Shown piece by piece: positions 1 through 64,000 of a DNA stretch of 64,000 nucleotides. This stretch comes from Nitrospira sp. (GTDB lineage: Bacteria > Nitrospirota > Nitrospiria > Nitrospirales > Nitrospiraceae), in the NCBI GenBank assembly GCA_029194665.1, contig JARFXO010000001.1:906484-970483 (forward strand), in the 5' to 3' direction. The translations under genes were made by a program, and so were the position numbers. The notes below the pieces were generated by a model that did not search any database, was not told the DNA's origin, and saw nothing but the letters and a program-made list of their open reading frames with translations. Positions within the stretch are counted from its first letter, which is position 1, and every line of letters begins with the position of its first letter.

Positions 1-51
1 GATAGACTCTTGCGGTTGACAGTGACCCTTGATTTTCTAGGAGAAATCACG

Positions 52-363
52 ATGCAACGACTTGCCTGGTTGCTGCTCTTCTCCCTTATCACCCCAGCCT
101 GCTCAGAGAAGAATCCATACCTAGAAGCTTCACTAAAACCGGCCGAGCTCCAGGGAAAGGAGAAGGGGTGGTTTGAAAAAAACTGGGGTCCTCCGGACGC
201 CAAAGCTTCCCGCTTTTTTGGCGGAGAGACCTGGACCTACTATCGTATCGCCGGAGGACAATCCCGGGCTCCACTCTTCAATTTCTCTCCCAATCAATGT
301 CAGATCACCCTCAAGTTTGAGAAAGATGAGAAACTTTCCGACTATACCTATTCGGGCTGCTGA
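52..363 (+). CDS. Small predicted lipoprotein
   Basis: Encodes about 103 residues of unknown function. The ATG at 52 is preferred over an upstream one at 10 because an AGGAGA ribosome-binding site lies about 7 bases before it and translation then opens directly with a signal sequence: a hydrophobic stretch (LAWLLLFSLI) followed by TPAC, a weak lipobox with Cys17. The mature part is polar, with a central WGPPDAK...GGETWTYY stretch. It resembles SmpA/BamE-type small lipoproteins in layout, but I cannot assign it to that family. Probably a periplasm-facing lipoprotein. Confidence 0.6.
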   Translation: MQRLAWLLLFSLITPACSEKNPYLEASLKPAELQGKEKGWFEKNWGPPDAKASRFFGGETWTYYRIAGGQSRAPLFNFSPNQCQITLKFEKDEKLSDYTYSGC

Positions 364-434
364 TCAACTTAGTTCAAGAGTCTGCCGGCTTTTCCTTCCA
401 AGGCAACGATTTCTTGTAGTTCCAGAATACACCG

Positions 435-707
435 CTAGACGGGGTGCTCGTTCCGAAATCTTACCGCACACTCCTGGCTGCAGAAACAGTACTCCCGTCC
501 GCCGATCGTTTCGATTATTCCAATTCGCTTAGGGACGAATATGTGACAGACCGGATCCTCGATCATCTGGTCTTGTTCTTCGTCTTGGACTCGCGCAGCC
601 GATTTCTCCCGGCCATCTCGAATTGGTGTTTTGAATCCGCGAAACATTTGTCGGAGCAAGAAGTAGAGAACCGTGAGAAGCAAAACGACTAGGATCAATC
701 TATACAT
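435..707 (-). CDS. PP0621-like membrane-anchored Cys-rich small protein
   Basis: Ninety residues. An N-terminal membrane anchor (residues 3-20, LILVVLLLTVLYFLLR) is followed by a charged linker. A compact C-terminal domain carries DPVCHIFVP and YCFCSQEC, so Cys53 and the later Cys cluster could bind a metal. The DPVC...FCSxxC layout is typical of the small PP0621/YHS-TRASH-like proteins found widely in proteobacteria and Nitrospirota. Function unknown; a metal-sensing or metal-handling role is inferred from the cysteines only. Stands alone between two plus-strand small genes. Confidence 0.6.
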   Translation of the reverse strand: MYRLILVVLLLTVLYFLLRQMFRGFKTPIRDGREKSAARVQDEEQDQMIEDPVCHIFVPKRIGIIETIGGREYCFCSQECAVRFRNEHPV

Positions 708-913
708 AGTGGTCTATCGAATTAGGCGCCACAATCCTATGAAAGCTGTGGGGGCCTGTCAAGATAACTACCAGCAGGTAATCGTGAAAAACTACTGGGG
801 AAGACACGCGCAAACGACCTATGTTCATAGGTCCGATTGGAGCTCTTGCTAGTGCCGTTCAGTACTTCAGGGGGATTGGCTTACCCTATGCTCTGGTGCT
901 AAACTGCCCTACC

Positions 914-1066
914 ATGAAAACCTGCGATAAATGTCATGGGGCGATGCTACCAGAACGAGCAGTGGATTTGGACGCTGGACTGGCGATCACGGTCTTTGCC
1001 TGTTTGAATTGTGGTCGTCGGAAGGCAGCTGATCAGGAACCTCGTCCAATCACGGCTCGACATTAA
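914..1066 (+). CDS. Small zinc-ribbon protein
   Basis: Fifty residues starting MKTCDKCHGAML. Two CxxC knuckles (Cys4/Cys7 and CLNCGRR near residue 36) form a likely zinc ribbon around a short hydrophobic beta core. The ATG at 914 is chosen because the in-frame upstream extension from 821 has no zinc-ribbon character. Such orphan zinc ribbons are common in this kind of genome; binding partner and role unknown. Confidence 0.5.
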   Translation: MKTCDKCHGAMLPERAVDLDAGLAITVFACLNCGRRKAADQEPRPITARH

Positions 1067-1453
1067 TCCTCGGTCCCACCGTCGAACCTCAAGTCACCAC
1101 CTTCTGATAACACAGAAGGACGGGGCGGTATATCTCGGTCCTTTACAGGCCAACCTGGCGTCATGGTGCACTCTTTTCAGATACACCGCCACCCGGAGAG
1201 CACCATTGACTGCCATGCGGATTACAACGCCGCTGACAGAAATCCTCGTAGGGCTTGAATACTTACACACAATTTTTCCGCACACCCGTCACTCGCATCG
1301 AGCACAACAGGACCGTGGAGTCGCATTTTCAGCTAGCTGCACGTTGCACATGAGTCAGTGAATGGAACACGGCGCAAGTACTTACTCGGATATTCCGTGA
1401 AGAGAAAGACAAAACCGGCTGCTTAGCGATGTTGTCAAGCGATGAAAGCGGAA
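1067..1453. other. Intergenic region, no supported gene
   Basis: About 390 bases between the zinc-ribbon gene and the end of the dapB operon. Open frames on both strands lack plausible start sites, domain signals or residue composition of real proteins. I see no clear terminator for the dapB operon here. Confidence 0.5.
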
Positions 1454-2257
1454 TCAACGAAGATTTAAAACATCCATCATATCGTATAAGCCGGCCGGCT
1501 GGCGGACGACCCATCGCGCGGCTCGTAGGGCTCCACGGGCGAACGTATCGCGGCTGCTGGCCCGGTGGGTGACCTCGATTCGTTCTCCCATACCGCCGAA
1601 CAGAATCGTGTGATCGCCGACGATATCGCCGGCGCGAACGGTTTGTATTCCGATCTCCCCCTTGGTTCGCTCACCGATCAATCCCTTGCGGGCATAGACT
1701 CCGACCTGGTTCAAGTCTCGGCCGACCGACCGGGCAAGAACCTCGGCAATTTTGAGGGCCGTGCCGCTTGGAGCGTCCTTCTTTAGTCTGTGATGAGCTT
1801 CAATGACCTCAATGTCGTAATCGTCCCCAAGTGTTCTGGCCATCTCGCCGATGACTTTGCAGATCAGGTTGATTCCGACACTCATGTTCGGAGAGAAGAC
1901 GCAGGGAATCTGCTGGGCCAGTGACCTCAACTCGTCGAGTTGAACAGCCGAAAAGCCGGTAGTCCCGATGACTATGGCCCCTCGATGGTGAGCCACCGTC
2001 CGCATATGCTCAAGCGTCGCCTCGGGAGCGGAAAAATCGATCACAACTTCCCCTCGCTCCATCAGAACGGAGAGGTCTTCCGTGATGAGAAGGCCTGCAC
2101 GACCCGATCCAGCACTTTCGCCCGCATCCATTCCCAACGCAGGATGATCTTTCCCTTCTAAGGCACCAGCCAGGGTCAACGCAGTAGAATCTCGGATCAA
2201 TGACACCAGTCGACAGCCCATTCGGCCGGCTGCACCCGCTACAATGACCTTGATCAT
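1454..2257 (-). CDS. dapB: 4-hydroxy-tetrahydrodipicolinate reductase
   Basis: NAD(P)H-dependent reduction of hydroxytetrahydrodipicolinate to tetrahydrodipicolinate in lysine/DAP synthesis, cytoplasmic. 267 residues, the usual DapB length. The N-terminal Rossmann motif GAAGRMG is at residues 8-14. The signature EAHHRLKKDAPSGTA begins at Glu153 and holds the catalytic His pair (155-156), Lys160 and the substrate-binding GT pair. Last gene of the minus-strand arg-lys operon, 28 bases after dapA. Nothing is missing. Confidence 0.95.
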   Translation of the reverse strand: MIKVIVAGAAGRMGCRLVSLIRDSTALTLAGALEGKDHPALGMDAGESAGSGRAGLLITEDLSVLMERGEVVIDFSAPEATLEHMRTVAHHRGAIVIGTTGFSAVQLDELRSLAQQIPCVFSPNMSVGINLICKVIGEMARTLGDDYDIEVIEAHHRLKKDAPSGTALKIAEVLARSVGRDLNQVGVYARKGLIGERTKGEIGIQTVRAGDIVGDHTILFGGMGERIEVTHRASSRDTFARGALRAARWVVRQPAGLYDMMDVLNLR

Positions 2258-2285
2258 CTTGTCATAGACCTAGATATTGCTTGAG

Positions 2286-3170
2286 TCAGATCAACGCCGC
2301 ATCCTTGAGCACGCGAATCAATTTCTCGCGTGTGTCCTGGGCCATCGGGCAGAGCGGCAAGCGTAATTCAGGATCAATCTTCCGCATGAGTCCTAACGCT
2401 TCTTTGACCGGAATGGGGTTGGTTTCATAGAACAATGCCGCGAAGAGGGGGGAAAGTTTAAAATGAATCCCTCGTGCTTCGTCGATCCTTCCCTCGGTGA
2501 AGCTTTTCACAAGGCCGGCCATTTCCGACGGCATGATATTAGCCGTTACGGTAATCACACCTTTCCCGCCGACCGCCATCATCGGTAACGTGAGGGAGTC
2601 GTCGCCGGCCAACAGAGTGAGGCGATCACCGCACATCTGCACGATATCTGAGGCCTGTTGAACAGAGCCACTCCCTTCCTTGACTCCGACGATCGTGTTA
2701 ATGGCAGAAAGCCGGCCGATCGTTGAAGGCAACATGTTGACTCCAGTGCGACCGGGGATGTTGTACAGGACTAAGGGCAGATCGACGGCCTCCGCAACCG
2801 CCTTATAGTGTCGATAGAGTCCTTCCTGTGTCGGTTTATTGTAGTAGGGGGTAATGAGCAAGGCAGCATCGGCCCCAGCCTGCTTCGCGTGTTTCGTGAG
2901 CATGATGGCTTCATCCGTGCTGTTCGAACCGGTTCCCGCAATAACCGGTACTCGCCGACGGACTACCTCGACGGTCAATTCGATCACCCGATTATGCTCG
3001 TCATGAGAAAGCGTGGCCGATTCACCGGTGGTTCCACATGGCACGATACCGTTGGTGCCGTTGGCGATCTGCCATTCGATCAACTCGGCCAAAGCAGGCT
3101 CGTCAATTTTGCCCTGTCGGAACGGTGTGACAATAGCAACAAGCGATCCGTCGAACATACTCCCTCTCAT
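2286..3170 (-). CDS. dapA: 4-hydroxy-tetrahydrodipicolinate synthase
   Basis: Condenses pyruvate with aspartate semialdehyde, the first committed step to DAP and lysine. 294 residues from the ATG that overlaps the lysA stop as ATGA; an alternative ATG at 3158 would give the more usual start MFDGSLVAIVTPF (290 residues). The TIM-barrel motifs are intact: GTTGES at 46-51, Tyr136 (LYNIPGRTG) and the Schiff-base Lys164 in GVKEGSG. Translationally coupled to lysA. Confidence 0.95.
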   Translation of the reverse strand: MRGSMFDGSLVAIVTPFRQGKIDEPALAELIEWQIANGTNGIVPCGTTGESATLSHDEHNRVIELTVEVVRRRVPVIAGTGSNSTDEAIMLTKHAKQAGADAALLITPYYNKPTQEGLYRHYKAVAEAVDLPLVLYNIPGRTGVNMLPSTIGRLSAINTIVGVKEGSGSVQQASDIVQMCGDRLTLLAGDDSLTLPMMAVGGKGVITVTANIMPSEMAGLVKSFTEGRIDEARGIHFKLSPLFAALFYETNPIPVKEALGLMRKIDPELRLPLCPMAQDTREKLIRVLKDAALI

Positions 3171-4438
3171 TCCGTTTCGTTGAGAAACGACGGGATTCTC
3201 TCGCCACGTACGAGGTCGTCGTAAGTCTCTCGATCACGAATGACGTGAAACTCTCCGCCCTTGACGAGCACTTCCGGTACCCGAGGCCGAGAGTTGTAAT
3301 TCGATGCCATCACAAAGCCGTATGCCCCGGCGCTCATGACTGCTAACAGATCACCGGGTTTGACGCTTGGCAACGATCGATCCTTGGCCAGAAAATCCCC
3401 TGATTCACAGACAGGCCCGACGATGTCCACCGTCTGTTTAGTCCTACGGATCGCTTCCTCATTCACAGGACGAATTTCGTGGTAGGCGCCGTACAAGCTC
3501 GGCCGAATCAAATCGTTCATGGCGGCATCGACGATGACGAAGTGCTTGGTTTCTCCGGCCTTTTCATACAGCGCCTTTGTTACCAAGATGCCGGCGTTGC
3601 CGACGATAACACGGCCAGGCTCCATCACCAGCGTCAGCCCCAGATCCTTGACGAGCGGCGAAACGGCGTCAGCCAGATCCTGAGGCAAAGGCGGCTTTTC
3701 CTCGGAATACGTGATGCCGAGTCCGCCTCCGATGTTCAGGTAGCGGATGTTGATTCCCTGTCTCTTCAGCGTATCGATGAGCGCCACGACCTTCTTCAGC
3801 GAATCGACAAACGGTGTCACGTCCGTCAACTGCGAGCCGATGTGGGCATGGACGCCCACAACGTCGGTATGGCTCAGAGAAGACGCCATTTTGTATTCTT
3901 CCAGCGCGCGATCCGAGGCGATGCCGAACTTGCTTTTCTTCATCCCTGTAGAGATGTACGGATGTGTTTTCGGATCCACGTCCGGATTGATCCGCAATGC
4001 GATCCGCGCTCTTTTACCGACCGAAGCCGCCACCTCGTTGATCGCATGGATCTCGGCCGACGACTCGACATTAAACATAAGGACGTCGGCCTTCAACGCG
4101 TCGCGGATTTCCTCCGGCGATTTACCGACGCCGGCAAACACGATTTTGGAAGACGGCACGCCGGCTTTGAGCGCTCGGAACAGCTCGCCGCCCGACACGA
4201 TGTCCGCGCCGCTGCCTTCCTTTGCCATCATGCGAAGAATGGCCAGATTGGAATTGGCTTTCATCGCAAACGCGATGATATGCGGGATATTCTTGAATGC
4301 GCTGTCGTAGGCGTGGAAATGCCGGACCAGTGTCGCATGGCTATAGATATAACAGGGAGTGCCGAGCTCCTTCGCCACACGGCTGACCGGTACCTGTTCA
4401 CAGTACATTTCACCGTGGTGATACTCGAAGCTATGCAT
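3167..4438 (-). CDS. lysA: Diaminopimelate decarboxylase
   Basis: PLP-dependent decarboxylation of meso-DAP to lysine, the last step of the pathway. 423 residues. The PLP lysine is Lys60 in AFAMKANSN. GGGLG (NIGGGLGITY) and MEPGR bind the cofactor phosphate, and CESGDFLAKDR supplies the active-site Cys contributed across the dimer. The ATG follows the small lipoprotein gene by 46 bases, and the stop overlaps the dapA start (ATGA). Confidence 0.96.
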   Translation of the reverse strand: MHSFEYHHGEMYCEQVPVSRVAKELGTPCYIYSHATLVRHFHAYDSAFKNIPHIIAFAMKANSNLAILRMMAKEGSGADIVSGGELFRALKAGVPSSKIVFAGVGKSPEEIRDALKADVLMFNVESSAEIHAINEVAASVGKRARIALRINPDVDPKTHPYISTGMKKSKFGIASDRALEEYKMASSLSHTDVVGVHAHIGSQLTDVTPFVDSLKKVVALIDTLKRQGINIRYLNIGGGLGITYSEEKPPLPQDLADAVSPLVKDLGLTLVMEPGRVIVGNAGILVTKALYEKAGETKHFVIVDAAMNDLIRPSLYGAYHEIRPVNEEAIRRTKQTVDIVGPVCESGDFLAKDRSLPSVKPGDLLAVMSAGAYGFVMASNYNSRPRVPEVLVKGGEFHVIRDRETYDDLVRGERIPSFLNETE

Positions 4439-4484
4439 TGCGTGGTTCCTTGTATTAAACCGAGTACATCAGGCCCAAGACCTT

Positions 4485-4712
4485 TTACCGTATTCCCACA
4501 GGCTGCGGTGGAGACAGATCGATGTCCTGGTTTCCCAGAGCAGGATCCTGTTCAGCCGATTCTGTCGCTTGCCGCTCTGCCTCAAGGGCATGTTGTCTTT
4601 TCTGCTTCTCGATCGTGGGCGTCACTCCGACTAATTCCGGGGGGACCGGTGCACCAGCCACTCCACAAGAAATCAAGAGCCCTGCCGATACAAGAATAAC
4701 AACAGCTTTCAT
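4485..4712 (-). CDS. lptM: LptM/YifL-like small lipoprotein
   Basis: 75 residues with a signal peptide ending LLISC (Cys16 lipobox) followed by GVAGAPVPPE. This matches the short conserved C-G-x-x-G-P-P-x-P-E pattern of LptM, the lipoprotein that helps assembly of the LptDE LPS translocon in Enterobacteria. The rest is a charged, Gln/Glu-rich tail. In many proteobacteria this gene lies directly before lysA, as it does here, which supports the call. Its start overlaps the argH stop by four bases (ATGA). The LptM function itself is inferred. Confidence 0.65.
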   Translation of the reverse strand: MKAVVILVSAGLLISCGVAGAPVPPELVGVTPTIEKQKRQHALEAERQATESAEQDPALGNQDIDLSPPQPVGIR

Positions 4713-6121
4713 GACAGTGACCTTTCGAGGTCTTTAATTCGCCGCTCAACTCGTTCCCGCGCTGTCGCCCCGATTTGTCCCTTGTGATCGATTGCCGCTA
4801 CGGGAGTCAACCAAGAAAACACGCTCTTGTCGATCCGTTCACAAAATACCCGAAGTTCCTCAAGTGACAAATCCGTGACGTCACGCCCTTGATCGAGCGC
4901 GGCCCGGACGATTCGTCCAGTGATCCCATGAGCTTCTCGAAAAGGCACGCCTCGCATGACCAAGTAGTCGGCCAGTTCCGTGGCCAGCAGTCCTCCTCCC
5001 TGCAACGCCCGCTTCATGGTCTCTCCGCTGACCTTCAGTCGGCGCATTAATTCCGTCATCACTTGGAGAGATGCCGTTACCGTATCAAGGGCATCGAAGA
5101 GGGCAGCCTTGTCTTCTTGCAAATCCCGATTATAACTCAACGGCAGAGCCTTGAGCAGGGTCAGCAGATTGACGAGGTGACCGTATACGCGTCCGGTTTT
5201 TCCTCGGACCAGTTCGGGGACGTCGGGGTTCTTTTTCTGCGGCATCATGCTGCTTCCGGTACAGAATGCGTCCGGCAGATCGACGAAGCGAAATTCTTGC
5301 GATGCCCATACGATCAACTCCTCGCTCAGCCGTGACAAATGCATCATCACAATTGAGAGGGCCGATGCCGTTTCAATCATGAAATCGCGGTCGGAAACCG
5401 CATCCATGCTGTTCTGAGTGATGGCAGGAAACCCCAGCAGTTCAGCCGTGTATCGTCGGTTCACCGGGTAGTTCGTACCGGCCAAGGCACCGGACCCGAG
5501 CGGCATGACATTGAGTCGGCCTCTTGCATCACGGAGTCGGCCCTTGTCCCGTTCGAACATCTCCACGTACGCCAGCAAGTGATGCGCAAACAGAACCGGC
5601 TGAGCCCGTTGCAGGTGGGTATACCCGGGCATTATCAGTGAGCGGTTTGCACCGGCCTTTGCAACCAGCACGCGTTGAAATCCGGCCAATCGCTCATTCA
5701 GCTCGTCCAGCCGAGTACGCAAATACAGCCGAATATCCAGGGCCACTTGATCATTCCGGCTACGGCCCGTGTGCAATTTGCCCCCCAGCGGGCCGATCAT
5801 TTCGGTCAATCGCCGCTCGATGGCCATGTGTATGTCTTCGTCTTGAGATGAGAAGACGAATTGTCCGCGATCGAACTCGCGTTTGACTGATTCCAACCCA
5901 CGGACGATGGCGCGCGTTTCCGCCCGCGTGAGGATCCGAGCCTTTTCGAGTGTCTTACAATGGCCGATGCTCCCGGCGATATCCTCGCCATACAGACGAC
6001 TGTCGATCGTCACGGACTTGGTAAACGCTTCGACCAATGGATCGGTCTGCTCTCGAAACCGGCCGGCCCAGGCCTTCCCTCCGCTGCCGGCCGACTTCGG
6101 ATGGTGCCTCCGCCTGGCCAT
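4709..6121 (-). CDS. argH: Argininosuccinate lyase
   Basis: Cleaves argininosuccinate to arginine and fumarate, the final arginine step. 470 residues of the aspartase/fumarase fold. Conserved segments are HTGRSRNDQ (117-125), the catalytic His in GYTHLQRAQP (His169) and the flexible signature loop GSSMMPQKKNPD (289-300) with its catalytic Ser. A basic N-terminal extension (ARRRHHPKS) is slightly longer than usual. The start shares one base with the argG stop (TGATG). Confidence 0.96.
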   Translation of the reverse strand: MARRRHHPKSAGSGGKAWAGRFREQTDPLVEAFTKSVTIDSRLYGEDIAGSIGHCKTLEKARILTRAETRAIVRGLESVKREFDRGQFVFSSQDEDIHMAIERRLTEMIGPLGGKLHTGRSRNDQVALDIRLYLRTRLDELNERLAGFQRVLVAKAGANRSLIMPGYTHLQRAQPVLFAHHLLAYVEMFERDKGRLRDARGRLNVMPLGSGALAGTNYPVNRRYTAELLGFPAITQNSMDAVSDRDFMIETASALSIVMMHLSRLSEELIVWASQEFRFVDLPDAFCTGSSMMPQKKNPDVPELVRGKTGRVYGHLVNLLTLLKALPLSYNRDLQEDKAALFDALDTVTASLQVMTELMRRLKVSGETMKRALQGGGLLATELADYLVMRGVPFREAHGITGRIVRAALDQGRDVTDLSLEELRVFCERIDKSVFSWLTPVAAIDHKGQIGATARERVERRIKDLERSLS

Positions 6122-7335
6122 CAGGACGAGGCTTTCCTTCTCTGCGCGCGAATCTTCAGTCGCAATGCGTTCAATCGGATGAACCCTTCCGCATCCTTCT
6201 GGTTATACACGTCATCTTCCTCGAACGTCGCGATGTCGAGGCGATAGAGGGACTGTTTGGATTTACGTCCGGCCAGCGTACAGCTTCCCTTGTAGAGTTT
6301 GACTCGTGCGACGCCGCTGACGTCCTTCTGTGCGTCATCGATCGCAGTTTGTATCATTTCGCGCTCAGGGCTGAACCAATAGCCGTTGTAGATCAGGCCT
6401 GCAAATCGTGGGATCAAGCTGTCCCGGAAGTGGAGGACTTCGCGGTCCATCGTCAAGGATTCGAGTCCGCGATGCGCCACGTGCAAAATCGTTCCTCCCG
6501 GCGTTTCATACACCCCACGCGACTTCATCCCGACGTAGCGGTTTTCCACCAGGTCGACTCGGCCGATTCCGTGTGCACCGCCCAATTTGTTGAGCTGAGC
6601 TAGTAAGGCCGCGGGGCTCATCTTCCTGCCGTCGACCGCGACGGGGTTGCCCGCCTGATACTCGATTTCGACTTCCTGCGGTTTATCCGGTGCCTTTTCC
6701 GGTGAGACGGTCATCTGGAATATTTCATCCGGCGGCGATTCCCAGGGGTCCTCAAGAATGCCGCCTTCGTAGCTGATGTGAAACAGATTTGGGTCCGTGC
6801 TGTAGGGCTTGGCTTTGGTCGCGGTCACAGGAATGCCGTGGCGATCGGCATACTCAATCAGTTCGCGCCGAGAACGCATGGTCCATTCCCGCCAAGGCGC
6901 GATGATCTTCAAGTGAGGTGCGAGCGCCATGTAGGTCAGCTCGAAACGTACCTGATCGTTACCCTTCCCCGTGGCGCCGTGAGACACCGCTTCGGCGCCC
7001 TCTTTGATCGCGATTTCAGCCTGTCGGCGAGCGATCAGCGGGCGAGCGATCGATGTCCCAAGGAGGTAGCAGCCCTCATACATCGCATTCCCTCGCAACA
7101 TCGGGAACACATAGTCTTTCACGAAGGTTTCCCGAAGATCCTCGACATAGACCTTCTTGACGCCGAGCGTTTGGGCCTTGGTCTTGACCGCCTTCAGATC
7201 TTCCCCCTGGCCAAGGTCGGCGCAAAATGCGATGATCTCGGCTTGATAGGTTTCCTGCAACCATTTGAGGATGACGGATGTATCCAGTCCGCCGGAATAG
7301 GCCAGGACGATTTTCTTGATCGGTTTTGGTTTCAT
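6121..7335 (-). CDS. argG: Argininosuccinate synthase
   Basis: ATP-dependent joining of citrulline and aspartate. 404 residues from the ATG at 7335. A longer in-frame reading from 7605 adds 90 Arg/Pro-rich residues that lie over the end of argF in another frame and do not resemble ArgG, so it is rejected. The PP-loop AYSGGLDTS is at residues 10-18, and [10 protein letters not shown] and other family segments follow. Eight bases separate it from argF, and its stop overlaps the argH start. Confidence 0.96.
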
Positions 7336-7343
7336 GATGGAAG

Positions 7344-8321
7344 CTATCTGGTATGTTTCTTCCGGCTGAGCAGCTGGGTCAGAATCGCCTTTTGCATGTG
7401 GAGGCGATTTTCCGCCTGATCGATGACGACGGACTGTGCGCCGTCCAGCACTTCCGCCGTAATCTCTTCTCCTCGATGAGCCGGCAAACAATGCATGACG
7501 ATGGCGTCGGATTTCGCCCGTTGGAGCAGCCGTTTGTTCAGCTGGTAGGGAGCGAGCGTTCGTAATCGTCGAGCCTGCTCCCGCTCGCGTCCCATGCTGA
7601 TCCACACGTCGGTATACACCACATCCGCCTCTTTCACGGCGACCAGGGGATTCTCAAACACTTCGATGGAGGTGCCGGTGGTTTGGCCTTCCATTCGGGC
7701 ACGGTCGATCACCCGCTGATCCGGCTGATAGCCGGACGGACAGCCGATCACGACGCGCAGGCCCACCTTCGTTCCCGCTTCGATGAGCGAGTTGGCCACG
7801 TTGTTTCCATCGCCGATATACGCGAGGCTGAGTCCTTTGAGCCGGCCCTTGATCTCCTGAATCGTCATCAAATCGGACAAGGCCTGACAAGGATGGCTAT
7901 GGTCGGTCAGCCCGTTGATCACCGGCATCGTGGCTTCTGCCGCCCATTCTTCGACGATGGAATGGTCATAGGTTCGGATCACGATCCCGTCCAGGTAGCG
8001 AGACAGGACGCGCGCCGTGTCCGAGACCGTCTCACCGCGCGAGAGTTGGATGTCGCTCATGGGAAGGACCAGTGCATGGCCGCCGAGTTGGTTCATCCCT
8101 GCCTCGAACGACACGCGGGTCCTTGTCGACGGCTTTTGAAACAGCAGCCCTAAGGTCTTCCCGTGCAGCAACCGATGTGGAGTGCCCTGGCGCTGCTTCT
8201 TCTTCAGAGAGGTCGCCAAACGCAGCAAGTCGAATACCTGTTGCCTCGGCATCGTCGCGACGTCGAGCAGGTCCTTGGCATAGCCCCCGCCGTTGATTTT
8301 TTGTCGGGCTGGCACGGCCAT
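7344..8321 (-). CDS. argF: Ornithine carbamoyltransferase
   Basis: Transfers carbamoyl from carbamoyl phosphate to ornithine, giving citrulline. 325 residues. The carbamoyl-phosphate site STRTR is at 65-69, HPCQ at 143-146, and the ornithine-binding DVWISMG and HCLPAHR (Cys278) are all present. The Asp-Val-Trp-x-Ser-Met-Gly motif separates it from aspartate carbamoyltransferase. Start and argD stop share one base (TGATG), so the two are probably translationally coupled. Confidence 0.95.
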
Positions 8322-9538
8322 CAGTGAGGTGACTCTTTTCCCGCCGTTGTGCGCTGGTTGAGCAGGATGTCGAGGAGTTCGACGAGCTTATCCACTTCAG
8401 GCTGTGTGATCACCAAGGGCGGCACAAAGCGCAGCACCCGCTCGGTTGCGGCATTGATCAGCAGGCCGCGGGCAAGCGCATCGGCCACCACTGCCCGCGC
8501 GTCGGCCTCCAACTCCATGCCTTGCAAGAGACCAAGGCCTCGCACTTCCTTCACGATGCGATGACGGTCTTTGCAATCGGCCAACCCTTTTGCCAGGTAC
8601 TCGCCCATGCGTCGCGCTTGGTCCAGCACCTTTCCTTCAAGCAGCACCCGGCACACGGCCAGCGCCGCGGCACAGGCCAAGGGGTTCCCGCCGAACGTCG
8701 ACGCATGAGAGCCGGGAGTAAATGCTGCGGCCACCGAGTCTTTTGCCAGACAGGCTCCGATCGGCACTCCGCCCGCGAGACCTTTTGCGAGGGTCATGAT
8801 ATCGGGTATCACGCCGAGTTGTTCATGGGCGAAGAAGGTACCGGTTCTCCCCATGCCTGTCTGAATTTCATCGAGGATGAGCAAGATGTCCCGTTGCGTA
8901 CAGAGGTCACGCAGCTTTCTCAGATAATCCCGGTCGGCCACATACACGCCGCCTTCCGCCTGAATCGGTTCCAGCATGATCGCCGCGGTCTTCTCACTAA
9001 CCATGGACTCGATCGCGCCGAAATCATTGAACGGTGCGTAAGCAAATCCCGGCATCAGCGGTTCAAAACCCTTCTGTACCTTCTCCTGTCCCGTGGCGGT
9101 GAGCGTGGCCAGCGTGCGGCCATGGAATGAATTCTTCATCGTGATGACTTCAAAGCGGTCGGGCCCATGCCGTTCATGCCCATACCGCCTCGCCAGTTTA
9201 ATCGCCGCCTCGTTGGCCTCCGCCCCACTGTTGCAGAAGAACACACGGTCGGCAAACGAATGATCTATCAACATTTTCGCCAATGTCACTTGAGGCTCAG
9301 TGTAGTAGAGGTTCGAGGTATGAATCAGTTGCACAGCTTGGCGTTGGATGGCCTGAACCAGGTCAGGATGACCATGTCCCAACACATTGACAGCGATCCC
9401 ACCGACAAAATCGATGTACTCTCGCCCCTCCAGATCGTAGATCTTTGCACCACGGCCTCGTACAATCGTGATCGGCTGGCGATTATAGGTCTGCATGAGA
9501 TATTTGTCGGCATCGTCTCTCAGGTTTTGGCTCGGCAT
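8321..9538 (-). CDS. argD: Acetylornithine aminotransferase
   Basis: PLP enzyme that forms N-acetylornithine; many family members also act on succinyl-DAP. 405 residues of class III aminotransferase type. Visible motifs are FCNSGAEANEAAIKLAR, the cofactor-binding SFHGRT, the Asp in LILDEIQTGMGRTG and the Schiff-base Lys252 (TLAKGLAGGVPIG). First gene of the minus-strand operon, with AAGGGA about nine bases before the ATG. The operon's promoter should lie in the 170 bases shared with the divergent DUF2628 gene. Confidence 0.93.
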   Translation of the reverse strand: MPSQNLRDDADKYLMQTYNRQPITIVRGRGAKIYDLEGREYIDFVGGIAVNVLGHGHPDLVQAIQRQAVQLIHTSNLYYTEPQVTLAKMLIDHSFADRVFFCNSGAEANEAAIKLARRYGHERHGPDRFEVITMKNSFHGRTLATLTATGQEKVQKGFEPLMPGFAYAPFNDFGAIESMVSEKTAAIMLEPIQAEGGVYVADRDYLRKLRDLCTQRDILLILDEIQTGMGRTGTFFAHEQLGVIPDIMTLAKGLAGGVPIGACLAKDSVAAAFTPGSHASTFGGNPLACAAALAVCRVLLEGKVLDQARRMGEYLAKGLADCKDRHRIVKEVRGLGLLQGMELEADARAVVADALARGLLINAATERVLRFVPPLVITQPEVDKLVELLDILLNQRTTAGKESPH

Positions 9539-9708
9539 GACAGCGTATCCCTTGAGAAATAAAGGAAAGCTAGCACAGGGGCAGTGGGAAGAGCAATAAG
9601 TGGAGCGGCGGGGGAATCGCCCTCAGGCGAGGCTTGCTCACAGTTCCACGGTCCGTCATCAGCGATAGGACGTATCCTTTCGTTCCGAGTGTGGTAAGCT
9701 GCGTCGCC

Positions 9709-10362
9709 ATGATGATGTGCAGACAGTGCAATCAACAGAACCCCGACGAGGCCCAATTCTGTCATCAGTGCGGAACCAAACTGGCTGAGACCAAGCCTGT
9801 CGCCGAGGCCGTCCCTGAGGCTCCCGCCGCTCAGCCGATTCAGGACGACGAGACGTTGTGGCGCCAATTCATCGGCCCCAACGCCGACCACTACCTGACC
9901 GTATTTAAGAAATTTTCATCACACGGCCGGCCGAAGTTCGCCCTCTCGTGGAACTGGCCGGCGTTTCTCTACATTTCCTTCCTGTGGTTTCTGTACCGGA
10001 AGATGTACCTGCACGCGTTCGTCTATGCGGTCGGCCCGATGATTTCGACCTATCTCACGGGAGATTTTTCCGCTGGCATTGTCTGGAGCATCATGGCGGG
10101 AGCAACCGCGAACTATCTGTATTATTGGCATTGCCGAGAGCACGTCGGGGACATCAAGAAAGCCGATCGGGTGGATCGTGCCGCGCAAGAAACCGCATTG
10201 AAAGAATCGGGCGGGGTACAGCCCTACGTCATCTGGGTCGGCGTGTTTTTCTACATCATCTTCCTGGCGACACTGATGAAGATGATTCAAGAAGGCCCGC
10301 CCGATCTGGATAAATCGCCCGGCCGACCGGCCAAGCAAGCAGTCCGGCTGTCACAGACTTGA
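9709..10362 (+). CDS. Zinc-ribbon, DUF2628 membrane protein
   Basis: About 217 residues. The start is one of three consecutive ATGs (9709, 9712, 9715); I exclude the upstream extension to 9634. The N-terminal zinc ribbon CRQCNQQ...FCHQCG is followed by a Pro/Ala-rich linker. The DUF2628 region has an amphipathic WNWPAFLYISFLWFLYRKMY segment and three membrane helices, the last near residue 190. Function unknown; DUF2628 proteins are small inner-membrane proteins. Divergent from argD. Confidence 0.75.
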   Translation: MMMCRQCNQQNPDEAQFCHQCGTKLAETKPVAEAVPEAPAAQPIQDDETLWRQFIGPNADHYLTVFKKFSSHGRPKFALSWNWPAFLYISFLWFLYRKMYLHAFVYAVGPMISTYLTGDFSAGIVWSIMAGATANYLYYWHCREHVGDIKKADRVDRAAQETALKESGGVQPYVIWVGVFFYIIFLATLMKMIQEGPPDLDKSPGRPAKQAVRLSQT

Positions 10363-10386
10363 CTTGGCACGGCAATTCAGTATGCT
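10359..10386 (+). promoter_or_regulatory. Candidate sigma70 promoter for gpmA
   Basis: TTGACT (10359-10364), a 16-base spacer and TATGCT (10381-10386), 45 bases before the gpmA ATG. It overlaps the stop of the preceding gene. Sequence match only. Confidence 0.4.
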
Positions 10387-10430
10387 TTGGCCCCTGATCG
10401 GATGTTCGGGTTGATGACAAAGGATAGGTG

Positions 10431-11036
10431 ATGGCGCGATTAGTCTTGCTTCGACATGGGGAATCGCAATGGAACTTGGAGAACCGGTTTACCGGCTGGG
10501 TGGACGTGCCGCTCTCCGCAAAAGGTGTCGAAGAAGCCAAGCAAGCCGGCGAGAAGCTCCGCGGGTTTGCCTTTGACCGGGCCTTCTCCTCCGTCCTCAC
10601 CCGGGCCAATGAAACGCTGAGAATTGTACTGGAAGTCCTCGGGCAAACGACTATTCCCGTTGAAAAAGACAAGGCGCTGAACGAACGGATGTATGGAGAC
10701 CTCCAAGGTCTGAATAAGGCCGAAACCGCCAAGAAGTACGGTGACGCGCAAGTGAAAATCTGGCGCCGAAGTTATGATGTGAAACCGCCTGGTGGAGAGA
10801 GCCTGAAAGATACGGCCGAACGCACCTTGCCGTACTATGCGAAGATGATCAAACCTCATCTGCTGAAGGGAGAGACCATCATCATTGCCGCGCATGGCAA
10901 CAGTCTTCGTGCGTTGGTGATGGAGCTGGACCAATTGTCGAGGGAAGAGGTCCTTGAGCTGAACATTCCGACCGGCGTGCCGCTGCTCTATGAATTTGAC
11001 AAAACCGGCAAGGTGCTCTCGCACCGCTATCTGTAA
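10431..11036 (+). CDS. gpmA: 2,3-bisphosphoglycerate-dependent phosphoglycerate mutase
   Basis: Interconverts 3- and 2-phosphoglycerate. 201 residues from ATG 10431 (a GTG at 10428 is also in frame), with AGGATAGG upstream. The histidine-phosphatase core is intact: LRHGESQWN with the phosphohistidine, the GWVDVPLS loop, ERMYGDLQG and [10 protein letters not shown] with the second His. It is shorter than the roughly 250-residue E. coli enzyme, as is common for bacterial GpmA of this subgroup. Its stop is adjacent to the start of the accessory island. Confidence 0.9.
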
Positions 11037-11234
11037 TCACCTATCGCCTTCGATCACAAGATAAAACTCTTCCATCTTGGGATGCCTGTGCAGCGTATTG
11101 GCGCTTCGAGAGGGGAAATCGCCATAGTCTCGCCCCAAGAATTTGGCTTCCGCTCCTCTCAAGGAAGCCCGCATTTGGAACGGGCATGATGTTCGAGGGC
11201 CTCCAAACGAGGTCGTCGGGCCCTGTGAGCACAT
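11037..11234 (-). pseudogene. Frameshifted, truncated cupin remnant
   Basis: Two overlapping minus-strand frames carry successive parts of one cupin-like protein. One reads MPVPNAGFLERSGSQILGAR then LWRFPLS. The other continues SANTLHRHPKMEEFYLVIEG, with the His-x-His...Glu metal site, and then stops at DR. Splicing the frames gives an ordinary cupin N-terminal half; the rest of the barrel is absent, because the next bases are the gpmA stop region. A frameshift near the LWRFP/YGDFP point plus loss of the 3' half is the simplest reading. Confidence 0.45.
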
Positions 11235-11274
11235 ATCAGGAGATGGCTTTCATATGGAAAACTCGCGCAGAAAC

Positions 11275-11334
11275 GCCTTAGGTTACGGGTGAGAGACGCG
11301 GCGTGCCGGGTCCTTCTCAACTCTCTGGTTAGGC
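11275..11334 (-). other. Degenerate attC-like site after hepT
   Basis: On the minus strand the hepT stop codon TAA lies inside GCCTAAC (11328-11334), a perfect attC R'' core. About 60 bases further is CTAAGGC, a poor match to the opposite GTTRRRY core, with only weak pairing between. Spacing and the stop-in-core arrangement fit a cassette end, but the second core has decayed. Confidence 0.4.
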
Positions 11335-11673
11335 TTGCTGTGAATCAATGATCCGCTGAATGCTACGTTCCAGTTCTGGAAGTTTCTCGCGCACCACGTC
11401 CCATACGAGCTGATAATCCACCCCAAAGTACCCGTAGATCAGACGGTCGCGCATCTGAGCAATCGGACGCCATCCAACCTCGGGATGCGATGCCCGGAAC
11501 TCCTCGGGCAGGTTCTTCACCGCTTCGCCGATAATTTCCAAGCTCCGCACGAACGCACGTCGCAACGTCTCATCAGCTGCGAAACGCTCATAGGTCAGAC
11601 TCTGACTCTAATCGAGGAGGTACTCGACTTCCACGAGAATATGCCGCAGGTAGTCACGCGGCTCGAAGGACAT
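11329..11673 (-). pseudogene. hepT: HepT-like RNase toxin with in-frame amber stop
   Basis: Reading continuously from ATG 11673 gives a full-length HepT/DUF86 protein of 114 codons: MSFEPRDYLRHILVEVEYLL, then TAG at 11608-11610, then [19 protein letters not shown] and on to [14 protein letters not shown]. Both halves are in the same frame. The RX4HXY RNase motif reads R-D-R-L-I-Y-G-Y, so the catalytic His is replaced by Tyr (TAC at 11434-11436; CAC would be His). A TTG restart at 11565 could give the last 78 residues. Stop codon and motif change together suggest an inactive toxin. The gene's start lies inside the 3' end of mntA. Confidence 0.75.
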
Positions 11674-11986
11674 CCGTTGCCGCGGCCAAGATGTGCGGCC
11701 CAATAAAAGGTGAGAGTGACTCAGTGGTGACCACCTCAACCCGGTGCTCCAACGTGTCTTCGAGCAGATCCGCCAGCGCCATGAAGCGATCGAAGCTCTT
11801 CTCTCTCGGAGCGAACTCGACAAGCACATCAACATCACTGTCGGGGCGAGCCTCGTTGCGAAGCACGGATCCGAAGAGCGCTAGCCGACGAACGCCGAGG
11901 CATCGAATCTCGGACTCAACGGCTTGCAGCCGCCGGATCGCCTCGTCACGGGTGAGAGAACTTTTGCTCAGGTGGAGAATATACAC
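11654..11986 (-). CDS. mntA: MntA-type nucleotidyltransferase antitoxin
   Basis: 110 residues from a GTG. The minimal nucleotidyltransferase signature GS-X10-DVD is complete: Gly39-Ser40, then Asp51 and Asp53 in the segment DSDVDVLVEF. In characterised MntA/HepT pairs this protein AMPylates the HepT Tyr near the RNase motif and so neutralises the toxin. It overlaps hepT by 20 bases, the usual pairing. It appears intact while its partner is broken. Sits in an integron-type cassette starting just after the attC at 12015-12074. Confidence 0.75.
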   Translation of the reverse strand: MYILHLSKSSLTRDEAIRRLQAVESEIRCLGVRRLALFGSVLRNEARPDSDVDVLVEFAPREKSFDRFMALADLLEDTLEHRVEVVTTESLSPFIGPHILAAATDVLRAA

Positions 11987-12014
11987 GAAACATCCGACTG
12001 ATACGAGGCGGAAG

Positions 12015-12074
12015 GCCTAACGGCCGGCCGCTCGGTCGCCGGCCCTGCCGGGCGGCCGGAGCGGCGTGTTGGGC
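12015..12074 (-). other. Integron attC recombination site
   Basis: 60 bases bounded by GCCTAAC (12015-12021) and GTTGGGC (12068-12074), both matching the RYYYAAC/GTTRRRY cores of attC. The arms between (GGCCGGCCGCTC and GAGCGGCGT) pair imperfectly, as attC arms do. The TIR-like reading frame runs through it and ends at TAG inside the core, as happens in cassettes. Orientation places it downstream of the minus-strand TIR-like gene. Confidence 0.75.
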
Positions 12075-13045
12075 GTCGTTGGGGCAGTTGCGGCAGAACC
12101 AGCCGCTCTCGCTTGCCGATTCGTCAGGTGCTCGAGGCGTCGAGTGAGCTTTTCCCGCAGGTCTCGAAGATTCTGGTATTCGGGGCAGTTGTACCCTGCC
12201 AAATCGAAGTGCAGCCCCGTACCGGCCTTTCGGTAAAGAATCACGCGACGTTTGAGGGCATGCGCGTAACCGACTTCGTAGTAGACGTTCGGTCGCCCGC
12301 CTGTCAGGTCGGCAAAGAAGAACTCAGCCGTCTCGATCTCGCCGAGAATTCGCGTCGTGATCTGCTCCTCGTGCTCGATGTCATCCGCCCGAACGGCGCG
12401 AACGTCAAACTGCTCGAAGACTTGCTTGACCGTGTCAGCAACGTCGACGAGCTCTGGTCAAGACCTATCCATGGACATCATGATGAAGGCGGTGCCAGGG
12501 CGATAGCGAGCAGGCGCTGAAGAAAGAGCCTCTCTTCCCGACGGCCCAAGTCCGCGCGAGGCGGCAACCAAGTCCAGGATATCCGCGATCTTTCCAGCCC
12601 AATCGGCGAAGCTGCGCCTGGCAATCTCGGGAGGGCTCGGATCATCGTCGGATTGCCCGGCTGGCTGAACACCCAGGACTGTGCCCTCGTCGTGGAGCAC
12701 CTCGGCCGTCCATGAGCGAAACTGGCGAAGCAGTAGTGCGGCGCGCAGTGCCTTAGTGCCCGTCATCACGTCTCGCTGGTCAGCCTCCGACGCCAGAGAT
12801 GCGTTCCTTACCGCATCGGCGATAGGTCCAGCCAGCGCGAGCAGGCGTTCCACCAACTTTCCCGCTTCCTCCCGAACTGGCGCCGGCAATTCCGCCCAGA
12901 AATGGTCGCGATCAGGACGGGCCCACTGGTCTGGGCGAGGGAACTCCGCCAGAGCTGTGGCAGCTCGATCGAAGTACACTTCAGCGTCTCGTCGCAGCGC
13001 GTCAACCGAAGCGCCAAGGGCTCCCTGCTCTGGTTGGTCAGTCAC
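12017..13045 (-). pseudogene. TIR/deoxyribosyltransferase-like cassette gene with in-frame opal stop
   Basis: One frame of 342 codons is interrupted only by TGA at 12458-12460. The N-terminal part (195 residues, MTDQPEQGALG...) is helical and of no recognised family. It ends FIMMSMDRS. After the stop the same frame continues [14 protein letters not shown] and then [39 protein letters not shown] and [16 protein letters not shown]. The [18 protein letters not shown] pattern is typical of nucleoside 2-deoxyribosyltransferase/TIR-like nucleotide-binding folds, often seen in defence-like proteins. The stop falls inside that domain's first strand region, so the fold is probably lost. Flanked on both sides by attC sites. 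Confidence 0.7.
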
Positions 13046-13061
13046 GGTGCTCCTTCACAAC

Positions 13062-13122
13062 GCCCAACGTCTCGGCTCAGCGGTGCCCGCTTGCGGGCGT
13101 CCGCTGAAGCCGATTGTTAGGC
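13062..13122 (-). other. Integron attC recombination site (clear)
   Basis: A classical 61-base attC: GCCCAAC (13062-13068) and GTTAGGC (13116-13122) enclose near-complementary arms GTCTCGGCTCAGCGG and CCGCTGAAGCCGATT, with an extra A in one arm as the extrahelical base, and a central GCCCGCTTGCGGGC turn. It follows the stop of the minus-strand membrane-protein gene by four bases. Confidence 0.9.
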
Positions 13123-13126
13123 CGCT

Positions 13127-13588
13127 TCATCGCACAAACACCTGGATCGCAATGCCTATGGCTGTCGAGACGACCACGCCCGCCCCAAACAGCAGATAGT
13201 CTCGCATGGCGCTCTTCTTCTCACCGGGCGCCACCAGCTTCACAAAGTGTTCGGCAACCGCCAAGGGCGTCTTCTCCAGGGCATCGATTCTCTCCTTCAG
13301 TTCCTTTTCCCGCCCAGACATGGTCGCAAGGTCAGTTTCAAGCTGCTGGGCTGCCTGGGCGCGATCCTTCGCGACCTGAGCCAGTTCAGCCAGCACGGCG
13401 TCGACTTCGCGTGAGGCCTTGGACAGATTCTCGGTCAGTTCGGCCAGTCGCTCCGAATACGGCTTCTGCGGCTCCTCACGCTTCAGCAGAATCCGAACAA
13501 GTCGCTGAATAAGCTCGGTCGAGGCGAGGGCGGCACCGAGAAGACTCGCAGTTGCGCCGAGGATGGTTGGGATGATTTCTGGGTTCAT
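13127..13588 (-). CDS. Cassette-borne coiled-coil membrane protein
   Basis: 153 residues from ATG 13588; upstream in-frame codons run across a recombination-core sequence and are excluded. Layout: an N-terminal hydrophobic helix (IIPTILGATASLLGAALA), a long charged coiled coil rich in Glu/Gln/Ala (about 35-110), then a C-terminal membrane helix (YLLFGAGVVVSTAIGIAIQV). No family recognised. Typical of integron cassette genes: one small reading frame directly followed by attC. Confidence 0.6.
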   Translation of the reverse strand: MNPEIIPTILGATASLLGAALASTELIQRLVRILLKREEPQKPYSERLAELTENLSKASREVDAVLAELAQVAKDRAQAAQQLETDLATMSGREKELKERIDALEKTPLAVAEHFVKLVAPGEKKSAMRDYLLFGAGVVVSTAIGIAIQVFVR

Positions 13589-13611
13589 GTGCTTCCCCGA
13601 CCTGTGGGCGG

Positions 13612-13768
13612 CCCAACAATGTTTAGACCGATCCGCATAAGCGCGGCATCTGGCTGTTTCAATCCGCGTAACACGCGACGAACGTTCGGACACTATACGT
13701 CATTTGTGTCGTTGGTTGCACGAGTTGCAACTGTCTGACTATGATTCATGGGTTCTTATGCGGATCGG
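13612..13768 (-). other. Orphan cassette core next to a 14-bp inverted repeat
   Basis: Upstream of the first cassette gene the minus strand reads TCTAAACATTGTTGGGC, ending in a GTTGGGC core (13612-13618). It resembles the end of attI1 (CCTAAAACAAAGTTAGGC). I find no partner core within 150 bases. Right beside it, CCGATCCGCATAAG (13628-13641) is repeated inverted and perfect at 13755-13768, enclosing 113 bases with no gene. This could be an attI relic or an element end. Confidence 0.4.
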
Positions 13769-13963
13769 CATATCAACCGGCGCGTGGGACATCAGAAACT
13801 AGGGTCAGGCATGACTATTGACTTATTGCCGACGGACCAGTGCCCTTGTTGGAGCGAGAACAAGAACGAGGGACCAGCCGGAAGGCTTCGCCTATCGACG
13901 TTTGTCTGAAAAGGTGTGTGTCTGGTTCCCTGCGCGAGTAATCAGTTGTCGCGGCAACGTTGC

Positions 13964-13997
13964 CGTGCTTTACGTTGCTGTGATAAAGTAAAGCACG
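13964..13997 (+). promoter_or_regulatory. Inverted-repeat operator of the VapBC module
   Basis: CGTGCTTTAC (13964-13973) and GTAAAGCACG (13988-13997) form a perfect 10-base inverted repeat with a 14-base spacer, 18 bases before the antitoxin ATG. AbrB-type antitoxins usually repress their own operons through such sites; binding here is inferred. Confidence 0.55.
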
Positions 13998-14014
13998 AGC
14001 ACAAGAGGGGTACG

Positions 14015-14233
14015 ATGGCTGTTCAGAAGCTCAGTAGTAAAAATCAAATTGTCATCCCGAAAGAAGCTCGGCAAGCGATGGGCGTGAAGGGGGGGGATGA
14101 ATTGTTGGTGGTCGTCAAGGACGACCTGACGCTGATCATGCCGAAGCCGAAACGGTATGCCAAGGTCTTGCAGGGGCTTGCCAAGGGGACCTATCCCAGC
14201 GACTACCTGAAGCGAGAGCGACGATCGTGGTAG
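14015..14233 (+). CDS. vapB: AbrB/MazE-fold antitoxin (VapB-like)
   Basis: 72 residues from ATG 14015, preceded by AGAGGGG. The N-terminal swapped-hairpin DNA-binding domain reads KLSSKNQIVIPKEARQAMGV (residues 4-23), and the segment GGDELLVVVKDD follows. The basic/aromatic tail YAKVLQGLAKGTYPSDYLKR is the likely toxin-binding part. Overlaps the PIN toxin gene by seven bases. The upstream inverted repeat suggests autoregulation. Confidence 0.8.
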   Translation: MAVQKLSSKNQIVIPKEARQAMGVKGGDELLVVVKDDLTLIMPKPKRYAKVLQGLAKGTYPSDYLKRERRSW

Positions 14234-14682
14234 GAACGCCCCTGTCCCAAGGTCTTCCCACCCAACGCCAACGCATCGGTCTTGACACCAATGTCTTTAT
14301 CTATTTCCTGGAAGACCATCCACGGTATGGGGTTTGGTGTGCAACTCTGTTCGATCTCATTGAACGGGGGCAGAATCCCGCGGTCACGTCGACCGTGACC
14401 CTTCTGGAGCTCTTGGTTCAGCCGTATCGTGATCAGAAGGAGGAATTGACTCAAAAGATTTTTGCTCTGAGCACCACCTATCCAAAGCTCGAGTGGGTCT
14501 CACTGACGATGAATCTGGCTGATCGAGCCGCTGAGTTGCGTGCCCGCTACCGTCTCAGCACGCCGGATGCTATACAGCTCGCAACGGCCATCGGCCATAA
14601 AGCCGTTCGTTTTTACGGGAATGATCACGGGCTGCGGCGAGTCAAAGAGATTGAGTGCATCATCGTGGATGACCTGGTCTAG
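14227..14682 (+). CDS. vapC: PIN-domain RNase toxin (VapC-like)
   Basis: 151 residues from GTG 14227. PIN acidic residues are visible: Asp20 in GLDTNVFIYFLED, Glu61 in TLLELL, Asp114 in STPDAIQLATA, and a final Asp in FYGNDHGLRRV. All four positions are conserved, so the RNase is probably active. Paired with the overlapping AbrB-type antitoxin as a type II toxin-antitoxin module, just outside the cassette island. Confidence 0.85.
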   Translation: MVGTPLSQGLPTQRQRIGLDTNVFIYFLEDHPRYGVWCATLFDLIERGQNPAVTSTVTLLELLVQPYRDQKEELTQKIFALSTTYPKLEWVSLTMNLADRAAELRARYRLSTPDAIQLATAIGHKAVRFYGNDHGLRRVKEIECIIVDDLV

Positions 14683-14769
14683 TCTCACTGCAGGGGCCTC
14701 TCTCGAAACGGTTCAAACTTCATTGTATCCATTCCTTTCATCCTGGACTACGGAAATGGAGAGTCATCC

Positions 14770-14970
14770 TTGATTGCTAAGATAGTGGCGAGTGCAATCG
14801 CCCGTTTCCTATCGAGGCTCTGTTTCAAGACCGCGCGGCTGTGGCGCTGCGTCATCTGTCGCCCGGTGGATGAGCTCGCGACCGAATTGCAGAAGGCCAT
14901 CGGGCGGGAACTAACGGATACAGAGCGGCGACGGTTTGGCGTTCCGGAGGCGTTATTGACGAAGCGATAG
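14770..14970 (+). CDS. Small hypothetical protein
   Basis: 66 residues from a TTG preceded by GGAGAG. A hydrophobic/basic N-terminus with CVIC is followed by LATELQKAIGRELTDTERRR, which has the look of a real folded helix pair. No family recognised. It could also be the remnant of a longer gene. Confidence 0.35.
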   Translation: MIAKIVASAIARFLSRLCFKTARLWRCVICRPVDELATELQKAIGRELTDTERRRFGVPEALLTKR

Positions 14971-14998
14971 GGGATCGGTGCGGGTACTGGGACAACGG

Positions 14999-15037
14999 CA
15001 TGACCATGTCGGCCAGTGGTTGGCCGACATGGTCATG
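14999..15037. terminator. Perfect 17-bp hairpin between convergent genes
   Basis: CATGACCATGTCGGCCA (14999-15015) and its exact complement (15021-15037) enclose a five-base loop GTGGT. It lies between the small plus-strand ORF and the 3' end of the minus-strand OmpA-like gene, ten bases from the latter's stop. No U-tract follows on either strand, so intrinsic termination is uncertain. Confidence 0.5.
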
Positions 15038-15046
15038 AGTGCAGAA

Positions 15047-16468
15047 TCAGCGGTTCACGACTTTTCGAACCATTCCTCCATATGGGGAAGTGTTTTGGCT
15101 GGTGCTTGCGCCTTGAGCATCCTTTTCACCAGCGGAAGCGATCGGCTCAGGCGACTGGCTGACAACAATCTCGACCCGTCGGTTCTTGCTCCGACCTTCC
15201 TCCGTGTCGTTGGTCGCGATGGGACGGGAGTCCGCATACCCGACAGCTCTGACTCGGTCGGCAGCTACCCCACCCTTGATCAGAGCCTTGCCGGCATGTT
15301 CGGCCCGCGCCCGAGAGAGCTCAGTGTTGTCCTTATAGGGCCGCCGAGTATCGTACTTGACCGGTGTGCTGTCAGTATGTCCAGCAACTTCGACGCTTTG
15401 AGGACGAAATTTACGCAAGGCCACGCCGATTCGCTTGACCAAGGAGGTTCCCGTCGGTGTCATAGTCGCTCGCCCTTTGGGGAACAGTTCGCCCGACGAC
15501 AACGCAAGGGTCAACTTGTCTCCGCGTTGCTCCAACACCACGCTGCCCCGTTTGAGCTCATCCTGGAGCGCGGTCACCAATTTCTCGTTGACCTTGGTGA
15601 GGTCGATCGTAGCTCGTGCCGTCGCGACGGCTTGCCGAGGAACCGCATTCTTGTTTGAGGGATCCTGCTTGGCCAGCTTCGGTAAGCTCTTCCCCAGGCT
15701 CGCAAGCAAGCGCTTCGCCTGTGTCAGCTGAGCGTCTCGAGCGGCGATTTCCAAGTCCAGGTTGGCCTTGGCCAGCTGGTATTCTTGCTCTTTCGCCACC
15801 AACATCAAATCGAGGTCCGCAATGCGTTGCATCGCTTCGTCGAGCTGGTCGTTGCTGATGACAAATTGTCGCTCGATGTCGTTGACTTGCTGTTTGGCCA
15901 ACTCCAGTCTGCTCTTTGTCCGGTTCAACTCCTGCGACATTTCTTGGTGGGTGTCTCGTTGGGTGCAGAGCCCCGCGAGTTCCTGCTCCTTTTGATTCAG
16001 CTGCGCTTCCAACGTTTCCGCGCGGGTCTTCTCGACATTCACCTGATTCGCCGCCGCTGCCGTTCTTTCTCGCAGGAGGGCCAACTCCTTCTCCTTGATT
16101 GTGAGCTGCTCTAAGAGTTGCTCCAACCGCATGGTCTCTTTGTCTGCCTCCGAAACCTGGCTCTGGGGAGCGTCTACGGTAATGGAAGTAATAGGAGTAA
16201 TCGAGGCGGTTGAAGCAGCAGGAGAGGTATCGTCGCTGTCGATTTTATGGACGTACGAGCCCCCCTCGTTGTCCTGTTGGGCCTGCCGAACATCCGCCGG
16301 TTTCAGGAACGCGACGAGCATGGCCATGGGTGAACTCTGACCATTGTCCGATCGCATGGTGGTCGGCTGGTTCTCGGCAATAGACTGATCGGCGGCGGCC
16401 AGACTCAATTCCTGTCCATTCACCGTGAGGGTGAAGAGAAAGGCGAAGGCGATTAGCTTTGTAATCAT
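15047..16468 (-). CDS. OmpA-family protein with long coiled coil
   Basis: 473 residues. Signal peptide (LIAFAFLFTLTVNGQE), a Ser/Thr-rich region, a coiled coil from about 105 to 265 (KEKELALLRERTA, QLTQAKRLLASL) and an OmpA peptidoglycan-binding domain at about 330-440. That domain has VEVAGHTDSTPVK, ELSRARAEHAGKAL and GRSKNRRVEIVV, the DAP-binding motif set. A further 35-residue polar tail follows. Probably links the envelope to peptidoglycan (MotB/OmpA-like). Expressed alone; GAGGTGAG precedes the ATG. Confidence 0.85.
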   Translation of the reverse strand: MITKLIAFAFLFTLTVNGQELSLAAADQSIAENQPTTMRSDNGQSSPMAMLVAFLKPADVRQAQQDNEGGSYVHKIDSDDTSPAASTASITPITSITVDAPQSQVSEADKETMRLEQLLEQLTIKEKELALLRERTAAAANQVNVEKTRAETLEAQLNQKEQELAGLCTQRDTHQEMSQELNRTKSRLELAKQQVNDIERQFVISNDQLDEAMQRIADLDLMLVAKEQEYQLAKANLDLEIAARDAQLTQAKRLLASLGKSLPKLAKQDPSNKNAVPRQAVATARATIDLTKVNEKLVTALQDELKRGSVVLEQRGDKLTLALSSGELFPKGRATMTPTGTSLVKRIGVALRKFRPQSVEVAGHTDSTPVKYDTRRPYKDNTELSRARAEHAGKALIKGGVAADRVRAVGYADSRPIATNDTEEGRSKNRRVEIVVSQSPEPIASAGEKDAQGASTSQNTSPYGGMVRKVVNR

Positions 16469-16941
16469 GTCTCACCTCACTACTAGAATAAAGATGATAG
16501 GTGGCGGCAACTCTACAAATAGGAATAGGTTCAAAGAATTCGAAATTTCAAAGTCCAACGATCGGCAAACACCCCTCCCCCTGACCAGGTAAAACGTCCG
16601 CCACGAAGGAGAAGAAGGCGATTCGACAAAAACCCTGGAGCTATAACTGTTACGCGTTCTTGAAATTTGGGTGGTGCTAGAATGTCTTGCTATGTCCTAT
16701 ACGCCGTCTGGCGCTACTTTGCAATGGGGATTTTTGTTCGCGTCGATTTCAGCCCGCAGTCCAAGCGGTGCCGGAGAATGGGTTCAATGAGGCATGGACG
16801 TGACGGGGTTCAATACGCAAACGTAATGGTACGTATCAGGAGAGGCTACACCATATCTGGTGGATCGGATATGGGAGAGTGAAAAAAGTCTCCTACGTGA
16901 CTGACCTCCTTCTGAGTCATGTTGCGGGAGAGCTGAAATGA
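16469..16941. other. Intergenic region, no supported gene
   Basis: About 470 bases holding the upstream region of the OmpA-like gene. A 71-codon plus-strand frame (16667-16882) has Arg/Met/Gly-rich composition and no ribosome-binding site, so I do not call it. No convincing promoter or repeat seen. Confidence 0.5.
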
Positions 16942-17649
16942 TCACAATCGATCCACTCGATTACGCGATAACCCAATTTCTTTTCTCGCCCTCCGAAACA
17001 CTGCGTGAAACATCGAGCGAGTCAATTTCCCGGTAAACGTGTTTTGTTGGCTGGGATGATAGGAACCCAGCAGCGTCACACCCCAGGGTAAGCGATAGAC
17101 GACACCATGGCCAAATTTGGGGACCGGCGTCGGCGTGGCACGCCCCTGGGTCCGGCAGATCTTGAGATAATGATCGAAGGCGATCTTTCCCAGAGCAATC
17201 ACCACGCGGTGATTCTTCAGGAGATACACCTCCTCCTGCAAGAATCGACCGCAGCGTTCAAACTCATCCGGCGTCGGTTTGTTATCCGGCGGTGCGCACC
17301 GCACGGGCGCTCCGATGTAACAATCCGTCAACGATAAGCCGTCGTCTCTGTATTGGGATGCAGCCTGGTTGGCGAATCCATGCCGATACAATGCGTCATA
17401 CAGCCAATCACCGCTTCGATCACCAGTGAAGATACGCCCGGTTCGATTCCCTCCGTGTGCCGCTGGGGCGAGCCCAAGTATATAGAGCCGCGCGCCGGGA
17501 TCTCCGAAGCCGGGAACCGGCCGCCCCCAGTAGGTCCAATCACGATATTGTTTCCGTTTCTGCCGTGCAATCGCCTCTCGATAGACAACCAACCGGGGAC
17601 AGGCCGTGCATTCGGTGATAGTCTTGTTCAGAACTGTCAGGGATCTCAT
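16942..17649 (-). CDS. Family 5 uracil-DNA glycosylase (UdgB-like)
   Basis: Removes uracil and some deaminated bases from DNA. 235 residues. N-terminal TECTACPRL supplies two iron-sulfur Cys (14 and 17). Motif 1 is GLAPAAHGGNRTGR, the Ala-Pro-Ala-Ala-His-Gly form of family 5, which lacks the catalytic Asp/Asn of other families. CAPPDNKPTPDE and ERC supply further Cys. Motif 2 is GSYHPSQQNTFTG. Divergent from the lytic transglycosylase gene. Confidence 0.85.
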   Translation of the reverse strand: MRSLTVLNKTITECTACPRLVVYREAIARQKRKQYRDWTYWGRPVPGFGDPGARLYILGLAPAAHGGNRTGRIFTGDRSGDWLYDALYRHGFANQAASQYRDDGLSLTDCYIGAPVRCAPPDNKPTPDEFERCGRFLQEEVYLLKNHRVVIALGKIAFDHYLKICRTQGRATPTPVPKFGHGVVYRLPWGVTLLGSYHPSQQNTFTGKLTRSMFHAVFRRARKEIGLSRNRVDRL

Positions 17650-17770
17650 AGAGGCGACAGTGTAACACGAGCAGGAACCCTATTCTCCTTGCCGGTGATG
17701 GAGTGAGCTGTTAGCATGATTTCGCGTTTCTTTATGAGTTCCTGCTCGTACGCCATGGAGGAGACTGCGA

Positions 17771-18820
17771 ATGATGACCTGCCGCAAGCAATCCTTACTT
17801 CCTACGATTGCGATTAGTTTCACTATCCTATTGATAGGCAGTTCAGTATCGGCGGCACTCGACCAAACAGATACGAATGGCCAACAACCAGAAAGCGAGA
17901 AGGATCTTCTCTTGCCCGAGGTGCTGGACTCACAACCGGAACCGGAGGATCGGCTGGTCATTTTACCGGAGATCAAACGCGAGGGAGAGCGGTTCTTTCT
18001 GAGTTCATTCAAGCTGCCCGACAAGATCACATTTGCTGGAGTACCGGTTCCTCTGGATAATTGGCAGGTGAGAGAACGGGTCGAATACGAGTTCTATCAA
18101 TTTTTGGAAGATGCAGGTGAAAGCATCATCCTCGCCAAACGGACCGGACGTTGTTTCCCTCCTGCCGAAAAGCAGCTGTCCGATGCCGGTTTACCGGATG
18201 ATCTCAAATATATGTTGCTGGTCGAGAGCAAGTGCATTTCAGCCGCCTACTCGAGAGCCAAGGCGTCCGGTCCATGGCAATTCATCCCCTCCACCGGACG
18301 CCGGTATCGACTGAAGAGCGACGCAGTCCGAGATGAACGTCGAAATCTCGAAATGTCCACCGAAGCGGCCGTGAAGTACCTCAAGTACCTCAAGGATTTT
18401 CAGGACAACGATTGGTTCTTGGCTATGGCCTCCTACAACGCCGGCGAGGAACGAATCCGCAAGCTGCTCAAGGAGCAAAAAATTTCCGACTATTGGAAGA
18501 TGCATGGCCCACGCGAGACCCTGCGGTATGTCCCCCGTATCATCGCCGCGAAAGAAATTTACTCCCAACCGGAGAAGTATCTCGGGTTGACCAAGAAGGA
18601 TCTCTACATGCCGCTTGAGATTGAAACCATCACAGTGAATATTAAGGAATCCCATCGCGCGATGACCTCGATCGCCGAAGAATTCGGCACGTACCTCCTC
18701 GAGCTCAAGATGCTGAATCCTGAGTTTAAGAAAGATGTGCTCCCTCATGGCACCTATCAAATCCGCGTGCCCCGGCAGACCTGTCCTAGCCGCTGTTTCA
18801 AACAAGAAAAGATTCCCTAG
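17771..18820 (+). CDS. Lytic transglycosylase (MltD/SLT type)
   Basis: Cleaves peptidoglycan glycan strands in the periplasm. 349 residues with a signal peptide (IAISFTILLIGSSVSA). SLT domain at about 120-260: catalytic Glu152 in LLVESKC, then GPWQFIPSTGRRYRL and the MASYNAGE motif. The C-terminal 70 residues resemble a LysM-like module (ITVNIKESHRAMTSIAEEF). GGAGGAG precedes the ATG. The glycerate kinase gene follows after four bases, so they may share a transcript. Confidence 0.88.
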   Translation: MMTCRKQSLLPTIAISFTILLIGSSVSAALDQTDTNGQQPESEKDLLLPEVLDSQPEPEDRLVILPEIKREGERFFLSSFKLPDKITFAGVPVPLDNWQVRERVEYEFYQFLEDAGESIILAKRTGRCFPPAEKQLSDAGLPDDLKYMLLVESKCISAAYSRAKASGPWQFIPSTGRRYRLKSDAVRDERRNLEMSTEAAVKYLKYLKDFQDNDWFLAMASYNAGEERIRKLLKEQKISDYWKMHGPRETLRYVPRIIAAKEIYSQPEKYLGLTKKDLYMPLEIETITVNIKESHRAMTSIAEEFGTYLLELKMLNPEFKKDVLPHGTYQIRVPRQTCPSRCFKQEKIP

Positions 18821-18824
18821 CGCC

Positions 18825-20162
18825 ATGCGGCTTTGCCTTCCCTCCTCTCCTGCACGGCCACTCCTTCAAAAGCTGATAACCGCAGGTCTGGATGCTGCCG
18901 ACCCGTATCAGGCCGTCCTTACTAGCGTCTCACTCAATGGACATTCCTTGCGAGTGGGACGTAGGACCTACGACCTTTCGTGTGTCGATCGTGTAGCAGC
19001 GGTCGGCGCCGGCAAGGCGTCGGCAAGGATGGCACAGGCATTAGAGGCAGCCTTAGGCACAAGATTGGAAGATGGACTCGTCGTCGTCAAGACAGGCCAC
19101 GCACTCGCCACCAAACGGATCACCGTGGTCGAAGCCGGTCATCCGATTCCGGATCGTGCTGGCCTTGAGGCCACTCAGCAGCTTCTGGCTCTGATCCAAG
19201 GCCTTGCCCCTCGCGATCTGTTGTTCGTTCTCTTGTCCGGAGGTGCATCGAGCCTGCTCCCGGCGCCAGTCGCAGATATCACGCTGACCGACAAGCAACG
19301 CACGACGCGCCTGCTGCTCCGCAGCGGGGCAACAATCAATGAGATCAATGTCGTGAGGAAACATTTGTCACTGGTCAAAGGTGGCGGGTTGGCCCTGTCC
19401 ACCGGGGCGAAGGTTGTAACGCTCCTACTCTCGGATGTTCTCGGCGATGATCTCGGTTCTATCGGCTCGGGACCCACAGCAGCCGATCCTTCGACGTTTA
19501 CGGACGCAGTGGAAGTGTTGCAACGGTATAGATGCTGGCATGCCGTGCCTGCCGCCGTACGTCGCTACTTGTGCCGAGGCCGAACAGGAAATGTGCCGGA
19601 GACCTTGAAGCCTGGTTCACGGCGGTTGCGCTCCGTGCAGCATCACATCATCGGCAACAACCGGATGATGCTGGAAGCGGTCGCGCGCGCCGCACAGCAG
19701 GCAGGGCTCCACCCCAAGTTCGTCTCTGACCCTATCGTGGGAGAAGCGCGCGCAGCAGCGAAGCAGTTGACGGATCTTGCCAAGGCGCTTACGGAGGGAC
19801 CTGGTGGCTTGAAACGCCCCTGTTGCGTGGTGGCGGGTGGCGAGACCACGGTGACGGTCACGGGTCATGGAAGGGGTGGACGTGCCCAGGAATTCGCCGC
19901 TGCTGCGGCATTCGAGATCGCCGGCCTCCCCAACACATGGGTCGTGGCACTGGGCACCGACGGAACCGACGGACCCACCGACGCAGCCGGAGCAATTGTC
20001 ACCGGAAACACTGTCGCGCGAGCAACGAAACTCGGCATTGATCTCCGCTCATCCTTGAGTCGACACAATACCTATCCTGCCTTGAAAACTCTTGGATGTC
20101 ACATCCATACCGGTCCCACTGGAACAAATGTCAACGACCTTTACCTTGTCCTGCTGCTCTAG
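18825..20162 (+). CDS. gckA: Glycerate kinase, GckA/TtuD (MOFRL) type
   Basis: Phosphorylates D-glycerate, usually to 2-phosphoglycerate. 445 residues from ATG 18825; a longer reading from 18735 overlaps the previous gene and is rejected. N-terminal DUF4147 domain: AAVGAGKASARMA, EAGHPIPD and the nucleotide-site LLSGGASSLL. C-terminal MOFRL domain: VVAGGETTVTVTGHGRGGRA and ALGTDGTDGPTDAAGA. The start follows the transglycosylase by four bases, and 15 bases separate it from the PEP-utilising gene. Confidence 0.88.
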   Translation: MRLCLPSSPARPLLQKLITAGLDAADPYQAVLTSVSLNGHSLRVGRRTYDLSCVDRVAAVGAGKASARMAQALEAALGTRLEDGLVVVKTGHALATKRITVVEAGHPIPDRAGLEATQQLLALIQGLAPRDLLFVLLSGGASSLLPAPVADITLTDKQRTTRLLLRSGATINEINVVRKHLSLVKGGGLALSTGAKVVTLLLSDVLGDDLGSIGSGPTAADPSTFTDAVEVLQRYRCWHAVPAAVRRYLCRGRTGNVPETLKPGSRRLRSVQHHIIGNNRMMLEAVARAAQQAGLHPKFVSDPIVGEARAAAKQLTDLAKALTEGPGGLKRPCCVVAGGETTVTVTGHGRGGRAQEFAAAAAFEIAGLPNTWVVALGTDGTDGPTDAAGAIVTGNTVARATKLGIDLRSSLSRHNTYPALKTLGCHIHTGPTGTNVNDLYLVLLL

Positions 20163-20177
20163 CTACTATGCCGACTT

Positions 20178-22814
20178 ATGGCCCGTCCCCTTATCCTTCC
20201 TCTGATTCAGTGTCTCGATGTCACTCTCACAGGAGGAAAGGCCATCGGGCTCGCAAAGCTCATCGCGGCCGGCTTCTCTGTCCCCCAAGGGTTCTGCGTC
20301 ACGACAGAAGCGTACATCCAGTGCTTGCAGACCTTAGGGTTTGTCGAGAATGAGGAGTGGCAGAGGGCCCGTGGATTATCTGGAGACGAGCGGGCGTCGG
20401 CGCTAGGCGATTGCCGGACTCGCATCAGACAAGCAGAAATTTCCCAACTTGCCGTTCAATGGAGGATGACACTCCAAGCTCTCAGTCTACCGCCAAGCCA
20501 ACGCTGGGCCGTCCGATCATCAGCCACGAATGAGGATGCCGCTCACACCAGCTTCGCCGGACTCTATCGCACTCACCTGGGCGTGATTCTGTCAGACATT
20601 GATGCTGCGGTGATGGACCTCTGGACTTCACTGTGGGAAGAACGGGTGGTGAGCTACGTAGCTCACACGAAGGACCAGACCGCTCCACGGATGGCGGTGG
20701 TGATCCAACCGATGATCGACGCTCAATCGGCGGGAGTGGCCTATTCAATACATCCCGTGACCGGGCGATCGAATCAGGTGACGATCAACGCCGTACCTGG
20801 TCTCGCAGCATCGCTGGTCGATGGCACAGTCAAGCCGGACCAGTATGTCGTGGAGGTCACTCATGACAAGCAGCCGATCTCGGTTCGCAAGCGCATCCTT
20901 GCGCATCACTCCCAACAACTGGTCGTTTCCAAGGAAGGGCTGCAAGTCGAACGGTTTGGCAACGCGATCCACATCCAATCATCGCTCACCGATGCACAGC
21001 TCGTTTCCCTCGCACAGACGACGAAACGGGTGGAACAGGTCTTCGGTCACCCCGTCGATCTCGAATGGGCCTTCAATGCCGAACAACTGTGGCTCCTACA
21101 GGCCAGGCCGATTACGAGGGTTCGCCCTTCTTCCAATCTCACGAACGACGACTGCGAGTGGTCGCGAACGAATTTCAAAGAGACCTTGCCCGAACTGCCG
21201 AGTCTGTTGAGTCTCTCATTTCTTGAACGGTTCATGGACCGCCATATCCTTTCTCATTATCGAGGACTTGGATGCCGTATCCCCGAGGGGCTTACGCCGG
21301 TCCGTGTCCTGCGAGGACGCCCTTATCTGAACGTGACCCTGTTCCATATCCTGATAGCCCAACTAGGCGGAGACCCATCGCTGAATGCCGAACAGATGGG
21401 CGGCGAACCGTTGCAAACCATCCCCAAGGTACAGCCGATCAACGGGGCGGCGCTTGCTCGTGCCTTGTGGGTGATGTGGGCGGAAATGCGGCGGGGTGAG
21501 CGGGCCGGTCCAGAATTGTTCCGGGAAATGAAGGATCTGGCTGCGACGTATCGCCGTGAGCGAATTCTGCACCTGTCGGTGGAAGATCTCGTGCGCGAGA
21601 TCGACAAGTTCGGCCCCTGGTTAGAGGGCCGCGACGTCACGTTCGGCATTGTCGGTGGCGTCGGCCAATGCCTCGGGATTTTCAGCCGATTCCTGCCTCG
21701 GTGGGTCGGACCAGACTGGAGAGGCTTGTTGAACGCCGCTCTCCAAGGACAAGGAACCGTCATCAGTGCACAACAGATTATCCGCCTTGCCGGGCTGACG
21801 GATATCGCCCGAGACGAACCGGCTGCAGGCACATTTCTCACATCGGAGCCATGGGAACCTGCACGGTTTCGCGAGACTCTTGCCAATACGAAATTCCTAC
21901 GGACCTTCGACAGGTACTTGGAGGATTATGGCCATCGCGCAGTCGGTGAATCAGACCTCATGTCCCCACGTCTCGCCGATACCCCTGACTCGATTCTGGC
22001 TATCGTGCGTACTCAACTCACCTCCGGCTCTCCTTCACAGAGGAGCATCCTCTTGCGTCAGGGCAACGCCAGGACCGCTGCGCTGGCTCGGATCAAAGAA
22101 CGCATCGGGCTGCGCTACCATAGGTGGATCGTCTTTACGTGGTGTTACCGAAGGGTCTGTCGCTTCTTCGCGTTGCGTGAAGCCAATCGACACCACTTGA
22201 TGTATTACTCGACCGCCCTCCGCAGTCTCTTGGTGCGCCTCGGAGACCTTCTGGTCGAGCAGGGTCGGCTCCACCAGGCTGACGACATCTTTTTTCTGAC
22301 GACCGGCGACCGGGACGACCTGTTGGCAGGAGACACCCGAGACTGGAAGGCCGTGATCACGGCCCGGAGAGCCAAGCGAGATCACGATGCAGCACTCAAG
22401 GTACCGGACACGATCCGCGACTGGGAAACCTCGAGCAAACAGACCGTGATATCCGACAAATCTGAAAGGAACGGCGTCTTGTCGGGCACGCCGATCAGCG
22501 TCGGAACCGTGGCAGGTCCGGTGCGAGTGGTCCGTTCGCCGGCGGATTGGACCAGGGTGATGCCGGGAGAGATTCTGGTGGTCCCGGTTATCGACCCCGG
22601 ATTGGCTCCTCTTTTCGGTCTTGCCGGAGGCTTGGTCGCGGAAATGGGCGGCACATTGTCTCATGGAGCCATCATCGCTCGCGAATACGGACTGCCGACC
22701 ATCGCCAACGTGAAAGGAGCCATGGCACGGCTTGCTGATGGGCAGCGCATCACAATCGACGCCGCGTCAGGGACCATTTGTACCGAGTCGTCCCCCCAAC
22801 AGGAAGGCAGATAG
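20178..22814 (+). CDS. PEP-utilising phosphotransferase, PpsA/Rph-like
   Basis: 878 residues. The N-terminal PEP/pyruvate-dikinase ATP-grasp domain has GGKAIGLAKL, VPQGFCVTT, WAVRSSATNEDA, GVAYSIHPVTG and ending LWLLQARPIT (to about 312). A long middle domain follows without PEP-synthase signatures. The swivelling phosphohistidine domain is at the very C-terminus, with His829 in GGTLSHGAIIARE. This order (ATP-grasp, substrate domain, His domain last, no PEP barrel) is that of rifampicin phosphotransferase rather than PpsA. The true substrate is unknown. Just behind the glycerate kinase. Confidence 0.75.
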   Translation: MARPLILPLIQCLDVTLTGGKAIGLAKLIAAGFSVPQGFCVTTEAYIQCLQTLGFVENEEWQRARGLSGDERASALGDCRTRIRQAEISQLAVQWRMTLQALSLPPSQRWAVRSSATNEDAAHTSFAGLYRTHLGVILSDIDAAVMDLWTSLWEERVVSYVAHTKDQTAPRMAVVIQPMIDAQSAGVAYSIHPVTGRSNQVTINAVPGLAASLVDGTVKPDQYVVEVTHDKQPISVRKRILAHHSQQLVVSKEGLQVERFGNAIHIQSSLTDAQLVSLAQTTKRVEQVFGHPVDLEWAFNAEQLWLLQARPITRVRPSSNLTNDDCEWSRTNFKETLPELPSLLSLSFLERFMDRHILSHYRGLGCRIPEGLTPVRVLRGRPYLNVTLFHILIAQLGGDPSLNAEQMGGEPLQTIPKVQPINGAALARALWVMWAEMRRGERAGPELFREMKDLAATYRRERILHLSVEDLVREIDKFGPWLEGRDVTFGIVGGVGQCLGIFSRFLPRWVGPDWRGLLNAALQGQGTVISAQQIIRLAGLTDIARDEPAAGTFLTSEPWEPARFRETLANTKFLRTFDRYLEDYGHRAVGESDLMSPRLADTPDSILAIVRTQLTSGSPSQRSILLRQGNARTAALARIKERIGLRYHRWIVFTWCYRRVCRFFALREANRHHLMYYSTALRSLLVRLGDLLVEQGRLHQADDIFFLTTGDRDDLLAGDTRDWKAVITARRAKRDHDAALKVPDTIRDWETSSKQTVISDKSERNGVLSGTPISVGTVAGPVRVVRSPADWTRVMPGEILVVPVIDPGLAPLFGLAGGLVAEMGGTLSHGAIIAREYGLPTIANVKGAMARLADGQRITIDAASGTICTESSPQQEGR

Positions 22815-22842
22815 AGCTGATCGATCGGGGCCTTCTGCTTCC

Positions 22843-22871
22843 TTGACCTTTCTCAATCCATTGCGTACTCT
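22843..22871 (+). promoter_or_regulatory. Candidate sigma70 promoter for rmuC
   Basis: TTGACC (22843-22848), a 17-base spacer and TACTCT (22866-22871), 70 bases upstream of the rmuC ATG. Sequence match only. Confidence 0.4.
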
Positions 22872-22941
22872 CCAGAAAATTATCGCGCTATAACGCTACA
22901 TATAGGAGTTTGTGCTTCGATACTTGTGAGAGGGGTCAAGC

Positions 22942-24300
22942 ATGCCCGACACAGTTATTCTTGCCATAAGCTTCGTGGGAGGACTAGTCCTGGGCGGTCT
23001 GCTGACGGGTCCGTTGATTACCGGTCGCCTGCGGATTCAGGCTCAACGAGCCGAGGCAACCGTGGACGAACTGCGAAAGGAACTCGAACGGGAACGAGAC
23101 ACCCTCGTGTCGGTACGCCAAACCTGGGCCGTAGCTCAACAGGCCCGAGTGACGGCGGAAACTCGGATGGAAGATACAGCTCGACAACTTCTGGAACAGA
23201 AGTCCCTCATCGACCACACGCGCCAAGAACTCATCGGATCGTTCCAGGCTCTTTCCGGCGAGGCATTGAAGCAAAATAACGAAGCATTCTTGAAGCTCGC
23301 CGCCGTGTCGTTCGAAACCTTGCATGTCAAAGCGGACCGTGACTTGGTGCAACGACAGCAGGCGATCGATGCCTTGGTACGCCCGCTCCAGGAATCGTTG
23401 CAACGCTATGCCGAGCAAGTAGGTTTGCTGGAACAATCTCGTCAGTCGGCCTATGGTGGATTGGATCAACATCTACGATCGTTAGCGGAATCGCAACACC
23501 GACTGCAGCAGGAGACAGGCAATCTAGTGAAAGCGTTACGGGCTCCGACCGTGCGGGGCCAGTGGGGTGAGTTGACGTTGAAGCGAGTGGCTGAACTCGC
23601 TGGTATGGTGGACCATTGCGATTTTGTCGAACAGCCGTCTGTGAACGGCGACGATGGCCGTTTCCGCCCAGATATGGTCGTCCAGTTGCCCGGAGAGCGC
23701 CAAATTATCGTGGACGCGAAGACCGCACTCTCGGCCTACCTCGATGCCCATGAAGCCCAAAACGAGACCCAACAAGCGGAGGCATTGCGCCGCCATGCCG
23801 CTCAGGTCAAAAGTCGCATGGACGAACTGTCTCTGAAAGCGTACTGGACCCAGTTCGACCGTGCGCCGGAGTTTGTCGTGTTGTTTCTCCCGGGGGAGCA
23901 ATTTCTCGGAGCGGCGCTGGATCAAAATCCCCGTCTGATTGAGGAGGGGTTTGCAAACGGGATCGTATTAGCGACCCCGGCGACGCTCATTGCGTTGCTT
24001 CGAGCGGTCGCTTACGGCTGGCGCCAAGAACGCATGACCGCCCATGCGGAGGAAGCAGGTCGGTTGGGCAAAGAACTGTATGAACGAATGGCGATACTGG
24101 CCGAACATATGAACGATGTCGGCCAGGCCCTCGGTAAGAGCGTGTCTGCGTACAACCGGGCCGTCGGTTCTCTTGAGACACGCATTCTGCCAGCAGCAAG
24201 GCGCTTCAAGGAATTGGGGGTGTCGTCGGATAGGGACATCCCGGTGCTGGGGCCGACGGAAGTGGTTCCCCGCAAGACCTTGCCGTTTGACGTTGAATGA
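22942..24300 (+). CDS. rmuC: DNA recombination protein RmuC
   Basis: 452 residues. An N-terminal membrane anchor (VILAISFVGGLVLGGLL) is followed by a coiled coil to about 195. The RmuC nuclease-like core follows: VRGQWGELTLKRVAELAGM, then RFRPDMVVQLPGERQIIVDA with Lys next (PD-(D/E)xK-type site), LPGEQFLGAAL and the ATPATLIALLRAVAYGWRQE segment. Limits inversions in E. coli. A full-length family member; the MazG-like gene follows after ten bases. Confidence 0.92.
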   Translation: MPDTVILAISFVGGLVLGGLLTGPLITGRLRIQAQRAEATVDELRKELERERDTLVSVRQTWAVAQQARVTAETRMEDTARQLLEQKSLIDHTRQELIGSFQALSGEALKQNNEAFLKLAAVSFETLHVKADRDLVQRQQAIDALVRPLQESLQRYAEQVGLLEQSRQSAYGGLDQHLRSLAESQHRLQQETGNLVKALRAPTVRGQWGELTLKRVAELAGMVDHCDFVEQPSVNGDDGRFRPDMVVQLPGERQIIVDAKTALSAYLDAHEAQNETQQAEALRRHAAQVKSRMDELSLKAYWTQFDRAPEFVVLFLPGEQFLGAALDQNPRLIEEGFANGIVLATPATLIALLRAVAYGWRQERMTAHAEEAGRLGKELYERMAILAEHMNDVGQALGKSVSAYNRAVGSLETRILPAARRFKELGVSSDRDIPVLGPTEVVPRKTLPFDVE

Positions 24301-24310
24301 AGGAGTGGAG

Positions 24311-24745
24311 ATGACAGACGAACAAGCCATGGTCGAAGCATTTCATAAGAAGTTCGAAATTGTAGTGCGACCGGTCCCGACGGATTTGAATGAGGAGACG
24401 AAACAGCTTCGCGTTCGACTCATTCAGGAAGAGTTCGATGAGTTGAAGGAGGCGATGGCCGCCGGAAATCTCGCCGCGGTGGCGAAAGAAATGGCGGACC
24501 TCCTGTATGTGACCTATGGAACTGCGGTGTCCTACGGGATCGATATGGAACCGGTGTTTCAGGAAGTGCATCGGTCGAATCTGAGCAAAGTCGGTGGCTA
24601 CAAGCGGGCCGATGGGAAATGGGTGAAGCCGCCGACGTACTCGCCGGCTGATATCGAATCGATTATGGAGGTACAGCGGGAGCAACTGGTGGCGGAGCGG
24701 CTACCTATGCATGGTACCCCGGTCGGTATGCCTCGGAGTTCATGA
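24311..24745 (+). CDS. MazG-like nucleotide pyrophosphohydrolase
   Basis: 144 residues from ATG 24311 with GGAGTGGAG just before it. The all-alpha NTP-PPase motif is present: EEFDELKEA, then KEMADLLYVTYGTA, giving the E-x2-E...E-x2-D metal site. YKRADGKWVKPPTYSPADI is typical of the HisE/MazG-like subgroup that hydrolyses non-canonical or phosphoribosyl nucleotides. Substrate unknown. Its TGA overlaps the PilZ gene start (ATGA). Confidence 0.8.
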   Translation: MTDEQAMVEAFHKKFEIVVRPVPTDLNEETKQLRVRLIQEEFDELKEAMAAGNLAAVAKEMADLLYVTYGTAVSYGIDMEPVFQEVHRSNLSKVGGYKRADGKWVKPPTYSPADIESIMEVQREQLVAERLPMHGTPVGMPRSS

Positions 24746-25254
24746 AAGATCCATACTGCCCAAGCTGCGGAACCCCCTTCGTCCGAGTCGTTTATGACGA
24801 AGGACCCTTGGAGCGACTCTTGAATCGCTTCAGGATATTTTCATTCCGGTGCCAACTCTGCACCACACGCTTCCGTACCTATCGGAATCAGCTTCCTGGC
24901 CGGACTTCAGCCGCGGATCGCCGGCAATACAAACGATTGCCGGTGTCGTTCCGCGCCAACCTTCTCGCAGAGCATGCCGTACGGAATGACCACCGTGTGA
25001 CGGATATCTCCATGGGGGGGTGCACGCTCGAGACGACGACGACCTTGCCTCAGGGGACCTGTATCGGACTCGTCATCAAACCGGCTTCAGACGAAGAACC
25101 CATTAAGATTGGGTCGGCCATGGTCTGTTCTTCGCGACCGGAATCGATGGGCATCCGATTCCTCGAAATGGTGGCGGATGACAAGAACCGCCTCAGTCAG
25201 GTGATCCTCAGCTTGCTGGTAGGACAAAGCCTCCACTCGAATCTCCTCTCTTGA
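24742..25254 (+). CDS. Zinc-ribbon PilZ-domain protein
   Basis: 170 residues. An N-terminal treble/zinc ribbon (CPSCG and CQLC, about residues 6-40) is fused to a PilZ domain from about 60. RRQYKRLPV supplies the Arg-x3-Arg motif and DISMGGCTLE the D-x-S-x2-G motif for c-di-GMP, with MGIRFLEM near the end. Probably a c-di-GMP effector; target unknown. The cysteine ribbon is an addition often seen in PilZ proteins of this lineage. Convergent with panC. Confidence 0.8.
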   Translation: MKDPYCPSCGTPFVRVVYDEGPLERLLNRFRIFSFRCQLCTTRFRTYRNQLPGRTSAADRRQYKRLPVSFRANLLAEHAVRNDHRVTDISMGGCTLETTTTLPQGTCIGLVIKPASDEEPIKIGSAMVCSSRPESMGIRFLEMVADDKNRLSQVILSLLVGQSLHSNLLS

Positions 25255-25269
25255 GGGTACCTCACCGCA

Positions 25270-26130
25270 TCAGGTAGACCGCCGTGGCAGAGCGGCCAGA
25301 AGATTATCGATAAGCCGAACGGATCCTATCCGCACCGCGCCAAGTAGCACAACTCGCGACCGCACATCGGAAAGCGGTTCCAAGGTATACGGATCGCAGA
25401 CTGACAGATAGTCGATCGTAAGGGTCGGTTCCGTCTTGACGACCTGAACCATCGCTGAATGTACTGCTTCCGCGTCGGTGACGCCGCTTCGAATCGCCTC
25501 AGCTCCTGCCTGTAGGCCCTTGTACAACGTGACGGCACGAATTCGGTCATCCGCTGAAAGATAGACATTGCGTGAACTCATCGCCAGTCCGTCTGCTTCA
25601 CGCACGGTAGGACAGACTACAATCTCTACACCGAGGTTCAGATCCTTCACCAGTTGCAGGACCAGTACCGATTGTTGAAAATCTTTCTGCCCAAATAGCG
25701 CGATCCGAGGGCGGATTATTCCGAAGAGCTTTGTCACGACGGTTGCAACGCCGGAAAAGTGATGAGGACGCACCTCCCCTTCCCACCGGCATGCAATCGT
25801 CGGAAGCGTCACGATGGTTTGAAATCCTTTCGGATACATCGCCTCTACGGTCGGCTCAAAACAGATATCTACGCCTTCTTTTCGGCATAGGGCTCGATCC
25901 TGAGAGATAGGGCGGGGGTACTTGGCCAGATCTTCCTGAGGACCGAACTGTGTGGGGTTCACGAAAATGCTGACGACCAGTGCATCGCATCGCAACCGCG
26001 CCGCCCGTATCAGCGCCCGATGACCCTCATGGAGGGCTCCCATTGTCGGAACGAATCCAATCTTCACGCCTTCGCGAACAAGTCCCTCGCTCCAAGCTGC
26101 CATTGCTGTAAGGGAGCGAATGATCTTCAT
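25270..26130 (-). CDS. panC: Pantothenate synthetase
   Basis: Joins pantoate and beta-alanine using ATP. 286 residues. GFVPTMGALHEGH (HxGH nucleotide site), FVNPTQFGP, the LFGQKDFQQ loop and READGLAMSSRN are all present. The C-terminal dimer domain is complete (IDYLSVCDP...). Start overlaps the folK stop by four bases (ATGA), so both cofactor genes are co-expressed. Confidence 0.95.
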   Translation of the reverse strand: MKIIRSLTAMAAWSEGLVREGVKIGFVPTMGALHEGHRALIRAARLRCDALVVSIFVNPTQFGPQEDLAKYPRPISQDRALCRKEGVDICFEPTVEAMYPKGFQTIVTLPTIACRWEGEVRPHHFSGVATVVTKLFGIIRPRIALFGQKDFQQSVLVLQLVKDLNLGVEIVVCPTVREADGLAMSSRNVYLSADDRIRAVTLYKGLQAGAEAIRSGVTDAEAVHSAMVQVVKTEPTLTIDYLSVCDPYTLEPLSDVRSRVVLLGAVRIGSVRLIDNLLAALPRRST

Positions 26131-26681
26131 GAGCCAGGTTGTGAACCGCAGCCTGGGCGTGAACCGTATCTCGTCGAAGGCTGGGGGAAGAGGAGACGTA
26201 CTTGGGACTGGTCCTTAACGTCCGTCAATAACTGCGCGACCGACTGTTTGAGCGTCGGATGCACCCACAGCGGATCGAGCTCATTCATCGGCATGAGGAC
26301 AAATCGTCGCTGATAGAGACGAGGATGCGGAACGGTCAACCCTGGTTCTTTGATCACACGCTCGCCATAAAAGAGGATGTCCAGGTCGATCGTGCGAGGA
26401 CCTGACCGGTTGTCATCATCCCGACCAAGAGAGCGTTCGACTTCTTGTAGGATCGTTAAGAGACTGCGTGGCGTGATATTCGTTTCAAGCTGCACCACCC
26501 CGTTGAGGAACCAGTCTTCACCTGGATTGGTTCCGTCGTGAACCGGCTCCGTTTCATACAGCAGTGAGACCCCTTTGAGCCTGGAATGTGGCAGGAGACT
26601 CAGCAGCGTGACTGCCCGATCGCAAAAATCGATTCGATCGTCGACATTCGACCCGAACCCGATGAAGACGGTCTCAGGCAT
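26127..26681 (-). CDS. folK: HPPK, 2-amino-4-hydroxy-6-hydroxymethyldihydropteridine pyrophosphokinase
   Basis: Pyrophosphorylates the pterin in folate synthesis. 184 residues. FIGFGSNVDDR at the start, the signature SGPRTIDLDILFYG with the metal-binding Asp pair, and VPHPRLYQRRFVL are intact. The last 20 residues (STRYGSRPGCGSQPG) are low-complexity and extend beyond the usual end. Coupled to panC. Confidence 0.93.
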   Translation of the reverse strand: MPETVFIGFGSNVDDRIDFCDRAVTLLSLLPHSRLKGVSLLYETEPVHDGTNPGEDWFLNGVVQLETNITPRSLLTILQEVERSLGRDDDNRSGPRTIDLDILFYGERVIKEPGLTVPHPRLYQRRFVLMPMNELDPLWVHPTLKQSVAQLLTDVKDQSQVRLLFPQPSTRYGSRPGCGSQPGS

Positions 26682-26696
26682 ATGCTCTCGTGATGC

Positions 26697-26773
26697 GTTA
26701 TTCGTGAATCGTTAAACGAGACGGAACTTTCACGATGCGATTAACGGTGAACGTTTAACGAATAGCGATTCTA
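26697..26773. repeat. Dispersed TTAACG-type intergenic repeat, copy 1
   Basis: Contains CGTGAATCGTTAAAC and GATTAACGGTGAACGTTTAACGAA..., with the words CGTGAATCGT-AA and TTAACGAATA-CG shared with the element after the atpG remnant (51216-51300). Lies between folK and the dapL stop. Function unknown. Confidence 0.6.
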
Positions 26774-27946
26774 GAATCCTGTCTGCTTCATCCGTTCAAC
26801 CGCTTCCGCCAACCGTTCTTTGGAGGTGCAGAGCGTCATACGGATGTAGCCTTCTCCAGGCGCGCCGAATCCATTGCCGGGTGTGGTCACGATACCGGCC
26901 TTTTCTAAAAGATGCGCCGTAAACGACGTCGACGTATAGCCCTTCGGTACCGTCACCCACACGTAGAACGCGGCTGGAGGAGGATCGACTTCTAAGCCCA
27001 GTTTCTTGAGACCAGGGATCAGGGTATCTCGACGATCCTGGTAAGTCTTTCTCAAACTGTCTGTCACCGAGTCGTCCATGGCTAGGGCCGTAATCCCGGC
27101 CTCCTGAACCGCCTCAAAACAGCCGGAGTCCAGATTGCTTTTCACCTTGCCGAGGCCGGCCAAGATTTCCTTGTGACCGACTACAAAGCCGATGCGCCAA
27201 CCGGTCATATTGTAGGTCTTGGAGAGAGAGTGGAACTCAACCCCGACGTCCGTTGCACCGTCGACTTCCATGAAACTCGCCGGGCGGCGCCCGTCATAAT
27301 ACACTTCTGAATAGGCGGCATCGTGACACACGATCACCTGATTCTCCTGCGCAAATTCCACCACGCGCTTAAAATAGTCCTTCGACATGATCACCGAGGT
27401 GGGATTGTTTGGAGAATTGAGCCACATCAGCTTGGCCTTCTTGGCCACCTCTTTCGGGATCGCGCTGAGGTCAGGCAAGAAACCGTTGGCCTTCGTCAGC
27501 GGCATGATGTGGGACAGGCCTCCGCAAAAGCTCGTGCCGACGGGATACACGGGATAGCCGGGGCTCGGAACTAAGACGACGTCGCCGGGATTAACAAAGG
27601 CCAGATGAATATGCCCAATGCCCTCTTTTGAACCGATCAGCGTGAGAACCTCGTTTGCCGGATCAAGCGTCACGTTGAATCGGCGTTTGTACCAACCAGC
27701 CACGGCTTTTCTGAAGGACAACATGCCTTCATAGGACGGATATTGGTGATGCTTCGGGTCCTTGGCAGCCTTTGCCAAACTGTCGATGATCGGCATCGGT
27801 GTCGGCAGATCGGGATCGCCGATGCCGAGATTGATGATATCGACCCCACGTGCGATGGCCTCTTGCTTCATTTTGTCGATCGCGGCAAACAAATAGGGAG
27901 GTAGTGTCTTAATGCGTGTGGCAACTTCGATCGGGAAACCGGACAT
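26771..27946 (-). CDS. dapL: LL-diaminopimelate aminotransferase
   Basis: Converts tetrahydrodipicolinate directly to LL-DAP, by-passing the acyl route. 391 residues of fold-type I aminotransferase. NLGIGDPDLPTP at 39-50, LNSPNNPT and the PLP Lys243 in FHSLSKTYNMTGWRIGF are intact, and RMTLCTSKERL closes the protein. Similarity to other class I aminotransferases makes annotation alone ambiguous. However, dapA, dapB and lysA occur here without dapD/dapE, which supports DapL. Confidence 0.82.
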   Translation of the reverse strand: MSGFPIEVATRIKTLPPYLFAAIDKMKQEAIARGVDIINLGIGDPDLPTPMPIIDSLAKAAKDPKHHQYPSYEGMLSFRKAVAGWYKRRFNVTLDPANEVLTLIGSKEGIGHIHLAFVNPGDVVLVPSPGYPVYPVGTSFCGGLSHIMPLTKANGFLPDLSAIPKEVAKKAKLMWLNSPNNPTSVIMSKDYFKRVVEFAQENQVIVCHDAAYSEVYYDGRRPASFMEVDGATDVGVEFHSLSKTYNMTGWRIGFVVGHKEILAGLGKVKSNLDSGCFEAVQEAGITALAMDDSVTDSLRKTYQDRRDTLIPGLKKLGLEVDPPPAAFYVWVTVPKGYTSTSFTAHLLEKAGIVTTPGNGFGAPGEGYIRMTLCTSKERLAEAVERMKQTGF

Positions 27947-28075
27947 TCCTTTGGCTCCTTTCGAGATAAGTTCACATGTCGGAAAGCTACAAGGTTAGAA
28001 AGCGCAGAGAGAGACTTTCCAGCTTTTCCGCTTTCACAATGGAAGCGATAGGGTACTTCAGCACAGAGTCGGCAA

Positions 28076-28765
28076 TCAACGTGCAGAGGTAAGAAGATGG
28101 CCGATCAAGCGGTCAGCCGTTTGATGGAGCTGCGGAAGCTGTGACAGAGCGGCTCGTTTGACCTGCTGTGCCGTAAGACGAGCCTTCATCAAATCCGGTG
28201 CACATTCATAACATAGCGAGTCGATCCCATTTTCCTCCATTTCCAGATGAAAGAGAAGGCCATAGGCACGATCGCCATAGCGAAACGCTTGCACCGGCGC
28301 AATGTCAGAACCCGCCAATGACACGCAGTCCTTCGGCAGGTCAAAGACCTCCCCATGCCATTCAAAGACGGGGAAGAACTCAGGGCCGGCCCCAAACACA
28401 GGGTCCTGTTTCCCTGCATCAGTGAGGCGAACAGGGGTCATGCCGATTTCCAATGCCTTGCCTGATCGTACCGTGGCGCCGAGCGCCTTCGCCATGAATT
28501 GACTCCCCAAACAAACCCCGATCATCGGCGTACCGGCGAGCAATGCAGATCTGATGAAGGCTGTCTCCTCGGCAATCCACTTGTCGGAATCATTCACTGA
28601 CATTGGTCCGCCCATCACGATCAGAAGATCACCGGTACCCCTGGGCAACCCATCTCGTGGAACGAGATGGTGCTTCAATGCCATTCCCCGCTTGGAAAGA
28701 GACGCTGCAAAGGCTCCGGGACCTTCAAAGGGAACATGCTGAAGACAGGTCGAGCGCATCGTCAT
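28076..28765 (-). CDS. Class I glutamine amidotransferase
   Basis: 229 residues, GMP-synthase-like stand-alone amidotransferase. Nucleophile Cys85 lies in IGVCLGSQFMAKALG. VMGGPMSVND near residue 50 and the catalytic His-x-Glu in LLFHLEME are present. Such proteins transfer ammonia to unknown acceptors or hydrolyse gamma-glutamyl compounds. No partner synthase is nearby. Confidence 0.8.
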   Translation of the reverse strand: MTMRSTCLQHVPFEGPGAFAASLSKRGMALKHHLVPRDGLPRGTGDLLIVMGGPMSVNDSDKWIAEETAFIRSALLAGTPMIGVCLGSQFMAKALGATVRSGKALEIGMTPVRLTDAGKQDPVFGAGPEFFPVFEWHGEVFDLPKDCVSLAGSDIAPVQAFRYGDRAYGLLFHLEMEENGIDSLCYECAPDLMKARLTAQQVKRAALSQLPQLHQTADRLIGHLLTSAR

Positions 28766-29244
28766 ATCCCTTGGCCATCAATAGGACAAACTGTCACGCT
28801 CATGCACTAGTAACTCTGCTTCGCCATTGAGATGGCAAAAGACATCGCGGTGTAGAGCAGGCTTGTGACACAGGATGCCTGTAAAATTCAAGGCTCGATC
28901 TGTCAGACAACGTCGGCGTGACTCACATTCTGACAGCTTCGTTCCGATGATGCCACCAGGCTGCTGGTGCGTCCTGCAAGACATGCGGTCGCCGATCCGT
29001 TCTGCAGGTTTGCGTGCCCTCTGACGATGACGGGGGGCCACTCGATGCCGGGCTGTCATACACTCTTCTGCAGACCTTGTTACAGAACCTGCTGACAGTG
29101 TCCGACAGATACAGCCCTGGTTCCTATCAAGGAGCGCGTAAACCGGGTGCGCTGGGCTGCACCACGCAGGGTCGGAGGGTAAGATTCTCAAATGACGCAA
29201 CGATCGGTCGCCCGGTAAGATTTTAGATGACTTGATACGTAGTT
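28766..29244. other. Intergenic region, no supported gene
   Basis: About 480 bases before the promoter at 29245. A 140-codon minus frame (28778-29200) is Arg/Cys/His-rich without domain signals or ribosome-binding site and is not called. Confidence 0.5.
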
Positions 29245-29273
29245 TTTACATTTCGGTTTTCCCTTGCTATACT
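29245..29273 (+). promoter_or_regulatory. Strong sigma70-type promoter with long leader
   Basis: TTTACA (29245-29250), exactly 17 bases, then TATACT (29268-29273): five of six matches in each hexamer. It points at the GMC/cupin/GlgX operon and would leave a leader of about 235 bases before the first ATG at 29514, unusually long. The leader has no ORF I trust and ends with AAAGGA before the ATG. Confidence 0.6.
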
Positions 29274-29513
29274 CCTCCGCTGGAAAATGTCCCTGATTGT
29301 GAGACTCAGAAGGAGTAACACAATTATAGCTCTCTCACTGTGTATCCAATTTTCCCATCTCCTGGATCAATTTTGATACAGACCACGAGATGTTGCCATA
29401 GTAACACGATTGAAGAGTCAAGATCTGAAGTTGGCACTTCGTTTGCTTCGAACTATGGTTGTGGAACTCAATGACATTCATCAACCGTGTCCCTTTTTTA
29501 AAGGACTTGCACT

Positions 29514-30581
29514 ATGAAAGCGCTCGAGAAGGATGACGAGTACATTCTGAATCACTGCACGCGCTATCTGGCACGGACCAATACTGACGAACGCCACAAC
29601 TTTGGACAATATCCGACCGGTGACCCACGTGGGCGCGTCTGCGAAGCCTGGCGCTTTCCGATCGTCGACACGTTTTTTGACGGGCAAGATCCAGAATCCA
29701 GCTACCGCTTCAATAAAGTCACGTTTGTCTACCGCAGCTTGAACGAAGAGACGCCGAGTCACGTTGCAGTCGTGGGCACCTTTACCGCTTTATACGACCC
29801 GGTGCCATTGAGTCCTGTTACATTGCAGGACGAAGAGACGGGCTACTATGCGGTATCGGTGCAGGTTCCCAAAGGAGAGGTACACACGTACCAGTATCTG
29901 GTGGATGGTCAATTAGCTCTGGACTCGATAAATCCGCAGCGTATCGAGTTGGACAATGGGAAAATCTGGTCCTCCTTTTTCACACAGTTCTGCAGTCAGC
30001 CCATCCGTCTCGATCGGCACGAATACGAATTACTGATCCGCTTGACCGACCATGTTCTGCCTTTTCGTACCCGCGACGCGCAGAACTTTCTCAATCGGTT
30101 TTACAACATGCTCGACCGCCAGACGAAAGAGACCCAATACAGCTTGGCCTACCAGCTGGATGAATCGGTCGGCGTGGCCAATTTCCTCGACAAGCTGCTC
30201 GCCAAGGAAGAAAACCATCATCTAATCGACTACAGAATCTGTCTCGGTCAGATCGATCGGATACTCCGACAACGTTATCCACAAGCCGAACCCGCCGCTC
30301 TCTCGAAGGAGGCTTATATCGAGATCTACGCGGACCTGGCATCAGGGCGGGTAAACGGGTGGGACTATGAATCTTATGGGAATCCGCAATATTTTTTGCA
30401 GCTTCTGAGGCGGCACACCTACACCGGAGCCTTCTCTCATCCGAAGTATGGCGGCAATGTCGGCGCGGCGGGTTGGGCATACCTTGAAGAGACGTACCGG
30501 GACGCTCAGAACGACAGCGCCTTCGACTGGAGGCGGGCCATGGAGCGTCCTCTGGGCCGCAATCCCGATTATCACGGTTAA
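29514..30581 (+). CDS. Glycogen-binding-like E-set domain fused to gluconate 2-dehydrogenase subunit 3 domain
   Basis: 355 residues, no signal peptide. Residues about 68-160 form an immunoglobulin-like E-set/CBM48-type module: HVAVVGTFTALYDPVPL, VQVPKGEVHTYQYLVDGQ and LDSINPQRIELDNGKIW match the glycogen-binding pattern of AMPK-beta and branching enzymes. Residues about 170-345 match the gluconate 2-dehydrogenase subunit-3 family: LLIRLTDHVLPF, GWDYESYGNPQYFLQLLRR and the HPKYGGNVGAAGW motif near 305. Classical subunits carry a Tat signal; here a sugar-binding module replaces it. Probably the small partner of the GMC protein 18 bases downstream. Domain calls are firm; function is inferred. 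Confidence 0.75.
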   Translation: MKALEKDDEYILNHCTRYLARTNTDERHNFGQYPTGDPRGRVCEAWRFPIVDTFFDGQDPESSYRFNKVTFVYRSLNEETPSHVAVVGTFTALYDPVPLSPVTLQDEETGYYAVSVQVPKGEVHTYQYLVDGQLALDSINPQRIELDNGKIWSSFFTQFCSQPIRLDRHEYELLIRLTDHVLPFRTRDAQNFLNRFYNMLDRQTKETQYSLAYQLDESVGVANFLDKLLAKEENHHLIDYRICLGQIDRILRQRYPQAEPAALSKEAYIEIYADLASGRVNGWDYESYGNPQYFLQLLRRHTYTGAFSHPKYGGNVGAAGWAYLEETYRDAQNDSAFDWRRAMERPLGRNPDYHG

Positions 30582-30599
30582 ATACAAAGGAGCAAGGCG

Positions 30600-32402
30600 A
30601 TGAGGGATGCATTCGATGTCGTCATCATCGGCAGCGGAGCGGGCGGCGCACCGATCGCGCATACCCTCGTACAAGAGGGAAAGAGCGTCGTGATCCTGGA
30701 GAAGGGGCCTCTTTGCCGGCCGCAGTATCAACGGAACGACGGCTTGAGCGATTTCAAGCGTGACGAGATGCTCGCGACCGGCACGGAAAAGCGCATCAAT
30801 ATTGCGGGAGTTGCGAATGCAGGTGTGTCGTATTATAGCAGTCATATCGAGCCGGACCTGAACGATGAACCACACATCTACAACCATAGCGACGGCCGGG
30901 ATCGGGCGACAATCGAAGGCTATACGGCGCAGGTGGTAGGCGGCGGCACTCAACTCTACGGGGGCGTTTCCCTGCGATTTACCGAGCTTGATCTTACCCT
31001 CAAATCGTTCAATGAGGATCGGACCGACCTACGTGACGACTCGACCGGGGACATCAAGCGCGAAGCGCGTGATTGGCCCATCACCTATGACGAACTGGAG
31101 CCGTATTACGGCCAGGCGGAGCGGCTCGTCGGCATCAATGGAACGATCGACAAGCAGAAAAAGCGCTTCAGTTCGAATAACTACCAAAAGCCGCTCGACA
31201 CGAATCCGATCAGCCAGCATGTCGCCGACGGGATGGATGCGCTTGGGATGCCCCGGTACCGTACGCCGTTGGCGGTCATCACCGAGGATCATGAACCCAG
31301 TGGGCGGAAGGTGCCTCAGGATCGGCAACAGGCGAGGACGGCTTATGTCAACCGGTACGGTGATGCGCTAGGGTTGAAGTCGAGCACCTGGGTCGCCTTG
31401 TTGGCGCCGCTCGAGGGACGACCGGACTTCGAACTCCGGCCGAATTGTGTGGTCACGCATTTAGAATGCCAGGGCGCCAAAGTCGCACGTGTGCAGTACC
31501 TCGATCCCGGCGGCCAACGCCGGCAGGTGCAAGGAAAGGTCGTCGTAGTGGCATGCTCGGCGATCGAGAGCATCCGCCTGCTGAAACTGTCGGCCCTCCT
31601 TGATCAGGAATTCGATCGGCGCATACACCAGAACGATTTGCTGGGCTGCTATTTCCTGACGCATTGTTTCGGCGGAGCCTCGGCATACGTCTCCGCTCCA
31701 CTTCGATATGACAAATCGCTCACGCTGGACAGCGACTGGGCTACCGATCAATGCGCGACTCCCGACTTTTTGCGAGAGACGGGACTGTGGGCGGGCGGTG
31801 CGGTGTACAACAATACCTCCGATCGGGCCTTGCCCCTCTCGTTGGCGCGCACCCACGGCAGCCAGGACTTGGATACCTTCTGGAAGGCTTTCATCGAAGA
31901 CCTGAGCATGACCGGCCAGGCCCTTGTGGATTTTCTCGATGGGACTTTCGGCCGGGGACTGTCGGTTAGTTTTATGGCGAATCAGGTTCCACTGAAGACA
32001 AATCGCATTGAGCTGCATCCTACGGCCACGGATAAATGGGGGCGACCGGTGGCCTACATCCTGAAGCGATGGCACAGTCATGACGCTGCGCTGATGGACG
32101 TATTGGCGAGTCAGTGCGCGGAAGTCCTTCGGAAAGGACGGGTTATCAATGGGCTGGGCGAAGGCGGTGTGTATAAGGCGGAAAATGCACTGGCTCGCTG
32201 CGCAAACCACATTCTGGGTGGAGCGCGGTTCGGGAACGATCAGAAAGATTCGGTGCTGGACCGGACATGCCGCGCTTGGGCCTTCGACAACCTGTATGTA
32301 ACCGACGGCGCCTTCATGCCGACATCCGGAGGCGCGAATCCGACGCTCACGATTCAGGCGAACTCGTTTCGAGTGGCTGATCTCCTCAAGCAGGTGGTGT
32401 AA
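30600..32402 (+). CDS. GMC-family FAD oxidoreductase (gluconate 2-dehydrogenase-like)
   Basis: 600 residues. The N-terminal FAD site is DVVIIGSGAGGAPIA (Gly11, 13, 16) with Glu at the end of the second strand (VVILEKG). VVGGGTQLYGGVSLRF is the second GMC signature. At the C-terminus His537 (CANHILGGARFG) and Asn580 (GGANPTLTIQA) are the expected catalytic pair. No signal peptide and no haem site, so it is probably cytoplasmic. Oxidises an alcohol or sugar; with the subunit-3 partner upstream, a keto-sugar product is likely. The electron acceptor is unknown. Confidence 0.8.
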   Translation: MRDAFDVVIIGSGAGGAPIAHTLVQEGKSVVILEKGPLCRPQYQRNDGLSDFKRDEMLATGTEKRINIAGVANAGVSYYSSHIEPDLNDEPHIYNHSDGRDRATIEGYTAQVVGGGTQLYGGVSLRFTELDLTLKSFNEDRTDLRDDSTGDIKREARDWPITYDELEPYYGQAERLVGINGTIDKQKKRFSSNNYQKPLDTNPISQHVADGMDALGMPRYRTPLAVITEDHEPSGRKVPQDRQQARTAYVNRYGDALGLKSSTWVALLAPLEGRPDFELRPNCVVTHLECQGAKVARVQYLDPGGQRRQVQGKVVVVACSAIESIRLLKLSALLDQEFDRRIHQNDLLGCYFLTHCFGGASAYVSAPLRYDKSLTLDSDWATDQCATPDFLRETGLWAGGAVYNNTSDRALPLSLARTHGSQDLDTFWKAFIEDLSMTGQALVDFLDGTFGRGLSVSFMANQVPLKTNRIELHPTATDKWGRPVAYILKRWHSHDAALMDVLASQCAEVLRKGRVINGLGEGGVYKAENALARCANHILGGARFGNDQKDSVLDRTCRAWAFDNLYVTDGAFMPTSGGANPTLTIQANSFRVADLLKQVV

Positions 32403-32404
32403 CG

Positions 32405-33559
32405 ATGGATCCTAGGTTCAATGATATCTTTACCAGTCCTGAAAACAGCATCTTCAAAGTGGTCTTCTTCCCGGACCGAATCTATCACGCGCCGTACCTG
32501 AATGCGACACGCAGCTCGCGCTATAGGTACAACGTGACAGAAGTGCGAGGCTATCTCGACCTCATCGCGCTGAAGGCTCAGGTGTATCTGGACGGCAGCT
32601 TTTTCTGCAACGTGCTTCGCCTCGAATACCGAGCCAGCCGTCTGGTGGAGCAGGCGCGGCTCAAGAACCGATTCCTTCGCGAGGAGATCCTCGCATGGGT
32701 CAAGCTGCACCCAAATGAGAAGGATGACGGTCCCGAGAGTATGGTGAAGCTCCACTATGACGACTGGATCAACGGCTACCAGGTCGAAATTTGGGATACT
32801 CTGGAGGCGCCAGCCAACGGCTACCACGACTTTTCCGTGCTGGACATGATGGGACGTGATCGTCCGATCACTCGGATCAAGGTCTTCAACCCTGTCTTAG
32901 CCGATCTTGCGGCGCTTCGACGCATAGAGCTGGCTTTTCGTGAGAATGACCGGGACCTTCCGTCCGGGCGTGTGATTGCCGATCCCGGCTGGGACAATGA
33001 TTTTTTGCGCTCACATCAAGAGCCGCGAAGCGATGGACCGAGCGCCCCGGAAAACACCGTCCTAGACCAGAATTACCTGCTGGATTTCCAACGCGGCTGG
33101 TTTCGTCAGGCGAGCGACATCAAACCGGTCCGCTATCGCAACGCGATGATGGAGGGCGATAAGAATCCAGACGCCAAGAACGACAACATCATTGAGATGC
33201 GTTGGCTGTTTCAACGGGAGTTCGGCAGCTCAATGGTGTTTTTTCACGAGGTCACCGTACCGCCCGGGAAGGTGGAGGGCAACCACCAGCACATTGGATC
33301 CGAGGAACTGTACTTCATTACACAGGGGGAAGGTATCGCCTACTTGCGAGTTGGTGATGATCCCATCGCCGACGATCGGTTCCCGACAGAGAGCCGAGAA
33401 GTATTCGGGCTCGGCCAGCGTGACTTCAAGGCGATTCCCGTGAGGCCTGGCAGCATGATTTTTACCAAGAGCGGCGGCATGCACGGGATCCGCAATCCCA
33501 ATCTTGATCCGGCAAGCGCACCGCTCAAGTTCGTGGCGTTCCTCTATCACAGCAGCTAA
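32405..33559 (+). CDS. Long cupin-domain protein 1
   Basis: 384 residues. The first 250 form a beta-rich region of no known family (NSIFKVVFFPD, YDDWINGYQVEIWDTL). The C-terminal cupin has motif 1 GNHQHIGSEELYF with His294, His296 and Glu300/301, and motif 2 GGMHGIRN with His360, so the metal site is complete. It begins two bases after the GMC stop. Probably a metal-dependent isomerase, epimerase, oxygenase or sugar binder; which of these is unknown. Confidence 0.7.
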   Translation: MDPRFNDIFTSPENSIFKVVFFPDRIYHAPYLNATRSSRYRYNVTEVRGYLDLIALKAQVYLDGSFFCNVLRLEYRASRLVEQARLKNRFLREEILAWVKLHPNEKDDGPESMVKLHYDDWINGYQVEIWDTLEAPANGYHDFSVLDMMGRDRPITRIKVFNPVLADLAALRRIELAFRENDRDLPSGRVIADPGWDNDFLRSHQEPRSDGPSAPENTVLDQNYLLDFQRGWFRQASDIKPVRYRNAMMEGDKNPDAKNDNIIEMRWLFQREFGSSMVFFHEVTVPPGKVEGNHQHIGSEELYFITQGEGIAYLRVGDDPIADDRFPTESREVFGLGQRDFKAIPVRPGSMIFTKSGGMHGIRNPNLDPASAPLKFVAFLYHSS

Positions 33560-33585
33560 TTCACAGCCCCAACGCGAGGCAGCCT

Positions 33586-34836
33586 ATGGTTATTGTCCAT
33601 ACCGACAGCATCTTCAAGGTCGAGCCCGGCACGTCTCCGAACTACAATCAGAACAACCCACTGTTAAAACTGCTGGGACTCATGGAGCGGGTCCAACTCG
33701 CCGCCGAACGAGACTTCTATCTGATGGGCCAAACACAGTACCTGTTCCCATTCCAGTTTCTCGAGCTGTATGGGCCGAGCGGAGCGAATGCCGACGTACT
33801 GGACCCGCGTCAGCAGGACGTGAAGACGGATTTCCAAAAACAGAACGTCCGGTCGTTTCAGACGACGAACACGTTTCTGGTGCGGGGGCTCGTGAGCATC
33901 GGCGACTGGACGGGTCCGTTCTTGCGCCTGTCCTACCGAGGCGGCCCGGATTCGCTGCTCTCTCAAGCGGCGAAGCACCGGCTCGGCGATCGCATTAAAC
34001 TGTGGCTCAAGGTCGGGAATACGGCGGCCTCGGGATTCATCCCTGTACCATACAGTCCTGCTTCGGATCGTTACGAAATCGAGTTCTGGGGTTATCCAGG
34101 GAATGATTTGCGTGCTCGCCTCGATGACAAGGGAAAGTCGGCGTTTGATCGCGGTGAATTACAAGTACGCACCGATCTCATCCAAGGCGGTCCGGCGGAT
34201 TTCACCCGTGAAGGCCTGGAAAATCGTTACACCGCGGAGGTGGCGCCCAACCACGCGATGCATCCCATACGGCCCCTGCACCTGGAGATTGCCTGGGCGG
34301 ACAACAGCGAGTCGATCTTCGATTCACTGGCAGGCGCGAATTACCACTACGAGTTCAATATGATCCTCCGCGGCTGGCAGAATTATTTAACGGTGGGGAT
34401 GAGCCCCAACCCCCATGGGGGCATCGGCTTTCTGGAATATCGCAACCTGCTCTCGAATTACGGTCGGTATGCCGGCAGCAAGGAACTCGGCCGGACGATT
34501 GAACCATGGAATCTTGATGCGTTCGGGACAAAGGCGGGCGCTACCAGACGGGAGGAATTCTTGGCCGTCGATTATATGGATCTTCACCTGCTCCAAGGCG
34601 GTTGCGGCATCGGGCTGCATCGGCATCGCGACAATCAGGAAGTCTTCCTGATGATGGAAGGCCGAGGCTACATGGTCGTGGGAGATTGGTGCAAGATGCC
34701 GGAGCGGGAGCGGTGCTTTGAGATCCGCACGTTGCATGCGGGACACTTCGCCATGCTGAAAGGCGGCAATCTGCACGGTCTGATGAATGCGACCGATGAA
34801 AACATCAATCTGTTCATGTTCGGCGGCTATGACTAG
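33586..34836 (+). CDS. Long cupin-domain protein 2
   Basis: 416 residues with the same plan as the protein before it: an opening DSIFKVEPGTS, about 330 residues of unrecognised beta-rich sequence and a C-terminal cupin. Motif 1 is GLHRHRDNQEVFLMMEGRG (His345, His347, Glu352) and motif 2 GGNLHGLMN (His397). The two cupins share the SIFKV start and the layout, suggesting old duplication and a heteromeric pair. In the operon by 26-base spacing. Function unknown. Confidence 0.7.
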   Translation: MVIVHTDSIFKVEPGTSPNYNQNNPLLKLLGLMERVQLAAERDFYLMGQTQYLFPFQFLELYGPSGANADVLDPRQQDVKTDFQKQNVRSFQTTNTFLVRGLVSIGDWTGPFLRLSYRGGPDSLLSQAAKHRLGDRIKLWLKVGNTAASGFIPVPYSPASDRYEIEFWGYPGNDLRARLDDKGKSAFDRGELQVRTDLIQGGPADFTREGLENRYTAEVAPNHAMHPIRPLHLEIAWADNSESIFDSLAGANYHYEFNMILRGWQNYLTVGMSPNPHGGIGFLEYRNLLSNYGRYAGSKELGRTIEPWNLDAFGTKAGATRREEFLAVDYMDLHLLQGGCGIGLHRHRDNQEVFLMMEGRGYMVVGDWCKMPERERCFEIRTLHAGHFAMLKGGNLHGLMNATDENINLFMFGGYD

Positions 34837-34898
34837 CGCCCGGCGGAGTCTAGCTCGCGCGGGGTCGTCCGAAGGAAGGACAATCAGAGGGGATGGCG

Positions 34899-36947
34899 AT
34901 GAATGGATGGACAAGGACCGAAGGGGCATCGGCTCCGCTCGGCGTGACGTGGCTCGAAGAGGAGCAGGCCTATAACTTTGCCTTATATGCCCGCCACGCG
35001 AGCACGGTGACCCTGCTTGTGTATGCGGAGAGCGATCTGACTGCGCCGGTGTTCGAGTCCTCCCTCAGCCATCTCAAGAACAAATCAGGACGCGTCTGGC
35101 ACTGCTGTGTCCCGGTGGCGGATCTCAAAAACGGCCGTTACTACGCTTATCGCGTCGACGGCCAAGGGGACGATTCGTTCGGACACCGCTTCGATCCTTC
35201 CAAGGTCCTGTTGGATCCATACGCGCGCGGCGTCTTCTTTCCACCCGCATTCAGCCGAGCCGCAGCCAATGGAAGCGCAGCCAACGATGGTCGGGCACCC
35301 CTCGGCCTTCTTCCGAAGAGAGGACAACCTTTCGATTGGGGGATCGATGTCAGACCAATTCATACATCGGACACGATCATTTATGAAGTGCATGTACGAG
35401 GATTCACGAGGAGTGCGAGATCAGGAGTGCGCGACGCCTTCCGCGGAACTTTCACGGGCCTGATCGAGAAGATCCCGTATCTCACAGACCTCGGCGTGAC
35501 AGTGGTCGAGCTGCTTCCGGTCTATCAGTACGATCCAGACGAAAGTAACTACTGGGGCTACATGCCGCTCGGCTTCTTCTCCCCGCATCAAGCGTACGCC
35601 GCGGAAGGGAGCGCGGAAGGGGCATTTGATGAGTTTCGTCATATGGTGAAGGCACTGCACGCGGCTGGTATCGAGGTCATTCTGGATGTGGTCTATAACC
35701 ATACGAGTGAAGCTGGTGCATCGGGACCTACGTATAGTTTTCGAGGAATCGATAATAGCACCTACTATGTATTGAGATCGGACGGCCGAACCTATCGCGA
35801 TGAGACCGGCACGGGTAATATGCTGCGGACCGCCCATCCCGCGGTGCGCAAGTTGATTCTCGACAGTATGCGGTTTTGGGCCAAAGAAATGCATATCGAC
35901 GGCTTCCGCTTCGACCTCGCTTCAATCCTCACCCGTAACAACGACGGCTCACTCAACCTGGAAGATCCTGCGGCAATCTCAGAGATTACTGCAGACCCGG
36001 ACTTTGAGCATATCCGCCTGATCGCCGAAGCTTGGGATATGAGCTCGTATCAACTTGGACGAAGCTTTCCCGGGATGAGCTGGTTGCAATGGAACGGGCA
36101 GTTCCGGGACGACATGCGCAGCTTCGTGAAAAGCGACTCAAGGACTGTGCCTGCTGTAATGCGACGTCTGTACGGCAGCGATGATCTGTTTCCCGACGAC
36201 CTGCTTGATGCCTACCATCCGTATCAAAGTATAAACTATGTCACCTCCCATGACGGATTCTGCCTTTACGACCTGGTCTCTTACAATCAGAAGCACAACG
36301 AGGCGAATGGGCATCAGAACCGCGATGGCACGGACAACAACGTGAGCTGGAATTGTGGATGGGAGGGAGATTTAGATGTTCCACCCGAAGTGATGGCGCT
36401 TCGCATGCGACAGATAAAAAACTTCTGTTGTCTACTCATGTTGGCAAACGGTACACCGATGTTTACGGCCGGGGACGAATTCATGCAGACCCAACAGGGT
36501 AACAACAACCCATATAATCAGGACAACCAGACAACCTGGTTAAACTGGGATTTGTTAGAGAAGCACCAGGATATGTTCCGTTTCTGGAAGAGGATGATCG
36601 CTTTTCGCAAGGCGCATCCTTCTTTGTCTCGGAGTCGATTTTGGCGAGACGATATCCGATGGTATGGAACCGGAACGACCCCAGATCTGTCGGAACACTC
36701 GCATAGTCTTGCGTGGTGTCTGCACGGCGCGTCTCAGGGAGATCGTGATATCTATTGTATGGCTAATGCCTATTGGGAGCCCCTCTCCTTTACCATTCAG
36801 GAAGGACAAAACGGTGACTGGAGACGCGCAATCGATACAAGCTTCGCCACTCCCAACGACATCATGGAGCCGAACACCGAGCCGCTGTTACCCACGCTCA
36901 GGTACACAGTGACGCCTCGGTCTATTGTTGTGCTCTTGCGCGTATGA
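34899..36947 (+). CDS. glgX: GlgX/isoamylase-type glycogen debranching enzyme
   Basis: 682 residues from ATG 34899, six bases after AGAGGGG; the ATG at 34893 sits on that site. N-terminal CBM48 (about 10-110, YAYRVDG...HRFDPSKVLLDPYA). GH13 barrel: DVVYNHTSE, nucleophile Asp339 in IDGFRFDLAS, acid/base Glu377 in LIAEAWD and Asp452 in VTSHDGF, all intact. AGDEFMQTQQGNNNPYNQDN is the GlgX/TreX-type segment. Hydrolyses alpha-1,6 branches of glycogen or limit dextrin. Last gene of the operon, 62 bases behind cupin 2. Confidence 0.88.
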   Translation: MNGWTRTEGASAPLGVTWLEEEQAYNFALYARHASTVTLLVYAESDLTAPVFESSLSHLKNKSGRVWHCCVPVADLKNGRYYAYRVDGQGDDSFGHRFDPSKVLLDPYARGVFFPPAFSRAAANGSAANDGRAPLGLLPKRGQPFDWGIDVRPIHTSDTIIYEVHVRGFTRSARSGVRDAFRGTFTGLIEKIPYLTDLGVTVVELLPVYQYDPDESNYWGYMPLGFFSPHQAYAAEGSAEGAFDEFRHMVKALHAAGIEVILDVVYNHTSEAGASGPTYSFRGIDNSTYYVLRSDGRTYRDETGTGNMLRTAHPAVRKLILDSMRFWAKEMHIDGFRFDLASILTRNNDGSLNLEDPAAISEITADPDFEHIRLIAEAWDMSSYQLGRSFPGMSWLQWNGQFRDDMRSFVKSDSRTVPAVMRRLYGSDDLFPDDLLDAYHPYQSINYVTSHDGFCLYDLVSYNQKHNEANGHQNRDGTDNNVSWNCGWEGDLDVPPEVMALRMRQIKNFCCLLMLANGTPMFTAGDEFMQTQQGNNNPYNQDNQTTWLNWDLLEKHQDMFRFWKRMIAFRKAHPSLSRSRFWRDDIRWYGTGTTPDLSEHSHSLAWCLHGASQGDRDIYCMANAYWEPLSFTIQEGQNGDWRRAIDTSFATPNDIMEPNTEPLLPTLRYTVTPRSIVVLLRV

Positions 36948-37470
36948 AAACCCATGTAGTTCAACGTTCCGAATGCCATATCGCGGTGTAACAGTTAGAT
37001 GAAGGCTACACCGTTCCTGTTCCAGAACTTTTTAGACGTTGGTCTCAAGGGTGTCACGGATCCAAATGCCATCAGAATGTACAAGATGCCTCCCGCCCTG
37101 TCTGGGTACATATCAACGTCTGCCGTTCAGAATAGGCCTGCATATTGCGGCAAACCGCCTTCGACATTAGGTATCGATCAAGAAATACGTCCCGTTCGAC
37201 AAGACGATCACTAAAGCCCGGAACCTACAAGGGAACAGCTTCACACAAGCCGCACATATTGACTCTCTTCAGGGTCATGCAAAACCCCCGTCATTGCATA
37301 ACCATTGAATCATCAACGGTTTATCAACTGAATAATTGAGTTTGGACCCTGGAGAGCAAGTGGCGGGCCCTTCTGAACGTGACAAGTGGATCAGCCGGCG
37401 ACACCTGGCCACCGAATGCTTGTGCCACTCGTCGTGGCTTCCCTTTTCTATTCACTCTCCCTTAAAGTAG
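36948..37470. other. Intergenic region, no supported gene
   Basis: About 520 AT-richer bases after the debranching gene. No convincing coding frame, terminator or repeat was seen; a 71-codon plus frame is not supported. Confidence 0.5.
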
Positions 37471-37479
37471 GTGCCCGAT

Positions 37480-38424
37480 ATGTTAACACCTACTACGACA
37501 CCGTCGTTGATTCTCGGGATCGATCGCGTTCTGATCCACACACAGGACGTAGAGCGGGTATTTGGGCGATTTCGTTACGAGTTCGGCCTACCGGTCGCGT
37601 GGCCGATCACCGACTGTGGCCTGCTCGTGTCGGGTGGCCTGCACGCGGGCAACATGAATATCGAAATTGGTCGGTTTACAGGATTTGGACTTCCCGGCAC
37701 CTGGTTCTATGGGCTTGGCCTTGCCCCGTCACAGCCGACATGGGAGACGGTGAACGGATTGGTGTCTCGAAAAGTGTTACACACGCCCCCTGTGACGCTG
37801 CACTACGAAGAGCCGGTCTCAACCAGGTCCACACTCACCTTTTTGGGCAACCTCCTCGATGGCCAGCCGAACACACCGCTTTGGCTCGGTCGGCCATGGG
37901 GCGGGAATACTCGGGTCTGTCGAGCGCTGGCGGCCCTGAGTACCTGGATGGTCGGCACAGCAGCCGGCTCCATGACGTTTTCCAAGCTCTTGGGCAGCTC
38001 CGTGGTTTTCATGTGCGAGAACCAAATCGATCGTCATCAAGAACGGTTCACGGAATTGAAGGCCAACTGGCGGAGAACGCGACAGAGCGGACCGTTTGGA
38101 ATCGCCGGGATCGCAGCAGTCGATATTGAATTGGCTGCCAACACTGCCTGCTGGAGGAGACTCCTGGATCGACCTGACTTGAATACAGGTTCGATCCATT
38201 CTTTCAGCATGGGACCGCAGCTTCGATTTCATCCCGGTGGGAGAAATCGATTGCTCGGCATCGAGTTTTCATGTACCGACCTCGAATCGACCGCGCAGAA
38301 GCTGATTGAAAAGCGATCGCTGGTTCCAACAGGTGGCCCGAAAATCATCCTCTCCCCAGACCGAATGGATGGTTTAGCCATTGGATTCAGCCAGTCCCCG
38401 ACTACGAGAGCAGAAAGGCCCTAA
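37480..38424 (+). CDS. VOC/glyoxalase-fold protein
   Basis: 314 residues from ATG 37480 (TAGGTG six bases before; the GTG at 37471 is in frame). Begins LGIDRVLIHTQDVERVFGRF, the VOC opening strand. A second repeat starts GIAAVDIELAANTACWRRLL, and the last part (LLGIEFSCTDLESTAQKL) closes the fold. Thus two or more beta-alpha-beta-beta-beta units, probably with metal ligands that I cannot fix. Substrate unknown. Not obviously part of the preceding operon (530-base gap). Confidence 0.6.
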   Translation: MLTPTTTPSLILGIDRVLIHTQDVERVFGRFRYEFGLPVAWPITDCGLLVSGGLHAGNMNIEIGRFTGFGLPGTWFYGLGLAPSQPTWETVNGLVSRKVLHTPPVTLHYEEPVSTRSTLTFLGNLLDGQPNTPLWLGRPWGGNTRVCRALAALSTWMVGTAAGSMTFSKLLGSSVVFMCENQIDRHQERFTELKANWRRTRQSGPFGIAGIAAVDIELAANTACWRRLLDRPDLNTGSIHSFSMGPQLRFHPGGRNRLLGIEFSCTDLESTAQKLIEKRSLVPTGGPKIILSPDRMDGLAIGFSQSPTTRAERP

Positions 38425-38518
38425 ACGGACGAGAGACGCTGCGGTTTGGTTTCAGGTTGCATGCTAAGACCCACTGCACGAACTGTTCGCGACTTGCGGA
38501 CAGGTCTGGTGATGGACG

Positions 38519-39034
38519 ATGTCTGTTTCGCTCAAAGCCATCTGCGCCGACATCACGACTCTGACGGTTGACGCTATCGTCAACGCGGCAAACGAGCCGC
38601 TGCGTCCTGGCGGCGGGGTGTGCGGAGCGATCCATCGTGTGGCGGGGCCAGAATTGACACAGGAATGTCGCCTGCTCGGTGGGTGTCAAACCGGCGATGC
38701 GAAACTGACGAAAGGCTATCGTTTACCTGCTCGGTACGTCATCCATGCCGTTGGACCGGTCTGGAAGGGAGGGAACGACCGCGAGTCGACGCAGCTCGCC
38801 TCCTGCTATCGCCGTTGTCTTGAGGTCGCAGCCGCACATGGGATTGAGACCGTTGCCTTTCCAAGCATCAGTACCGGTATTTACGGCTATCCGATCGACC
38901 TCGCCGCCAAAGTGGCGAGCGATTCTGTTCGTGCCGCTCTTCAGAAACTCGTCTCGATCCGAGAGGTGACATTTTGTTGCTTCTCTCCAAGTGACTTCGC
39001 AGTGTATCAACAGCTACTTGCCGAGGTCCGCTGA
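38519..39034 (+). CDS. Macro-domain protein (ADP-ribose/O-acetyl-ADP-ribose hydrolase type)
   Basis: 171 residues, a complete macro domain: CADITTLTVDAIVNAANEPL, GGGVCGAIHRVAG with the catalytic/ribose loop, YVIHAVGPVW and FPSISTGIYGYP (phosphate loop). This is the MacroD-type (YmdB) group that removes ADP-ribose from O-acetyl-ADP-ribose or proteins. Possible start ATG at 38519 with a GGTGATGG upstream. Confidence 0.88.
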   Translation: MSVSLKAICADITTLTVDAIVNAANEPLRPGGGVCGAIHRVAGPELTQECRLLGGCQTGDAKLTKGYRLPARYVIHAVGPVWKGGNDRESTQLASCYRRCLEVAAAHGIETVAFPSISTGIYGYPIDLAAKVASDSVRAALQKLVSIREVTFCCFSPSDFAVYQQLLAEVR

Positions 39035-39136
39035 TCTATTTGTTTGCCACTCTGTGCTCCCAGCTCCCGTGATGGCATCATCTTGGGTGTTCTCGCAAGG
39101 CTGGTAGTGCGCTCAGGCCTGCGCTACAATCGCATC

Positions 39137-39979
39137 GTGAAACACTCCATCAAGAACGCTGAGGATCTGCGATGGCTGATCGGCCATACGGGCGGTTTCC
39201 GTTCAGGTTATGTCACCGACGTGCAGATATCCAAACGCCGCCTGTTCGACGAAGGATCCGGACGTGAAGTGCCGGCCGGTACCACCGTCTCGGTGACCAT
39301 CCGGTACGAGATTCGCGGGATGGTTCGAGTAGCCAAACTCACCATGACCGGCGTGACGGATTTCTCGGTCTTCGAACAAGACGGTGCCGATTGTTCATCG
39401 CTCGGCGTCATCCAGACCGAACTCACTGCCGGGAAATTGCGCTTCTGGTTTGATCCTCAGGGAGAGCTCTATGCAGTGTGCGATGAGGCCGATCTGGAGG
39501 AGATCGCCACTCCGTTCGTGACGGTCCAGCAGGCAGCAGAACTGGCTCGATGGACCTTCCAGGGTCGGACTGCCAAAGGTCCCACGGTTCAGTGGCTATT
39601 AGACGAGTTGGATCAGGCCGGCCTGCCTTGCGCTTGGCGTGAAGCGAAACGGGCCGTCCGGCTTCATCCAGCGGTGCAGTGGGAGGGCGATCTGATCCCG
39701 GCAGGCGATCACACGGCCAATGGAGACAATATGGTGCATATCATGGCCTATGGCCAACTGGAGGGGCAGGGTTTCGGTTTGATGCTGCGGGTGCTGGGGA
39801 TTCAAGATCGCCAGATGAGCCGGATCCTCGAAGTCCTGGCCGATCAGATCACCCAACATTTTGCCGGTGACTGTCTCGTGGGCACCACGATCATTCCAGG
39901 CCGTGAATGGGAAGGTTGGTTGATTCGAGAGCACCGTGCACGACAAGACCGAGGAGAGGGAAGCGACGGGGGAAGCTGA
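39137..39979 (+). CDS. Conserved hypothetical protein
   Basis: 280 residues if started at GTG 39137 (KHSIKNAEDLRWLIG); an in-frame ATG at 39044 would add 31 residues, probably wrong. Folded-looking alpha/beta protein with GYVTDVQISKRRLFD and LTMTGVTDFSVFEQDGADCS segments; no family recognised. Its TGA abuts the TGA of the convergent methyltransferase gene, forming TGATCA. Confidence 0.55.
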   Translation: MKHSIKNAEDLRWLIGHTGGFRSGYVTDVQISKRRLFDEGSGREVPAGTTVSVTIRYEIRGMVRVAKLTMTGVTDFSVFEQDGADCSSLGVIQTELTAGKLRFWFDPQGELYAVCDEADLEEIATPFVTVQQAAELARWTFQGRTAKGPTVQWLLDELDQAGLPCAWREAKRAVRLHPAVQWEGDLIPAGDHTANGDNMVHIMAYGQLEGQGFGLMLRVLGIQDRQMSRILEVLADQITQHFAGDCLVGTTIIPGREWEGWLIREHRARQDRGEGSDGGS

Positions 39980-40717
39980 TCAGTGCGCGTGCTCGGCTGA
40001 ATAGTGCCCGTTGCCGTTTCCATTCGCAAAACCGGCTGTACCGTTGCCGTTCGCGTACCCCGCGACAGCATGAGCCGCGGCGGTTCCGTTGGTCTGCCTT
40101 TCCTTTCCGTTGACACATTCCACCAACGCCCACAGCCGTAAAGGGTTTACCCGCTGTTTTCGGGCGATCTCCAGAGATGTTCCCTCCAACACCGTATTCA
40201 ACGACAAGTCCGTTCGCCAACCGAGATGTTTGGTCAACGGAGAAATGACTTTTTCCACGGCGGCAATGACCTTGTTGCCGTTGCTGAAGTGGTTCAACAT
40301 GATGATGCGGCCGCCTGGGCGGCAGACTCGAATCATCTCATTGACGACTTTACGATAGTCAGGGACCGCCGTCACAACATAGGCTGCAACCACCGTATCG
40401 AAGCTGTCATCCTCGAACTCCATGGCTCCTGCGTCCATGCGATGAAGCTGGACGTGATCAAGCCCATGGGCCTCGGCCTTTTCCTTAGCTTTTGCCAGCA
40501 TCCCTTCGGACAGATCGATCCCCACAATCCGGCAATGCCGCGGGTACATCGGCAGGGCGAGGCCGGTCCCAACCCCCACCTCAAGAATCTGTTCGTTCGG
40601 CTGCACATTCATATTCCTGATAGCCGATTCACGCCCTTCGTGGAAAACCTTGCCAAAAACCTTGTCGTAGAACCCCGCATAGGTAGTGTACACACGCTCA
40701 ATCTTGTTGGGATCCAT
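39980..40717 (-). CDS. Class I SAM methyltransferase with Asn-Gly-rich tail
   Basis: 245 residues from ATG 40717, which follows GGAGGAG; the TTG at 40729 lies inside that site. SAM motifs: ILEVGVGTGLAL, IVGIDLSEGML, MDAGAMEFEDDSFD and RVCRPGGRIIML. Similar in organisation to PmtA/UbiE-type phospholipid or quinone methyltransferases. The last 30 residues are repetitive (GYANGNGTAGFANGNGNG). Substrate unknown; a phospholipid is plausible from the family. Confidence 0.75.
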   Translation of the reverse strand: MDPNKIERVYTTYAGFYDKVFGKVFHEGRESAIRNMNVQPNEQILEVGVGTGLALPMYPRHCRIVGIDLSEGMLAKAKEKAEAHGLDHVQLHRMDAGAMEFEDDSFDTVVAAYVVTAVPDYRKVVNEMIRVCRPGGRIIMLNHFSNGNKVIAAVEKVISPLTKHLGWRTDLSLNTVLEGTSLEIARKQRVNPLRLWALVECVNGKERQTNGTAAAHAVAGYANGNGTAGFANGNGNGHYSAEHAH

Positions 40718-40993
40718 GCTCTCCTCCAAATCTCACACGAACCGGCCTCTGCCTTCCTCCTAGAGGCGGCAGACGGCCATGGCGACGCGGGGATAAAATT
40801 GAGGCGGGAAATCCACGTAGTACAAGGCCCGCCCAGAACGTAGACGGGGTACTCTAGCCAATCTCAACTTCCTGAGTCAACAGATTCTTGGAGGGTTCGA
40901 GACGAAAATACCTCCCTGAAGCCACAGCGGCAGAACGGTGATTTCGTGTCTTCCCTCCTTGATTCATGCCTCGTTCCTATGTGATAGCTGTCT

Positions 40994-41653
40994 ATGATGC
41001 TGGCCGGCTTCTTCGCAGGAATCTTGCTTATCGGGCTGGTCGTCGGTGATTGGCTGTATTTTATTCGGCTGACCCCGGACGCCATCAGGTACGGTTACCC
41101 TGTCGCGAACAAACCGGATCAGTGGCCTGGAACCGGGCTCGCATCCCTCAGTGATCGGTTCACGCCCGAGGGCCTGCTGATGCTTCCGCATGGAGTGGCC
41201 TGGTTTTATCCACAGCTCTCTCAGATCGCGATCCGCCCGCAGTATCGATTGTTCTCCAGGCGGTTCCGGACCGCCTGGCCGGTGAAAGGGCTGATTCAGC
41301 TTATGCCGCATGACCAGTCGCTGAGCGCGCTGTGTGTGAAGCGTATGCCCTGGTCGTCGGCCCTCATGACGCTCCTGTGGTTTGCACTCGTTTTGATCGG
41401 GTCCCTGACATTCGCGGTGCAGTATGCCATGAATGGAGGATTCGCTTCACTTGGAGGAACCCTCACGGGCGTGGCGGTCATGGCCCTTGCCGCTCTGGTG
41501 CTGGCCTTCGGACTGGTCACGGTGGCGTTCGCGTATCGGCTCGAGGACAGCCGCCTCATGAAAGTCTATGACGAATTGCGTGAAGCACTCGAGAAGCCAC
41601 TTTCCGCCGGTACCGTGATCCAGTTCAACGCTTCAGGCAATGAACAAGCTTAA
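40994..41653 (+). CDS. Three-helix membrane protein, unknown function
   Basis: 219 residues (ATG 40994 or 40997). One N-terminal helix (LAGFFAGILLIGLVVGDWLYF), a soluble 80-residue segment, and two C-terminal helices (LMTLLWFALVLIGSLTFAV and LTGVAVMALAALVLAFGLVT), followed by a cytoplasmic helix. No family recognised. The end overlaps the convergent gene by 21 bases. Confidence 0.6.
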   Translation: MMLAGFFAGILLIGLVVGDWLYFIRLTPDAIRYGYPVANKPDQWPGTGLASLSDRFTPEGLLMLPHGVAWFYPQLSQIAIRPQYRLFSRRFRTAWPVKGLIQLMPHDQSLSALCVKRMPWSSALMTLLWFALVLIGSLTFAVQYAMNGGFASLGGTLTGVAVMALAALVLAFGLVTVAFAYRLEDSRLMKVYDELREALEKPLSAGTVIQFNASGNEQA

Positions 41654-41977
41654 GAAATGATCGTATTCGATGGGCAGATCCACCGCTGCTCGGTTGCGAG
41701 CCAAGGCGGCGATGATCCCACGATGTTTTTTGACGAGACCGGAGGTTTCGAAGGCGCGTCGGAATTGCTGCCATTGCACGGCGGGGTCGGACATAATCCG
41801 AGTCTGTTCTTCCACGGGTAGAGCATGTATCGTGGTCGTTAATACGCGAATGGCCTTCTCCACGCTTTCATACGGAGGAGCCAATTTCAATCCAGCATAA
41901 AATGTTTCGAGGTGATGGCGGAATTCGCCTTTGAGGGCTTGGAGATGATTAGACTGAGTTGGTGCGGCTTCCGGCAT
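41633..41977 (-). CDS. Small helical hypothetical protein
   Basis: 114 residues from ATG 41977 (MPEAAPTQSNHLQAL); the extension to 42079 overlaps the start region of the divergent lipoprotein gene and is less likely. All-helical composition (KGEFRHHLETFYAGLKL). Function unknown. Convergent overlap with the membrane-protein gene. Confidence 0.5.
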   Translation of the reverse strand: MPEAAPTQSNHLQALKGEFRHHLETFYAGLKLAPPYESVEKAIRVLTTTIHALPVEEQTRIMSDPAVQWQQFRRAFETSGLVKKHRGIIAALARNRAAVDLPIEYDHFLSLFIA

Positions 41978-42039
41978 GGCATTCCGCACGATGATACGGT
42001 ATGAAGAAAGAGTATGACAACTCTTCACGGGAGGGATGT

Positions 42040-42522
42040 ATGAATCGAGTCTTGAACAGCATGGTGATTCTGCTGGCACTGGTCTTGTTGGTCGGCTGCT
42101 CCTCCTATCGTCATCACGGTATGATGGGAGGTGCCAAGAGCGAGGCCTACTGGCAGAAGGGTCAGCAAGACATGGAGGGGTTGATCAATCGGACCGTCAA
42201 GGATCCCGACAAGGCGAAGCAGGTCAATGCGATCGTCGGCGAGATCGTGAACGAGCTCAAGGCAAGCCGTGAGCAGGAACGGGCCTATCACCGGGACCTC
42301 TATACCTTGAACGCCAGTTATACCGCCCCACCGGAAGAGTTTAGCAAGATCCTTGACGAGGCGAGCGCTCAACGGATGAAGACGTCGGCGAAGGTTCTGG
42401 ATCTGCGGTTCAAGATGAAAGACCTGATGACCGCCGACGAGTGGAAGGCGCTCTCGGACCGCATGCTGTCCTATAGCAGCCGTTACCGGCACGGAAGCGA
42501 GGGGGCGAAGACGGGATATTGA
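42040..42522 (+). CDS. Spy/CpxP-like helical lipoprotein
   Basis: 160 residues from ATG 42040 with GGGAGGG upstream. Lipobox LLVGCSS (Cys20), then a Tyr/His/Met-rich stretch and an all-helical domain (KQVNAIVGEIVNELKASREQ, DLRFKMKDLMTADEWKALSD). The size, helices and late LMTADEWKAL pattern recall Spy/CpxP periplasmic chaperone or metal-stress proteins, but I cannot confirm that family. Confidence 0.55.
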   Translation: MNRVLNSMVILLALVLLVGCSSYRHHGMMGGAKSEAYWQKGQQDMEGLINRTVKDPDKAKQVNAIVGEIVNELKASREQERAYHRDLYTLNASYTAPPEEFSKILDEASAQRMKTSAKVLDLRFKMKDLMTADEWKALSDRMLSYSSRYRHGSEGAKTGY

Positions 42523-42579
42523 GATCGGCAAGAGCCAGGCTGAGGTTAACGTGACATGCTGGTTCGTTCAACCGTGACC

Positions 42580-43626
42580 TCAACCTGAGCCTACTGAAGG
42601 CTGCACTGCTTTAAGCGGCACAGAAGTCCAAGTCGCGCCCGCGTCGGTGGAACGATAGAGCCCGCTACCATTGGTACCTGCGTAGAGCAACTGCGGATTC
42701 TTAGGATTCATGGCCAGGGCGCGAATATTGAGCGTTGCAAAACCATGGTTCACGGTCTGCCAGGTCTTCCCGCCATCCGAGCTTTTCGAGACCCCTTTCG
42801 GACCACCGACATAGAGCTGTGACGGCTCAGTGGGGTGAAGAAGAATACTGCTGATAAAGGGATCGGAGAGGGATTGTCCGATCCGTTCCCACGGCTCTCC
42901 ACTGTTCGTGGTGCGGAAGAGCCCTTTGGTTGTGCCCGCATAGACGATACCGGGATTCGTCCGATCGATTTCAATGGCATTGACACCCAGTGCCATGGAC
43001 GCCATCAGCTCGCTCTCCGGGATCAGCCCGTTATTGATCCTTTTCCACGACATCGCCCCATCGTCGGAACGATATATCCCGCCTGTCGTGCCACCGTACA
43101 GGATCGTGGGATCCTTGGGGTTGATGGCCATGGATGTCACGATGTGCACTTCCTTCATCCCGTTCATCCGTTCTTCCCATTCGCGGCCGCCGTCCTTTGT
43201 AAGAAAAGCACCCACCGTCGTCGCAATATAGATCTTCTCGCTCAATGCGGGATGAAACACGAACTGATTCACGAACGAGACATGTTCCTTCAATCCCACG
43301 TTATGCGGCAGCCAATGTTGCCCGCCGTCCGGGCTTTTGTAGACCGCATCCCCCATCGTGCCGGCATAGATCGTGGCCGGCAGGAGCGGATCGATCGCGA
43401 GAGTGGTGACCCGGCGTGCGCTGAAACTCGGAAATCGCTCCCAAGTCCCACCACCATCACGGGACTTGTAAACGGCATCATTCGTGGCCACGTAGAGGAT
43501 ATTCGCGTTCGTCGGATGGAGCGCGATCGAGACAATGGACTCGCTCTCCTTTTGGCAGCCAAGGCAAAGAAGGACAAAAGACAAGCAGACGAATCGAGCA
43601 ACGGAACAGACAGTTCGAGTCAACAT
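42580..43626 (-). CDS. BNR/sortilin-type beta-propeller lipoprotein
   Basis: 348 residues. Lipobox LLCLGC (Cys24). Then about seven blades with repeated S-x-DGG-x-W motifs (YKSRDGGGTW, YKSPDGGQHW, LTKDGGREW, YRSDDGAMSW, SKSSDGGKTW, YRSTDAGATW). Blade partners read ALHPTNANILYVAT, AINPKDPTILYGGT and similar. Outer-leaflet lipoprotein with a propeller exposed to the periplasm or surface; BNR repeats occur in sialidases and sortilin-like binding proteins. Catalysis is not implied. Confidence 0.8.
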   Translation of the reverse strand: MLTRTVCSVARFVCLSFVLLCLGCQKESESIVSIALHPTNANILYVATNDAVYKSRDGGGTWERFPSFSARRVTTLAIDPLLPATIYAGTMGDAVYKSPDGGQHWLPHNVGLKEHVSFVNQFVFHPALSEKIYIATTVGAFLTKDGGREWEERMNGMKEVHIVTSMAINPKDPTILYGGTTGGIYRSDDGAMSWKRINNGLIPESELMASMALGVNAIEIDRTNPGIVYAGTTKGLFRTTNSGEPWERIGQSLSDPFISSILLHPTEPSQLYVGGPKGVSKSSDGGKTWQTVNHGFATLNIRALAMNPKNPQLLYAGTNGSGLYRSTDAGATWTSVPLKAVQPSVGSG

Positions 43627-44284
43627 GGCGTGGTAGGGTGAAACTGGAGCACAGCGGTCGGACGGGAGTCAAGATGGAAACCGAGCCCCTATCTAACACG
43701 GGTGGATGAATCACCGGACCCGGCGAACAGGGATGCCATCACGTCCATAAGTCTGCCGTCCAGCGCGCGTCTTGAGCGGCACCAGGCAGCGCTTCTGCTG
43801 CACCGGCTGATTCGCAGCTGCGACCAGCCAACATGCCGAGTCGAAGGCAACAGACCTCTCCGCCGCGATATGATCGAACGCGGCGGCTCAAGGGAAGCTT
43901 GGTATGGCGGTTGGGCTCACCGCTTGGTCGGTCAACAGACTGTCTCAGGTCTGCCTCTCGTCCTCGGAGCTCCGCGCGTCCGTCTCGTCTGGAGACTCCG
44001 CAATTTCGCGACAAACTGTCATGAATGATGTAGGCTGCCAGGATGCGAAAGAAGCGATGTGTGTGATTCGACCAGGTCAGCACGATCGAACCCCCTCAGT
44101 GCAGTCAACAAGCGCTCCGTTCGCCCTGAGGCTCTCGAAGGGTGAACGGGAGGTATTTCCAGCCTACTAAACACCCAACAACGGCGTGAGTGGGATGAGC
44201 GTATTGCACTGATGTGCGCAAACAAGGCGCATGCCTAGGTTGGAATAGCTTCAGCTAAGTATTTATCGGCATGCAGGAAAATAA
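43627..44284. other. Intergenic region with a palindromic repeat
   Basis: About 660 bases without a supported gene; the frames present are Arg/Ser-rich and lack ribosome-binding sites. It contains CCGTTCGCCCT (44117-44127) and AGGGTGAACGG (44139-44149), an 11-base imperfect palindrome (one G-T pair). This short element is typical of many intergenic regions in high-GC bacteria. Confidence 0.5.
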
Positions 44285-45400
44285 ATGAAACGGTCTGTTC
44301 TACTGATCGCAATCCTCATTCTGACCACGGTGGTGACGTCAGTTTTTGCCGACGATGGACCGGCCCCGATCACGTCGGCTGCGGTGCTACCGACTGAGGC
44401 TCCGCCGCTGGATATTGTCACGTTGAAAGACGGCAGCGTGATCTATGGCGAAGTGATAGAGATGATGGATGGGGTGTTACAGATCAAGAATGCGCTGGCT
44501 GCTGAGGTGATCAAGATCAAGTGGGCTGAAGTAAGCAAGCTCGCTATCTCTCATCCCCTTCCCTTCCACTTAAAGGAAGGGACCATGCTGGTCGGGACGG
44601 TCGAAGAGGGCGAACCGGGAGAGTTGAGGCTGAAAGCCGGCCCGAGCGGAGAGATCATCACGGTGCCGATGGATACGGTCATAAAGGTGAACCCGATCGT
44701 TCAGCCGTCGGTGATCTACGTCGGAAATGTAAACGCTGCCTATACACAAGTAGTGGGAAACGCCCATCTTACCACGGCGAGTTTCGTGGGAGACGCCGTG
44801 GCGAGGAGCGAACGGCTCCGACTGACCTTGCTTGGCCGCTATGTGTACGGATCCCAAGACGGGAGCGTCACTGCTGACAATGCTCGAGCCACGATCAAGC
44901 TGGACTACTTCCTCACGAAACGGCTCTATTGGTTCTCGTCGGCCTTCTTCGAGACCGATGAATTCCAAGATCTCAAATTACGTACCTCCCTCGCGAGCGG
45001 CCCCGGTTACCAATGGATTGAGAAGGGCGACTTCAGCGGAGTATACAAAGACATGGCTTTCTATACAGAAGCCGGTCCGGGGTATTTCAATGAAGATTTC
45101 CGCACGATTCCGGACCGGGTGAGTTTCCGTGCCCGCGTAGCCACGAAATTCGATTGGTCATTGTTCACCGACCTCGTGACGCTACATCACGACATCGAAA
45201 TGTTTCCGTCCCTCCAAGACTTGTCCGACTTTTATTTAACCATGAATAACAGCGTTCGCTTCAAGATGTGGGGAGGCCTGACGACCGGATTTCAAGTGAC
45301 CACACGCTACAACAGTCGACCGGCTCCGGGCACGGTCACGACCGACAATATGTATTTTCTCACCTTCGGCTATGCCTTTGACACCACCCGCAAGCGATAG
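44285..45400 (+). CDS. DUF481 outer-membrane beta-barrel protein
   Basis: 371 residues. Signal peptide ([17 protein letters not shown]). A 110-residue N-terminal beta region repeats [15 protein letters not shown]-type segments. The DUF481 barrel then runs to the end ([25 protein letters not shown]-like close YAFDTTRKR). DUF481 proteins (YdiY-like) are salt- or acid-induced outer-membrane proteins. Function unknown. 48 bases before mscL. Confidence 0.75.
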
Positions 45401-45447
45401 GATGTTTGTGGTACGGTACCAACCCACGTTCTCAGAGGAGGAAGACC

Positions 45448-45870
45448 ATGTTGAAAGAGTTCAAAGAATTCGCCATGAAGGGCAATGTCCTGGATATGGC
45501 GATCGGCGTCATCATCGGCGGAGCCTTCGGGAAAATCGTCTCGTCGCTCGTCAGCGACGTGCTCATGCCTCCGCTTGGCCTGGTGATGGGCAAGGTGGAT
45601 TTTTCAAGCTTGTTCATCAATTTATCGGATACCTCCCACCCCTCTTTGGTGGCGGCGAAAGCCGCTGGGGCTCCGACCCTCAATTACGGGGTCTTTCTGC
45701 AAAGCGTGTTTGACTTTCTTATCATCGCGTTCGTCATTTTCATCCTGGTCAAGCAAGTCAACAGATTCAAGAATGCAGCACCTCCGCCCCCACCGCCTCC
45801 TCCACCCGTTCCGACCAACGAGGAGAAATTGTTGATGGAGATCCGCGATCTGCTGAAGGGCCGTCAATAA
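45448..45870 (+). CDS. mscL: Large-conductance mechanosensitive channel MscL
   Basis: Homopentameric inner-membrane channel opened by membrane tension. 140 residues from ATG 45448 (GAGGAGG precedes; the GTG-type extension from 45406 is ignored). [20 protein letters not shown] with the pore helix, [16 protein letters not shown], the periplasmic loop and [15 protein letters not shown] (TM2). A run of nine Pro separates TM2 from the C-terminal helix [12 protein letters not shown]. Confidence 0.95.
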
Positions 45871-46141
45871 TCCCGTATTCCGCAGTAGCCAGTGCAGCAA
45901 GAAAACGAGTATAAGGAACAGCTGGATGATCCATGACTTGAGATCCGAACGCCGAACTGCGCCCCGTTGAATCCGGTGAGACCCGGTATTGCTGCTTGTG
46001 CGGAAATTCGTTCCGCTGGATCCTACATATTGCGAGCCTCCTTGCCTTGCAACTATCTGATCCGTGATAATACGACCGTGATAACCAGAACAGGAAGGTT
46101 ACGAGGTATCTACCATGCGTCTTACGGAGAAGGAGATCATC

Positions 46142-46945
46142 ATGCGAGCGCTTAAGACGACTGTTGTTATGACAGGGTTGGTTGTCCTGATGGGCTGTGC
46201 TTCATCCCTCAAGCAACCTGATCCATACATCAAGCAGTCGAAAGTGTGCACCGACAGATGGTACGGCTATCATAAAGAGGGTGGGTGCCCATCCACAGTC
46301 AAGGCAGTAACCCCCGATCCATCGAAAGAGATGCCTGTCCTCCTTGCGGCCGCTCAGGCGGGTGGAGCGGAGAGGGAGAGGCTCGCTGCGGAACTCACAG
46401 CCGCCAACCAGCGTGTGGTTGATCTGGAAAACCAACTTGCCGACCGTGACAAAGAACTCTCGGGCCTTCGCGGAGACCTCTCCCAAGAAACAGAAAAATT
46501 GAAACAGGCGGAGCGTGGATTGCTCCGAGCCCTTCGTCCTGAGATCAGTAAGGGTGATATCACGGTGGATTTAAACAGCGAGCGTCTTCTGATCAACTTG
46601 GCTTCCGGCTACCTCTTCGGCTCAGGCGAAGCTCAGGTCAAGCCAGCGGGAGTCGACGCACTTAAGCAGGTGGGAGCGATCTTAAACGAGTATCCTCAGT
46701 ACAAAGTGGCAGTTGGCGGTCATACTGACAATCAGCCGATAGGCGGCGCGTTGAAACAGAAGTATCCGACGAACAAAGAGCTGTCGGAAGCCCGTGCGAA
46801 TAGCGCGGTTCACGCTTTGCGGGACGGCGGGCTCACCAGCGACCTGTCCGCAGCCGGTTACGGCGAGGGCAACCCGGTCGCCAGCAACAAAACGGCAGAG
46901 GGACGAGCCAAGAATCGTCGGGTTGAGGTCATCGTTACCCAGTAG
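46142..46945 (+). CDS. OmpA-family peptidoglycan-binding lipoprotein
   Basis: 267 residues from ATG 46142, which follows AAGGAG; an in-frame ATG at 46115 is less likely. Lipobox VLMGCASS. A linker with coiled coil (DKELSGLRGDLSQETEKL) leads to an OmpA domain from about 140: VAVGGHTDNQPIGG, ELSEARANSAVHAL, AAGYGEGNP and GRAKNRRVEVIVTQ. Second OmpA-like protein of the window; shorter and lipid-anchored, like Pal. Confidence 0.85.
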   Translation: MRALKTTVVMTGLVVLMGCASSLKQPDPYIKQSKVCTDRWYGYHKEGGCPSTVKAVTPDPSKEMPVLLAAAQAGGAERERLAAELTAANQRVVDLENQLADRDKELSGLRGDLSQETEKLKQAERGLLRALRPEISKGDITVDLNSERLLINLASGYLFGSGEAQVKPAGVDALKQVGAILNEYPQYKVAVGGHTDNQPIGGALKQKYPTNKELSEARANSAVHALRDGGLTSDLSAAGYGEGNPVASNKTAEGRAKNRRVEVIVTQ

Positions 46946-47075
46946 TCGGCAACTAAGGCAACAACACGAATGAAACCCGCATAGAATGAGGTCAGCAGCG
47001 ACATCGTGTTCTGCAAATCACCGTCTGTATGAGTGGGGAACGGACGAGAAACATTCTTGCTGTTGCTGAAGACAG

Positions 47076-47112
47076 AAGGGCTCCTCCTGCTGGGAAGGGC
47101 CCTTTCTTTTTG
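47076..47112 (+). terminator. Rho-independent terminator
   Basis: AAGGGC (47076-47081) pairs with GCCCTT (47099-47104) and is followed by TCTTTTTG. Lies 130 bases after the OmpA lipoprotein stop. Confidence 0.6.
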
Positions 47113-47397
47113 TGACGTGCGGTTGGGTCGGCGGGCAAAGGTTGAGACGCGCGGTGTACCTGTTCAGTGCGGCGCCTGCCCTGTTGCAAATACTTATGCT
47201 CTCATGGTATACAACCACCCCGAGACGAATTCCTAATCGTCAGCAATGCCTATAGAGCCGACCGAGCGAATGTTCTCCAATGACCGACGAGAACCGTGTT
47301 GGTCAACGGTCGGAACAACTTCTACGCGAAATCACCATCGGTGAGTGATGTCGCAACTACCTCATAAATAACATCTTCGGTACAGAAGGAGGCTCCT

Positions 47398-47553
47398 ATG
47401 AAAGAGGCATTGTTTTTCGCCTTCCTCGTTTTTCTGTTTGGAAATCCAATCTTCCTTGATCGTTCATCACCTCCTGGTTTATCACCGTCGACCGTGACGG
47501 ACACCCATGCCCCGGCATCGTCAGCTCCTGATTGCCGAATACAAACTTGCTAA
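47398..47553 (+). CDS. Small secreted peptide (51 residues)
   Basis: ATG 47398 sits seven bases after a near-perfect AGAAGGAGG. The product starts MKEALFFAFLVFLFGNPIFL, a hydrophobic signal-like stretch with one Lys. The segment after it is Pro/Ser/Thr-rich, and the peptide ends CRIQTC. Two Cys at the end suggest a small disulfide. No family recognised; the signal and ribosome-binding site support a real gene. Confidence 0.5.
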   Translation: MKEALFFAFLVFLFGNPIFLDRSSPPGLSPSTVTDTHAPASSAPDCRIQTC

Positions 47554-47723
47554 GACACCACCTGTCGATCGTTGTCGGCTGAGAGAGTCGCGTCTGCGGC
47601 TGTTCGTGACTAGCAGGTTACGGAGACGCTCGGTTGATGCCGACTTTCGCTGGATCGGTTGCAGGGTTGCTACGCCATTTTGGGACGGATTCGTCCCATA
47701 CCACAATCAGGAGGTGATGACAT

Positions 47724-48713
47724 ATGAAACAGCATATTATGAAAGTCGGCATACTCAGCGTCTTCCTCATCTCGCTGGGCAACCCTGTCGGTGCGGCTTC
47801 TTGGGATCATGCAAGTCAGGGTAGCGACGGAACGAGCTGGGCAAACATTTTTGGTGACCCGAGCTCGAATCAGGCCAGTCTGAACCTGCCGTACGCCACA
47901 TGTGCTATCGGGTTTCATCAGTCGCCGATTGCGATCAATCTCACGTCAGGTCCGCTCACAATCAACCCCATTACGTTGAGTGCCGACAATAATCCACAAG
48001 CCGAAACCGAGCGCCATGCAAATCGCCTGAGTACTCAATATCCACGCTCGACCAGCAGTACCGAAGTTCCGGCCATTTCGACGAATGATGCTAATGCCTA
48101 TGTCTTTATGAACACCGGCCATGCGGTCCAGGTGGCGTTCTCCAAGGGGTACCTCGGTAAATTACTCATCGGACGTGATGTGTATCCGCTCTTGCAGTTT
48201 CATTTCCATACACCGAGTGAGCACATCATCGTCACGGACTCACATCCCGCCGGGATCCAATATGACGCTGAATTACATTTAGTGCATGCAAGCGCGGGAG
48301 GACAACTTGTCGTCTTAACAAGATTCTTGGACGGATCAAACAACTCCGTTGCCGAAAACCCAATACTGAAAAAGGTCATCGACCATACGCCGAAAGAGCC
48401 AGCCCAGCATCCGGCGTTTAACTCGACCGGTGGCGGCCTTGCACTGGATCCGTCGAAGTTGATCCCGATGGAGAGCAAACAGGTATTCGCCTACGCCGGT
48501 TCCTTAACGACGCCACCATGTAGCGAAGGGGTGAGTTGGTATATTGTATCTGAGCCCCTGAAGGTGCCCGCGGCTCAGATTGAAGAACTGAGAAAGTTTT
48601 ATCCCTCGAACAATCGCATCGTTCAGAACACCAACTACAGCAACACCAATGTTCCGCGTACCGTACAAATTCACAATCATCTGGATGTCGATCGCGATTC
48701 AACAAAGTATTAG
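47724..48713 (+). CDS. Secreted alpha-carbonic anhydrase
   Basis: Interconverts CO2 and bicarbonate in the periplasm. 329 residues. Signal peptide to about Ala24 (LSVFLISLGNPVGAASW). Zinc His160 and His162 in QFHFHTPSEH and His185 in AELHLVH. Glu183, QSPIAI near 66 and LTTPPCSEGVSW near the end are the other alpha-class hallmarks. It is longer than human CA because of insertions around 85-120. GGAGG precedes the ATG. Confidence 0.92.
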   Translation: MKQHIMKVGILSVFLISLGNPVGAASWDHASQGSDGTSWANIFGDPSSNQASLNLPYATCAIGFHQSPIAINLTSGPLTINPITLSADNNPQAETERHANRLSTQYPRSTSSTEVPAISTNDANAYVFMNTGHAVQVAFSKGYLGKLLIGRDVYPLLQFHFHTPSEHIIVTDSHPAGIQYDAELHLVHASAGGQLVVLTRFLDGSNNSVAENPILKKVIDHTPKEPAQHPAFNSTGGGLALDPSKLIPMESKQVFAYAGSLTTPPCSEGVSWYIVSEPLKVPAAQIEELRKFYPSNNRIVQNTNYSNTNVPRTVQIHNHLDVDRDSTKY

Positions 48714-48805
48714 TCGCCAGATCTCGCGATCCATGATGCCTTGGAATTAAAGAACTGGGCTGCGCATCGCTTCTCAAGGTAGCTTCCGCCTACATGTAGT
48801 CACAC

Positions 48806-48832
48806 GCGGCGAGCTGATTTCCAGCTCGCCGC
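48806..48832 (+). terminator. Perfect 11-bp hairpin after the carbonic anhydrase gene
   Basis: GCGGCGAGCTG (48806-48816) and CAGCTCGCCGC (48822-48832) around a five-base loop. Followed by CATTCTTCC, not a T-run, so intrinsic terminator strength is uncertain. Confidence 0.5.
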
Positions 48833-48934
48833 CATTCTTCCATAGGTTAGACACTCCCCTCATGAGAGCTGAGCGTATAGTATTCCTCGCTCGGTAGTAC
48901 TGACGAACAACCTACTCGACCACGCTGCATCGTA

Positions 48935-48964
48935 TTGACAGCTCCTAGGTCCCAATGCTACGTT
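48935..48964 (+). promoter_or_regulatory. Candidate promoter for the F1 operon
   Basis: Perfect TTGACA (48935-48940), 18-base spacer, weak TACGTT (48959-48964), 70 bases before the GTG of atpH. Confidence 0.4.
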
Positions 48965-49034
48965 TCGCCGCTCTGCTTCGTGGCTCGCACGAACCCTTTA
49001 GGTTTGTCCAAATATCGCACGTGGATCTGGAACA

Positions 49035-49574
49035 GTGATTAAGACAACAGTTGCGCGACGTTACGCTCAAGCCCTCTTCGGGCTCCTCGATCAATCGACC
49101 ATCGAAGCCACGCGAGGGACGCTCACCGGCCTCGGTCAGGCCATGAAAGAATCAGCTCAGCTTCGCCACGTCGTGGCCTCACCTGTGTTCGCGGTGGAGG
49201 AGAAGATTGCTGTACTGACCGCACTCGGCGAGAGCCTGGGATGCCCTCCTGCCGGTAAGGCATTTTTGGGCCAGTTGGTAAAGAAAAACCGAGTGGGCTT
49301 TTTGCCGGAAATTGCCGACGCATTCGGCAAGCTGGTCGATCAATTAAAACGGACGCAGCCGGTGACGGTTTCCTCCGCGACGGCTCTTCCACCGGCGGAA
49401 CAGGATCGAATCAAGACGCACCTACGCGAATCGCTGAAGCGCGAAGTCGATGTGACGTTTCAGACCGACGCCGGTCATCTCGCCGGTTTGCAGATCCACA
49501 TCGGCAGCACGGTGGTTGACAGCACTGTGCGAGGTCGCTTGCGCGATTTGCAAGTTCTGTTGACGCGAGAATAA
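49035..49574 (+). CDS. atpH: F1 ATP synthase delta subunit
   Basis: Peripheral-stalk subunit that ties F1 alpha to the b subunits. 179 residues from GTG 49035. Begins TTVARRYAQALFGLLDQS, the conserved N-terminal helix; the C-terminal domain contains VSSATALPPAEQ and GLQIHIGSTVVDSTVRGRL. First gene of an operon with atpA nine bases on. No F0 genes precede it. Confidence 0.93.
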   Translation: MIKTTVARRYAQALFGLLDQSTIEATRGTLTGLGQAMKESAQLRHVVASPVFAVEEKIAVLTALGESLGCPPAGKAFLGQLVKKNRVGFLPEIADAFGKLVDQLKRTQPVTVSSATALPPAEQDRIKTHLRESLKREVDVTFQTDAGHLAGLQIHIGSTVVDSTVRGRLRDLQVLLTRE

Positions 49575-49583
49575 GGAGTAGCC

Positions 49584-51104
49584 ATGCAGATCAGGGCCGA
49601 AGAAATCAGTGCGATCATCAAAGAGAAGATCAAAGGCTTCGATAAACAAGTCGATGTCAAGGAGACGGGGTCCGTCATTCAGGTGGGCGACGGCATCGCC
49701 AAGGTCTATGGTCTCGATGGAGCCATGGCCGGCGAGATGCTCGAATTCCCCGGGGGCCTCTACGGCATCGCGCTGAACCTCGAAGAAGACAATGTCGGCG
49801 CCGTTTTGATGGGCGACGATGTCGGTATCAAAGAAGGCGACCCGGTCAAGCGCACGAGCCGCATCGCGGAAATACCCGTCGGTGAAGCGCTCGTCGGTCG
49901 CGTTGTGAACGCCATCGGTCAGCCGATCGACGGCAAAGGCCCGATCAAGTCACCTCACTCCTCCCGTATCGAGGTGGTCGCGCCCGGCGTGAACACCCGT
50001 CAATCGGTTCGCGAACCGTTGCAGACCGGCATCAAGGCCATCGATGCCATGATTCCCATCGGCCGAGGCCAGCGTGAATTGATCATCGGCGACCGCCAGA
50101 CCGGAAAGACCGCCATAGCGGTCGATACGATCATCAATCAAAGAGGCCTGAATGTCTTCTGTATCTACGTCGCCGTCGGCCAAAAGCGTTCGACTGTTGC
50201 GCGAGTGGTAAAAACACTCGAAGAAAACCACGCGATGGAATACAGCATGGTGGTTTCCGCCAGCGCCAGCGACCCGGCGCCCATGCAATTCCTGGCGCCC
50301 TTTGCCGGCGCCGCGATCGGGGAGTATTTCCGCGACCACGGGAAGCATGCGCTGATCGTGTATGACGATCTGTCGAAACACGCGGTCGCCTACCGTCAGC
50401 TTTCGTTATTGCTCCGCCGGCCACCGGGACGTGAAGCCTATCCGGGCGATGTGTTCTATCTCCACTCTCGGCTGCTTGAACGCGCAGCCAAGCTGAGCGA
50501 TAAACTGGGTGGAGGCAGTCTCACGGCTCTTCCCATTATCGAGACACAGGCGGGCGACGTGTCGGCTTACATTCCGACGAACGTCATTTCGATCACGGAC
50601 GGCCAGATCTATCTGGGGAGCGATCTCTTTTACTCTGGTATCCGCCCGGCGATCAACGTCGGTCTGTCGGTCTCTCGTGTCGGAGGATCGGCTCAGATCA
50701 AGACCATGAAGCAGGTGGCTGGAACACTCCGGTTGGACCTTGCGCAGTATCGCGAAATGGCGGCGTTCGCTCAATTCGGAAGCGAGCTGGATAAGGCGAC
50801 TCAGATGCAGTTGGCGCGTGGTGTGCGCATGGTGGAATTGCTCAAACAGGGGCAGTATAAGCCGATGCCGGTCGCCGATCAGGTGCTCTCGATCTACGCG
50901 GGTGTCAACGGCTACCTTGACGATGTGCCGGTGGACAAAGTGCAGCAGTTCGAGGGCGATCTGCTCCACTACATCCAACAGAACCATGCGGACCTGAAAA
51001 AGGAAGTCACCACCATCGGCAAGATCGACGACAAGGTCGGCGGCCGCTTGAAAGAGATCATCACGACCTTCAAGCAGAAGATGGGATACGGGGCGAAAGC
51101 GTAG
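49584..51104 (+). CDS. atpA: F1 ATP synthase alpha subunit
   Basis: 506 residues. N-terminal barrel ([33 protein letters not shown]), the P-loop [15 protein letters not shown] at about 170, [20 protein letters not shown] and the Arg of [13 protein letters not shown] (catalytic arginine finger) are intact. The C-terminus ([15 protein letters not shown]) is complete. The usual neighbour atpG is missing downstream. Confidence 0.96.
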
Positions 51105-51109
51105 GCACA

Positions 51110-51214
51110 GGGAACCTCATCAAGAAAGCGACACCGTACGACAACAAGACCGGACAGGCGGCCATTACGAAAGCACTCATGGATATCGTCGGCCCCGCCG
51201 AAGCGCTCGAATGA
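51110..51214 (+). pseudogene. atpG: C-terminal remnant of atpG (F1 gamma subunit)
   Basis: Directly after atpA, one frame without a start reads GNLIKKATPYDNKTG, then QAAITKALMDIVGPAEAL, E and TGA (51212-51214). This is the conserved C-terminal helix of gamma, including the QAxIT...EIV-GAEAL ending, at the position where atpG normally lies. The roughly 250 preceding residues, which form the shaft's N-terminal helix and Rossmann body, are absent; only about ten bases separate the remnant from the atpA stop. Probably an internal deletion, or a misassembly. Confidence 0.85.
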
Positions 51215-51215
51215 G

Positions 51216-52760
<1,545 letters not shown>

Positions 52761-52779
52761 AGAGGTGATGAACCGAGCA

Positions 52780-52841
52780 TCCTCCTTGCTCGCGCAACGC
52801 GCGGTCTCGGAAGACCCTCGTTGCATGCGCGCACTGGAGGA
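52780..52841. repeat. Imperfect palindrome between atpD and atpC
   Basis: Outer TCCTCC/GGAGGA (52780-52785, 52836-52841), middle GCAACG/CGTTGC and inner GGTCT/AGACC around a four-base loop. Sits in the 130-base gap, where F1 operons are usually tight. Could be a dispersed repeat or a processing/attenuation structure. Confidence 0.45.
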
Positions 52842-52890
52842 CACCTCGCTTCCTCGCCTCTAGAGGGAAGGTAATTGGGGAAGAGAAATC

Positions 52891-53313
52891 ATGGCGGGAA
52901 AGATTCTATTGGAAGTCGTGACGCCGGAGAAGCAGCTGCTGAGCCAGCAGGTGGATGAAGTCATTGCCCCTGGGTCTGAAGGAGAATTCGGCGTCCTCCC
53001 GGGACACTGCCATTTCCTGTCAACCCTTCGCATCGGCGAACTTCGTTATCGTGTTAATGGTCACGTCCATTCAATGGCCGTTCTGTGGGGCTTTGCTGAA
53101 GTCACCCCGACTAAAGTCACGGTCATGGCCGAAATCGCGGAAAAAGCGGAAGACATCGATGTAGACCGTGCGACGGCCAAAGTCGCTGAGGCGGAGCGAC
53201 GTCTTCAAGCGGGCGGCTTGCCGTCCGAAGTCAAAGAAGCCGAGATCAGTCTCGAAAAGGCTCGGCTTCGCAAGAAGATCGCCGAGCGGACGAGAAAGAT
53301 CGGCCACGCCTAG
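52891..53313 (+). CDS. atpC: F1 ATP synthase epsilon subunit
   Basis: 140 residues. N-terminal beta sandwich (LEVVTPEKQLLSQQVDEVIA, GSEGEFGVLPGHCHFL) and C-terminal helical hairpin (DRATAKVAEAERRL, ISLEKARLRKKIAERT). Normally binds gamma at the central stalk; its partner is truncated here. GGGGAAGAG lies before the ATG. Confidence 0.93.
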   Translation: MAGKILLEVVTPEKQLLSQQVDEVIAPGSEGEFGVLPGHCHFLSTLRIGELRYRVNGHVHSMAVLWGFAEVTPTKVTVMAEIAEKAEDIDVDRATAKVAEAERRLQAGGLPSEVKEAEISLEKARLRKKIAERTRKIGHA

Positions 53314-53382
53314 GTTACTCGATTCCTGCCGTGCCCCGAGGACCCAACGCGATAGTACGAAAGAGGTCCTGGGTATCATCCC

Positions 53383-53413
53383 GCCCGGCAGAACGACCTC
53401 ACCTCTGCCGGGC
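53383..53413 (+). terminator. Hairpin after the F1 operon
   Basis: GCCCGGCAGA (53383-53392) and TCTGCCGGGC (53404-53413), a perfect 10-base stem with an 11-base loop, 70 bases after atpC. No T-run follows. Confidence 0.5.
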
Positions 53414-53464
53414 AGGGAGTCAGTCCTAGCTGAACCATCGACTCTCTCAAGCGGCTGTAGATGC

Positions 53465-54094
53465 TCAGTAGCCATCGTGGCTGGACGCCTCTGTTGCCGG
53501 TTGTCTCAACTCAATACTGATCACGATCGCGCCCATGACATCGTTGAGCTTGAAGTCACGCTTCGGGCTGTCGGGATGAGCATTGTGACAGCCGATACAA
53601 GCCTGTGTGACGGCCAGATCGGCATACACCGCCTCAAAATACCGCTTATCAGCCACCCTCGTGACTCCGGTGTAGGGACGGTTGGGTTGAGCCATGATGG
53701 TCCCGAGTCCGATGCTTTCCATGGCATTCGTCGCTATATTGCGCTTGTTGATCGGCCACAAGCTGATCAGCCGGTAATGCATGCCGAGGCCTCGCTTGTC
53801 GTTGTACCGTCCCGATTCCAACAGGAATTGAGCGGGTAGGGGCAACGTATGCTTCTGTTCCCAGTTTTCCGATGCGACGACCACACCTTTCGCTTGCATA
53901 CGCTCCACGACATGTTTGGTATAGATATCTCGGTCGGCCTCGATGACGGCGTGGATATAGTCGGCCACCGTTTCGATCGGGAGGGTGATCGCTGCCGTTT
54001 CAGGAACAGCGCGAGCCGGCCAAAGGACGGTCGCGCATCCTACTGCAAATCCCAGCAGGGCGGCTCTCCACCACAATGTTTTGGAGGACATCAT
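53465..54094 (-). CDS. Periplasmic DUF3365 (Tll0287-like) c-type haem protein
   Basis: 209 residues. Signal peptide (LLGFAVGCATVLWPARA), then a PAS-like sensor domain with ASENWEQKHTLPLPAQF and LISLWPINKRN. One covalent haem site is CIGCH (Cys166, Cys169, His170), followed by NAHPDSPKRDF and NDVMGAIVISI. Tll0287-type proteins bind one haem c and are redox or ligand sensors. Convergent with the F1 operon. Confidence 0.8.
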   Translation of the reverse strand: MMSSKTLWWRAALLGFAVGCATVLWPARAVPETAAITLPIETVADYIHAVIEADRDIYTKHVVERMQAKGVVVASENWEQKHTLPLPAQFLLESGRYNDKRGLGMHYRLISLWPINKRNIATNAMESIGLGTIMAQPNRPYTGVTRVADKRYFEAVYADLAVTQACIGCHNAHPDSPKRDFKLNDVMGAIVISIELRQPATEASSHDGY

Positions 54095-54708
54095 AGGTAC
54101 CTCCTGGTTGTGCGCGCGGATGGATTGTCTGACCGGTTCCAGGCCGCGAGCGGATGAATTGCACGGATGTTCAACACGAGAAATCGTTGTGCCGGTAGAC
54201 GAACCGATCCCCGGGCAGGATCAGTAGGAGCGCTTACATGAAGGGATCGGAAGGGTCTGATGGACCTGTGCAGGTCGATAGGTAAGCCTGTCTTACGGGC
54301 GGGTTCCCTGTGGTGCAAGAAATCGTGGGAAGGTACCAATGACATGGCCCCATTCCCTTGCTCTCATGACGTGACGCGTCCACACGAGCATACGACACTG
54401 AAGCATACTCTCCAGTTCTACACATTGTCCAATCGCTGTCGGCGGGAGTCCCGGGCAGGAGTACAGGCACCACTGAAGGCGCTCATCAGTCGCTTTGGCA
54501 TGATTCTTCGTCGTATCTTTCGACTTGATCCCTGGAAATGGGTCACCGGCTAACTCGAACTGCCTCACGAGGGTCCTGGTGCGAACCTTGGTTCTTTACT
54601 ACGATGAGTTGAGGGAACAACATAGAATGTAAACGAGTCCTGGAACGAGACTGTATCTTGGGTCAGGTGATGGCTCCGTCGAGTCGACAGCAGTTCTGAG
54701 TTCAGTCC
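54095..54708. other. Intergenic region, no supported gene
   Basis: About 610 bases upstream of the DUF3365 gene and the GNAT gene. A 97-codon plus frame (54260-54553) has one plausible inner ATG but no domain and Cys/Arg-rich composition. I do not call it. No repeat seen. Confidence 0.5.
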
Positions 54709-55248
54709 ATGCAGCTCCCATGTGAAGCCAAACTGAAAGACGGCACCCCAATTGAGCTGGTGCTGGCAGGAAACCAGGATTTGCCCCTGCTCGCCAGGCT
54801 CTATGATCGAATCGTCGCCGAGGGCACGTCGTACCCCCACGAGCGTCCATTGAGCCAGGACGAATTTCAGGATTATTGGGTACGGGGTAAGAGCACGGTG
54901 GTAGCCTACGAACGGCCGCGGAAGGACAAGGCCGATCTGCTCGGAGCCTTCTATCTCAAACCGAATTGGCCCGGGCGGGCACGGCATGTTGCGAATGCAG
55001 GATTCATTGTCGCCCCGGAGTGGCGGAATCGCGGGGTAGCTTGGCTGCTCGGCGCCGTGATGCTCGACTACGCCAAAGAACTTGGGTATCGCAGTGTGAT
55101 CTTCAACCTCGTTTTTTCCGAAAATCAGGTCGCGCGTCACTTGTGGGAGAAGCTCGGTTTCCGTCTACTCGGCGTGATTCCCGGTGCGGTTCGCATGGAC
55201 GACAGTCAGTACCAAGACGCGATCATTATGTTTCGCTCGTTGATCTAG
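54709..55248 (+). CDS. GNAT-family N-acetyltransferase
   Basis: 179 residues. A complete GNAT fold: VANAGFIVAPEWRNRGVAWL holds the acetyl-CoA pyrophosphate loop (Arg/Gln-x-x-Gly-x-Gly/Ala variant: RNRGVA), then YRSVIFNLVFSENQVARHLW and EKLGFRLLGVIPGA. Substrate unknown. The methyltransferase gene follows after 12 bases. Confidence 0.82.
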   Translation: MQLPCEAKLKDGTPIELVLAGNQDLPLLARLYDRIVAEGTSYPHERPLSQDEFQDYWVRGKSTVVAYERPRKDKADLLGAFYLKPNWPGRARHVANAGFIVAPEWRNRGVAWLLGAVMLDYAKELGYRSVIFNLVFSENQVARHLWEKLGFRLLGVIPGAVRMDDSQYQDAIIMFRSLI

Positions 55249-55260
55249 GTTGAGTTTTCC

Positions 55261-56022
55261 ATGTCAACACAACCAATCTGGAATCCTCAACAATACGCAG
55301 AGCATGCGCGGTTTGTGACTGACCTCGGCGCGCCCCTGATTGACATGCTGGCTCCCAAACCGGGCGAACGTGTCCTGGATCTTGGTTGCGGCGACGGGGT
55401 GTTGACGAGGCAGCTCCTAGACCTTGGGTGCGATGTCGTCGGAATAGATTCGAGCCAGGCGATGGTCGAGACGGCGAAGGCTCTCGGCGTCCATGCTCAG
55501 GTGATCGATGGGCACCGGCTTCCCTTCCACCAGGAGTTCGATGCGGTCTTCAGCAACGCGGCCCTGCATTGGATGGTGAAACCGGACGAAGCGCTGTGCG
55601 GTATCCGGCACGCATTACGCCCAGGTGGCCGGCTCGTGGCAGAGTTCGGGGGGAAAGGCAACCTCACCAACCTGCTGGCCGGGCTTCACAAAGTTCTCAA
55701 GACCTACGGGTGCGATCCTACGATCATTCAGCCCTGGTACTTCCCGACCGCAGAGGAGTATGGTGCGAGGCTGGAACGGCAAGGGTTTCAGGTCATCACA
55801 ATCAACCTGTTTCCTCGCCCGACCGGCTTACCGGGCGATATCACGAAGTGGTTGGAAATGTTCGCCCAGCCCTTTTTTGATCTCATCCCCAGCGCGAGTC
55901 AAGCAGAATTCATTGCACGAGTGCGTGAGACGCTGCGACCGGTGTTGGCAAATCCAGATGGCCGCTGGACGGTTGATTATGTCCGCTTGCGTTGCCACGC
56001 CGTCAAGCCGACCGTTGGGTGA
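55261..56022 (+). CDS. Class I SAM methyltransferase (Tam-like)
   Basis: 253 residues. SAM motif VLDLGCGDGVLTRQLL, then VVGIDSSQAMVE, VFSNAALHWMVKPDEALCGI and RHALRPGGRLVAEFGG. The ALHWM segment resembles trans-aconitate methyltransferase and BioC relatives. Substrate not known. Confidence 0.8.
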   Translation: MSTQPIWNPQQYAEHARFVTDLGAPLIDMLAPKPGERVLDLGCGDGVLTRQLLDLGCDVVGIDSSQAMVETAKALGVHAQVIDGHRLPFHQEFDAVFSNAALHWMVKPDEALCGIRHALRPGGRLVAEFGGKGNLTNLLAGLHKVLKTYGCDPTIIQPWYFPTAEEYGARLERQGFQVITINLFPRPTGLPGDITKWLEMFAQPFFDLIPSASQAEFIARVRETLRPVLANPDGRWTVDYVRLRCHAVKPTVG

Positions 56023-56059
56023 TGAGAAAGTTCACACCGTTGCCGTCATGGAATTCTGA

Positions 56060-56149
56060 TCACGGGACATCGTTTGCCTTGTAATCGCTCTCCGGGCTAC
56101 AGGGATGAGGATTGTGGCAGTCGGTGCAAGCTTGCATCACGGCGTAGCC
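56060..56149 (-). pseudogene. Fragment of a second DUF3365 haem protein
   Basis: The minus strand reads GYAVMQACTDCHNPHPCSPE, then SDYKANDVP and TGA (56060-56062). It aligns with AVTQACIGCHNAHPDSP...DFKLNDV of the intact gene at 53465-54094, including CxxCH. The N-terminal 160 residues and the last strand are gone. Remnant of a tandem or dispersed paralogue. Confidence 0.7.
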
Positions 56150-56150
56150 T

Positions 56151-56195
56151 GCCTAGACGAGTTGTCTTGACGCCTCATGGGGGCGTAGTCTAGGC
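56151..56195. other. Composite two-part palindrome upstream of anbu
   Basis: Outer GCCTAGAC/GTCTAGGC (56151-56158 and 56188-56195) with an inner ACGCC/GGCGT (56170-56174 and 56182-56186). Exactly adjoins the upstream end of the haem-protein fragment. May be a terminator for the methyltransferase gene, an operator, or a rearrangement scar. Confidence 0.45.
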
Positions 56196-56279
56196 TTCCT
56201 CCCCTAGGCGCTGGTCTTTCTGGACTCGCGAGGGACGACCGAGCCTGTTCCAGTCATATCAGAACTGTGAGGGGTGCGG

Positions 56280-57008
56280 ATGACGTATTGTGTGGGGGTC
56301 ATGGTCGAGTCGGGCTTGGTGCTCGCGTCCGACTCACGGACCAATGCGGGCGTAGATCAAATCGGCAACTTTCGGAAAATGACGGTGTTTGAGCGCCCAG
56401 GTGATCGGGTGATCGTGATGCTCAGTTCCGGCAATCTGGCGGTGACCCAGGGGGTGGTGGCCCTGCTGGAACAGGGGGGGCAGATGTACCAGCACAACAT
56501 CTGGAGCTGCGGCTCCATGTATGATGTCGCCTGCCTCGTGGGCGAGACCATGCGCGGGGTGCAGAACCGAGACGGACCCTATCTGTTGCAACACAATATC
56601 GATGCCAGTGCCGCGTTTATCCTGGGAGGGCAGATCTACGGCGAGCGGCACCGGTTGTTCAATCTCTATACGGAAGGCAATTTCATTGAAGCAACGCCGG
56701 ATACGCTCTACTGCCAGAACGGGGAGGTCAAGTATGGGAAGCCGATCATCGACCGAGTGGTCACCTATTCGACCGGCCTGATGGAGGCGGCGAAATGCGT
56801 CCTGATCTCCTTTGACTCCACGATGCGCAGCAACATCTCCGTCGGTCCGCCGATCGACTTACTGTGTTATGAACGAGATAGCCTCAAGGTCGCCCTCCAA
56901 CGACGACTCGGAGACCATGACTCCTATTTCGACAACATGCGCGAGCAATGGGGAGCTGGGTTGAAGCGGCTGTTCAGTGAACTGCCTGATCCGCATTGGA
57001 ACAATTGA
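56280..57008 (+). CDS. anbu: Anbu, bacterial proteasome-like beta-subunit homologue
   Basis: 242 residues. ATG 56280 (after GTGAGGGG) makes residue 2 a Thr: MTYCVGVMVESGLVLASDSR. Removing Met exposes the N-terminal nucleophile directly, as in HslV/Anbu. With Thr as residue 1, Asp17 and Lys32 (NFRKM) complete the proteasome triad. SSGNLAVTQGVVALLE and IDRVVTYSTGLMEA are typical Anbu segments. Anbu assembles into open helical rings and its activity is debated. It begins the well-known Anbu / transglutaminase / alpha-E / ATP-grasp gene set, all present here. Confidence 0.9.
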   Translation: MTYCVGVMVESGLVLASDSRTNAGVDQIGNFRKMTVFERPGDRVIVMLSSGNLAVTQGVVALLEQGGQMYQHNIWSCGSMYDVACLVGETMRGVQNRDGPYLLQHNIDASAAFILGGQIYGERHRLFNLYTEGNFIEATPDTLYCQNGEVKYGKPIIDRVVTYSTGLMEAAKCVLISFDSTMRSNISVGPPIDLLCYERDSLKVALQRRLGDHDSYFDNMREQWGAGLKRLFSELPDPHWNN

Positions 57009-57012
57009 TCCT

Positions 57013-60000
57013 ATGAGCATCAGGGTCGCCCTGAACCATAAGACCCATTATCGTTTCGACCGGCCGGTGAGCCTATCCCCGCATGAGATCCGGCTGCGCC
57101 CCGCCCCCCATTGCAGGACCCGCATTCAGAGCTATTCGCTGAATATTCGTCCCACCAATCATTTCATCAACTGGCAGCAGGACCCCTACGGCAACTATCT
57201 GGCGCGCGTCGTTTTTCCGGAGCAGACCATCGAACTCGATGTGGTGGTGGATGTGGTTGCGGACATGACGGTGATCAACCCGTTCGACTTCTTCATCGAG
57301 CCTTCCGCCGAACAGGTTCCCTTTGCGTATCAGCCGCAGTTGGCCAAGGAGCTGGCCCCTTTTCTGGAAGTGGACCCCTGCGGTCCGCTGCTCGGCGCAT
57401 GGCTTGCACAATTCAGACTGGCTGATCGCGACGAATCACACGCGACTACCGACTTTCTGGTCCGACTCAATCAGCGGCTTCAAAGAGATATCGACTATAT
57501 AGTTCGGTTCGAACCAGGCGTACAGAGTTGCGAGGAGACATTGCGCCTCCGGCGAGGCTCGTGCCGTGACAGTAGCTGGTTGCTGGTGCAGATTCTGCGG
57601 AATTGTGGTCTGGCGGCGCGGTTTGCGTCGGGGTACCTGATTCAACTGGTAGCAGATGTGAAGCCTCTCGATGGGCCGGCCGGGCCCAAGCAGGATTTTA
57701 CCGATCTCCATGCTTGGGCTGAGGTCTATATTCCGGGAGCCGGCTGGATCGGACTCGACCCAACGTCCGGCTTACTGGCAGGAGAAGGACATATCCCCTT
57801 GGCCTGCACGGCCTCTCCGTCCAGCGCCGCACCCGTGATCGGGAGTACTGGTGTCTGCGAGTCCGAGCTGGACTTCCGCATGACCGTGACACGGATTCAC
57901 GAAGATCCACGTGTCACGAAGCCCTACAGCGACGAACAATGGCAAGCCATCGAGACGATGGGCCGCCGGATCGATGCCGATCTGCGGGCCGGCGATGTAC
58001 GGCTCACGATGGGAGGCGAGCCGACGTTCGTTTCGATCGACGATATGGAGGGGGCCGAGTGGAATACCGAAGCGCTCGGTCCCACCAAGCGGAAACTCGC
58101 CGGCGATGTGCTCAAACGGCTGAAGAGCCGTTTTGCGCCTGGTGGGCTGCTGCACTATGGTCAGGGCAAATGGTATCCGGGTGAAGTGCTGCCCCGGTGG
58201 GCATTGGGCTGCTACTGGCGGCTGGATGGCGAACCGGTCTGGTCCAATCCCTCATTGGTTGCCGATGAATCAGTTTCTTACGGCTATTCGGCTGATCGCG
58301 CGCAGAAGTTTGCGGCCCGTTTGGCCGAACGGCTGAATCTCGATCCCGCCTTTGCCATCCCCGCCTATGAAGATGTCTGGCATTACCTGATGGAGGAACA
58401 GAAGTTACCGGTCAATGTGGACCCGCTCGAAAAAGACCTCAAAGATCCGGAACAGCGCAGGACGTTAGCACGCCTGCTGGATCGGGGGTTGGGTGAAGTG
58501 GCGGGCTATGTGCTGCCTCTAAGAGCAGTAGCGTCGTCGCTCCATCACTCTGGTCCGCGCAAAGCCCGATGGATCTCCGGCCCATGGCCGCTCAAGCGAG
58601 GGCGGCTGTATCTGCTACCGGGAGATTCACCGATGGGCTATCGGCTTCCTTTGACCGCGCTCCCCTGGATAGCCCCTGATGATGTTGAAATCGAGCAGGA
58701 ACGCGACCCGCTGGAGGCGCGCGAACCACTAGGATCAGCTGGGGCTGGACGGCGTGGAGCTGATGTGCCAGACCAGCTCCAACTCGCGATCAATAAAACA
58801 TGGGCGGTCGGTGAATCGGCTCAGGCGGTGCTTCGGACCGCCCTCTGTGTCGAAGTCCGGCAGGGACGACTGCACATCTTCATGCCGCCTCAGGCTTATT
58901 TGGAAGATTACCTCAACCTGGTCAGCGCGGTTGAGGAGACTGCTGCTGAGTTACAGAGCCCGTTGTGGGTGGAAGGTTATCCACCTGCGTATGATCCTCG
59001 CTTGCAGTCCTTCAAGGTGACTCCCGATCCAGGCGTCATTGAGGTCAACATTCATCCGGCCAGGACCTGGGAGGAGCTGGTCAGCAACACGCAGATCCTC
59101 TACGAAGAAGCGCGCCAGTCGCGGCTAGGGACGGAAAAGTTCATGCTCGATGGGCGTCATACCGGCACAGGCGGCGGAAACCATACCACGCTGGGTGGTC
59201 CCACGCCGGGGGACAGTCCGATGTTGCGCCGCCCGGACCTGCTCCGGAGCCTCACCACCTACTGGCTGAATCATCCCGGGTTGTCTTACCTCTTTTCCGG
59301 CATGTTTGTGGGGCCGACCAGCCAGGCGCCCAGAGTGGATGAAGCCCGTCATGACCACCTGTACGAACTCGAGATTGCGTTTCAGCAGATGGCGGCCAAA
59401 CAGCAGGCCGGGCAAGACACAGTGACTCCGTGGCTGGTGGACCGCTTACTGCGACATTTGCTCGTGGACCTGACCGGCAATACGCACCGCGCGGAATTCT
59501 CCATCGACAAGCTCTATTCCCCGGACTCCGCGACAGGCCGCCTGGGATTGGTGGAATTCCGGGCCTTTGAAATGCCGCCTCATCCCCGGATGAGTCTGTC
59601 GCAGATGTTGTTACTCCGCGCCCTCGTCGCGAAGTTTTGGAAGCAGCCCTATCATGCTCAGGCGGTGCGTTGGGGAACCGAATTGCATGACCGGTTCATG
59701 CTGCCCCATTTCGTCTCGCAAGACATGAGGGATGTGCTGTGGGACTTGCGAGCCGGTGGGTATCAATTTCAGAGCGAGTGGTTCGCGCCATTTTTTGAGT
59801 TCCGGTTTCCCCGGTACGGGAGCGTGGTCTTCGAGGGCGTTGAGATCGAACTACGACAGGCGATTGAACCGTGGCACGTGTTGGGGGAAGAAACGGTTGC
59901 GGGCGCCGTTGCGCGCCATGTGGACTCGTCGGTGGAACGCATTCAAGTCAAGGTCAACGGCATGATCGATCCGCGCCACGTCGTGACGTGCAACGGCCGT

Positions 60001-60351
60001 CCTGTTCCGTTTCATCCGACCGGGACGCGCGGTGAATTCGTCGCGGGGGTCCGGTATCGAGCCTGGCAACCGCCCTCAGCCCTGCATCCGACCATCCCGG
60101 TGCAGTCCCCGCTGCGGTTTGACCTGGTCGATACCTGGACTGGCCGTGCGGTCGGCGGCTGCACTTACCACGTGGTGCACCCGGGAGGACGGAGCTACGA
60201 CGTCTTTCCCGTGAATGCGAACGAAGCCGAAGCCCGACGCCTCACTCGCTTCTGCGACCATGGCCACACACCGGGTCCGATGAACGTCCACCCCGAGGAG
60301 CGGAATCGGGACTTTCCCTTTACCCTCGATCTGCGACGGAGTCCCGGGTGA
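57013..60351 (+). CDS. Transglutaminase-like protease fused to DUF2126
   Basis: 1112 residues from ATG 57013, four bases after anbu. N-terminal beta region, then a transglutaminase core: Cys184 in RRGSCRDSSW, His233 in DLHAWAEVYIPGAGW and Asp249 in LDPTSG. From about 290 to the end, the DUF2126 segment with GGEPTFVSIDD, KWYPGEVLPRWALGCYWR, the GPTPGDSPMLRRPDLLRS region and FRAFEMPPHPRMS. No signal peptide. Predicted to work with Anbu and the ATP-grasp in peptide-tag turnover, an established but unproved proposal for this locus. Confidence 0.9.
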   Translation: MSIRVALNHKTHYRFDRPVSLSPHEIRLRPAPHCRTRIQSYSLNIRPTNHFINWQQDPYGNYLARVVFPEQTIELDVVVDVVADMTVINPFDFFIEPSAEQVPFAYQPQLAKELAPFLEVDPCGPLLGAWLAQFRLADRDESHATTDFLVRLNQRLQRDIDYIVRFEPGVQSCEETLRLRRGSCRDSSWLLVQILRNCGLAARFASGYLIQLVADVKPLDGPAGPKQDFTDLHAWAEVYIPGAGWIGLDPTSGLLAGEGHIPLACTASPSSAAPVIGSTGVCESELDFRMTVTRIHEDPRVTKPYSDEQWQAIETMGRRIDADLRAGDVRLTMGGEPTFVSIDDMEGAEWNTEALGPTKRKLAGDVLKRLKSRFAPGGLLHYGQGKWYPGEVLPRWALGCYWRLDGEPVWSNPSLVADESVSYGYSADRAQKFAARLAERLNLDPAFAIPAYEDVWHYLMEEQKLPVNVDPLEKDLKDPEQRRTLARLLDRGLGEVAGYVLPLRAVASSLHHSGPRKARWISGPWPLKRGRLYLLPGDSPMGYRLPLTALPWIAPDDVEIEQERDPLEAREPLGSAGAGRRGADVPDQLQLAINKTWAVGESAQAVLRTALCVEVRQGRLHIFMPPQAYLEDYLNLVSAVEETAAELQSPLWVEGYPPAYDPRLQSFKVTPDPGVIEVNIHPARTWEELVSNTQILYEEARQSRLGTEKFMLDGRHTGTGGGNHTTLGGPTPGDSPMLRRPDLLRSLTTYWLNHPGLSYLFSGMFVGPTSQAPRVDEARHDHLYELEIAFQQMAAKQQAGQDTVTPWLVDRLLRHLLVDLTGNTHRAEFSIDKLYSPDSATGRLGLVEFRAFEMPPHPRMSLSQMLLLRALVAKFWKQPYHAQAVRWGTELHDRFMLPHFVSQDMRDVLWDLRAGGYQFQSEWFAPFFEFRFPRYGSVVFEGVEIELRQAIEPWHVLGEETVAGAVARHVDSSVERIQVKVNGMIDPRHVVTCNGRPVPFHPTGTRGEFVAGVRYRAWQPPSALHPTIPVQSPLRFDLVDTWTGRAVGGCTYHVVHPGGRSYDVFPVNANEAEARRLTRFCDHGHTPGPMNVHPEERNRDFPFTLDLRRSPG

Positions 60352-60690
60352 TCGATTGCAGAGCAATCGGAGGCTGGGCGAGTGAGACAAATACGTCATG
60401 GTTGGACGCACCGCTAGACGACGCTTCCGACAGCTTCAAAAGAGCTCCTCCTGCACCATCTCCAATTTGTGAAGTCGCGCAATATGAGAAGGAAGGGAAT
60501 AAAGGGGACATTCTGGTTATCCTCTCGCATTAAGGGAATCGCGGCCTAGGGAATCTCACAATGTTCCCGTTTCGGCTCGTTTCGGCTTCTTAGGGTGTGG
60601 CGCTGAACAGGCAAGGGTGGCATACTAACCTTGTGAAGAAGGTCGTGCTGCCGGTCGGGCGCTGATGGGTTCTTACCTGGGGGGAGGATG
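60352..60690. other. Spacer with short inverted element
   Basis: About 340 bases. AAAGGGGACATT (60501-60512) recurs inverted as AATGTTCCCGTTT (60560-60572) with one change and one indel, enclosing about 50 bases. No gene. The sequence GGGGACATTCT recalls ends of REP-associated or IS200-like elements; only the similarity is seen. Confidence 0.35.
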
Positions 60691-60891
60691 ATGTCAAAGG
60701 TAGATCAGCTCAAGACGGAAATCGAGGGACTTCCCAGGGAGGAGTTCAGTGAACTCGTCCGGTGGCTTTCAGAAAAGGATTGGGAGAGATGGGACGAGGA
60801 GATCGAAGCCGACTCCGAGGCTGGACGGCTTGACTTCCTGGTGCGTGAGGCGCTCGACGAGAAAGCTAAGGGGCCACTCAAGGACCTGTGA
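60691..60891 (+). CDS. RelB-like antitoxin
   Basis: 66 residues from ATG 60691 (ATG 60688 overlaps the GGGGAGG site). Helical, acidic: VDQLKTEIEGLPREEFSELV, WLSEKDWERWDEEIEAD and VREALDEKAKGPLKDL. This is the familiar pattern of RelB/addiction-module antitoxins with a wide linker. The GTGA overlap with the toxin gene supports pairing. Confidence 0.7.
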   Translation: MSKVDQLKTEIEGLPREEFSELVRWLSEKDWERWDEEIEADSEAGRLDFLVREALDEKAKGPLKDL

Positions 60892-61151
60892 AGCATCGCA
60901 CCACGGCCCGGTTCTGGGCTTCCTATGCGCGTCTGCCAGAAGCTGTCCAGAAAGTGGCCCGACAAAACTTCGACCTCCTGAAAAAACATCCTCGGCACCC
61001 TTCTTTACACTTCAAGAAAGTTGGCAAGCTGTGGTCGGTGAGGGTCGGACCTCATCACCGGGCGCTGGCAGTCGAGGATGAGGCGGACTTCATTTGGGTT
61101 TGGATCGGACCGCATGATGAGTACGAGCGGCGCATCAAGCAACAAGGCTAA
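60888..61151 (+). CDS. RelE/ParE-superfamily toxin
   Basis: 87 residues from GTG 60888. TTARFWASYARLPEAVQKVA, FDLLKKHPRHPSLHFKKVG, KLWSVRVGPHHRALAVEDE and FIWVWIGPHDEYERRI follow the RelE fold, with the basic/aromatic residues of an mRNA interferase. Probably active. Inserted inside the Anbu locus. Confidence 0.75.
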   Translation: MKHRTTARFWASYARLPEAVQKVARQNFDLLKKHPRHPSLHFKKVGKLWSVRVGPHHRALAVEDEADFIWVWIGPHDEYERRIKQQG

Positions 61152-61347
61152 CGTTTCAAAGGACTTGACCAATGAGAATCAGAGAACTCCGGGTACAACC
61201 ACACTGGGTGCTATCCGCGGCGCGAAGAAAAGGCACAACCGGCGGCTTCATAACAGGGCCAGCTAACCACGGCTTGCAACCGACGACGGCCAGGAGGTTC
61301 ATGAGCCCAACGCGGCTGAACCGGGGTCGTTTGGCACGGTAGACGCC

Positions 61348-62328
61348 TCACTGCACTTTCTCCTTCACCACGTTCCCTTCGATCGGGCGCAGGGCGAAGA
61401 ACGTTTCGTAAATGGCGTCGTCGGTCCGATTGAGCTTGAGTTGAAAGTCGTCGAAAAACTCGTGCAACCCGCCCGACAGGATGTCCGCCATATCGGCGTA
61501 GTCCATTTCCGACCGTAACCGACCCAACCGCTTTTCCGCCAGATTGCTATGCCTGTCGCTCTCTGATCCGACAATCGCATGGAGTGAATCTTCGGCCTTG
61601 ATGAGGCAATAGCGGATGGCCCGCGGAAAGTTCGGATTGAGAATCAGAAACTCCGCCACCTGGTTGGGCGAGATGCGGCCATGTTGTTTGCAATACATCT
61701 CTAGGGCGCTGGCGGACTTCAACAAGGCGGACCATTGGATAATGTCGAACGGCGTGCCGACTTCGGCCACGGTCGGGAGCAGCATGAAATATTTCACGTC
61801 GAGAATCCGGGAAGTCTTATCCGCTCGTTCCAGCAGGCGGCCGAGTCTGGCGAAGTGCCAACCTTCTCCGTGCGACATGGTGGCGTCGGTAATGCCCAGG
61901 AAGAGGTGGCAGTTCGCTTTCACATCCGTCAAAAATGTGTGGAGATTTCGGCTGGACAGGCCCTTCGAGACACCGTCTCTGACCATGAGATGAAAGCGGT
62001 TGACCTGCTCCCACATCTCGGTGGAGATGATTTCCCGGACCGTCCGAGCATTCTCCCGGGCGGCCAGGAGGCAAGAGAGAATCGAATTGGAATTTGTGGC
62101 ATCGGCCAAGAGAAACTGGATCACGGTTTCCTTCGTCGCTTTTCCATAGCGACCGGTAAAACTTTCACGATCTCCCGTTGTGGCCACCAACGGCTCCCAC
62201 TGCTCCGTGGTGCCTCTGGGAAGGTCAAGGGTGAGGTTCACGTTCACCTCGATGAACCGCGCATAATTCTCCGCCCGTTCGATGTAACGGTTCAACCAAT
62301 AGATGGAACTGGCGACACGGCTCAGCAT
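61348..62328 (-). CDS. Alpha-E domain protein of the Anbu locus
   Basis: 326 residues of all-alpha DUF403 type: LSRVASSIYWLNRYIERAEN at the start, then ENARTVREIISTEMWEQVNR, FARLGRLLERADKTSRILD and ADILSGGLHEFFDDFQ. It accompanies the circularly permuted ATP-grasp (gene 56 bases upstream on the same strand). Function unknown, proposed to assist the ATP-grasp in peptide bond formation. Confidence 0.9.
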   Translation of the reverse strand: MLSRVASSIYWLNRYIERAENYARFIEVNVNLTLDLPRGTTEQWEPLVATTGDRESFTGRYGKATKETVIQFLLADATNSNSILSCLLAARENARTVREIISTEMWEQVNRFHLMVRDGVSKGLSSRNLHTFLTDVKANCHLFLGITDATMSHGEGWHFARLGRLLERADKTSRILDVKYFMLLPTVAEVGTPFDIIQWSALLKSASALEMYCKQHGRISPNQVAEFLILNPNFPRAIRYCLIKAEDSLHAIVGSESDRHSNLAEKRLGRLRSEMDYADMADILSGGLHEFFDDFQLKLNRTDDAIYETFFALRPIEGNVVKEKVQ

Positions 62329-62383
62329 CGTCGGTCGAGCGCGGGACGGTTGTTGGTTTGAGCTTCAGCGGTGAAGTCGTCGT

Positions 62384-63814
62384 TCATGAAAGGACCCAGG
62401 TATCTTTATTGCCCCCGCCTTGAGACGAATTCACCACGAGTGACCCTTTCCGCAACGCCACGCGCGTCATGCCACCCGGCAGGACGTACACATCACGTCC
62501 ATACAAGACGTACGGGCGTAGATCAACATGGCGACCTTCCAAGTGATCCTCCACCAAGGTAGGCACTCGCGAGAGGGCCAGAGTGGGTTGGGCAATGTAA
62601 TTGCGCGGATCGGCCTCGATGCGACGGGCATACTCCTCGCGATCTTGTCGCGAGGCCTGTGGGCCTATCAACATCCCGTACCCACCGGCTTCATTGGTGG
62701 CTTTCACGACCAGTTGATCCAAATGCTCCAAGACATAGGTTCGATCCTGTCTATCCGAACAGATATAGGTGGGTACATTCGGGAGTATCGGTTCCTCCGC
62801 CAAATAGTAATTGATGATCTTCGGGATGTAGGCATAAATGGCTTTGTCGTCCGACACACCTGTACCGGGCGCATTGGCGAGCGCGACTCGGCCTCTCTTG
62901 TAGGATTCCATCAGACCGGGGACTCCAAGCAGGGAATCGCTTCGAAACGCCAGGGGGTCCAGATAGTCGTCATTGATCCGGCGGTAGATCACATCGACAC
63001 GTTGAGACCCCTTGGTGGTGCGCATGTGGACCGATCCCTCTACGACTGCGAGATCGTTGGCTTCGACCAATTCCACTCCCATCTTTTGCGCGAGCAGGGA
63101 ATGTTCGTAGTAGGCGGAATTGAAAGTGCCCGGCGTGAGAATCACGACGGTCGGATCCGGAAGCTCAGAAAGGGAACGAAGGGTTTCCAAGAGTTGGCTT
63201 GGATAGCCATCAACCGGCCGGACACGATAGGCCTCAAACAGCTCAGGAAATGTCCGTTTCATGACCTGTCTGGCCTCCAACACGTAGGCCACTCCGGACG
63301 GGCAACGGGTGTTGTCTTCGAGGACATAGTACCGGCCATCGCTGATTCGCACCAGATCGATCCCGGCAATGTGGCACCAGATACCTCGCGGTGGATGGAG
63401 GCCCATACAGGGCTGCAAGAAACCCTTGCTGGAATGAATCAGCTCGTTAGGAATCACTCCGTTCTTGATGATCCGTTGATCGTGGTACACATCGTCGATG
63501 AACAAGTTCAACGCGCGCATGCGCTGACGAAGGCCGGATTCAATGTGCTCCCAATCCGACGCCGAAACGATCCGTGGTACGATGTCGAAGGGGAAGATCT
63601 GCTCATGTCCACCATCGTTCCCGTAGACGCCGAACGTCATCCCCATGTTGAGAATCACGCGTTCAGCCGCTTCCTGTCGTTTTTTCAGCTCCCCTTCCGG
63701 CAGTGATGCAAACTTCCGCAGTAAGAGCGTGCTTCCGGATCGCGGCTGGCCTTTCTCCTCGTAGAGCTCGTCGTAGAACCCCTCTGGGTCGTAATGCGAA
63801 AATCGTATGCTCAT
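62384..63814 (-). CDS. Circularly permuted ATP-grasp ligase of the Anbu locus
   Basis: 476 residues, type 2 circularly permuted ATP-grasp (DUF404/407). HIAGIDLVRISDGRYYVLED and NTRCPSGVAYVLEAR near the N-terminus. DQLVVKATNEAGGYGMLIGP and RVPTLVEDHLEGRHVDLRPY near the end. Nucleotide-binding Lys and acidic residues appear intact. Predicted amide-bond ligase; first gene of the minus-strand half of the locus. Confidence 0.92.
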   Translation of the reverse strand: MSIRFSHYDPEGFYDELYEEKGQPRSGSTLLLRKFASLPEGELKKRQEAAERVILNMGMTFGVYGNDGGHEQIFPFDIVPRIVSASDWEHIESGLRQRMRALNLFIDDVYHDQRIIKNGVIPNELIHSSKGFLQPCMGLHPPRGIWCHIAGIDLVRISDGRYYVLEDNTRCPSGVAYVLEARQVMKRTFPELFEAYRVRPVDGYPSQLLETLRSLSELPDPTVVILTPGTFNSAYYEHSLLAQKMGVELVEANDLAVVEGSVHMRTTKGSQRVDVIYRRINDDYLDPLAFRSDSLLGVPGLMESYKRGRVALANAPGTGVSDDKAIYAYIPKIINYYLAEEPILPNVPTYICSDRQDRTYVLEHLDQLVVKATNEAGGYGMLIGPQASRQDREEYARRIEADPRNYIAQPTLALSRVPTLVEDHLEGRHVDLRPYVLYGRDVYVLPGGMTRVALRKGSLVVNSSQGGGNKDTWVLS

Positions 63815-64000
63815 GTGAGTTACCCCAGGGTAGCCACCCTAGCAAAACCCCTCGTTGGCTTCAACTGCTCCGCTGAGAGAGGCCAGAGCTTAGCGGACCG
63901 GGTTGCGTTGATACTATGACCCTCCGTTACGAAGGAAGCAAACCGCCGGCAATAGCCGATTGCATTTGACCAGAGCTCTTTAGTAGCGTGTTCTGCTCAT
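63815..64000. other. Upstream region of the ATP-grasp operon
   Basis: 186 bases to the window edge. Should hold the promoter of the minus-strand ATP-grasp/alpha-E unit; no clear hexamers found, no gene seen. Confidence 0.4.

Follow-up and report, generated by a model that had tools for sequence, protein, structure and literature searches.

The known complexes of a GMC-family flavoenzyme with a small subunit are sugar dehydrogenases that are exported and coupled to cytochromes. The Burkholderia cepacia FAD-glucose dehydrogenase alpha/gamma pair (6a2u, 8grj) and fructose dehydrogenase (7w2j) pair a GMC catalytic subunit with a small subunit of the Gluconate_2-dh3 or hitchhiker type. In the Burkholderia FAD-glucose dehydrogenase, the small subunit begins with a 47-residue signal peptide that contains a Tat motif (PMC6719666). 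The CBM of the AMPK beta subunit (PF16561, CBM48) is a beta-sandwich with the motif order GxF..., VDGx...DP, and mutants of its carbohydrate contacts, W100 and W133 among them, show markedly reduced glycogen binding (PMC2642990; also PMC4032982). The CBM48s of CE1 feruloyl esterases (8bbp, 6rzn) are fused to the esterase within polysaccharide-degradation systems, line a cleft, and are reported not to bind starch, and the CBM48 of DmCE1B packs on the catalytic domain and faces the active site (PMC8040265).

The window, a stretch of 64,000 nucleotides from a Nitrospira sp. contig, contains five genes, g1 to g5, all on the + strand and separated by intergenic gaps of 18, 2, 26, and 56 bp (Table 1). 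The first four encode, in this order, a small subunit with CBM48-like and Gluconate_2-dh3 domains, a GMC flavoenzyme, cupin protein A, and cupin protein B. All 17 loci, of which the window is one, share this order, and they come from at least six named phyla. This four-gene cassette is undescribed and horizontally spread. The combination of a GMC enzyme with a small subunit is of a known type, and its signal-less form with a CBM48-like domain is new. The cassette is the main finding beyond the architecture of g1, and no paper describing the operon was found in the open-access literature searched.

Table 1. Features of the cassette region, with positions counted in the window.
Feature	Position	Strand	Evidence
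g1, small subunit, 355 aa	29514..30581	+	Pfam, AF2 model and fold matches, 17-homologue alignment
g1 parts: N-terminal arm, residues 1-60; CBM48/AMPK-CBM-like beta-sandwich, residues ~61-158; Gluconate_2-dh3, residues 166-322			
Coding DNA of the CBM48-like domain (g1 residues 61-158)	29694..29987	+	Pfam and fold matches
g2, GMC-family flavin oxidoreductase (600 aa) lacking a signal and the 3Fe-4S cysteines	30600..32402	+	Pfam, solved relatives, residues
g3, large cupin protein A (384 aa) with a metal-type cupin as its C-terminal part	32405..33559	+	Profile, fold, residues
g4, large cupin protein B, 416 aa, distant g3 paralogue	33586..34836	+	hhalign, residues
g5, GlgX-like GH13 debranching enzyme with CBM48, 684 aa	34893..36947	+	Profile, block comparison
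Acquired block, ~8.6 kb, holds g1-g5, absent from congeners	28749..37350		Empty-site comparison, six congeners

The g1 gene is an open reading frame with an ATG start. Its product matches Gluconate_2-dh3 (PF13618) at residues 171-322 (E 2.1e-10, 41.5 bits against a Pfam cutoff of 23.4), which confirms the identity as a gluconate-dehydrogenase small subunit proposed in a sequence-only reading of this DNA. That reading also placed a CBM48/E-set-like module at the N-terminus, and the module is real. In Pfam, AMPK1_CBM (PF16561) matches the window protein at residues 82-141 (E 1.5e-4), with a score of 22.4 bits that lies below the gathering score of 26.8. Both Gluconate_2-dh3 and AMPK1_CBM are matched by 13 of 13 g1 sequences, namely 12 homologues and the window protein, with a best AMPK1_CBM E-value of 3.7e-9. 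A chance match of the window protein to the CBM48-like profile is rejected on this consistency, and the complete lack of carbohydrate-binding or E-set matches that would have told against the module is not seen. The AlphaFold2 (AF2) model of g1 has a mean pLDDT of 62, with ~70-90 across residues 51-160, and is poor in the Gluconate_2-dh3 part, where pLDDT is below 50 in places. In the latter domain, E233 and H235 are invariant (residues 232-235), and the region has a weak profile match to manganese catalase (E 0.48).

The beta-sandwich of the AF2 model extends over residues ~66-156. Its top Foldseek match is the AMPK-beta2 CBM (E 5.5e-6, TM 0.87 by target), and VIA-align superposes the two with Z 11.2 and rmsd 1.6 Å over 84 residues. 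Feruloyl-esterase CBM48s rank first in VIA-align (8bbp, Z 12.4, rmsd 2.0 Å, 96 residues), with AMPK/SNF1 modules just below at Z ~11. The g1 module shares the beta-sandwich and the motif order of the AMPK-beta CBM, but the AMPK-type carbohydrate-contact set W100/K126/W133 (rat beta1 numbering) is not conserved in the alignment of 17 homologues. Every one of the 17 has Leu at the W100 position. At the W133 position, Trp is kept in four (loci L017, L018, L020, and L021), and the window protein has Leu. At the K126 position, 16 carry Lys or Arg, and the window protein carries Gln. The invariant residues of the module are V69, L93, L99, H124, Y126, D137, N140, P141, Q142, W152, and S153, and of these H124, Y126, D137, N140-Q142, W152, and S153 differ from the AMPK carbohydrate set. 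Like the CE1 esterase CBM48s, which are its best fold match and sit beside a catalytic domain, the g1 domain most likely serves as a structural or substrate-guiding lid or interface, possibly with weak or non-canonical glucan contact. This role is favoured by the loss of the binding-site Trp, by the reported lack of starch binding in the esterase modules, and by the packing seen in DmCE1B.

A Tat motif is absent from the first 70 residues of g1-g4 in the 17 loci, and no hydrophobic stretch occurs within the first 45 aligned residues of the 17 g1 homologues. The maximum 15-residue Kyte-Doolittle mean at the g1 N-terminus is 1.02, compared with ~2.0 in two signal-peptide controls. The absence of a twin-arginine signal noted earlier for g1 is therefore upheld. 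The accompanying suggestion that the module replaces the signal is misleading. The window protein is not an odd single case: every g1 of the cassette family has the N-terminal arm and the CBM48-like domain, which makes the architecture a family trait.

The product of g2 is a GMC oxidoreductase with N- and C-terminal domains (GMC_oxred_C, E 5.7e-21 in Pfam), and the FAD-site glycines G13 and G114-116 and the catalytic H537 and N580 are conserved in 17 of 17 homologues. FAD-glucose dehydrogenase is the top match (E 2e-44) in a profile search against solved structures, followed by fructose dehydrogenase (E 7e-33), and g2 has the FAD fold and the catalytic His and Asn in common with these enzymes. 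The g2 and g1 products also correspond to the catalytic and small subunits of these enzymes. Unlike them, the cassette lacks a Tat signal, the 3Fe-4S cysteines, and a gene for a multihaem cytochrome, and it comprises a 355-aa small subunit with an added CBM48-like domain and two operon cupins. The g2 segment aligned with the cysteine-rich 3Fe-4S region contains no Cys in 11 of the 17 homologues and one Cys in the other six, and no gene for a multihaem cytochrome c occurs among g1-g5 or the scanned neighbouring genes. Since these cysteines, the cytochrome gene, and the Tat signal are all missing, the periplasmic-type electron route would be unavailable to g2, and the acceptor may be O2 or another soluble compound. 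Sugar oxidation by a GMC enzyme with O2, one of the possibilities for g2, is found in bacterial pyranose oxidase and C-glycoside 3-oxidase (9fl2, 8qve). These are less similar to g2 and have neither a small subunit nor cupins.

The cupin proteins encoded by g3 and g4 are distant paralogues across most of their length (hhalign probability 96.7%). Both are metal-dependent cupins by residue pattern, with a complete HxH...E...H ligand set in all 17 homologues of each: His294, His296, Glu300/301, and His360 in g3, and His345, His347, Glu352, and His397 in g4. The fold of the C-terminal domain of g3 resembles TM1287 (Z 13.8) and the sugar-phosphate isomerase cupins (Z 12.6). No family was identified for the N-terminal half of either protein in a VIA search, which was dominated by the cupin domain.

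The 16 loci beyond the window comprise 12 from a search of genome contigs with a cupin A alignment, Microvirga included, and four from surveys. By record title, the hosts include Nitrosomonas, a gammaproteobacterial MAG, Candidatus Contendobacter, Bradyrhizobium, and Microvirga. Also named are Aphanothece and further cyanobacteria, Brevibacillus, a verrucomicrobial MAG, a Mycobacterium MAG, and an acidobacterial MAG, and the labels of several MAG contigs, which are short (5-7 kb), may be wrong. The tblastn relative on a plasmid of Microvirga sp. VF16 has the same four genes and a GH13 gene, and among the plasmids searched only this one, pMVF16-5, carries the cassette. The cassette was not found in viral contigs and phages, and g1 alone as a query gave no match on genome contigs. 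Pairwise identities correlate between the cassette genes (Spearman 0.74-0.83).

The cassette is rare, being present in 0-1% of sampled genomes. In the phylum to which Aphanothece belongs, 4 of 386 sampled genomes carry it. By order, the counts are 1 of 399 for that of Nitrosomonas, 1 of 397 for that of Bradyrhizobium, 2 of 298 for that of the Mycobacterium MAG, and 1 of 126 for that of the window. Each sample includes its centre genome, so the four orders contribute 0, 0, 1, and 0 extra matches, respectively. The gene trees contradict taxonomy: Nitrosomonas falls inside a cyanobacterial clade, and the Mycobacterium MAG lies next to Contendobacter. These strong splits are common to the trees of the four cassette genes.

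In the window, homology to six congeners ends at ~28748 and restarts at ~37351-37434, so that ~8.6 kb stands in place of 0.28-1.75 kb. A glutamine amidotransferase gene borders this stretch on one side, and the gene at 37471 on the other. This break around g1-g5 indicates that the cassette arrived as a block together with the GlgX-like gene. GlgX as an ancestral neighbour is accordingly rejected, as g5 lies within the block. The repeats found include no clear flanking repeat at the block edges, and base composition does not clearly mark the block. The window contains no tRNA, and Rfam gives no match anywhere in it.

The g5 protein aligns with GlgX (TIGR02100) over its full length, including the CBM48 and GH13 parts, with a score of 628.9 bits, below the curated cutoff of 640.9. 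The catalytic residues Asp341, Glu379, and Asp454 are present by motif. The genome contains three GlgX-like genes (G000:C1:941376, C6:337208, and C1:324826). The cassette copy is ~63% identical to copies in four congeners, which are located at other sites, and one of these (L066) adjoins what we take to be a glucan phosphorylase gene. Across the loci with usable flanks, a GH13 gene adjoins the cassette in 9 of 14 (the window, L012, L013, L014, L015, L017, L019, L022, and L037) and is absent in five (L018, L024, L035, L036, and L038). At least three GH13 kinds occur: GlgX-like, two GlgB/TreZ-like groups that are ~30% identical to each other, and an alpha-amylase (L017, a short ORF). The recurrent pairing with GH13 enzymes of several types speaks for a common class of substrate, and the variation in type makes the link to a substrate indirect. 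In the literature searched, nothing relevant was found on the oxidation of glucan or glycogen by such enzymes.

The reading that we tentatively prefer, at a likelihood somewhat short of even, is that g1 and g2 form a cytoplasmic GMC oxidase or dehydrogenase complex acting on an alpha-glucan-derived sugar, with GH13 supply, a CBM48-like lid, and the cupins downstream. The g1 protein would be the dedicated small subunit of a cytoplasmic g2, as in the FAD-glucose dehydrogenase alpha/gamma pair, but never exported. A neighbouring GH13 enzyme would free malto-oligosaccharide, glucose, or chain ends from alpha-glucan, and g1-g2 would oxidise the freed sugar, with electrons passing to O2 or another soluble acceptor. 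The CBM48-like domain would cover the enzyme as a structural or substrate-guiding lid, and g3 and g4, if they act on the oxidised sugar, would probably isomerise or cleave it. In favour of this reading are the conserved order, the correlated divergence, and the shared tree splits of g1-g4, the closeness of g2 to FAD-glucose and fructose dehydrogenases with its invariant catalytic residues, the GH13 neighbours, the position of g5 in the same block, the lack of signals in g1-g4, the invariant metal ligands of the cupins, and the peroxidase genes near two cassettes. The five loci without an adjoining GH13 gene, the varying GH13 type, and the small number of peroxidase neighbours speak against it. 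Export of the g1-g2 complex without an N-terminal signal, with oxidation of an extracellular sugar, is highly improbable. It would agree with the periplasmic location of homologous GMC/small-subunit complexes (PMC6719666), but g1-g4 lack signals in all 17 loci, the starts of the inspected GH13 neighbour proteins are also cytoplasmic-looking, and no secretion genes are seen adjoining the cassette.

Two other readings concern the module. The sequence-only reading proposed recruitment of the oxidoreductase to a polysaccharide inside the cell, and binding of glycogen or a similar alpha-glucan, with tethering to a storage granule, would fit the AMPK-CBM fold, the profile matches in every g1 sequence compared, the nine GH13-flanked loci, and the basic residue at the K126 position in most homologues. 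The alpha-glucan link is retained through these GH13 neighbours, and the AMPK-type fold is right, but a glycogen tether is only partly supported and is unlikely: W100 is lost throughout and W133 in most homologues, mutation of these residues in AMPK strongly lowers glycogen binding (PMC2642990), starch binding is reported to be lacking in the CBM48s that match the fold best, and the invariant residues of the module lie outside the AMPK carbohydrate set. The same loss of Trp and the same esterase matches also agree with a purely structural domain of the CBM48-CE1 kind in an enzyme whose substrate is not an alpha-glucan sugar, perhaps in a specialised-metabolite or detoxification pathway, the GH13 genes being coincidental or serving another purpose. 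The five loci without GH13, the patchy distribution, and the tyrosinase, DyP, and animal-type haem peroxidase genes among the neighbours point in this direction. This reading is nevertheless rather unlikely, given that adjacent GH13 genes of several subfamilies in so many loci are estimated to be improbable by chance, and that the nearest solved GMC relatives are sugar dehydrogenases.

Returning to the preferred cytoplasmic complex, a GMC form that lacks signals, has a CBM48-like domain, is accompanied by two paralogous metal cupins and often by GH13 genes, and has spread as a unit across distant phyla points to an undescribed cytoplasmic sugar-oxidation pathway. In a more specific and doubtful form, the cassette may be a mobile operon for intracellular alpha-glucan oxidation, in which a GMC flavo-oxidase complex, positioned by a remodelled CBM48 domain, oxidises the ends of glycogen chains or malto-oligosaccharide, the product being converted by the two metal cupins. 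If true, this would be a route of storage-polysaccharide use that none of the papers searched describes. For biochemistry and sensors, the cassette would be a source of a sugar oxidase or dehydrogenase that is independent of cytochromes, and the residue pattern of the module makes the question of glycogen binding directly testable.

Other neighbours of the cassette include peroxidases, in two loci only. In L038, a gene for an animal-type haem peroxidase overlaps the start of g1 (L038:4703-6304), and in L035 a gene for a DyP-type peroxidase lies a few kb downstream of g4 (L035:2832-4355), beside that of a 418-aa protein. These peroxidases are consistent with H2O2 production. A tyrosinase with a Tat-like N-terminus is encoded ~1.4 kb downstream of the L013 cassette on the opposite strand (L013:13846-15321). 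Two cyanobacterial cassettes are preceded by genes for similar small proteins (L035:15163-15573 and L037:14268-14699), which we presume to resemble XisH.
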